From a virus: a stretch of DNA of 23,650 bases. The DNA lies in IMG/VR virus record IMGVR_UViG_3300046007_006128, positions 1 through 23,650 of that record; one strand, written 5' to 3'. Below, piece by piece: positions 1-23,650 of the stretch (positions are counted from its first letter, which is position 1; each line of letters starts with the position of its first letter). The notes below the pieces were generated by a model. That model saw only the letters and a list, made by a program, of their open reading frames with translations, searched no databases and was not told the DNA's origin. Made by a program: the position numbers and the translations under genes.

Positions 1-409
1 AAATCCGGCATCCGGCGCCACCCAACAGCAGGCTCAGTTTCTGTCGCAGTTAAAGCAGTTATATCCTGAGCTTCGAGGTGCAGACGATAACCTGTTATCA
101 ACGATTGCCTCCCGGACCGGCGTAGCTGCGGCTAAGGGTGGCCATATTCCTGAGTTTATTACTGGCGCTACCGGACACTATGTTCAGGGTCGTGGAGATG
201 GTCAGTCAGATGAGATTCCAGCCATGCTTGCCGACGGTGAGTATGTGTTTGATGCCGACACCGTAGCCGCACTTGGGAACGGTTCAAACAAGGCAGGTGC
301 CAAGATGCTGGACAAAATGAGAGAAAACATCCGTGAGCACAAGCGTAAAGCGCCTACGGACAAAATACCTCCTAAGGCCAAGTCGCCTTTGGAATACCTA
401 AGGGGTTAA
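1..409 (+). CDS. Virion-associated protein, C-terminal part (5' partial)
   Basis: The frame is open from base 2 to the stop at 407-409, so the gene begins upstream of the window. The visible 135 residues include a Gly-rich stretch with KGGHIPEF and then GRGDGQSDEIPAMLADGEY, followed by a basic helix and the end PLEYLRG. From memory, this 'DGQSDxIPAxLxDGEYVxDAD' block is common at the C-terminal end of large phage structural proteins, often tail or internal virion proteins; its function is not established. It lies 2 bases upstream of the next gene and clearly belongs to the same late operon. The exact virion role cannot be told from this fragment. Confidence 0.75.
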   Translation, partial: NPASGATQQQAQFLSQLKQLYPELRGADDNLLSTIASRTGVAAAKGGHIPEFITGATGHYVQGRGDGQSDEIPAMLADGEYVFDADTVAALGNGSNKAGAKMLDKMRENIREHKRKAPTDKIPPKAKSPLEYLRG

Positions 410-411
410 AG

Positions 412-3213
412 ATGGCTACACCAGAGCAATTAGCACAGTTTCAAAATTTGGTGCAAAGCGGTGATTTTGCTAAAGCGGCTACGCTTGCACAGGGTCAGGG
501 ATTTGGCGCTCAAGATGTGACCAATTACATCAATACTAATCCTGCCTTATTTGGGTTTCCTAGCGAAGTTCCGTTAAGTGCGGTTCAGCCATTTTTTACG
601 ACAGGAACAACTGGTGCGCCAGCCACGACTGCAACTACAACAACTACGCCAACGAAACCGACAACCCCAACGACTCCAACGACCCCAACAACACCGTCAA
701 CCACAACCCCGGTAACAACGGTCACTACGCCCACAACGACCCCGACTCAGACCGGGGGTAGTTTTACTCAAGGTGCGCCGCTTCCGAACATTACGACCAC
801 CCAGACGCAGGCAACCTCTGCCCCGTCTTGGTACATGGATTACTTGTCCGGGCTTGCCCAAAAGAGCGCTCAGGCCGCTCAAGGGGCTCAATATGTCGGT
901 GCATCCCCGCTTCAACAGCGGGCTTTTGATCTGACCGGTCAAGCGGCTGGCCAATATGCTCCGATGCTCCAAAAGGGTGCGGGGTTTGCTGAGACCGCCG
1001 GTGGTGCTAAGGCTTATCAAGACATCGATAAGTACATGAACCCCTATGTTCAGGATGTGGTTAAACGCATCGGGGAACTAGGGCAACGTCAAATTGAGCA
1101 AAATATCGCCCCCGGTGTTACTTCCGGTCTTGTCGGGGCTGGTCAGTTTGGCTCCAAAAGGGGCGCAGAAGCTCTTGGACAGACTCTCAGGGACGTCCAG
1201 CAAAACATCCTAGGTCAGCAGTCCCAAGCCCTACAGTCGGGCTATACGCAAGCCTTAGCGGCCGCACAAGGGGATCTATCCCGTCAGTTGACCGCTGGCC
1301 AGCAGTTAGGCGCCCTTGCCCAAGCCGGTCAGGGCATGAATGTCGCTGATATCAATGCCCTTGCAACCCTCGGTGCGCAGCAACAAGCCATCCAGCAAAA
1401 TAAGGAACTCTTTCCTCTACAGCAGCTGGCTAATCAGGCGGCAGTCATGCGTGGCTACGCAGTCCCGACCAGTGTTTCAACCCAATACACCGGACCGATT
1501 CCGGGAGCATATGCGGCTTCCCCGCTTCAGCAGATCGCTGGTATTGCTGCCCTTCTTGGTGGAATGAGTAATACCAAATTGGGTACAACCGCAGGCAACG
1601 CAATAAGCAAAGCCCTAAGCAGCATATTTAGTAGCGGCTCTAGCGGCACAAGCGGCGGAAATATGACCGATTTAGATTGGTTAAATTGGGCAAAATCCGG
1701 ATCTTCTGGAACACCGGGGGTGCCGTTTTCGTTAGAAGACCTAGCGAATATGCCAGTAAAAGACGGTGGCTCCATAAAAAAGTATCGTCACGGCGGTGAT
1801 GTGCGCGGATACGCCACCGCTGGTTCGGTAAGCCCGCCCCCTATCCCGGGGGGTCTATCCGTAGACTCAAAAGCCCGCGAAGATTATTTCGCTGAACTAA
1901 ACAAGTTACTTGAGGCAATTGAGGAACGGGGTGAAGGCGGCCCAAACCTGTTTCAGGTAGCTGGAGCCTTACTTGATCCCGGTCGAACCGGTGGAGCCGG
2001 AGAGGCTTTAGGTCGGGCATCTGCCGTAATGGGCGAGAAGATTGAAAGAGAGCGGGAGAGAATGTTGCCGCTTGCTCAAGCTAGAGCCAGCATTGCAGGT
2101 CAGAAATTCCAAATTGAAAACGAAGCACGGGCTCTTGAGTTGGTTGCCAAAACTTTGGGAACGACTCCAGAAGTCATTGGTAATCAAATTTCCGACGGCA
2201 CGGTTCCGACCGATATGCTTTCAAGAATGACTCCGGGGTTATTTCTGACGGTCAATAAACTTGATCCGAAACTTGGTTCTGCCTTGAAGTCCATGTTTGA
2301 TATGGATGTTGAGCGCAAGAAACTTGTTCAGGCCGATGTCACCGCCGGAATGAATTACGCTGAAGGAATTGCTAAGTACGGTTCAGACTTTGCAAAACTT
2401 CTGCCAAGAGGAATTAGGGTTCCGGGTATGCCAGAGCCGGTAACGGCTGGGGCTACAAGCTCGCCACAGCCTCCGAGACCTGCTGTTCCAACTTCTGCCG
2501 CCCCGGCGAAGGCTCCTCCAGAGGCTACGTCAGATTTAGAGGGAATGCCTCTAGCCGCCCGAGCTGATGTGTTGCGTGACCGTGCCAAGACAAGGGAAGA
2601 AGAAACTAAGCCCATGCGGGCAGACATCATGCAGTGGACGCCCCAAGCGATCAGTTTGGCTAATAACCGTTTAGATGAGCTGATTGACATCTCTAATGAT
2701 CCCGAGGGAGCTAGAGTTTTTGGTCTGATGCAAAAGCAAGGTATTTTGCCTGCCATGGCCGCTGCAGCTCAAGAAGCCGTAAGGGTTGGACAAACCACAG
2801 TGACGTTCCCTGTTCAGCAGTTTTTAGAAAAACTAAATCTAACCCCGCCGCAACAGAGAATTTTGCGTAGAGCATCTCAGTTGTTGACTGAAGAGTTTTT
2901 TGAAAGCGCTAAACTTACTCGATCCGTATTGGGACCGCAGATGTCTAATGCCGATACGATCATCCAGCAGCGCCCCATGGCAACCATTGAGGATGCCGCA
3001 TCAACGGTTGATTACTGGGCCAAACAGCGCAAACTTCTAAACTATCAGCGTAGAGATATGTTTGGAGCGCTGGATAGATGGGATCGTCGAGTTGGTGTAC
3101 AGGCCCCGGCAAGCCAATTCTTCACTTCACGCGAGTATCAAGAGATCGTTAATAAGTACGACGACCTGCAGAAACAGTTCCGTCAGAAGTATCCCGGCTT
3201 TGGAGCACGATAA
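412..3213 (+). CDS. Large virion-type protein with Thr/Pro linker (probable internal virion or tail protein)
   Basis: This 933-residue protein starts at ATG 412, with AGGGG seven bases upstream. Residues 1-60 form a small N-terminal domain. Residues 63-114 are a Thr/Pro linker containing four tandem TTP units (84-95). Residues about 140-350 are Gln/Ala-rich and helical, with the YMNPYVQDVVKRI and GAGQFGSKRG type motifs seen in many uncharacterised aquatic phage structural proteins. Around 445-475 there is a Gly-rich hinge with GGSIKKYRHGGDVRGYA. The C-terminal half is mostly helical, with a second Pro/Ala-rich linker near 690-720. No enzyme motif is visible. Position at the end of the late operon, and the following Gly-rich protein, fit an ejected internal virion protein, but this is inference. 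Confidence 0.75.
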   Translation: MATPEQLAQFQNLVQSGDFAKAATLAQGQGFGAQDVTNYINTNPALFGFPSEVPLSAVQPFFTTGTTGAPATTATTTTTPTKPTTPTTPTTPTTPSTTTPVTTVTTPTTTPTQTGGSFTQGAPLPNITTTQTQATSAPSWYMDYLSGLAQKSAQAAQGAQYVGASPLQQRAFDLTGQAAGQYAPMLQKGAGFAETAGGAKAYQDIDKYMNPYVQDVVKRIGELGQRQIEQNIAPGVTSGLVGAGQFGSKRGAEALGQTLRDVQQNILGQQSQALQSGYTQALAAAQGDLSRQLTAGQQLGALAQAGQGMNVADINALATLGAQQQAIQQNKELFPLQQLANQAAVMRGYAVPTSVSTQYTGPIPGAYAASPLQQIAGIAALLGGMSNTKLGTTAGNAISKALSSIFSSGSSGTSGGNMTDLDWLNWAKSGSSGTPGVPFSLEDLANMPVKDGGSIKKYRHGGDVRGYATAGSVSPPPIPGGLSVDSKAREDYFAELNKLLEAIEERGEGGPNLFQVAGALLDPGRTGGAGEALGRASAVMGEKIERERERMLPLAQARASIAGQKFQIENEARALELVAKTLGTTPEVIGNQISDGTVPTDMLSRMTPGLFLTVNKLDPKLGSALKSMFDMDVERKKLVQADVTAGMNYAEGIAKYGSDFAKLLPRGIRVPGMPEPVTAGATSSPQPPRPAVPTSAAPAKAPPEATSDLEGMPLAARADVLRDRAKTREEETKPMRADIMQWTPQAISLANNRLDELIDISNDPEGARVFGLMQKQGILPAMAAAAQEAVRVGQTTVTFPVQQFLEKLNLTPPQQRILRRASQLLTEEFFESAKLTRSVLGPQMSNADTIIQQRPMATIEDAASTVDYWAKQRKLLNYQRRDMFGALDRWDRRVGVQAPASQFFTSREYQEIVNKYDDLQKQFRQKYPGFGAR

Positions 3214-4100
3214 TGGCAAAACTTGAGGATCTTGACCCATCCCTTGCTAAAGGCCCCCGGCAACGGCAGGAGGTTGACACCTCCGCATTAGAGGCTCTCG
3301 ATCCGGTATTTCGTCGCCCACCCCCAAGGTTTGAAAAGAACGAAGAAATTTCGGTTTCAGAGCTTCCGGCGGCCTACCAGATGGTTAAAGGTGCGCTGAT
3401 CGGTGAGAGCGAGCCGGACACTGGGATGTTTACCTTAGGAGGCGCTGGAACCGGAGCCATGCTAGGGGCTGCCGAGCAAAGCCGAAATATCATGCGGCTG
3501 TTCAGCAATCCTAAAGTTCAGGCCGCGGCAACAGAGGCGGTGGCAGACAACCCAGAGCTTGCTAAGTGGCTCAAGAACTGGGCAGGTATTGAGCGTCCAG
3601 CAGATGTAGGCGGGGTTCCGTCACAGTCTCAGATCTATCAGCGTACCAAAACCCATGGCAAGGCCGGAGAAAAGTTATACAAAAAGTTTGGCACTGATCC
3701 GCTCGACATTTTGCGTCAGGCAGAAAAGGCTAAAGAAACACAAGCTGCGGCTGAAGCTGCCGCACGGTCTGCTCGTATGGCCCAATTAGGGGAAAAAGCC
3801 AGTTCGGTAAGCCGTGGGCTGGGATACATCCCCGGTCTCAGTGTGGCCGCAGGTGGCCTCGGGGGATACGACATTGCTGAGGCCATGAAACGCTATGAGT
3901 CGGGTGACACGCCCGGGGCGCTCATTCAGGGTGTCGGTGGTTTAGGCGCATTAGCATCTCTTCTGCCTCATCCCGTCCCCAGAATTCTAGGTGGGGGTTT
4001 AAGTTTAATGTCTATGCCGGCGCTTTATATGTATGAAGCAATGACCGGCAAAAGACCGCCAAGTGAGCCAGCCGCCGGCCTAGGATCAATGGCGCCGTAA
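3213..4100 (+). CDS. Gly/Ala-rich virion-type protein, possibly ejected
   Basis: This 295-residue protein has an ATG that overlaps the previous stop by one base (TAATG), with GGAG upstream, so translation is probably coupled. The N-terminus is polar. Residues about 70-90 (GMFTLGGAGTGAMLGAA) and two segments at about 200-275 (GYIPGLSVAAGGLGGY and GGLGALASLLPHPVPRILGG) are glycine-rich and hydrophobic and could insert in a membrane. The middle is charged and helical. Such amphipathic proteins at the end of podophage late operons are often ejected into the host. I do not recognise a named family. It is the last gene before the intrinsic terminator. Confidence 0.7.
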   Translation: MAKLEDLDPSLAKGPRQRQEVDTSALEALDPVFRRPPPRFEKNEEISVSELPAAYQMVKGALIGESEPDTGMFTLGGAGTGAMLGAAEQSRNIMRLFSNPKVQAAATEAVADNPELAKWLKNWAGIERPADVGGVPSQSQIYQRTKTHGKAGEKLYKKFGTDPLDILRQAEKAKETQAAAEAAARSARMAQLGEKASSVSRGLGYIPGLSVAAGGLGGYDIAEAMKRYESGDTPGALIQGVGGLGALASLLPHPVPRILGGGLSLMSMPALYMYEAMTGKRPPSEPAAGLGSMAP

Positions 4101-4152
4101 TTGTCTCCTCAGGGGGATTCGTGGCCTTAACACTCCTGCCACACCCTCTTTT

Positions 4153-4176
4153 GCCCCCTACTCGGGGGCTTTTTTT
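4153..4176 (+). terminator. Rho-independent terminator of the late operon
   Basis: A 6-bp GC stem, GCCCCC (4153-4158) and GGGGGC (4164-4169), has a TACTC loop and is followed by seven T residues (4170-4176). It lies 53 bases after the last rightward structural gene. On the minus strand the hairpin is followed by AAAAG rather than U residues, so it acts on rightward transcripts only. The stop codon of the leftward gene (4158-4160) lies inside the stem. Confidence 0.85.
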
Positions 4177-4310
4177 GCCACATCGGCAAGTATTAGCGCC
4201 TCAAGTTTCCTAGCGAACTCAATGATGTCTACATCGTTGGCGTAAAAACCATTCGGGTCTTTGTTTTCGCAGTAAAAGAAAATCTGCTTGATGTCTTCAT
4301 TTGTCAGCAT
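4158..4310 (-). CDS. Small hypothetical protein, last gene of the leftward operon
   Basis: This 50-residue acidic protein starts MLTNEDIKQIFFYCEN. The ATG at 4310 is preferred because GGAAG lies seven bases upstream; a longer frame beginning at 4379 has no comparable site and would overlap the preceding gene much further. It overlaps that gene (stop at 4297) by 14 bases. It is predicted to be helical, with no signal peptide, membrane segment or metal motif. Its family is not recognised. It converges with the late operon and its stop lies in the terminator stem. Confidence 0.6.
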   Translation of the reverse strand: MLTNEDIKQIFFYCENKDPNGFYANDVDIIEFARKLEALILADVAKKAPE

Positions 4311-4512
4311 TTTTAATCTTCCATAGCTCCCAGTTGATAACTGTGTTTCTGGCAATGCTCTTTTGAACCGATGCCACATAAGGGTTCAGTTCGCTTGCCA
4401 AAAACTCCTCTACAACATTTCGATGCTCTAAAAACTTTTCGTGTTTTTTGGCCTCAGCTTCAATGGTGAAGACTTTGCCATCCGAAGTTTGGAATGCCTG
4501 TATTGTTTTCAT
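4297..4512 (-). CDS. Small hypothetical phage protein
   Basis: This 71-residue protein starts MKTIQAFQTSDGKVF. The start at 4512 is fixed by a 4-base ATGA overlap with the stop of the upstream exonuclease gene. The short beta-type N-terminus followed by a charged helix (IEAEAKKHEKFLEHRN) resembles small phage proteins in which a 'DGK-F' strand pair precedes an 'EAxxHE' helix; I know no function for these. It is co-transcribed with the recombination genes. A helper role is possible but unsupported. Confidence 0.65.
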   Translation of the reverse strand: MKTIQAFQTSDGKVFTIEAEAKKHEKFLEHRNVVEEFLASELNPYVASVQKSIARNTVINWELWKIKNADK

Positions 4513-5288
4513 TTGTGGTTGTTCTTCAGTTGCCAAAATTCTAAAAGGCGGATGAACATCTTCCAGCCCCGCTCTAAATCCTCTTCCGACCATTCAATGA
4601 TCTTGGTTAGACCCGGAACATTCCGTGATACGAAGACATTCGCGCATCGAGCCGCTGGACATCCAAGACCCACCCGGTAGGCGGCCAACTGCATAAGGTG
4701 ATCGTCAAAGCCTTCGACTTTGTCCGGATCGGTAAACTCTTTGGTCTTTATGTCTACCACCAAACCGGCGTGTTTATCTGACGCAGGTACATGGAGGTCA
4801 CACTTTCCGCCGAATCCCAGCTCATGGGCAAAGGCTCTCTCCGCAATCCACTCCCAGTCATTGAAGTGTGCCGATATAGCCTTAATACATCCGTCCACAT
4901 AGTTTTGGTAAGCGGCTGGGGTTTTACCCTCGTAATGCGTTTGAATGGCTGCATGGATGTCAGTGCCAACCTCGGCCGCGGCTTTGCCCTGCTCTTTTGA
5001 GTCGGCAATGATCCGGTCGATGTAAGCTGATTCGGCCTCTTGATCCCAGCGGGGAAGGGTTAGGGCGGCAAGCAAGACCTGCTGGAGCTTCCAGTTCTCA
5101 AGCCCCGGCTTGGCCATCACATTTAGGATTGTGGTGACCGACGGGACAAGACTTAGTTTTCTGGCATCCCGCAGGGTTGTAGGCCGCTCTTTTTTGTTGC
5201 TGCCGACCGTTGTGTAAGCCGGCTCTCCATCCCGGGTATACCAATGCCCAGCCTCTGATTTGAACGATGAAACAATAAGTTCCGCCAC
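4509..5288 (-). CDS. RecB/Cas4-like PD-(D/E)XK exonuclease
   Basis: A 259-residue nuclease of the PD-(D/E)XK superfamily. Visible core residues are H112 in GTDIHAAI, E150 (AERAF), D164 in GFGGKCDLHV, D179-x-K181 in VVDIKTK and Q200-x3-Y204 in QLAAYR, the usual RecB/Cas4 order. The N-terminus has VPSVTTILNVMAKPGL, a signature I associate with phage exonucleases of this group. The start is GTG 5288, one base after the upstream stop, with AGGAG six bases before it; a longer TTG start at 5351 would overlap the previous gene by 62 bases and has no reason to be used. With the SSB-like protein in the same operon it probably processes DNA ends for recombination or replication. It could also degrade host DNA. 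Confidence 0.85.
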   Translation of the reverse strand: MAELIVSSFKSEAGHWYTRDGEPAYTTVGSNKKERPTTLRDARKLSLVPSVTTILNVMAKPGLENWKLQQVLLAALTLPRWDQEAESAYIDRIIADSKEQGKAAAEVGTDIHAAIQTHYEGKTPAAYQNYVDGCIKAISAHFNDWEWIAERAFAHELGFGGKCDLHVPASDKHAGLVVDIKTKEFTDPDKVEGFDDHLMQLAAYRVGLGCPAARCANVFVSRNVPGLTKIIEWSEEDLERGWKMFIRLLEFWQLKNNHK

Positions 5289-5289
5289 T

Positions 5290-5949
5290 TCAGTCTCCTG
5301 TTTTGTCGTCGTAAGTAAATGTGGTGGTATCACCGAGTCGCCATTTGGCAAACTGCTCTACTCGGTACTTTTTGGTCGCTACCTTGAAGTCGGGATGCTT
5401 CAGTTGTTCCGGATTGAAAGCTGGTTCAAAGAAGCGGCAGCGGTTATTGGGTTGCAGGGCAAACTGGCCATTGTCCAGCTTTAAGAGGTTGTAGCTCTTA
5501 TGCTCGTCGGCAGTCTCCGATAGGGTGAAGTCCGGAATCCTAGGGTCTGGGTTACAGGTGTCCAAGGTGAACATATATTCCCCCTTGTGGGTCTGGCGAT
5601 CCTTGCCAAAGAACTCAGCCCGTAGCCCCTTGAGGAACGGCTTCTCCACCACGGTAACGTAGTAGCTCAACGCATCCCAGATCTGGAGGACATCAAGCGG
5701 CAACTCATCTTCTGGCAGCTCATCTCCATCGCCTTTGGTGTCAAGGTGTCTAAAGGCGTGGATCGGTAGCTTGTCATACAAGGCGCCGTACTCAGGAAGA
5801 TAAGTCTCAAACCTGAACGCCTCGCCCCGAATGGCCTTGACACTAACCCAAATCCCTTTGATCCAAGGTTGTGGATCATTTTGAAAGTCGTACAGGTATT
5901 CAGGACGAACCCAAACTTTAACCGGAGGAAGTGGGCAAACAAATGTCAC
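5290..5949 (-). CDS. Conserved phage protein of unknown function
   Basis: This 219-residue protein starts at GTG 5949, with GAGGAG eight bases upstream. It opens with PLPPVKVWVRPEYLYDF and continues with aromatic and acidic stretches (GIWVSVKAIRGEAFRFETYL, LPEYGALYDKLPIHAFR). It is probably a mixed alpha/beta soluble protein, with no signal peptide or membrane segment. I recall similar proteins in freshwater phage genomes, always unnamed. The downstream nuclease starts one base after its stop, so the two are probably translationally coupled and may work together on DNA. No catalytic motif is evident. Confidence 0.7.
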   Translation of the reverse strand: MTFVCPLPPVKVWVRPEYLYDFQNDPQPWIKGIWVSVKAIRGEAFRFETYLPEYGALYDKLPIHAFRHLDTKGDGDELPEDELPLDVLQIWDALSYYVTVVEKPFLKGLRAEFFGKDRQTHKGEYMFTLDTCNPDPRIPDFTLSETADEHKSYNLLKLDNGQFALQPNNRCRFFEPAFNPEQLKHPDFKVATKKYRVEQFAKWRLGDTTTFTYDDKTGD

Positions 5950-5964
5950 TGGTTCCGCTCCTCG

Positions 5965-6132
5965 TTACCACCATCCAAACCAAATACCCGTGCCATGAAC
6001 CCAAGCAACGGGAAAGAAGATTGCTCCAGCAATCAGAAAGCCCCAAGAGGCGGTTTGAAGGCAGACGGCGATATGGGTAAACCAAGATCCCACTAACCAA
6101 ATAACGAATAGCGCACCCCAGATTTGATTCAT
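5965..6132 (-). CDS. Small Trp-rich two-helix membrane protein
   Basis: A 55-residue gene supported by direct reading. The ATG at 6132 overlaps the upstream stop by four bases (ATGA), AGGGG lies five bases before it, and the stop at 5965 is 15 bases before the next start. The protein has two hydrophobic segments, about residues 4-25 and 31-46, with almost no charge, and ends GIWFGWW. Eight of its 55 residues are tryptophan. The size and topology suit a small phage inner-membrane protein such as a holin-like or superinfection-exclusion protein. Its place in an early recombination operon argues somewhat against a holin. Function unknown. Confidence 0.7.
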   Translation of the reverse strand: MNQIWGALFVIWLVGSWFTHIAVCLQTASWGFLIAGAIFFPVAWVHGTGIWFGWW

Positions 6133-6623
6133 ATGTTCCCCTTTGGCATCAATAAAATTTTTGCATCCGACATATCAATGAATGCGTTATTTCTTACGAT
6201 CTGGCCACCGTTTACCGTTCTTTGGGTCGTTGTATTTTCGGTCTTCATCTTGCATACGAAATTTCCCTTGTCGTCGGTAATCTTTCGGGCAAGCAAGATC
6301 TTGTCTGTAACCAAATACAAAAATCCAATGAGCGGCACTCCGAGGCCAGTCGCAACACTTCTAGAATTTAAAATCTTGTCGTAAGTCACAAGCCACTCGT
6401 TATTGCGCTGAGTTGAAAAGGTCTCCAAATCCATGTCGTATCGACACTTAGTTTCTACGCAATACATGATGACCTTATCCTTGACGAGCATGGCATCGAC
6501 CAAAGCGGGCTGATCCTTCGGGGTTTGAACATATTGATACGCCGGGAAGTTTCTTTCCCAAATAAGCGCAGCGTCTTGTTCGTCCCGAAGGGTTTGCTGC
6601 CCACGTTCAGTCTTTATGTCCAT
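6129..6623 (-). CDS. PD-(D/E)XK-like nuclease
   Basis: This 164-residue protein starts MDIKTERGQQTLRDEQ. A likely nuclease core is visible: E15 in the first helix, D43 in ALVDAMLV and E57-x-K59 in CVETKCRYDM, followed by helices and two strands (LGVPLIGFLYLV). This D...ExK order matches restriction-endonuclease-fold and resolvase-like phage nucleases. The ATG at 6623 overlaps the upstream stop by one base (TGATG); the TTG just before it is less likely. There is no strong Shine-Dalgarno, so it probably depends on coupling to the SSB-like gene. Its target is unknown: structured recombination or replication DNA is a reasonable guess. Confidence 0.65.
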   Translation of the reverse strand: MDIKTERGQQTLRDEQDAALIWERNFPAYQYVQTPKDQPALVDAMLVKDKVIMYCVETKCRYDMDLETFSTQRNNEWLVTYDKILNSRSVATGLGVPLIGFLYLVTDKILLARKITDDKGNFVCKMKTENTTTQRTVNGGQIVRNNAFIDMSDAKILLMPKGNI

Positions 6624-7270
6624 CAAAAAGGAATATTGTCATCGAGCTTTGCAATGTTATTCATTGCTGACGGAATGCCTTCCGTAACGCCACCGGAACG
6701 CTCTTGCCACTCTGGTGAGGCCATAATTTTGTTTTTAATACCGTCACTGAAAGTCTGAAATAACTCCATGTCTGGGGTTTCAATGGAAAAGATTACAGGC
6801 TCGTTGAATCCAGCCGGTAGCCCAGCTTTTTTGATGTTGGCCGGCACCGGCATGACCGCCCCGATGTTGGTGTATTCCTTGCCGTCTTTACCGGGTGACC
6901 GGGTCACGGTGATCATGGCCCACTTATCAAGGATGTTTTTAAGTTCAAACCCCTTGAGTTCCTCAGGCGTAAAGTCCCGGCCCCGCCAATTTTTAAGATC
7001 CACACGAAGCGTGGCTTTTTCAGATAGCGATGCCGTGTAGTTCTTGCTGATCGACATCGGCTCACCCTTAGGGGTCACCAAGGGGTTACCTTGATCATCC
7101 TCACCGTGAACCTCAAACTGAATCATGACCTTAGGTACATACTTGGTTTGACCCATGTACTCAGACTTCTGAGTTCCGAGATCGATAATTCGATAGCAAC
7201 GGGCCAAGTGCATCCCCGGGGGTACGGGGGCGAAACTGCTTTCATTACCGGCTTTGACTGTTAGACTCAT
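6623..7270 (-). CDS. SSB-like phage DNA-binding protein
   Basis: This 215-residue protein is rich in beta-strand-type sequence, with a basic patch (KNWRGRDFTPEEL, TVTRSPGKDGKEY). The C-terminus is acidic and ends LDDNIPF, the 'DDxIPF' tip by which bacterial SSBs recruit partner proteins. I recognise the overall pattern (ARCYRIIDLGTQ, KNYTASLSEKATLR) from phage proteins beside recombination exonucleases. A role in binding single-stranded DNA and recruiting the downstream nuclease or host repair proteins is inferred. The ATG at 7270 follows AAGGAAAGCGAAAA and overlaps the upstream stop by four bases (ATGA). Confidence 0.7.
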   Translation of the reverse strand: MSLTVKAGNESSFAPVPPGMHLARCYRIIDLGTQKSEYMGQTKYVPKVMIQFEVHGEDDQGNPLVTPKGEPMSISKNYTASLSEKATLRVDLKNWRGRDFTPEELKGFELKNILDKWAMITVTRSPGKDGKEYTNIGAVMPVPANIKKAGLPAGFNEPVIFSIETPDMELFQTFSDGIKNKIMASPEWQERSGGVTEGIPSAMNNIAKLDDNIPF

Positions 7271-7428
7271 TTTTCGCTTTCCTTTTGTTTAGAAAGACCG
7301 CAGGCGGCCCAAATCAGCTTCCAGTCGTCCTGACTGGCCTGACCTGCCTCTGCCCTATGCAGGGCGTCCTCGGTCTCTTGCATTAGCTCTAAATTCGCTT
7401 GTTCCCACATCGCTCTGTCGTCTTCCAT
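7267..7428 (-). CDS. Small acidic leader protein of the leftward operon
   Basis: A 53-residue gene read directly from the sequence: ATG at 7428, stop at 7267-7269, overlapping the SSB-like gene by four bases (ATGA). It starts MEDDRAMWEQANLELMQE and is acidic and helical, with a single segment near the C-terminus (WKLIWAACGLSKQ). The tight stop/start overlap is the main evidence that it is real. GAAAGCGAA lies two bases before the start instead of a classical Shine-Dalgarno; the next gene has the same arrangement. It is the first gene of the leftward transcript. Function unknown. Confidence 0.6.
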   Translation of the reverse strand: MEDDRAMWEQANLELMQETEDALHRAEAGQASQDDWKLIWAACGLSKQKESEK

Positions 7429-7457
7429 GGTTCGCTTTCGGTGTTTAAGGAGCCTAA

Positions 7458-7486
7458 AGCATAAAGTATCTAACTAGGAAATACAA
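7458..7486 (-). promoter_or_regulatory. Predicted promoter of the leftward early operon
   Basis: Read on the minus strand: TTGTAT (7486-7481), a 17-base spacer, then TATGCT (7463-7458), about 30 bases before the first leftward start. The -35 box is weak (3 of 6 matches) and the -10 is moderate (4 of 6). The operator-like palindrome at 7469-7485 occupies the spacer and -35, as expected for a repressed promoter. A rightward promoter must also lie in this gap, because the HTH gene starts at 7545; a poor candidate is TTTAAG (7444-7449), 17 bases, TATCTA (7467-7472). Confidence 0.45.
7469..7485. promoter_or_regulatory. Operator-like 17-bp palindrome, copy A
   Basis: The sequence is TCTAACTAGGAAATACA. 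It matches copy B (12679-12695) at 14 of 17 positions and copy C (13545-13561) at 13 of 17. It lies in the divergent gap between the leftward operon and the gene for the small HTH protein. A half-site like copy C (TGTAAC), followed by GTTAT, also occurs at 7511-7526 in the probable leader of the HTH gene, which suggests autoregulation. Binding is inferred. Confidence 0.5.
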
Positions 7487-7544
7487 GCCTCTTGCAATGG
7501 CTGAAAAAGAGTGTAACATCCAGTTATCGTCTGAAAGGAATGAG

Positions 7545-7754
7545 ATGACTTTAAAAGAGTATTTTTCAACTAAACCCTATGGCTCGAAAGCCAAGCTGGC
7601 TAAGGCGTTGGGGATCAGTAGGACATGGCTTGGGCAGATCACAAACGGGTTCAAAGTACCCAGTCCAGAGCTGTCCTTAGAGATCGAGCGGATTACGGAG
7701 GGATGTGTAAAGCGGGTAGACCTTCGCCCAGACCTATTCGGGGAGGTCAAGTGA
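7545..7754 (+). CDS. Cro/YdaS-like HTH transcriptional regulator
   Basis: A 69-residue DNA-binding protein. The helix-turn-helix is KAKLAKALGISRTWLGQIT (about residues 13-31), with the recognition helix after GIS. The end KRVDLRPDLFGEVK is the 'LRPDLF' tail typical of YdaS/Cro-like phage regulators. The ATG at 7545 is preferred because AAAGGA lies six bases before it; an in-frame ATG at 7497 has no ribosome binding site and would put extra residues over the TGTAAC half-site. Its place beside a divergent promoter region with operator A suggests a Cro- or repressor-type switch for the early operons, perhaps also acting at copies B and C. Confidence 0.8.
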   Translation: MTLKEYFSTKPYGSKAKLAKALGISRTWLGQITNGFKVPSPELSLEIERITEGCVKRVDLRPDLFGEVK

Positions 7755-8455
7755 ACTACTACAAATTTCATATTGGAGACTACCTGACCCGGACCATGCA
7801 CCTAGCGGATGCCGAGGACTTGGCCTACAGGCGGCTTTTAGACCTTTACTACATCACTGAGAAGCCCCTGACCTTGGATATGGGTGCGCTTGCCAAGAGG
7901 GTACGGCTTGATTTGGAAGTCATCGAGCCGGTGCTAAATGAGTTCTTTGAACGGACGGTTAACGGATGGTTTAACGAGCGTTGCGAAAACGAAATAAAAA
8001 AGTATCAAAAATTCGTTAAACAAAACGTTGAAAACGCCAAAAAAAGCGTGTCTGTCAGGAAAAAGAAAGCCTCCAAGAGCCGCGCCAGTAAAGGCTCTGA
8101 ACCGGCGGTTAACCAGCCGTCAACCGGCGGCGAGCCGATGGGGGGCATAACCAATAACCAAGAACCAATAAAAGAAACCCCTATATCCCCTTTCGATGAG
8201 TTTTGGTCGATTTGGCCTACCGGACCTCGAAAGATCAACAAAACCGGTTGCCGGGACAAGTGGCTGGCTCATGGGCTAAACGATGTTGCCAAACAGATCC
8301 TGACCCATGTCCGGGCGATGAAGCAGACCCAGCAGTGGAAGGAGGGGTTTGTGCCTGCTCCGATGACCTACATCAACCAGTCCCGGTGGCTTGATGGCGA
8401 CCCTAACGGGGACAGTCCAAATGAGGGAGTTTTTGCTGGGAGGAAGGTCGTATGA
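7751..8455 (+). CDS. DUF1376-type replication initiator
   Basis: This 234-residue protein starts at GTG 7751, overlapping the previous stop by four bases (GTGA), with GGAGG six bases upstream. Residues 1-85 match the DUF1376 pattern (NYYKFHIGDYL, AYRRLLDLYYITEKPL), a winged-helix-type domain of phage replication proteins. A lysine-rich, low-complexity linker covers about 85-150. Residues 155-234 (FDEFWSIWPTGPRK, APMTYINQSRWLDG) form the C-terminal domain found in DnaT/DnaD-like initiators and helicase loaders. The DnaB-like helicase lies one gene downstream, so this protein probably recognises the origin and loads it. The linker-coding DNA contains tandem repeats and an A/T-rich block, as in lambda O. 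Confidence 0.8.
   Translation: MNYYKFHIGDYLTRTMHLADAEDLAYRRLLDLYYITEKPLTLDMGALAKRVRLDLEVIEPVLNEFFERTVNGWFNERCENEIKKYQKFVKQNVENAKKSVSVRKKKASKSRASKGSEPAVNQPSTGGEPMGGITNNQEPIKETPISPFDEFWSIWPTGPRKINKTGCRDKWLAHGLNDVAKQILTHVRAMKQTQQWKEGFVPAPMTYINQSRWLDGDPNGDSPNEGVFAGRKVV
7950..7983. repeat. 11/12-bp tandem repeats, array 1
   Basis: Three adjacent units: AACGGACGGTT (7950-7960), AACGGATGGTTT (7961-7972) and AACGAGCGTTG (7973-7983). They share the AAC start and G/C-rich core ending in GTT with the arrays at 8100, 14981 and 15466. The period is not a multiple of three, so amino-acid repetition does not explain it. Confidence 0.6.
8100..8132. repeat. 11-bp tandem repeats, array 2
   Basis: Three units at exact 11-bp spacing: AACCGGCGGTT (8100-8110), AACCAGCCGTC (8111-8121) and AACCGGCGGCG (8122-8132). 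The first nine bases of units 1 and 3 are identical. The unit is close to palindromic (AACCGNCGGTT). It is translated as part of the low-complexity linker of the initiator. Confidence 0.65.
8149..8169. repeat. 7-bp triplicate in the initiator linker
   Basis: Three consecutive 7-bp units: AACCAAT, AACCAAG, AACCAAT. They encode the 'TNNQEPI' type linker that I recall from other prophage replication proteins with this domain. The DNA repeat crosses the reading frame, so it may be selected as DNA. Confidence 0.6.
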
Positions 8456-8799
8456 CCGGAGATGTGCCTCTCAGACGCATGAGGATGAACCGTAAGGCTC
8501 CCAAAGCGGTGTGGGTATGGGTAGGTATCAACCCATCATCTATAGCCTCGCTATGGCCTGAAATTCCTGAGTTCTGGAATCACCCCGAGGTGGACATTTT
8601 GCCCTCGGACCGAATCGATCTTTTGGACCTTCGGTTTGCGGTCGGGTTACAGGTTCACATCGATGGCAACGATACCCGGGATCGGATTCTGTCTGCCCAC
8701 CGAGCTTTCAGTCTTGCCGGGGCCAAGTCGGTTTTCACCCTGATCGAGGGAAATCTTATCTACAACGAGGGAGTAAAAGTTGAACATCCTGCAGTCTGA
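8452..8799 (+). CDS. Hypothetical protein between initiator and helicase
   Basis: This 115-residue protein has an ATG overlapping the initiator stop by four bases (ATGA), with AGGAAGG upstream. The N-terminus is basic (RRMRMNRKAPKAVWVWV); the rest is mixed, with FWNHPEVDILPSDRIDLLDLR and a C-terminal FTLIEGNLIYNEG. There is no signal peptide or metal motif. Its place between initiator and helicase genes suggests a replication role, such as a loader or accessory subunit, but I do not recognise the family. It overlaps the helicase start by 20 bases. Confidence 0.65.
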   Translation: MTGDVPLRRMRMNRKAPKAVWVWVGINPSSIASLWPEIPEFWNHPEVDILPSDRIDLLDLRFAVGLQVHIDGNDTRDRILSAHRAFSLAGAKSVFTLIEGNLIYNEGVKVEHPAV

Positions 8800-9730
8800 C
8801 CAGATCGATTTCTCTGCATACCTACACGCCACCGAGCCGCAGCAGAAGATTCGGGAGGCCGGGGTTTGGTTAGAGGACATCAAGCAAGACGTAGTCAATC
8901 CACCCAAGGAGGCGCTGATCGCCATGCCTTGGACTAAGACTCAGGCGTCGTTCCATTTCCGACCGGGAGAGGTCACGGTGTATGCCGGAGGCAACGGGGG
9001 AGGGAAATCCCTAATCACCGGGCAGATCGCCATGGGACTCATAAAGCAGGGTCAAAAGGTCTGTATCGCCTCATTTGAGATGAAACCCAAGCGGTCGATC
9101 TATCGAATGATCAGACAGTTCTCAGGCGAGAACATCGATAAACCGCGGTTTTCCGATAAGAGTCGGTACATCGGAGAGCTGGTGGATCGATTCAGAGACT
9201 TTTCTGCAAATCACTTGTGGTTTTACGACCAGCAGGGGACGACAAATGCACAGCAAGTGATCGCCATGGCGAGATATTGCGCGGTAAAACTTGGTATCAC
9301 CCATGTATTTATCGACTCACTTATGAAATGCGTCCCAAGCGAAGACGATTACAACGCTCAAAAGTATTTTGTTGATGAGCTGACAGCCTTGGCCCGGGAT
9401 CACAACATTCATATTCATTTAATTCATCACATCAGAAAACTTACGAGCGAAGAAGTGACGCCGAATAAAAACGACATCAAGGGAACCGGATCGATTGCAG
9501 ATCAGGTGGATAACGTTTTGCTTGTCTGGAGAAACAAAAAGAAGGAGCATTCCGCACAGGCAGGTAATAGCGTAGATAACGCTACACCAGATGCGATGTT
9601 GATGTGTGAGAAGCAGCGAAACGGGGAAAGCGAAGATTGGTATTCACTTTGGTTTCATAAAGACAGCCATCAGTTTTTGGAAAACCCAGACTCAATGCCG
9701 ATGACGTTTGATCAGAAAGGCGATTTTTAA
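8780..9730 (+). CDS. DnaB-like replicative helicase (RecA-fold ATPase)
   Basis: A 316-residue RecA-fold ATPase of the DnaB/gp4 helicase type. Walker A is GGNGGGKS (70-77), E100 in ASFEM matches the catalytic glutamate of DnaB 'SLEM', Walker B is HVFIDSL with D179, the region IHLIHHIRK (211-220) matches motif H3, and KGTGSIADQVDNVLLVWRNK matches the last motif. There is no N-terminal primase domain and little space for a DnaB N-terminal domain, so it is a minimal helicase. The start is TTG 8780, with GGGAG upstream. With the DUF1376 initiator it should unwind the phage origin. No polymerase is seen here, so host polymerase or a gene elsewhere is needed. Confidence 0.85.
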   Translation: MNILQSDQIDFSAYLHATEPQQKIREAGVWLEDIKQDVVNPPKEALIAMPWTKTQASFHFRPGEVTVYAGGNGGGKSLITGQIAMGLIKQGQKVCIASFEMKPKRSIYRMIRQFSGENIDKPRFSDKSRYIGELVDRFRDFSANHLWFYDQQGTTNAQQVIAMARYCAVKLGITHVFIDSLMKCVPSEDDYNAQKYFVDELTALARDHNIHIHLIHHIRKLTSEEVTPNKNDIKGTGSIADQVDNVLLVWRNKKKEHSAQAGNSVDNATPDAMLMCEKQRNGESEDWYSLWFHKDSHQFLENPDSMPMTFDQKGDF

Positions 9731-9731
9731 T

Positions 9732-9953
9732 GTGGATGTTTACGAAAAATATAAAAACTGGAAAGAAGGGCAGGGCGAAGACCAAAGCCGACATCGGCAC
9801 CTTGTCCGATGGGTCATACGAATGCGACTTTCAGATCGAGACAAAGCGCATAAGTGGTTACAAGGCTGGAATGAAAAACATCCCGGCTCTGTTTTGGAAT
9901 CCGATGTGATGGATCAATGGAAAAAAGGAAACCGAGGCGATACATGGAAATGA
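9732..9953 (+). CDS. Small conserved phage protein
   Basis: This 73-residue protein starts at GTG 9732, just after the helicase stop (TAATGTG), with AAAGG about 11 bases upstream. It starts MDVYEKYKNWKEG, then RHLVRWVIRMRLSDRDKAHKWL, and ends with DQWKKGNRGDTWK. It is basic, helical and Trp-rich, and similar to unnamed small proteins I recall next to phage helicases. A replication accessory role is inferred from position only. The overlapping ATG frame at 9730 was considered and judged less likely. Confidence 0.65.
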   Translation: MDVYEKYKNWKEGQGEDQSRHRHLVRWVIRMRLSDRDKAHKWLQGWNEKHPGSVLESDVMDQWKKGNRGDTWK

Positions 9954-10225
9954 TCAATAAAGATAAAGTTCAAGAAATATGCGAAGAGGCCGGCCGGGTT
10001 GCGAATGTTGCCTTGGAGGAATTAAGGGAGTTAGCCCATGAGCATGACGTTGCGTTTGCTTTGGCGGTGATGAATGAGACCGGAACCCTGCTTTGTGCAA
10101 AAGCGATGGCCATGGTTGCCGATGGTGATGAGGAGCGTTTCAAGAGGATGCTGAAAAGTCTTAAAGAAATGATCGAGGCTCAGGCAAGGGACTTTGCAAA
10201 AGAGGAGCGCCAGTGGTTGAACTAA
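9944..10225 (+). CDS. Small helical hypothetical protein
   Basis: This 93-residue protein has its ATG at 9944 with GAGG six bases upstream; an alternative in-frame ATG at 9950 would give a 4-base ATGA overlap with the previous stop. The sequence is highly charged and helical (VQEICEEAGRVANVALEELRE, then ERFKRMLKSLKEMIEAQ), probably a coiled coil or helical bundle, and ends AKEERQWLN. No catalytic or metal motif is visible. It overlaps the RusA gene by 13 bases, so the two are co-translated. Function unknown. Confidence 0.65.
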   Translation: MEMINKDKVQEICEEAGRVANVALEELRELAHEHDVAFALAVMNETGTLLCAKAMAMVADGDEERFKRMLKSLKEMIEAQARDFAKEERQWLN

Positions 10226-10584
10226 CGCTGCCATGGCCACCATCAGTAAATCATTACTGGAGGTCTTACCGGGGAATGGTGGTGATCAGTGAGGCCGGCA
10301 GGAAGTATCGGAAAGCTGTTGGCGAGCAAGTATTTTTGCAAAGCCGCGGCAAGTCCACGGTCGGGCCGGTAAAGGTGGTGATTGAAGCCTATCGGCCGGA
10401 TAACCGCCGCAGGGATTTGGACAATTTATTAAAGGCAGTTCTTGATTCGCTGGGTCATGCCGGTATTTACATTGATGACTCATTGATTGTGGATCTAAGA
10501 ATTTATTGGGCCGAGAGCATCGGCGGGATGTTGAAAATAAAAGTAGAGGAATTAGATGGCCAGAAGAGAAGCGTGGGCAATTAA
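10213..10584 (+). CDS. rusA: RusA-family Holliday junction resolvase
   Basis: A 123-residue RusA family endonuclease, close to the usual 120 residues. It has the N-terminal PWPPSVNHYWR and the core DNRRRDLDNLLKAVLDSL followed by GIYIDDSLIVDL. D68, D70, K74 and D88 or D89 line up with the catalytic D70, D72, K76 and D91 of E. coli RusA. The dimeric enzyme cuts four-way junctions symmetrically to resolve recombination or replication intermediates before packaging. The GTG at 10213 has GAGGAG five bases upstream. Confidence 0.92.
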   Translation: MVELTLPWPPSVNHYWRSYRGMVVISEAGRKYRKAVGEQVFLQSRGKSTVGPVKVVIEAYRPDNRRRDLDNLLKAVLDSLGHAGIYIDDSLIVDLRIYWAESIGGMLKIKVEELDGQKRSVGN

Positions 10585-10759
10585 AACGAAGCGAGAGTAC
10601 TTTGTGAATTACCCGCCAAGAGAGTATTGGGAAGCCGACAGGACGATGTTATTCAGAACCCGGCGGCAGGCGCAGGCGTGGTTAAAAGAGAATCAGTTTT
10701 GGGCCCTGAAAGGGGAAGTTGTGAAAGTAATAGTCACTGTGAAGGAGTACGGAACATGA
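10556..10759 (+). CDS. Small basic hypothetical protein
   Basis: This 67-residue protein starts MARREAWAIKTKREYFVNYP. The ATG at 10556 has AGAGGA six bases upstream and overlaps the RusA gene by 29 bases. It is basic and aromatic, with a strand-helix-strand look (EYFVNY, RTRRQAQAWLKENQFW, VVKVIVTVKEY), a layout common in small phage proteins that handle nucleic acids or proteins. Not recognised. Confidence 0.6.
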   Translation: MARREAWAIKTKREYFVNYPPREYWEADRTMLFRTRRQAQAWLKENQFWALKGEVVKVIVTVKEYGT

Positions 10760-10875
10760 ACGCAGAGATCTGGATGTCGATGGTCAAGGCATCACACGCA
10801 ACTGATGTTTGGATATTCGTAGTTTCAATGGTGGCAATTATCGGAGGGGTGTTATGGCTAGACAAAAGAAAGTAG
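10756..10875 (+). CDS. 39-residue single-pass membrane protein
   Basis: The start is ATG 10756, overlapping the previous stop by four bases (ATGA), with AGGAG eight bases upstream. The first part is polar (MNAEIWMSMVKASHATD); then comes one hydrophobic segment (VWIFVVSMVAIIGGVLWL, residues 18-35) and a basic end DKRK, giving an N-out, C-in topology. It is too small for a classical holin but fits the small phage membrane proteins of unknown use. Evidence is the ribosome binding site plus the overlap. Confidence 0.6.
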   Translation: MNAEIWMSMVKASHATDVWIFVVSMVAIIGGVLWLDKRK

Positions 10876-11033
10876 AGGAGCCGGGATTGCTGGATCTGTA
10901 CGCAGGGTTTGCCTTGGCTGGATTGGTGGGTCGGGCAGATGTAATGGAACCACCATCCTCATTAGCAAAAGATGCGTTTGAGATAGCGAAAGCGATGTTA
11001 GAGCGAAGAGAAGAGGAGTTAAAAAATGACTGA
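10854..11033 (+). CDS. Small acidic hypothetical protein
   Basis: This 59-residue protein starts MARQKKVEEPGLLDLYAGF. The ATG at 10854 has GGAGG upstream. A moderately hydrophobic stretch (LYAGFALAGLVGRA) is followed by a charged helix ending REEELKND. In phages, similar short 'LLDxYAGFALAGL' proteins are common and unnamed. It overlaps the membrane-protein gene by 22 bases and the next gene by 8. Confidence 0.6.
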   Translation: MARQKKVEEPGLLDLYAGFALAGLVGRADVMEPPSSLAKDAFEIAKAMLERREEELKND

Positions 11034-11355
11034 AAGAGACCCGCACGATGCAGTTGATTACATTTTTGATAACGCAAAGCTATACGCAAAGGCAAAAGCG
11101 GAGCGAGTGTATTTGGAAGAGTTTCGGAAATCTCAAAAAGCATTGCTGATGAAACGAAGCCTTGAGGAATCTATCGGGGCACAAGAGCGAGAGGCGTATG
11201 CCCATGAGGACTACCGGAAGCTAATTAAAGGTTTGCAGGCGGCAGTTGAGATGGAAGAGCGGTTGCGCTGGGAGTTAGTCGCTGCACAGACACGGGTCGA
11301 GATTTGGCGAACCGAGCAGGCCAACCTTAGAGCCGAGGGCAGGGTAACGATTTAA
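11026..11355 (+). CDS. Coiled-coil conserved phage protein
   Basis: This 109-residue protein has an ATG at 11026 with GAGGAG seven bases upstream. It is almost wholly helical and charged, with AKAKAERVYLEEFRKSQKAL and AQEREAYAHEDYRKLIKGLQ, and ends with ELVAAQTRVEIWRTEQANLR. The heptad-like pattern suggests a coiled coil. I recall it as a widespread small protein in phage early regions, with no assigned function. There is no DNA-binding or catalytic motif that I can see. Confidence 0.65.
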   Translation: MTERDPHDAVDYIFDNAKLYAKAKAERVYLEEFRKSQKALLMKRSLEESIGAQEREAYAHEDYRKLIKGLQAAVEMEERLRWELVAAQTRVEIWRTEQANLRAEGRVTI

Positions 11356-11586
11356 ATGACACCGGAGATCGTGGAAGGGGACTGGGTATTGATCTGCGAG
11401 ACCAATGAAAAAGGAGTGGTCGAGGCGGTATTCGATAAGGGGGAGCGGTTTCTAGTGGTGGTCGAGGGCGATAACGAGTGGCCGCACCCAAAAAGATTCC
11501 ATGTGATGGTCGAAAAGATAAGACGGATTCGTACACCGAAACCGAAAAAGCAAGAAGTTAAGTGGCATCAAATAACTTTATTGTGA
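11356..11586 (+). CDS. Small beta-rich hypothetical protein
   Basis: This 76-residue protein begins directly after the previous stop (TAA then ATG). It is rich in alternating strand-type sequence (GDWVLICETNEKGVVEAVF, RFLVVVEGDNEWPHP), which suggests a small SH3/KOW-like barrel, and has a basic tail (RRIRTPKPKKQE). A nucleic-acid-binding role would fit the fold guess. Weak Shine-Dalgarno (AGGG far upstream), so coupling to the previous gene is likely. Confidence 0.55.
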   Translation: MTPEIVEGDWVLICETNEKGVVEAVFDKGERFLVVVEGDNEWPHPKRFHVMVEKIRRIRTPKPKKQEVKWHQITLL

Positions 11587-11593
11587 GGAGATT

Positions 11594-11800
11594 ATGAACG
11601 GACATCCATTAATTGAGTGGAAGAAATTTAAGGCTTGGTGTAAGTCAGCATGGGCCGAGTCGCTTGGTATTGTGATTGCGCTGGTGCTTGGGATGCTGAT
11701 AGGCGTCTTATACAGACAGACGGACATTACCGAAGACTGTCGATATTCAGGATCATTTCGGGTGGGCACACAAGCATTTAATTGTCAGCGGAGAATGTAA
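11594..11800 (+). CDS. Small single-pass membrane protein
   Basis: This 68-residue protein starts at ATG 11594 with GAGGAG close upstream. An amphipathic basic and Trp-rich start (WKKFKAWCKSAWAE) leads into one membrane helix (LGIVIALVLGMLIGVLY, about 24-40) and a polar tail with two cysteines (C49, C64), likely periplasmic. It overlaps the following exported-protein gene by one base (TAATG). It forms a cluster with the two next genes, all envelope-directed. Confidence 0.65.
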   Translation: MNGHPLIEWKKFKAWCKSAWAESLGIVIALVLGMLIGVLYRQTDITEDCRYSGSFRVGTQAFNCQRRM

Positions 11801-12135
11801 TGAAAAAATTTATTTTTGTATTGCTAATGATTCCCGCTGTGGCCCGAGCAGAATTTTGGACAGGAAATAATCTGTACGACAGGCTAACAAGTAGTGAGGC
11901 GGGTGAGCGAATACAGGCCTTGGGATATGTCATGGGCGTCTACGATGTTGCTGTCCATTTGTTTTTCTGCCCACCCGGATCGGAGACAACCATTACCGCC
12001 GGACAGATCAGGGATATGGCTAGAAATTGGCTAGCAAATAACCCCCACCGCAGAAACGAATCAGCAGAAAAGCTGGTGACCGAGGCATTCAAACAAGTGT
12101 GGCCGTGCAGAAACCGCGGAGGCACAAGACTATGA
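11800..12135 (+). CDS. Exported Rap1a/Tai-like protein
   Basis: A 111-residue secreted protein. The signal peptide MKKFIFVLLMIPAVARA ends before E18. The mature part matches the Rap1a/Tai pattern: a first helix, then ALGYVMGVYDVAVHLFFCPP, TAGQIRDMARNWLANNPH, and SAEKLVTEAFKQVWPC. C57 and C103 could form a disulfide. Characterised Rap1a/Tai proteins are periplasmic immunity proteins that inhibit type VI amidase effectors. A phage copy might bind a peptidoglycan amidase or protect the infected cell, which is inference. The start at 11800 follows GGAG and the one-base overlap TAATG. Confidence 0.7.
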   Translation: MKKFIFVLLMIPAVARAEFWTGNNLYDRLTSSEAGERIQALGYVMGVYDVAVHLFFCPPGSETTITAGQIRDMARNWLANNPHRRNESAEKLVTEAFKQVWPCRNRGGTRL

Positions 12136-12335
12136 AAATCGTTCTTTATGGTTCCATGATTGCGGTGGCATGGTTGCTGGCTGACCATCAAATCGATAAG
12201 GCCCATGCGGAGGGTTTTAAATTGGGAATGAACTACGCCTTAAAGGCTGACCCCCCATCGGAGGAGCTGGAGCTGCGGTGTGCTGGGCTTTGGGTCGGTG
12301 AGCAAAATAAAAAGTGGTTTAACAAAAACAAGTGA
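12132..12335 (+). CDS. Small N-anchored membrane protein
   Basis: This 67-residue protein starts MKIVLYGSMIAVAWLLADHQ; the ATG at 12132 overlaps the previous stop by four bases (ATGA), with GGAGG nine bases upstream. The N-terminal hydrophobic segment (residues 2-17) is a short signal anchor; the rest is polar and ends LELRCAGLWVGEQNKKWF. No lipobox, so it is not an Rz1-type spanin. Probably envelope-directed together with its two upstream neighbours. Function unknown. Confidence 0.6.
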   Translation: MKIVLYGSMIAVAWLLADHQIDKAHAEGFKLGMNYALKADPPSEELELRCAGLWVGEQNKKWFNKNK

Positions 12336-12631
12336 CCCATTACCGGAATAAAACCCTTTTGGAGGTCGTCAGATCCTCTCCCTGCCAATCCTGCGGCCGG
12401 GAGGATGGAACGGTGGTGGCGGCCCACTCAAACCAGCTACGGGACGGAAAAGGACGCTCAATCAAGGCCCACGACTACCGGATAGCCGCTCTCTGTCATC
12501 GATGCCACATGGAGCTTGATCAGGGAGCCTCCCTAAACAGGGAGGAGCGTCATGAGCTGTGGGAGGAAGCCCACCGCAAGACCATCGGTTGGCTGTTCGA
12601 GCAGGGACACATCAAGATAATACCCGACTAA
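12332..12631 (+). CDS. HNH-like zinc-binding nuclease (Ref/DUF1364-like)
   Basis: A 99-residue protein with the treble-clef pattern CQSC (C18, C21), H32 in VVAAHSN, GKG, then IAALCHRCHMELD (C55, C58, H59, D63). This order fits small phage HNH-type nucleases such as P1 Ref or DUF1364 proteins, which cut DNA in recombination or packaging. The start is GTG 12332, overlapping the previous stop by four bases (GTGA), without a clear Shine-Dalgarno, so translation is probably coupled. It is the last gene before a regulatory gap. The exact subfamily is uncertain. Confidence 0.75.
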   Translation: MTHYRNKTLLEVVRSSPCQSCGREDGTVVAAHSNQLRDGKGRSIKAHDYRIAALCHRCHMELDQGASLNREERHELWEEAHRKTIGWLFEQGHIKIIPD

Positions 12632-12655
12632 AACTTAGGGGGTATTCAAAAAAAA

Positions 12656-12695
12656 TTGAAAAAGAGCTTGCAAGAGAATCTAACTTGAAATTACA
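12656..12695 (+). promoter_or_regulatory. Promoter with operator-like palindrome, copy B
   Basis: TTGAAA (12656-12661), a 17-base spacer and TCTAAC (12679-12684) make a good sigma70-type candidate. The palindrome TCTAACTTGAAATTACA (12679-12695) covers the -10. The rest of the 108-base gap (12632-12739) holds a perfect 5-bp inverted repeat, CGGTC (12705-12709) and GACCG (12715-12719), and the leader motif GAAAGCGAA directly before the next ATG. Confidence 0.55.
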
Positions 12696-12739
12696 CTCTC
12701 CTTACGGTCGCAGTGACCGGACAGCGAAAGGAAAGCGAA

Positions 12740-13036
12740 ATGAAAACCGTAGACATCCAACTGACCCAGATCGACGAACTCGGCACTCTGCTGGCCACCA
12801 TCGCAGATCTGACCGCCAAGGCTGACGCAATCAAGGACGAGCTCAAGGATGCAGCCACCGCTCCCGGCGGCTCCAAGGTCTTTGAGGGCAATCTCTTCAA
12901 GGCTACCGTTATCGAGTCCAACCGGTCCACGGTTGATTACAAGGCAATCATGGCCAAGTACAAGATCCCCGCTGAGGTCGTTGCCGAGCACACCAAGACG
13001 ACCGCAGTGTTTTCTGTCAAAACCACCGCACGATAA
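12740..13036 (+). CDS. Conserved phage protein of unknown function
   Basis: This 98-residue protein starts MKTVDIQLTQIDELGTLLA. ATG 12740 is preceded by AAAGGAAAGCGAA. It has an N-terminal helix pair (ATIADLTAKADAIKDELKD), then a strand-rich middle (KVFEGNLFKATVIESNR) and a C-terminal strand (TAVFSVKT). I recall close relatives in phage replication/recombination regions, unnamed. It is the first gene after promoter B, with the metallopeptidase gene 10 bases downstream, so these two form a small unit. Confidence 0.65.
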   Translation: MKTVDIQLTQIDELGTLLATIADLTAKADAIKDELKDAATAPGGSKVFEGNLFKATVIESNRSTVDYKAIMAKYKIPAEVVAEHTKTTAVFSVKTTAR

Positions 13037-13046
13037 GGAGACAGCC

Positions 13047-13490
13047 GTGAGAACAGAAATCTACGGTGAGCTGGTCTCCCCCCGCCCGGTCTACCAGCCG
13101 GTGCGGCGCCGGGAGCGTGATACCCAGCGCAGCAAGGTCTACGCTTGGGAGCGTTCCGAGTTTGGCTGGGATAAGGAGGTCATGAGCCTTGAGCAGTGCC
13201 AAGCCTTGGCCCGATCAATCCGACCCGGAGTTTGGGCTGGAGATGGTTGCGGCCGCCGGGCTGCCTGCGCCGTCCCTCAGGAAAACGTCATCAAGCTGCC
13301 CAAGTGGGCCCGGACCAAGTGGGTGGTGCTTCATGAAGTGGCTCATCTGATCGCTTGGGATGGCCGCAGAGCTGCCCACGGCCGAGAGTTTATGGCTGAG
13401 TACCTAGACCTGCTGGCGACCCATTACAAGCGGGATAAGGACCTGCTTTGGGCCTCGGCTCTGGCGGCCGGTCTGAGGGTGGGCTACTAG
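13047..13490 (+). CDS. SprT-like zinc metallopeptidase (TIGR04338-like)
   Basis: This 147-residue protein starts at GTG 13047, with TAAGGAG six bases upstream. The zinc site is VLHEVAHLIAWD (H96-E97-x2-H100), with a third ligand candidate H111 in AAHGREFMAEYL. The N-terminal RDTQRSKVYAWE resembles TIGR04338 putative metallohydrolases, and the HExxH...HG..F arrangement resembles SprT. No signal peptide, so it acts in the cytoplasm. In eukaryotes SprT-type proteases (SPRTN) cut proteins crosslinked to DNA; a phage role could be digestion of a host DNA-bound protein. Substrate unknown. Confidence 0.75.
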   Translation: MRTEIYGELVSPRPVYQPVRRRERDTQRSKVYAWERSEFGWDKEVMSLEQCQALARSIRPGVWAGDGCGRRAACAVPQENVIKLPKWARTKWVVLHEVAHLIAWDGRRAAHGREFMAEYLDLLATHYKRDKDLLWASALAAGLRVGY

Positions 13491-13495
13491 GGGTG

Positions 13496-13513
13496 GGGGG
13501 TAGGGTTACCCCC
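13496..13513 (+). other. G-rich stem-loop after the metallopeptidase gene
   Basis: GGGGGTA (13496-13502) pairs with TACCCCC (13507-13513) across a GGGT loop. No T-run follows, so it is not a standard intrinsic terminator. It is preceded by more G (GGGGTGGGGGG). It could slow read-through from the upstream gene or mark an mRNA 3' end. Confidence 0.5.
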
Positions 13514-13527
13514 TATAAAAATATTGT

Positions 13528-13561
13528 TTGACTTCTGGGAAGTGTGTAACTTAGAATTACA
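13528..13561 (+). promoter_or_regulatory. Promoter with operator-like palindrome, copy C
   Basis: TTGACT (13528-13533), an 18-base spacer, and TAGAAT (13552-13557) match sigma70 boxes at 5 of 6 positions each. The palindrome TGTAACTTAGAATTACA (13545-13561), with perfect 5-bp arms TGTAA and TTACA, covers the -10 box, so a bound repressor would block polymerase. It serves the gene at 13613. The leader holds AAAGCGAATAG followed by GAAAGCGAG. Confidence 0.6.
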
Positions 13562-13612
13562 TTACTGCATCAAGCAGGTAACCCAAAAGCGAATAGAAAG
13601 CGAGAAACAAAA

Positions 13613-13864
13613 ATGAATTTAGTCAAGGTAACCAAAGTCTCAGCAGGTCGATACAACATCGACGTAAATGGTCTGTCGTTTTTCCTCGAAGACTCTCATC
13701 CCGAATATTGTGGCTGCGCGAGAGTCGAGTCGTGGGTTCTCTGGAACGCAAACGATTTAGAAATCATGCGGTTCGATACAAAAAAATACGCAATCCAAGC
13801 GTTCAAAGATTGGACACCAGAATTGATTGCTGAAATGGGTAATCGCAAATATTTCGGTTATTGA
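13613..13864 (+). CDS. Small hypothetical protein
   Basis: This 83-residue protein starts MNLVKVTKVSAGRYNIDVNG and is strand-rich, with a Cys pair (EYCGCARVESWVLW) and a C-terminal helix (TPELIAEMGNRKYFGY). The start is supported by promoter C 56 bases upstream and by the purine-rich leader; there is no classic Shine-Dalgarno. No family recognised. It is first in a run of small genes (13613-15231) before the terminase genes. Confidence 0.6.
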   Translation: MNLVKVTKVSAGRYNIDVNGLSFFLEDSHPEYCGCARVESWVLWNANDLEIMRFDTKKYAIQAFKDWTPELIAEMGNRKYFGY

Positions 13865-13898
13865 TCAACAGCGCTTAAACCATATTAAGGAGATAAAA

Positions 13899-14102
13899 AT
13901 GAAAAAAGTTTATGAGGTTTATGTTTACGAAGATCGCGGATGCTTTGTTGCTGAAACACCCGCAATTTGTATCAACACCAACATAAAAGAGCTTCAGGGC
14001 ACCCCGGTAGAGTTTTATGACAATTCCCGTAATGGTGTTATCCAGCAGGTTTTAAAAGAGCTGAAGGCAAGAGGCCATAGCGGTGTTTTACGGGTTATGT
14101 AA
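13899..14102 (+). CDS. Small hypothetical protein
   Basis: This 67-residue protein starts MKKVYEVYVYEDRGCFVAET. The ATG at 13899 has AAGGAG seven bases upstream, which decides it over longer frames. It looks like an alpha/beta unit (strands VYEVYVYED and VEFYDN, then the helix VIQQVLKELKARG). Unknown function; not recognised. The following hairpin (14108-14124) may stabilise or end its mRNA. Confidence 0.6.
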   Translation: MKKVYEVYVYEDRGCFVAETPAICINTNIKELQGTPVEFYDNSRNGVIQQVLKELKARGHSGVLRVM

Positions 14103-14107
14103 TTAAC

Positions 14108-14124
14108 GGGGCTTCGGCCCCTTT
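14108..14124 (+). terminator. UUCG hairpin, weak terminator or mRNA stabiliser
   Basis: GGGGC (14108-14112), loop TTCG, GCCCC (14117-14121), then only three T residues. The stable tetraloop forms readily, but the short T-run makes it a weak terminator. It lies between the stop at 14102 and the Shine-Dalgarno (CAGGAG) of the next gene. Confidence 0.45.
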
Positions 14125-14136
14125 CAGGAGACAATA

Positions 14137-14385
14137 ATGGAAGACCAAAACGCAGAACCAAAACGGATTGATCCGGAGCACGATGCGGTCATCACAAACG
14201 AGGTGGAGCAAATGCAGACCGTGCTGTACGTTTGGGATTCTCCAAACGAGATCAACATGAGCTATTCGCTCTATGATTTAGAGGACGGCAGCGTCTTAAA
14301 AAAAGCTGTCATCTACCTATCAACCGAGGAGGCCTCTGCTCTGGTGGATCTGCTGCAAAAGGCTTTAGTCCGGCAGGGAGACTAA
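14137..14385 (+). CDS. Small acidic hypothetical protein
   Basis: This 82-residue acidic protein has an ATG at 14137 with CAGGAG upstream. The N-terminus is polar; then come strands (QTVLYVWDSPNEINMSYSLY, KKAVIYLSTEE) and a helix (ASALVDLLQKALVRQG). The 'YLSTEEASALVDLLQKAL' end resembles small antirestriction-type or regulatory proteins only superficially, so no function is assigned. It is one base before the next gene. Confidence 0.6.
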   Translation: MEDQNAEPKRIDPEHDAVITNEVEQMQTVLYVWDSPNEINMSYSLYDLEDGSVLKKAVIYLSTEEASALVDLLQKALVRQGD

Positions 14386-14386
14386 T

Positions 14387-14554
14387 ATGGCACTAGGATG
14401 GGTAGTAGTTAAATTCAACAAGAACGCAACCCCCGGGTTACCGGTTCCCACGGTAGCGTGGTTCGAGGAGAAGTTCGAGGCGCAGGAAGAGGCTGAGAGG
14501 CTTAACGAAACCGCCCCCGAGGGGGTCTTTTATGGATGGGAGAAAAACAGATGA
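14387..14554 (+). CDS. Small hypothetical protein
   Basis: A 55-residue gene read directly, starting MALGWVVVKFNKNATPGLPV and ending GVFYGWEKNR. ATG 14387 begins one base after the previous stop and the stop overlaps the next ATG by four bases (ATGA), an arrangement that supports it as a real gene. The core VPTVAWFEEKFEAQEEAERL is strand followed by charged helix. A terminator-like hairpin lies within its last codons (14513-14530). Confidence 0.6.
   Translation: MALGWVVVKFNKNATPGLPVPTVAWFEEKFEAQEEAERLNETAPEGVFYGWEKNR
14513..14530 (+). terminator. Terminator-like hairpin inside a coding region
   Basis: GCCCC (14513-14517), loop CGAG, GGGGT (14522-14526), followed by CTTTT. It is short and overlaps the codons for APEGVF of the 55-residue protein. 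If active it would attenuate rightward transcription before the next genes. It is at best a partial terminator. Confidence 0.3.
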
Positions 14555-14760
14555 CAGTCATTAAAATGCGCCGGCCGGTGGACTTTCACCAAGCCGCCAA
14601 CACAATGGCTAACGGCCACCTCGGGGGCTTTGCTGAGTCCTTGGCGCTCACTTGGTTTCGGGCTGACTCCCTGAACCGGGAGAAGATCCAGTCAACTTGG
14701 CCAGAGCTTTTTATTACCGCCTTCGAACTATTTGAGAACCGAGACAGAAACCATGGATGA
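14551..14760 (+). CDS. Small hypothetical protein
   Basis: This 69-residue protein starts MTVIKMRRPVDFHQAANTMA. ATG 14551 is chosen because of the ATGA overlap with the upstream stop and GGGAG nine bases before it; an ATG five codons earlier has neither. Mixed charge, helical C-terminal half (WFRADSLNREKIQSTWPELF). Not recognised. Confidence 0.6.
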   Translation: MTVIKMRRPVDFHQAANTMANGHLGGFAESLALTWFRADSLNREKIQSTWPELFITAFELFENRDRNHG

Positions 14761-14983
14761 GCTGACCGTGCATCCGGCCTATTGCGATTATCTTGCCCAC
14801 TTGATCTCTAAGCACTTGAAAGCCAACGACTACAACCGACTGATCGACTCTGTCGGGAAGGTTCGGTTTGACTTGGGCAAGGACGGGAGTATGCTATCCA
14901 CAACCAAGCGAATTACGGTGATTGATGTGCAGGGTAAGGCTTACACCATCACCATCGAAGAGGCTAAGAATAAGACAATTTAA
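14753..14983 (+). CDS. Small hypothetical protein
   Basis: This 76-residue protein starts MDELTVHPAYCDYLAHLISK. ATG 14753 overlaps the previous stop by eight bases. The first half is helical, the second strand-rich (KRITVIDVQGKAYTITIEE). Its stop (14981-14983) is the first three bases of the 11-bp tandem array that fills the gap to the next gene. Not recognised. Confidence 0.6.
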   Translation: MDELTVHPAYCDYLAHLISKHLKANDYNRLIDSVGKVRFDLGKDGSMLSTTKRITVIDVQGKAYTITIEEAKNKTI

Positions 14984-15024
14984 CCGACGGTTAACCGGCC
15001 GTTAACGGTTGGCTAACCGCCCGT
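14981..15024. repeat. Four tandem 11-bp repeats, array 3
   Basis: The units are TAACCGACGGT, TAACCGGCCGT, TAACGGTTGGC and TAACCGCCCGT, at 14981, 14992, 15003 and 15014, with exact 11-bp spacing. The array is non-coding apart from the first three bases, which are a stop codon. It runs up to the Shine-Dalgarno of the next gene. Units also read as overlapping short palindromes such as GGTTAACC. The consensus matches the arrays in the initiator gene. Confidence 0.75.
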
Positions 15025-15036
15025 TGAGAGGACAAA

Positions 15037-15231
15037 TTGAAGATAGATGACGGTAACAACTTGGGATCAAACGTAGCCCGCCTGACGATCCTGACTACCC
15101 AGCTCCAAAAGATGGCGGCTAACGGGGTAGACACGATAGGCATCCTGAGGGTCACGGTCCAGATGCAGGCCGAACTCGATCAGGTCCGGGCGTGGGTATT
15201 GCGGCAAGAAAGCAAGGAAGCAATGGCCTAA
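15037..15231 (+). CDS. Small helical hypothetical protein
   Basis: This 64-residue protein starts at TTG 15037, with AGAGG five bases upstream. It has KIDDGNNLGSNVARLTILTTQ, then helices (MQAELDQVRAWVLRQESKEA). No motif is recognised. Because the iteron-like array ends 12 bases before its start, the repeats could also control its expression. Confidence 0.55.
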   Translation: MKIDDGNNLGSNVARLTILTTQLQKMAANGVDTIGILRVTVQMQAELDQVRAWVLRQESKEAMA

Positions 15232-15387
15232 GACGCATGGGTGCTGCCAACAGTCGTCCGGTCCCCACCGGGGTAGCACCCAGCCGCCTTGGGAGCCAGA
15301 ACAAACGAATTTTCGGCAACGTGGGTTCGGTTGTTGTACACAACTGGCTCCCGCCAGAGTAGCGAGAAGTAAAGAGAGGCCGTATCA
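15232..15387. other. Non-coding gap before terS with inverted repeats
   Basis: This 156-base stretch has no convincing gene. It holds two inverted repeats: TGGGTGCT (15238-15245) with AGCACCCA (15275-15282), and GGGAGCCAG (15291-15299) with CTGGCTCCC (15344-15352). The second encloses GTTGTACACAAC and is followed by GCCA. A 41-codon frame (15237-15362) exists but has no suitably placed ribosome binding site. A position directly upstream of the terminase genes suits a packaging site (cos or pac) or a promoter leader; neither can be shown here. Confidence 0.4.
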
Positions 15388-16029
15388 TTGCCCGATATCA
15401 ATTTGATTGGAATAAGGGTGATGCCTGAAACAACTAAGAAGCCGAAAGCCCCGAAGGAGCAAGCCAACGGCTCAACCACTAGCTCAACGGATGGTTCAAC
15501 CATCGGCCAACCGCCGGTTCAAGACCCGCCAAAACAAAAGACCGGTCGCCCGACAGACTACAACCTAAAACTCGCCGCAGAGATCTGTACTCGTATATCT
15601 AACGGAGAAGCATTAAGACAGATCTGTATGAGGGAAGATATGCCGGTTCAGTCGGCTGTGTATGTGTGGTTGGCGCGTCATCCTGAATTCAAGGAGATGT
15701 ACACACGCGCACGGGAAGAACAGGCCGATACTTTGGCTGACGAGATTCAGGCTATTGCTGACGAAACGCCTGAGATGAACCCGATCTACACCAAGGACGG
15801 GGAGCTGATCCGCATCGAGCTGCACGGCGCCTATATCCAGTGGCAGAAGAACCGGATCGATGCCCGCAAATGGGTGGCCGCCAAGCTCAAGCCCCGGAAG
15901 TACGGTGACCGGGTGGAGCTGACCGGGGATAAAGACAACCCCCTGCACATCAACGCTCAGGTGGAGACCAAGACCCTCTTTTCGACCATCCTGCAGAACC
16001 TAGAGCTAAAGAAGCAGGCTCAGGAATGA
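15388..16029 (+). CDS. terS: Terminase small subunit (terS)
   Basis: A terminase small subunit of the Sf6 gp1-like HTH type, 213 residues from TTG 15388 (GAGAGG eight bases upstream) or 202 from ATG 15421. After a low-complexity Thr/Ser/Pro tract, GRPTDYNLKLAAEICTRIS begins the DNA-binding domain with the HTH LRQICMREDMPVQSAVYVWL, then HPEFKEMYTRAREEQADTL and DEIQAIADET. The ring-forming subunit recognises the packaging site and delivers DNA to TerL. The low-complexity tract is encoded by 11/12-bp repeats related to the other arrays. The next gene starts three bases after its stop. Confidence 0.88.
   Translation: MPDINLIGIRVMPETTKKPKAPKEQANGSTTSSTDGSTIGQPPVQDPPKQKTGRPTDYNLKLAAEICTRISNGEALRQICMREDMPVQSAVYVWLARHPEFKEMYTRAREEQADTLADEIQAIADETPEMNPIYTKDGELIRIELHGAYIQWQKNRIDARKWVAAKLKPRKYGDRVELTGDKDNPLHINAQVETKTLFSTILQNLELKKQAQE
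15466..15520. repeat. 11/12-bp repeats at the 5' end of terS, array 4
   Basis: Units beginning AAC at 15466, 15474, 15486, 15498 and 15509: an 8-base partial unit, then AACCACTAGCTC, AACGGATGGTTC, AACCATCGGCC and AACCGCCGGTTC. A 15-bp palindrome, GATGGTT-C-AACCATC (15490-15504), spans two units. The DNA is translated as a Thr/Ser/Pro-rich tract of TerS. It is less regular than array 3. Confidence 0.5.
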
Positions 16030-16032
16030 GGG

Positions 16033-17439
16033 ATGACTGATCTTGCTGAGTTGCTGGCCAACCCAGAGATTCAGGCCAAGTTCTCCATTTTGCCAGCCGA
16101 AGATCAGGCCGCATGGGCTTGGCGGGCTAACTGGCTCACTAAGGCCCATAAGCACCAGATTGTGCCGGCTGGGGATTGGTGGACGATATGGCTTATGCTC
16201 GCCGGCCGCGGTGCCGGCAAAACCCGGACGGCTGCGGAGCAAGTGGGGTGGTGGGCATGGCAGGAAGCAGGCACTCGCTGGCTGGTTGGAGCGCCCACCA
16301 GCTCAGATGTTCGGGCTACCTGTTTTGAGGGAGATTCAGGGCTCCTATCAGTTATACCCAGTTCACTTGTGGCAGATTACAACCGCGCCTTCCACGAGAT
16401 TAAATTGACTAATGGCAGCCTGATCAAGGGAATCCCTGCGTCTGAACCTGAGCGCTTCCGGGGGCCGCAGTTCCACGGGGCATGGCTAGATGAGCTGGCC
16501 GCTTGGGACTACCTCGATGAGGCGTGGGATCAGATCATGTTTTCCGTCCGGCTTGGCTCTAGAACCCGGATTATCGCCACCACAACCCCGCGGCCGAAGG
16601 ACTTGATCATCGATCTGGTCGGCCGGGATGGGGACGATGTAACGCTTACTACTGCGTCCACCTACGACAACCTAGCCAATCTGTCGCCCAACTTCCAGAA
16701 GCAGATCCTTCAGTACGAGGGAACCAAGCTGGGGCGGCAGGAGATCTACGCCGAGATCATCGACCCCGAAGAGTCGGGAATCGTTAAGCGGGAGATGTTC
16801 AAGCTCTGGCCGGCTGAGAAGCCCTTCCCGAAGTTCGACTTCATCCTTCAGTCCTATGACTGCGCCTATACCGAGAAGACCATCAACGATCCCACTGCCT
16901 GCACGACTTGGGGGATCTTCCAGCCCATGGACGGACCGACCGCGGTCATGCTGATAGACGCATGGCAGGACAGGCTCCAGTACCCCGACCTGCGGCCGAA
17001 GGTCATCGAGGAATACAAGGTGACCTACGGGGAGGGCAAAGACGGCAAGAAGGTTGACCTGATCCTTATTGAAGACAAAGCCTCGGGCATAAGTCTCATC
17101 CAAGACCTGCAGCGGGCGCGTCTGCCGGTGAGGGCATATAACCCCGGCCGGGCGGATAAGATCCAACGGCTATCGATTGTGGCCAACATCATCGCCCATA
17201 AGCGGGTCTACATCCCCGAGTCTATGGTTAAGAAAGGCTACGTCAGGGATTGGGCTGAGGGGTTCGTCAGTCAGATCTGCTCATTCCCAGAATCCACCCA
17301 TGACGACTTTGTCGATACCTGTACTCAGGCGCTGAGATACCTTAGAGATGCGGGGTTCCTTGACATAGACCCACCGGCAAGGGACGATGATGATTACGCC
17401 GAATTCAGACCTAAGCGCGTGAACCCTTATGCAGCGTAG
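16033..17439 (+). CDS. terL: Terminase large subunit (terL)
   Basis: A 468-residue packaging ATPase and nuclease. The N-terminal ATPase has Walker A GRGAGKT (58-64), Walker B AWLDEL with D153-E154, and the coupling motif IIATTTPRP (180-188). The C-terminal RNase H-like nuclease has D276 in SYDCAY, E347-D348-K349 in LIEDKASG, and D424-D425 in HDDFVDT. These match the Terminase_6/HK97-type large subunit. It pumps DNA into the prohead through the portal encoded downstream and cuts the concatemer. Start ATG 16033 follows a purine-rich GGAATGAGGG. Confidence 0.95.
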   Translation: MTDLAELLANPEIQAKFSILPAEDQAAWAWRANWLTKAHKHQIVPAGDWWTIWLMLAGRGAGKTRTAAEQVGWWAWQEAGTRWLVGAPTSSDVRATCFEGDSGLLSVIPSSLVADYNRAFHEIKLTNGSLIKGIPASEPERFRGPQFHGAWLDELAAWDYLDEAWDQIMFSVRLGSRTRIIATTTPRPKDLIIDLVGRDGDDVTLTTASTYDNLANLSPNFQKQILQYEGTKLGRQEIYAEIIDPEESGIVKREMFKLWPAEKPFPKFDFILQSYDCAYTEKTINDPTACTTWGIFQPMDGPTAVMLIDAWQDRLQYPDLRPKVIEEYKVTYGEGKDGKKVDLILIEDKASGISLIQDLQRARLPVRAYNPGRADKIQRLSIVANIIAHKRVYIPESMVKKGYVRDWAEGFVSQICSFPESTHDDFVDTCTQALRYLRDAGFLDIDPPARDDDDYAEFRPKRVNPYAA

Positions 17440-17617
17440 CCAACTGATGCTAACCCTTGACCGACTTCTCTCAAACGGCTGGATCGATGAAGCCTACGCA
17501 AAGAAGAAGGGGATCGGTCGTCTGCCGGCGCAAATCCATAGACTCAGGGCAAAGGGCTACACCATCTTGGCAATCCGTAACGGCAATAAGTCTAAGTATG
17601 TGATCGGGGAGCCCTGA
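17429..17617 (+). CDS. Small winged-helix DNA-binding protein
   Basis: This 62-residue protein starts MQRSQLMLTLDRLLSNGWID, overlapping terL by 11 bases; a second in-frame ATG at 17447 is possible. The pattern helix (LTLDRLLSNGWI), helix (GRLPAQIHRLRAKGYT) and a strand pair (ILAIRNGNKSKYVI) is that of a short winged helix, like small HTH proteins I recall next to terminases. The next gene begins at its stop (TGATG). It may bind the packaging region or regulate late genes. Confidence 0.65.
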   Translation: MQRSQLMLTLDRLLSNGWIDEAYAKKKGIGRLPAQIHRLRAKGYTILAIRNGNKSKYVIGEP

Positions 17618-20600
17618 TGCCAATTAAAGCAGCCCTAACGATTGGAGCTAAAGGCGCAGGCAAGGTAGCCAAGGCCACTGACCAAGAGGCTTTGGTTGAG
17701 GCGGCTAAGGCGGCGGATCGGGCGGCGGCTGGACGGCGGGCTGCAGATGTAGCTAAGGCGACAGAGCCGATGAAGATCTCCGAGGCGTTAGGTAACCTAA
17801 ACGTCGAGGGTAAGGGCAAATTAAAAGTCACCCAGTCCGACCGCACTAGAGTCGGCGGCGGGAATATCGGCGGCGCCATGTTCTCCGGTCTACAGCAGGT
17901 CGATCCGTTTTATGAGGGTTTGGTCTGGGGTGTCGGTGAAAAGGGCACAGCCAGCAAAATGATTGGCCAGTCCGATCCTTTTACATTTTGGTCAACCATC
18001 CTTGGCGCCGAAGACCAGTTGAAGTCAAACCCTCTGGTGTTCAATAAACTGCGTAAAGGTTTCACTGACGCCATGAAAGAGGGCAAGCTCACTAAAGAGC
18101 TTGAGAAGAAGATCAATCACAATCTGGCCCTGACCTTCGGGGAGGGTGCCGAGATCCGCGACCCGAAGATTTGGCAGAAGGCCGACACCTTTGAGAAACG
18201 GGCAGCTCTTGCAGACATTATGTTGGGCAAGGGCATCCCACCATCCAAGGGCGGCGTTGCATTAGGCGGTGAGAAGAGCGGCAAGGGCGTGATCTTCCGT
18301 CCGACTGATATTCTGAAACAGGAGACTGAGCCGCTTTTGTTACACCCAGAGCACGGTGGAGATGTCCCAACGTTTGCGGTTGGACCGCGGCTATTTAACC
18401 TTGAGGGAAATGTCGTTCACCGTCCAGACCTGCACCCGGGTTTCCCTTATCTTCTGACCGGCGAAGATACTGGCATGGTGTTTAAGCCCGGTGAGGCCGA
18501 GAAGATCATGCGGGATTATGCGCAGAGGCTGAAAGATCAAGGCAAGGCAAGGATCGGTTATTACGAGTGGACCTTGGGTGAAAAGGGTAAGGGCCTGCCG
18601 ACTCAAGACATCAACGAGGAATATCTCACCTACCTGCAAAAGCAGGGTATGGCCGAGGGCGGCCCAGTTGAGGATCAAGATCTGAGCCTAGAAGGCGTCA
18701 TAGCTGCCGGAGAAAAAGATCGTGAGGGTATTACGGATGAGGCACTGTTCTATCTAAACCAAGAATTGCGGGAAAAAATTAGTCAATTAAGGGCCGGTCA
18801 GATAGGCGGCTCTGAGCTTCAAAAGTTTTTTCCGAATTACAGCAGTTTTGAAATTGAACGGATGTTTGGTTTTACAGACACAGAGAGCGCAAAGAATCCA
18901 GAGATCACCAATCCGTCATCTAAAAGAGAAGAGTTTGAACGAACAATAGACATATCAAATGCGCTAAACAGAGAATTAGCGGAAGATCAAAGTCGTGGAT
19001 TGTGGTACCCAAACCTTGCCTCCCGTAAACGCAGGGGCGAAATATTTGCGCAAGGAGGATCTGTCGGATCACCCGAGGGCATCCCCTCGATGGTGTCAGA
19101 CCTAGAGGCGCAGTATCAGGCATATAAGGCCGGTGGTGCGGTCCAGATGCGGGACGGCGGCACACCGATTACGGATGAGATCAGCGGGATGTTGCCCGCC
19201 CTAGATCCGAATCAAGAGTCTTATGGAAGTCCGACCTTTGAGGCTACGAAATTCATCGCCTCGCAGATTCCTAAGGCTTTGGTCTCCCCGTTTGTCGGGG
19301 CTTACAAGACCGTTACTTCAGGGAAGTTTGGAACCCAAGAAGGTATCAAGGCAGGGGAAAAGGCTATGGAAGAGTTCATGCTTCCAAGCGGAGAGCTATC
19401 GCCTGAGGCCGCAGAGAAGGTCGGTCAGTTTGGTAAGTTTATGGAGGAGCTTGAGACCAAGTACAAGCTGCCCCCGATAATGCCCGAGGTGTTTGGGCCG
19501 GTTACGGGATCGCTGACGGGGATGGGGCCGCAAGCCCGATCCATCGCAGGTAAGGCAGGCACGGCCGTGAAAGAGGCGGTATCTGAAGTCCCGCCGCTAC
19601 CGGTTGGCCTATCGATTGAGCCGGTTGGTAAACCTATCGCAGAGGTAATCAAACCGGGCAAGGTAAAGGTGCCGGCTACGGATCTAGGCTTTTACTCCCC
19701 GATTGAAAAGGCTTTGGAGAACAGCCCCCGGAAAGCCGGTCCCGGCCAAGCCTTCATTAACGACATCATGAAGTTCAGCCCCAGCTCAGGCGAGCTTGAG
19801 GGAACGGGCATTATTGACTGGCTGAAGACCCAAAAGAATGTGACCAAGCAGGATGTGCTGGACTACCTAAGCGGCAATAAGATTGAGATTCAGGAGACCG
19901 TCCGGGGAACAATTCTTACTCCGGATGAGCGTCTGCGATTAAATGACATCAATCGGCTGATATCTAAAGGTGAATATGTTCCTCTAGAAGAAGAAAAATG
20001 GTTTGAGGCAACAAAAGCAAGACTGCAAGAGTTTAAAGAGCCAAAGTATGAAAGCGAAAATTTAATCCTTCCGGGCGGCAAGAACTATCGGGAGATCGTG
20101 CTGAGTTTGCCTGAAGTAAAAAATGCCCCGATTGATAGTGGAAAATCTGCGGCCACAATGTTGTTTGAGCGTGAAATGATGGAGAAATATGGCGGTCAAG
20201 ATTTTCCATCGGTATATCAAAAATTAACGCCCAATGAAATTGACAAGTACGATATGTATGTCCGAGAAGATATAAATAGCCGTAAAACCGAATCAATTTT
20301 GCAAGACAAGCGCAATAACTTCCAATCCTCCCACTTCCCCGAAAAAAACATCCTCGCCCATATGCGGACGCAGGATATGAACATCGGCGGCAAGAAGACT
20401 TTGGTTGTTGAAGAAATTCAATCGGATTGGCATCAGGAGGGGCGTGAAAAGGGTTACAAGCCAAACGATTTACAAAACATGAAATTGCCTAAAAATTATT
20501 CAGTAAAACAAGATGCAAGTTCAAACGAAAATCCTTATGCCGTATTTGATGAACAGGGAAATCCATTGACTGCTGGATTTCACAAAGATAAAGAATCTGC

Positions 20601-21441
20601 CCTTAATGAATTTTTTAGCAATAAATTTAAAAATGCTGTGCCTAATGCTCCATTTAAAAAGGACTGGTATCAGCTAGCCATCAAGCGGCTGATGAAATAC
20701 GCCGCAGATAACGACTATGACCAGATCGCCTTAGTCGGGCCTGAGGAACAGATCCGCCGTGGCAGCCTTGGAACCTATGTTGATGGCCTGACCTTTGAAA
20801 AGAATAAGGATGGCTCCATCAAATTGCTGGCCGAGAAGGGTGAGTCGGTGGTCTTGGATAAGACCGTCAAGCCTGAAGATCTTGAGCTTTATGTCGGCAA
20901 GAATGTGGCCAAGAAGATCCTAAGCACTGAGGACGTAGACGGGACGCTTACTGGGGACGATCTGATGATCGGCGGGGAAGGGATGCGCCAATACTACGGC
21001 CGCAGCTATCCGGACTCAATCAACCGGATCGGCAAGAAGTACAACGCCAATATTGAGAAGCGTGATCACATCCTCAAAGAGTTTGATTCAAAAGATGTTG
21101 AAACAATACCGACCGGGGAAGCGGATCGGTTTGGCAGGGAAATGATGGCCTATGGAGTTAAAGACCCCGAGACAGACGAATATATTTCGTTTGAGTATGA
21201 CTTTGAGAAAGCCTTGTCTGAGGCCAATAAGAAAGCGCCTCGTACTTCCATGTGGTTTATGGACCTACCGGCAAACCTAAAATCCGATGTGAAGATTGGC
21301 CAGCCCTACAAAAAGGGTGGCGCAGTCAAAATGCAACGAGGCGGCCCAATCATCGCCCCGTTTAACACCGTTCCAGACGTAACAGATGCGGGAAATTTAA
21401 TTAACTTTTCCCTCCAACAGGAGCTAAAACGCTATGCCTGA
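17617..21441 (+). CDS. Large polyvalent protein, virion-linked, inserted between terL and portal
   Basis: This 1274-residue protein has an ATG at 17617 with GGGGAG five bases upstream, overlapping the previous stop by one base. Residues about 55-345 form a conserved-looking domain (KVTQSDRTRVGGGNIGG, then VVHRPDLHPGFPYLLTGED). A Gly-rich spacer region (about 350-600) carries GGSV, KAGGAVQMRDGG and similar motifs. Residues about 885-1260 hold the domain I recall from large polyvalent phage proteins: EEIQSDWHQ (932-940), APFKKDWYQLAIKRLMKYAA (1010-1029), then GGEGMRQYYG (1119-1128). The end has KKGGAVKMQRGGPI. The activity of that domain is not established. It is probably packaged in or associated with the virion. 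Confidence 0.75.
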   Translation: MPIKAALTIGAKGAGKVAKATDQEALVEAAKAADRAAAGRRAADVAKATEPMKISEALGNLNVEGKGKLKVTQSDRTRVGGGNIGGAMFSGLQQVDPFYEGLVWGVGEKGTASKMIGQSDPFTFWSTILGAEDQLKSNPLVFNKLRKGFTDAMKEGKLTKELEKKINHNLALTFGEGAEIRDPKIWQKADTFEKRAALADIMLGKGIPPSKGGVALGGEKSGKGVIFRPTDILKQETEPLLLHPEHGGDVPTFAVGPRLFNLEGNVVHRPDLHPGFPYLLTGEDTGMVFKPGEAEKIMRDYAQRLKDQGKARIGYYEWTLGEKGKGLPTQDINEEYLTYLQKQGMAEGGPVEDQDLSLEGVIAAGEKDREGITDEALFYLNQELREKISQLRAGQIGGSELQKFFPNYSSFEIERMFGFTDTESAKNPEITNPSSKREEFERTIDISNALNRELAEDQSRGLWYPNLASRKRRGEIFAQGGSVGSPEGIPSMVSDLEAQYQAYKAGGAVQMRDGGTPITDEISGMLPALDPNQESYGSPTFEATKFIASQIPKALVSPFVGAYKTVTSGKFGTQEGIKAGEKAMEEFMLPSGELSPEAAEKVGQFGKFMEELETKYKLPPIMPEVFGPVTGSLTGMGPQARSIAGKAGTAVKEAVSEVPPLPVGLSIEPVGKPIAEVIKPGKVKVPATDLGFYSPIEKALENSPRKAGPGQAFINDIMKFSPSSGELEGTGIIDWLKTQKNVTKQDVLDYLSGNKIEIQETVRGTILTPDERLRLNDINRLISKGEYVPLEEEKWFEATKARLQEFKEPKYESENLILPGGKNYREIVLSLPEVKNAPIDSGKSAATMLFEREMMEKYGGQDFPSVYQKLTPNEIDKYDMYVREDINSRKTESILQDKRNNFQSSHFPEKNILAHMRTQDMNIGGKKTLVVEEIQSDWHQEGREKGYKPNDLQNMKLPKNYSVKQDASSNENPYAVFDEQGNPLTAGFHKDKESALNEFFSNKFKNAVPNAPFKKDWYQLAIKRLMKYAADNDYDQIALVGPEEQIRRGSLGTYVDGLTFEKNKDGSIKLLAEKGESVVLDKTVKPEDLELYVGKNVAKKILSTEDVDGTLTGDDLMIGGEGMRQYYGRSYPDSINRIGKKYNANIEKRDHILKEFDSKDVETIPTGEADRFGREMMAYGVKDPETDEYISFEYDFEKALSEANKKAPRTSMWFMDLPANLKSDVKIGQPYKKGGAVKMQRGGPIIAPFNTVPDVTDAGNLINFSLQQELKRYA

Positions 21442-23650
21442 AATGCCAATAGACCCGGAGTTCGGGCGCTTTATTCAAGGCTTAAAGACCACGCCCGATG
21501 GCGGTGCGGTCGTTGAGCTGACAGAAGAAATCACTCAGGTTGAGGAAATGCCTGACGGATCGGCTGTGGTGAACCTGAGCGATCAGTTTACCGGCCCGAT
21601 GGAGTCTAAAGACTTCTATGAGAATTTGGCCGACTCCTATGATCTGACTGAGCTTAATTCTATTTCGATGCGCTACCTCGACCTTATCAAAAAAGATAAG
21701 GAAGCAAGGGAAAAGAGAGATAAGCAATACGAGGAGGGCATTCGCCGGACAGGCTTAGGTGATGACGCCCCCGGCGGAGCGCAGTTCATGGGCGCTTCCC
21801 GAGTGGTTCACCCCGTGATGGCTGAGGCTTGCGTGGACTTTGCTGCCCGGGCGATTAAAGAACTATTCCCGCCTGATGGCCCTGCCAGAACCAAGATCTT
21901 GGGTGAGGTCGATCAAACTAAGACTGAAATTGCCGAGCGCAAGAGGGATTACATCAACTGGCAACTAACCGAGCAGATTGAAGAATTTAGGGATGAGCAG
22001 GAGCAATTACTGACTCAACTGCCCCTTGGCGGCTCTCAATATATGAAGCTCTGGTACGACGAGGAAAAAAAGCGCCCCTGCGCAGAGTTCGTGCCCATAG
22101 ATAACATTCTAATTCCTTTTGCCGCGGCTAACTTCTATACCGCCCAGCGGGTCTCGGAAATTCAAGACATCACGGAATGGGAGTTCAAGCGCCGTATCGA
22201 CCGAGGTCTATACCGAGATATTGATTTTGTGCGGGCCACCATGGAGCCGGTCGAGACTGCGGCTGAGAAGGCTACAAACAAGATTGAGGGCAAGAAGTTT
22301 GAGGATAACGAGGACGGTTTACGGCGGGTGTTTCATATCTATACCTACCTGACGCTTGATGACGATCCGTATAGCAAAGGACAAAACGCCCCCTACATCC
22401 TGATGATTGACGACCTTGAGCATGAGGTCATCGGTCTTTATCGGAACTGGGAAGAGGGCGATGAGACCATGACCAAGCTGGACTGGCTCATAGAGTTCAA
22501 ATTCATCCCTTGGCGTGGAGCCTATGCAATTGGTCTGCCCCACCTCATCGGAGGCTTGTCGGCCGCTCTTACCGGGGCGCTGCGGGCTTTGCTGGACACT
22601 GCGCATATCAATAACTCGGCGACCATGCTCAAGATAAAGGGAGCCAAGATCTCTGGGCAGTCCCAGCAGGTTGATGTCACCCAAGTAACCGAGATTGAGG
22701 GTGCGCCGGGGGTAGACGATATCCGCAAGATCGCTATGCCGATGCCATTTAACCCGCCTTCCCCGGTTCTGTATCAGCTTTTGGGATGGCTTACGAGCGC
22801 CGCCAAAGGGGTCGTGACGACCGCGGAAGAGAAGATTTCGGACATCGGGCAAAACACTCCGGTGGGTACGACTCAGGCCCTAATTGAGCAAGGTGCCGCG
22901 GTTTTCTCTGCGATCCATGCCCGTTTACACGACAGTCAACGTCGGGTCCTGATGGTCCTCGGACGGATAAATCGGTGGTATCTAGACGATCAAAGGAAGG
23001 GTGACATCGTTGAGGAGCTTCCGGTTCAACGGGAAGACTTCAAGCGCAATAGCGACGTAGTGCCGGTCTCTGATCCGCACATCTTCTCGGAAACCCAGCG
23101 GATATCCCAGATGCAGGCAGTCCTGCAGATGGCCTCTGCCTATCCGCAATTCTTTGATCAGCGGGTGGTGGTGTCTCGGATGCTCAAACAGTTAAAGGTT
23201 CCCAACGTCAACGAGCTCATGCCCACGGCGCCAACGACCGATGAGATATCGGCCGCTGAGGAAAATGCCGCTATGGCTTTGGGTAAGACCGCCTACGCCT
23301 ACCCGCGGCAGGATCAGATTGCCCATATCCATACCCACCTGAGTTTTGCCCTCGACCCGGCCTTGGGATCTAACCCGATCATGGCCAAGCAGTTGATTCC
23401 TCAGGTCTTGGAGCACGTTAAGCAACACATGGTCCTTTGGTACACCAACCGGATGAACGGCTATGTGCCAATGGATCAGGCCAAGTATGAGGATATGCCA
23501 GAGGTCATGGGGGTAGATCACCAGATCGCCATGGCCGCAGACAACGTAAAGGCCGAAAGCCAGCAGATTTTTGGTTCTCTGATGCCCATGCTCCAGCAGC
23601 TCATCCAGATGAATCAGCAGTTTGCCCAGCAGGCTATGCAGGCACCCTTC
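21434..23650 (+). CDS. Portal protein (3' partial)
   Basis: An open frame of 739 codons from ATG 21434 to the window end, with no stop. It overlaps the previous gene by eight bases (AGGAG about 11 bases upstream). It contains ASRVVHPVMAEACVDFAARA, IKELFPPDGPARTKILGEV and LPLGGSQYMKLWYDEEKKRP, which I recognise as the conserved blocks of podophage-type portal proteins. The clip/stem region follows (EEKISDIGQNTPVGTTQALI), then a long helical, Gln/Met-rich end. As a dodecamer it forms the DNA entry channel and docks TerL. The C-terminus is cut off by the window end. Confidence 0.9.
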   Translation, partial: MPEMPIDPEFGRFIQGLKTTPDGGAVVELTEEITQVEEMPDGSAVVNLSDQFTGPMESKDFYENLADSYDLTELNSISMRYLDLIKKDKEAREKRDKQYEEGIRRTGLGDDAPGGAQFMGASRVVHPVMAEACVDFAARAIKELFPPDGPARTKILGEVDQTKTEIAERKRDYINWQLTEQIEEFRDEQEQLLTQLPLGGSQYMKLWYDEEKKRPCAEFVPIDNILIPFAAANFYTAQRVSEIQDITEWEFKRRIDRGLYRDIDFVRATMEPVETAAEKATNKIEGKKFEDNEDGLRRVFHIYTYLTLDDDPYSKGQNAPYILMIDDLEHEVIGLYRNWEEGDETMTKLDWLIEFKFIPWRGAYAIGLPHLIGGLSAALTGALRALLDTAHINNSATMLKIKGAKISGQSQQVDVTQVTEIEGAPGVDDIRKIAMPMPFNPPSPVLYQLLGWLTSAAKGVVTTAEEKISDIGQNTPVGTTQALIEQGAAVFSAIHARLHDSQRRVLMVLGRINRWYLDDQRKGDIVEELPVQREDFKRNSDVVPVSDPHIFSETQRISQMQAVLQMASAYPQFFDQRVVVSRMLKQLKVPNVNELMPTAPTTDEISAAEENAAMALGKTAYAYPRQDQIAHIHTHLSFALDPALGSNPIMAKQLIPQVLEHVKQHMVLWYTNRMNGYVPMDQAKYEDMPEVMGVDHQIAMAADNVKAESQQIFGSLMPMLQQLIQMNQQFAQQAMQAPF

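Follow-up and report, generated by a model that had tools for sequence, protein, structure and literature searches.

In bacteriophage lambda (ori-lambda in gene O) and in the Stx phages the origin of replication lies in the middle of the initiator gene and is made up of iteron direct repeats followed by an A/T-rich tract, with a helicase function encoded next door. The O protein of lambda is also known to bind single strands of the A/T-rich tract (PMC7466680). In the origins of iteron plasmids such as RK2, F and R6K, winged-helix initiators bind the duplex iterons and the repeats of the DUE are bound in single-stranded form (PMC10797057). The Rac prophage of E. coli, for which oriJ has been described as an active origin (PMC3945230), encodes a DUF1376 protein in the gene series ydaS-ydaT-ydaU-ydaV. 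An origin inside the initiator gene is an already known kind of arrangement. For most phages the origin has yet to be mapped, and DUF1376 is referred to as a protein of unknown function in the Pfam database. In the current analysis a DUF1376 gene of a virus and its relatives have been studied, and sequence comparisons suggest, with a probability that we place at roughly 0.78, that this initiator gene contains its own two-part, lambda-like replication origin. As far as seen, the composite layout, the range of phages that share it, and the match between protein tail and iteron described below are new; the search covered open-access literature, subscription papers and preprints being outside its scope, and revealed neither a description of origins in DUF1376 genes nor any relevant occurrence of the repeat strings.

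The window, which is the whole stretch of DNA analysed, is an IMG/VR virus fragment of 23,650 bp. Two close relatives, G003 (a record of 53,987 bp with an end overlap of 126 bp) and G004 (55,765 bp, end overlap 170 bp), appear to be complete, circular assemblies of this kind of phage. The initiator gene has a GTG start that overlaps the stop of the upstream HTH gene (Table 1), and the order YdaS - DUF1376 is Rac-like. One small gene separates the initiator gene from a gene for a DnaB-like helicase, and in relatives the genes neighbouring that of DUF1376 encode helicases, loader-type ATPases or primase-helicases. The helicase gene had been recognised in an earlier sequence-only reading of the window, which also saw no DNA polymerase. 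Both points hold, the former through a match to PF03796; for the latter, no polymerase of family A, B or C (Pol III alpha) was found in the two complete close relatives, which fits the use of the host polymerase. Elsewhere in the window, 9/18-bp repeats at 632-707 encode a Thr/Pro-rich stretch of a 933-residue ORF (412-3213), and a 1274-residue ORF at 17617-21441 weakly matches phrog_7348, a very long phage protein family with the label endolysin.

Table 1. Position of the genes, protein domains and repeats of the window that are discussed in the text
Feature	Position	Strand	Basis or remark
YdaS/Cro-like HTH gene, directly 5' of the initiator gene	7497..7754	+	PF15943, E=6e-11
Replication initiator gene (DUF1376)	7751..8455	+	Pfam PF07120, PHROGs, AF2
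DUF1376 winged-helix domain	7751..7996	+	AF2, Foldseek
11-bp array 1: AACGGACGGTT AACGGATGGTTT AACGAGCG	7950..7983	+	Two clear copies, third shifted by 1
Long helix, residues 75-112 (~38 residues)	7976..8089	+	AF2
A/T-rich stretch, 68% A+T (gene 49%), coding for a Lys-rich helix	7984..8060	+	
Helix-tail motif NAKKSVSVRKKK, SAxxR-like	8033..8068	+	Position whose class matches the iteron class in relatives
11-bp iteron array 2: AACCGGCGGTT AACCAGCCGTC AACCGGCGGCG	8100..8132	+	Position corresponds to the 11-bp arrays of relatives
7-bp repeat array and flank, proposed unwinding/strand-capture element	8147..8177	+	Conserved to the base in distant relatives
C-terminal domain, FDEFWSIWP...INQSRWLDGD	8186..8412	+	PHROG 9474/270 alignment
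DnaB-like helicase gene	8780..9730	+	PF03796, E=1.9e-18
Four tandem copies of the 11-bp unit of the initiator gene, between two small genes	14982..15025	+	Kept in a 95% relative
Further copies of the 11-bp unit, in the N-terminal part of the terminase small-subunit (terS) gene, 15421-16029	~15486..15519	+	

The initiator matches the DUF1376/YdaU model PF07120 with an E-value of 2.6e-22 (79.4 bits against a cut-off of 30.1), and is labelled 'primosomal protein' in PHROGs, its C-terminal part being labelled 'replication initiation protein'. Pfam returns DUF1376 only, with no sign of homology to lambda O. The AF2 model has a winged-helix domain (helices 7-14, 19-35, 43-50 and 54-64, beta wing 66-73) that runs into the long helix, with a mean pLDDT of 92 for the two; the linker encoded by the arrays has low confidence and is partly disordered, and confidence is low in the C-terminal part too. 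One winged helix and the long helix are all that AF2 predicts, with no second winged-helix domain of the kind known from the Rep proteins of iteron plasmids. Foldseek gave weak matches, mostly to winged-helix proteins (MarR family, TM1602, RuvB, ZBP1) and none with an E-value below 0.001, and a PDB sequence search with the initiator likewise gave weak matches. The C-terminal domain has no match in Pfam and is presumed to contact the helicase or its loader.

Within the gene the clearest repeat is the exact triplicate AACCAAT AACCAAG AACCAAT at 8149-8169, which had been pointed out from the sequence and is part of an AACCAAK array spanning 8147-8171 (18 of 25 bases A or T by direct count). The period-7 score of 13.0 has a p-value of 0.002 against synonymous-codon shuffles and was reached in 0 of 300 simulations. 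The earlier reading had included these 7-bp repeats in a candidate origin; their presence is confirmed, and they are now regarded as a main component and not an accessory. The A/T-rich block that it placed between the 11-bp arrays does exist, and has been rejected as the key origin element; it is not the element that is conserved. The two 11-bp arrays that it listed are also present. They are imperfect, with one step of 12 bp rather than 11 in array 1, and their tandem score alone is marginal (p~0.1 against synonymous shuffles). The arrays are nevertheless taken to be real because the motif AACSGNCSGTT, a consensus drawn post hoc, has six exact copies in 23.65 kb against 0.12 expected, all of them clustered. 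Array 1 does not belong to the linker, as had been thought, since its DNA encodes residues 65-76, the wing of the DUF1376 domain; it is confined to the window phage and its close relatives. From array 2 to the 7-bp array there is a gap of 14 nt in the window, where relatives usually have 0-1.

Since the first search for relatives was seeded with NNQEPIKE and was biased, a set of DUF1376 genes blind to the repeats was collected, either with an HMM in Burkholderiales genomes or with the N-terminal domain only, giving 38 clusters. A period-7 score of at least 11 was obtained in 17 of these clusters as against 2 of 168 control frames, and a period-11 score of at least 11 in 11 clusters as against 2 of 168. 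Periods 5, 10, 13, 17, 19 and 20 were at background, and period 8 stood out in a few genes. Tested by synonymous shuffles, period 7 was significant (p<=0.01) in 21 of 37 DUF1376 genes and 0 of 63 controls, and period 11 in 13 of 37 genes and 1 of 63 controls. As the shuffles abolish both periods, the repeats are conserved at the level of DNA, and the check on related phages that the earlier reading had proposed is positive far beyond the window phage. The 11-bp array lies 5' of the 7-bp array in all 45 genes with both, usually with a spacing of 0-1 nt. Exact array sites of the unit classes A and B described below are found 64 times inside the initiator gene and twice elsewhere in 448 kb of flanking DNA.

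The 7-bp array also serves as a marker of DUF1376 genes. Over the 30-31 nt at 8147-8177 the window is matched exactly, or almost exactly, by contigs that encode initiators of about 40% identity. When IMG/VR was searched with the DNA pattern AACCAATAACCAAKAACCAAT alone, at least 120 contigs with an AACCAAK array were obtained, and 100 of the 102 same-strand open frames carrying distinct arrays match DUF1376 among the matches listed; within these loci L006, L007, L009, L010, L011 and the window came through a protein search and the rest through DNA alone. Fifteen of 18 sampled named phage or plasmid loci have a 7-bp array with a score of at least 9, with units that include AACCAAG, AACCATA, TACCCAA and CACCAGA. 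The unit varies by lineage (AACCAAT, AACCATA, AGCCAAT, AGCCATA, CCCATTA, TACCCAA, ACACAAG and CACCAGA), and such changes alter the peptide, yet the step of 7 bp stays. Some DUF1376 genes, for example ydaU of the E. coli Rac prophage, are without a clear 7-bp array.

In L081, where the DUF1376 ORF ends, an in-frame TAA is situated within the 7-bp array, beyond which the same frame goes on to encode the C-terminal domain. In the Moraxella phage Mcat25 (L243, 2498-3314) the DUF1376 frame stops within the array and the region is annotated as two genes. We have rejected the possibility that this array is non-coding, the C-terminal part continuing in another frame as expected of a split gene; a 7-bp unit gained or lost would shift the frame. 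On the - strand near 8226 of L016, an AACCAAT array is located at the far end of a different HTH gene, MerR-like by eye.

The 11-bp units fall into recurrent classes, A (AACGNNCGTTC), B (ATGCGNNCGCA) and C (AACCCANNNNN). Searches with two copies of the DNA alone gave at least 120 contigs for class A and 110 for class B, and a DUF1376 frame runs through the array in 76 of 110 class A loci and 54 of 110 class B loci. When 28 of the remaining proteins were scanned, 20 matched Lin1244_N (PF14297) and 5 had weak matches to DUF1376. At the end of the long helix, just 5' of the array, the protein carries a tail motif that differs by class: AGKxSAxxR with class A, SAxxRW with class B and GGRPxK with class C. 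With regular expressions for the motifs that were written post hoc, after inspection, the iteron class matches the tail motif in 71 of 71 DUF1376 clusters, including GGRPxK with class C. In the loci found from DNA, Lin1244_N proteins included, the class A motif occurs in 92 class A loci and the class B motif in none of them; for class B, the B motif occurs in 73 and the A motif in none. The pairings of classes A and B hold for Lin1244_N initiators as well. The third codon positions of the tail motif are free, which indicates conservation at the protein level, in contrast to the DNA-level conservation of the arrays. Only four independent switches of class are found on well-supported branches; motif and iterons lie within tens of bp of each other, and linkage could therefore keep them together. 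The window has a fourth unit, AACCGNCGGTT, which like its tail NAKKSVSVRKKK resembles class A without matching it, and a search with tandem AACCGNCGGTT retrieved only relatives of the window phage.

Judged from these pairings, the choice of 11-bp repeat seems to be set by the end of the helix that precedes the arrays; it is probably this tail of the long helix, C-terminal to the winged helix, that reads the unit, and not just the N-terminal domain. We lean, with some reserve, towards the view that phage initiators of at least two Pfam families, DUF1376 and Lin1244_N, share a modular, self-contained origin in which the helix tail specifies the class of the 11-bp iterons encoded within the following few dozen bp, with a melting array of 7-bp repeats in DUF1376 or 5-bp repeats in Lin1244_N after them. 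Such a gene would carry the reader and its cognate DNA as a single exchangeable block, and the iteron sequence would be predictable from that of the protein. Several Lin1244_N loci (L255, L266, L273, L281, L291, L297 and others) have class A or B iterons followed by 5-bp AAAGN repeats.

That the two kinds of repeat recur in one order in this gene among widely differing phages makes it very probable that the gene holds its own replication start. Tandem iterons lie inside the coding sequence of the initiator, an A/T-rich tract adjoins them, and a helicase or loader gene stands beside the initiator. Over 90 genes, the 7-bp arrays have 66% A+T as against 53% for the gene. The candidate lambda-like origin of the sequence-only reading stands in so far as the repeats are conserved at the DNA level and ordered; its components are reassigned, with the 7-bp array and not the A/T block as a main part. 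The proposed origin would consist of the 11-bp iterons at 8100-8132, with an extra set at 7950-7983, followed by the A/T-rich 7-bp repeats at 8147-8171. The DUF1376 protein may bind the duplex 11-bp repeats, each of which spans one helical turn, using its winged helix and, most importantly, the end of the long helix. The resulting nucleoprotein array would strain the neighbouring 7-bp repeats and cause their melting, and one strand of these, A/C-rich and almost free of G, would be held in a sequence-specific manner; such a capture is suggested by the precise repetition within the melting tract. The C-terminal domain could then deliver the DnaB-like helicase encoded next door, after which the host polymerase would take over. 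All these steps of binding, melting and loading are inferred. All six circular genomes considered (the two close relatives and four other phages) show a step up in GC skew at the array, and the detrended minimum falls within 1.2 kb of the array in only two of them, a measure confounded by gene orientation.

It is unlikely that the arrays are instead sites for autoregulation of the initiator operon, for packaging or for segregation, read by DUF1376 or by the neighbouring HTH protein. This explanation draws on the copies of the 11-bp unit 5' of and within terS, which are kept in a 95% relative and which an origin does not require, and on the Cro/YdaS-like regulator encoded upstream. The copies near terS are possibly a packaging site or a second regulatory site, and the complete relative has no exact AACSGNCSGTT copy elsewhere. 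However, the other sampled genomes keep their iterons in the initiator gene, by 64 sites to 2, and iterons in the middle of the gene followed by an A/T-rich array occur in phages whose neighbouring regulators differ. With regard to a centromere of the ParR/parC type with 11-bp iterons, ParM/ParR genes had no match among the neighbouring proteins scanned, a subset of the ORFs of the phage. No partition gene was found among these neighbours, and a partition site has been rejected.

Repeats needed at the level of protein, with a linker that requires TNNQEPI-like or MRTQCERNANA-like peptides and a DNA periodicity left by recent duplication, would be in keeping with arrays that, with few exceptions, are translated in frame. 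This is very improbable, as the signal is destroyed by the synonymous shuffles, the peptides differ from unit to unit (THKPL, TQDPL, TQYPIPN) while the 7 bp are kept, the linker is predicted to be disordered, and in Mcat25 and L081 the repeats go on past a stop inside the array. As 7 leaves a remainder of 1 on division by 3, an AACCAAK array encodes the cycle TNNQEPI whichever frame is read. That the three frames of an array yield an identical peptide cycle agrees with the earlier statement that the 11-bp period is not an amino-acid repeat, and the same holds for the 7-bp period. The seventh base of AACCAAK is G wherever T would create an in-frame TAA.

Fainter still is the prospect of an element acting in RNA, in which a G-poor, CC-spaced transcript would be a Rho loading site or similar. 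The composition is suitable, the 7-bp units being rich in A and C and having 4% G in the coding strand, but the palindromic 11-bp duplex units, the fixed order and the match with the helix motif would be left unexplained. Chance repeats in one gene, which the period-11 score of the window taken alone (p~0.1) would allow, are refuted by all the comparative results.

If the origin reading is true, a sequence rule would locate the origin in many phages and prophages of hosts that include at least Vibrio, Acinetobacter, Pseudomonas, Xanthomonas, Moraxella, Methylophilaceae and Chlorobiaceae. DUF1376 and Lin1244_N would gain a function, and their matched pairs of protein motif and iteron would form a natural set for studies of the recognition of origins by initiators. 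The odd repeated peptides of these initiators would merely follow from the translation of DNA repeats in any of the three frames.

By analogy, the layout would correspond to the origins of lambda and of the iteron plasmids. The Lin1244/Lin1753-like proteins (PF14297) are similar to DUF1376 in having class A or B 11-bp units after identical helix-tail motifs and differ in their downstream repeats, which are mostly of 5 bp (AAAGN) and not 7 bp. The Rac prophage has a similar gene order and a DUF1376 protein; unlike the window gene, its ydaU has no 7-bp array and has weak TGTTnAA repeats about 11 bp apart. These TGTTnAA-type repeats of E. coli K-12 (L133, 7510-7590) mark a candidate place for oriJ. 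Compared with the iteron plasmids, to which there is no detectable homology, the repeats here are situated inside the initiator gene, and the initiator has one winged helix and a long helix in place of two winged helices. As in lambda and the Stx phages, direct repeats and then an A/T-rich tract lie in the middle of the initiator gene beside a helicase function. The initiator here is a DUF1376 protein not recognised as O-type by Pfam, the 11-bp units are self-palindromic, the A/T-rich part consists of a tandem 7-bp array, and there are several classes of unit, each paired with a helix motif of its own.

Follow-up and report, generated by a model that had tools for sequence, protein, structure and literature searches.

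Repeat arrays in the replication and packaging regions

The DNA analyzed here, referred to as the window, is a stretch of 23,650 nucleotides that corresponds to positions 1 to 23,650 of the IMG/VR virus record IMGVR_UViG_3300046007_006128. It encodes a putative replication initiator with its gene neighborhood and, several kilobases downstream, the terminase genes, and short repeats are found at both places. The relevant genes and features are listed below, with no strand assigned to the repeat arrays or the AT-rich segment:

7545..7754, + strand: HTH regulator of the YdaS/Cro-like type, immediately 5' of the initiator gene (PF15943, 6.1e-11)
7751..8455, + strand: DUF1376 (YdaU-like) replication initiator / replisome organizer (PF07120, 2.6e-22; PHROG primosomal protein, 1.1e-32)
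7950..7982: array A, three units, within the portion of the initiator gene that encodes the DUF1376 domain
7983..8095: AT-rich stretch separating arrays A and B, a candidate unwinding segment (60% AT vs. a window mean of 49%)
8100..8132: array B, three units, where the initiator gene encodes a disordered linker
8780..9730, + strand: DnaB-like replicative helicase, 3' of the initiator gene (PF03796, 1.9e-18)
14982..15025: array C, intergenic, made up of four 11-bp dyads (AACSGNNSGTT)
15037..15231, + strand: small ORF after array C, 64 aa, TTG start
15421..16029, + strand: terS, Sf6-type small terminase, which holds array D (PF20901, 5e-39)
15474..15519: array D, with four units of which one is degenerate, in the part of terS that encodes the N-terminal linker
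16033..17439, + strand: terL, large terminase (PF03237/PF17289)

The replication genes are ordered as YdaS/Cro-like regulator, DUF1376 initiator, one short ORF and DnaB-like helicase; that is, a replication neighborhood, which is a feature of iteron-type origins, is present, with the helicase at 8780-9730. The N-terminal domain of the initiator (about residues 11-90) was modeled confidently by AlphaFold, from 9 sequences, with a helix-helix-helix-wing arrangement, and its structural neighbors were mostly winged-helix proteins (Foldseek E of 0.3, which is weak; best VIA-align Z of 6.7, the ordinary level for winged helices). The DUF1376 N-terminal domain is tentatively predicted to be a winged helix.

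Array C extends from the stop codon of the ORF at 14732-14983 to the Shine-Dalgarno sequence (RBS) of the ORF at 15037, and its units (AACCGACGGTT, AACCGGCCGTT, AACGGTTGGCT and AACCGCCCGTT) follow one another with a period of exactly 11 bp. The initial annotation of this DNA had reported TAACCG or TAACGG at 14981, 14992, 15003 and 15014 with an exact 11-bp period, and all four positions, as well as the period for all four units, proved correct; it had also noted that the unit is common to the initiator gene and terS, and we find it in two arrays of the former, 7 kb away. Its description of the repeats as non-coding holds for array C except for the first TAA, which is the stop codon of the ORF at 14732-14983 and is overlapped by the first unit, since the other end of the array lies just 5' of the Shine-Dalgarno sequence. 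The AT content beside array C is 57%, a slight enrichment, and no exact DnaA box is found near the array; a match with one mismatch at 14894 was rejected as evidence, being one of 31 equal matches in the window. GC skew gave no decisive signal. Family searches with the ORF at 15037..15231 matched no known family, and Rfam matched no family in the window or in its sibling genome (L007, below). A small winged-helix-like ORF (HTH_39, weak), which the initial annotation had put forward as a candidate for binding the repeats, follows terL at 17429-17617.

Distribution of the repeats in this phage and in DUF1376 genes

To avoid circular scoring, the window was scored with a matrix trained solely on arrays A and B. 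With this matrix, four-unit chains scored 54.6 at array C and 42.4 at array D vs. 10.1 at the best place in the window outside arrays A-D, and the top chain score among 300 dinucleotide shuffles was 22.5, below both C and D. Exact AACSGNCSGTT sites were similarly restricted: the 54 kb version of the phage has six and the 56 kb sibling seven, all of them within the four arrays. Because the matrix ranking and the exact sites single out the four arrays, the motif is not equally dense elsewhere in either genome, which was a possibility raised by the initial annotation. Across IMG/VR, zero-spaced pairs of AACSGNCSGTT were confined to this phage and its sibling; a strict 12-bp-spaced pattern searched in bacterial genomes was uninformative, most of the hits being intrinsic terminators and coding repeats rich in proline.

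The 11-bp period itself extends to other DUF1376 genes. The strongest local repeat (score of at least 22) has a lag of 11 in 9 of 39 DUF1376 genes vs. 1 among 373 control ORFs of comparable length, and two clusters per gene, comparable to the A-plus-B pair of this phage, are common among the former. Repeated short sites inside the initiator gene, another feature of iteron-type origins, are present here as arrays A and B and have similar pairs in other DUF1376 genes. The unit varies among these genes, with TGCGNNCGCA in most, AACGNNCGTT in another group and AACCGNCGGTT in this phage. When IMG/VR was searched with the DNA pattern TGCGNNCGCANTGCGNNCGCANTGCG alone, i.e., with no protein information, the array was located inside a DUF1376 ORF in 62 of 80 viral loci, and several of the remaining loci had arrays in other replication-initiator-like proteins, as judged by reading the sequences. 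Over 65 DUF1376 loci (568 kb), 80 clusters were within the gene vs. 3 outside, where at least one cluster per locus results from how the search was constructed while the position of the clusters in the gene and the second clusters do not; the reversed sequence and four control dyads gave 0 clusters over the same loci. Arrays of TGCGNNCGCA with the 11-bp period also occur in NANAMRTQCDGNA-like linkers of initiator-like proteins in which DUF1376 was not detected (L174, L220, L223, L230 and L239), and thus the array type is wider than DUF1376. We found no earlier description of DUF1376/YdaU origins or of 11-bp phage iterons in the open-access literature.

Conservation of array C and a second locus in relatives

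The initial annotation had reasoned that a meaningful array should be conserved in close relatives, and array C is identical at 44 of 44 positions in the sibling L007, with flanks that are only 83-84% identical. The adjoining 101 bp of coding DNA directly 5' of the array (window 14881-14981) are also 99% identical in L007 vs. 84% for the upstream part of the same gene, and the functional DNA site may be larger than array C. In array D of L007, the upstream units are replaced, with an indel, while the 11-12 bp period and the consensus are kept; one new unit is AACGGCCCGTC. This indel is one point in favor of regarding the arrays as functionless tandem repeats, either selfish or produced by slippage, that persist because linkers and gaps can accommodate them; another is that three of the four occupy tolerant sites, namely two stretches encoding protein linkers and an intergenic gap. 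However, array C is invariant between diverged flanks, relatives keep arrays at both loci with a changed unit (below), and arrays are almost absent elsewhere, and we regard this explanation as highly improbable.

The non-coding DNA before terS (window 15231-15387) contains two strong hairpins, tgggtgctgcc/ggtagcaccca and gggagccag/ctggctccc, both of which are kept in L007 (17213-17850), together with about 500 bp of extra, structured-looking non-coding DNA. L034, a relative described next, also has a long non-coding stretch before terS (9630-9915), which opens with a similar 'cgcatgggg'. It is possible that the hairpin-bearing stretch is a structured RNA or a packaging site.

Among relatives picked by TerS similarity, the window's own unit was not found at terS, and these relatives seemed to lack array C because the scan used that unit. 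A unit-free scan revealed AARCGAATCGA arrays upstream of terS in L027, L031 and L034, and the contigs of L031 and L034 carry AARCGAATCGA in the initiator gene as well, which in L034 is a full-length DUF1376 gene. The synteny of L034 is that of the window (HTH, DUF1376 with arrays, helicase, array, terS) with a different unit, and the first unit of its terS-side array overlaps a stop codon while the last one reaches a start codon. Perfect 13-bp palindromes, AACCGAWTCGGTT, were observed in an initiator gene of the L034 type (L314, at 2227, 2269 and 2722), two of them in the stretch that encodes the DUF1376 domain and the third close to the 3' end of the gene.

A search based on an initiator alignment provided 80 relatives, and 32 long loci among them were analyzed. 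In this clade, the nearest to the initiator studied here, a AANCGAATCGA array is found in the initiator gene at 24 of the 32 loci, which were retrieved by initiator similarity. At the 18 loci with a recognizable terS, 18 AANCGAATCGA arrays lie within -1500..+200 of terS (13 loci) vs. 3 elsewhere in 316 kb, while 5 of the 18 loci have no array within 1.5 kb upstream; these counts are not independent observations since the relatives share descent. The terS-side arrays are all on one strand, none was found in shuffled sequence, and several relatives have two arrays about 0.5 kb apart upstream of terS. Site maps of whole records showed a comparable arrangement in two clusters, most clearly for G583 (52.6 kb), and scattered single sites in some others. 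Thus, repeats that also occur at a second, distant and non-coding place, which is a feature of the SPP1 type, are present here as array C, 7 kb from array B, with counterparts in relatives. The second locus was not seen in phages with the common TGCG-type initiators and hence is not general. Directly before terS-side arrays of several relatives, we observed a GC-rich hairpin of the GGGGGCGAAAGCCCCC type (L366 at 17170, L381 at 18370, L328 at 14640, L339 at 12710, and L346 at 15770 and 16610), and the hairpin-preceded arrays of the AANCGAATCGA clade end at an RBS and start codon.

What the repeat unit follows among relatives is informative about the protein that may read it. The TerS proteins of L355, L356 and L337 are only 33-37% identical to that of L366, their initiators are 60-67% identical to the L366 initiator, and all share the CGAATCG unit. 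On the other hand, L020 and L021, with TerS proteins 74% and 72% identical to that of the window, have no array of any tested unit upstream of terS, and the initiator of L020 is of the TGCG type and 38% identical to the window's. As judged from these comparisons, the unit varies from clade to clade, is the same at both loci of a given phage, and goes with the initiator rather than with TerS. The initial annotation had suggested that array C could be part of the packaging signal, i.e., that arrays C and D are (part of) a pac site bound by TerS, and their location favors this idea, with C 0.4 kb upstream of terS and D inside it, where the pac of P22/SPP1-type phages sits, and with paired arrays recurring about 0.5 kb apart upstream of terS in relatives. 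Nonetheless, two further arrays of this unit are found in the initiator gene, 7 kb off, and the idea is weakened because the arrays do not follow TerS type across relatives but follow initiator type; we consider a pac role quite unlikely.

A related question is whether array C regulates the gene after it, as the initial annotation had also proposed for the gene at 15037. Under this hypothesis, the array would be an operator or attenuator with which the initiator or the YdaS-like HTH protein represses or times 15037, terS and the late genes. Initiators often autoregulate, and array C fills the gap between stop codon and RBS, a stop-array-RBS geometry that relatives repeat, in several cases after a GC-rich hairpin. 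This hypothesis is weakened, however, because relatives keep the position of the array between stop codon and RBS while different, unrelated small genes follow it. Further, the sole promoter-like match (14868-14895, 87-114 bp upstream of the array) is at chance level, and YdaS-like genes were found near the initiator in 2 of 65 array-bearing DUF1376 loci in a limited search, which to that extent speaks against the YdaS-like regulator as a general binder of the arrays. An operator role thus appears unlikely to us. Since the arrays follow the initiator type and the following gene changes, the sites fit the initiator, as opposed to TerS or the operator of one gene.

Alternatively, the arrays might be recognized by a DNA-binding protein of the host. 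Many phage origins are assisted by host factors, related TGCGNNCGCA arrays are found in several different initiator families, and the unit may co-vary with a host factor. Yet phages that have syntenic genes in common use different units, which go with the initiator type, and we find a host protein very unlikely to be the explanation.

Proposed role of the arrays and comparison with known systems

Based on the above, we infer that the DUF1376 initiator is quite probably the protein that binds the arrays. We also lean toward the more specific hypothesis that all of arrays A-D are initiator sites, with A/B representing the origin and C (with D) a second locus beside the packaging genes; given the repeat comparisons and the known precedents, we hold this hypothesis to be somewhat favored. 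In this model, the initiator would use its predicted winged-helix domain to bind the 11-bp dyads, all in phase and on a single face of the DNA. Arrays A and B would form the main origin, where the initiator would open the DNA and load the DnaB-like helicase encoded just downstream. Array C (with D), as the second initiator-bound locus next to the packaging genes, would resemble the proposed SPP1 oriR and act as a late origin or a nucleoprotein roadblock, so that replication of circles gives way to the concatemer replication that headful packaging requires. Position and precedent make a second origin or roadblock the most likely role for C/D. The initial annotation had listed a second origin among its suggestions, and this one fits best, being compatible with all data and with the oriL/oriR precedent of SPP1, with the origin activity itself being inferred; an operator for the gene at 15037 and a TerS packaging signal fit worse.

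In more general terms, it may be, though we would place the chances slightly below even, that a large family of uncultured phages physically couples replication and packaging through arrays of the initiator's unit at both the initiator gene and the terminase locus, with the unit matching within a phage and differing between clades, and that DUF1376 genes carry phage-specific origin arrays of 11-bp period. If true, the replication specificity of a phage could be read from the linker of a single gene, which would provide a sequence-only way to locate the origin in many uncultured phages with a DUF1376 protein still called 'unknown function' and, in one clade, the second initiator locus as well. 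These phages would also constitute a naturally occurring set of initiator/site pairs whose specificity has changed, and an SPP1-style switch from circle replication to packaging-ready concatemers would become testable in a new, widespread group.

Elements of this arrangement are found in well-studied systems. The ori of phage lambda lies inside the initiator gene O, with iterons in its linker part, as here, and an A+T-rich segment nearby, to which the candidate segment between arrays A and B may correspond, although the lambda iterons are longer and the initiator belongs to a different family; to our knowledge, the lambda terminase genes are not accompanied by a second array. The ydaS-ydaT-ydaU-ydaV genes of the E. 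coli Rac prophage also have a DUF1376 gene downstream of a YdaS-type regulator, and ydaU showed no clear 11-bp array (best lag-11 score of 18). A pac of the P22/SPP1 type lies, like C/D, in or just upstream of terS (PMC6316719, for SPP1), and differs in that the motif here tracks the initiator and is common to the initiator gene. Finally, Bacillus phage SPP1 shares with this phage both direct repeats within the initiator's own gene and a second, distant locus of the same organization: its gp38 (G38P) binds repeats both inside gene 38 (oriL) and in oriR, which lies about 12-13 kb from there, and the oriR-bound protein has been proposed to halt forks and set off concatemer replication (PMC6316719, PMC3485210). 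What distinguishes the phage group described here is the 11-bp dyad unit, the proximity to terS and the presence of an array within that gene; by analogy, SPP1 oriL/oriR would represent a close functional precedent for arrays A/B and C/D.
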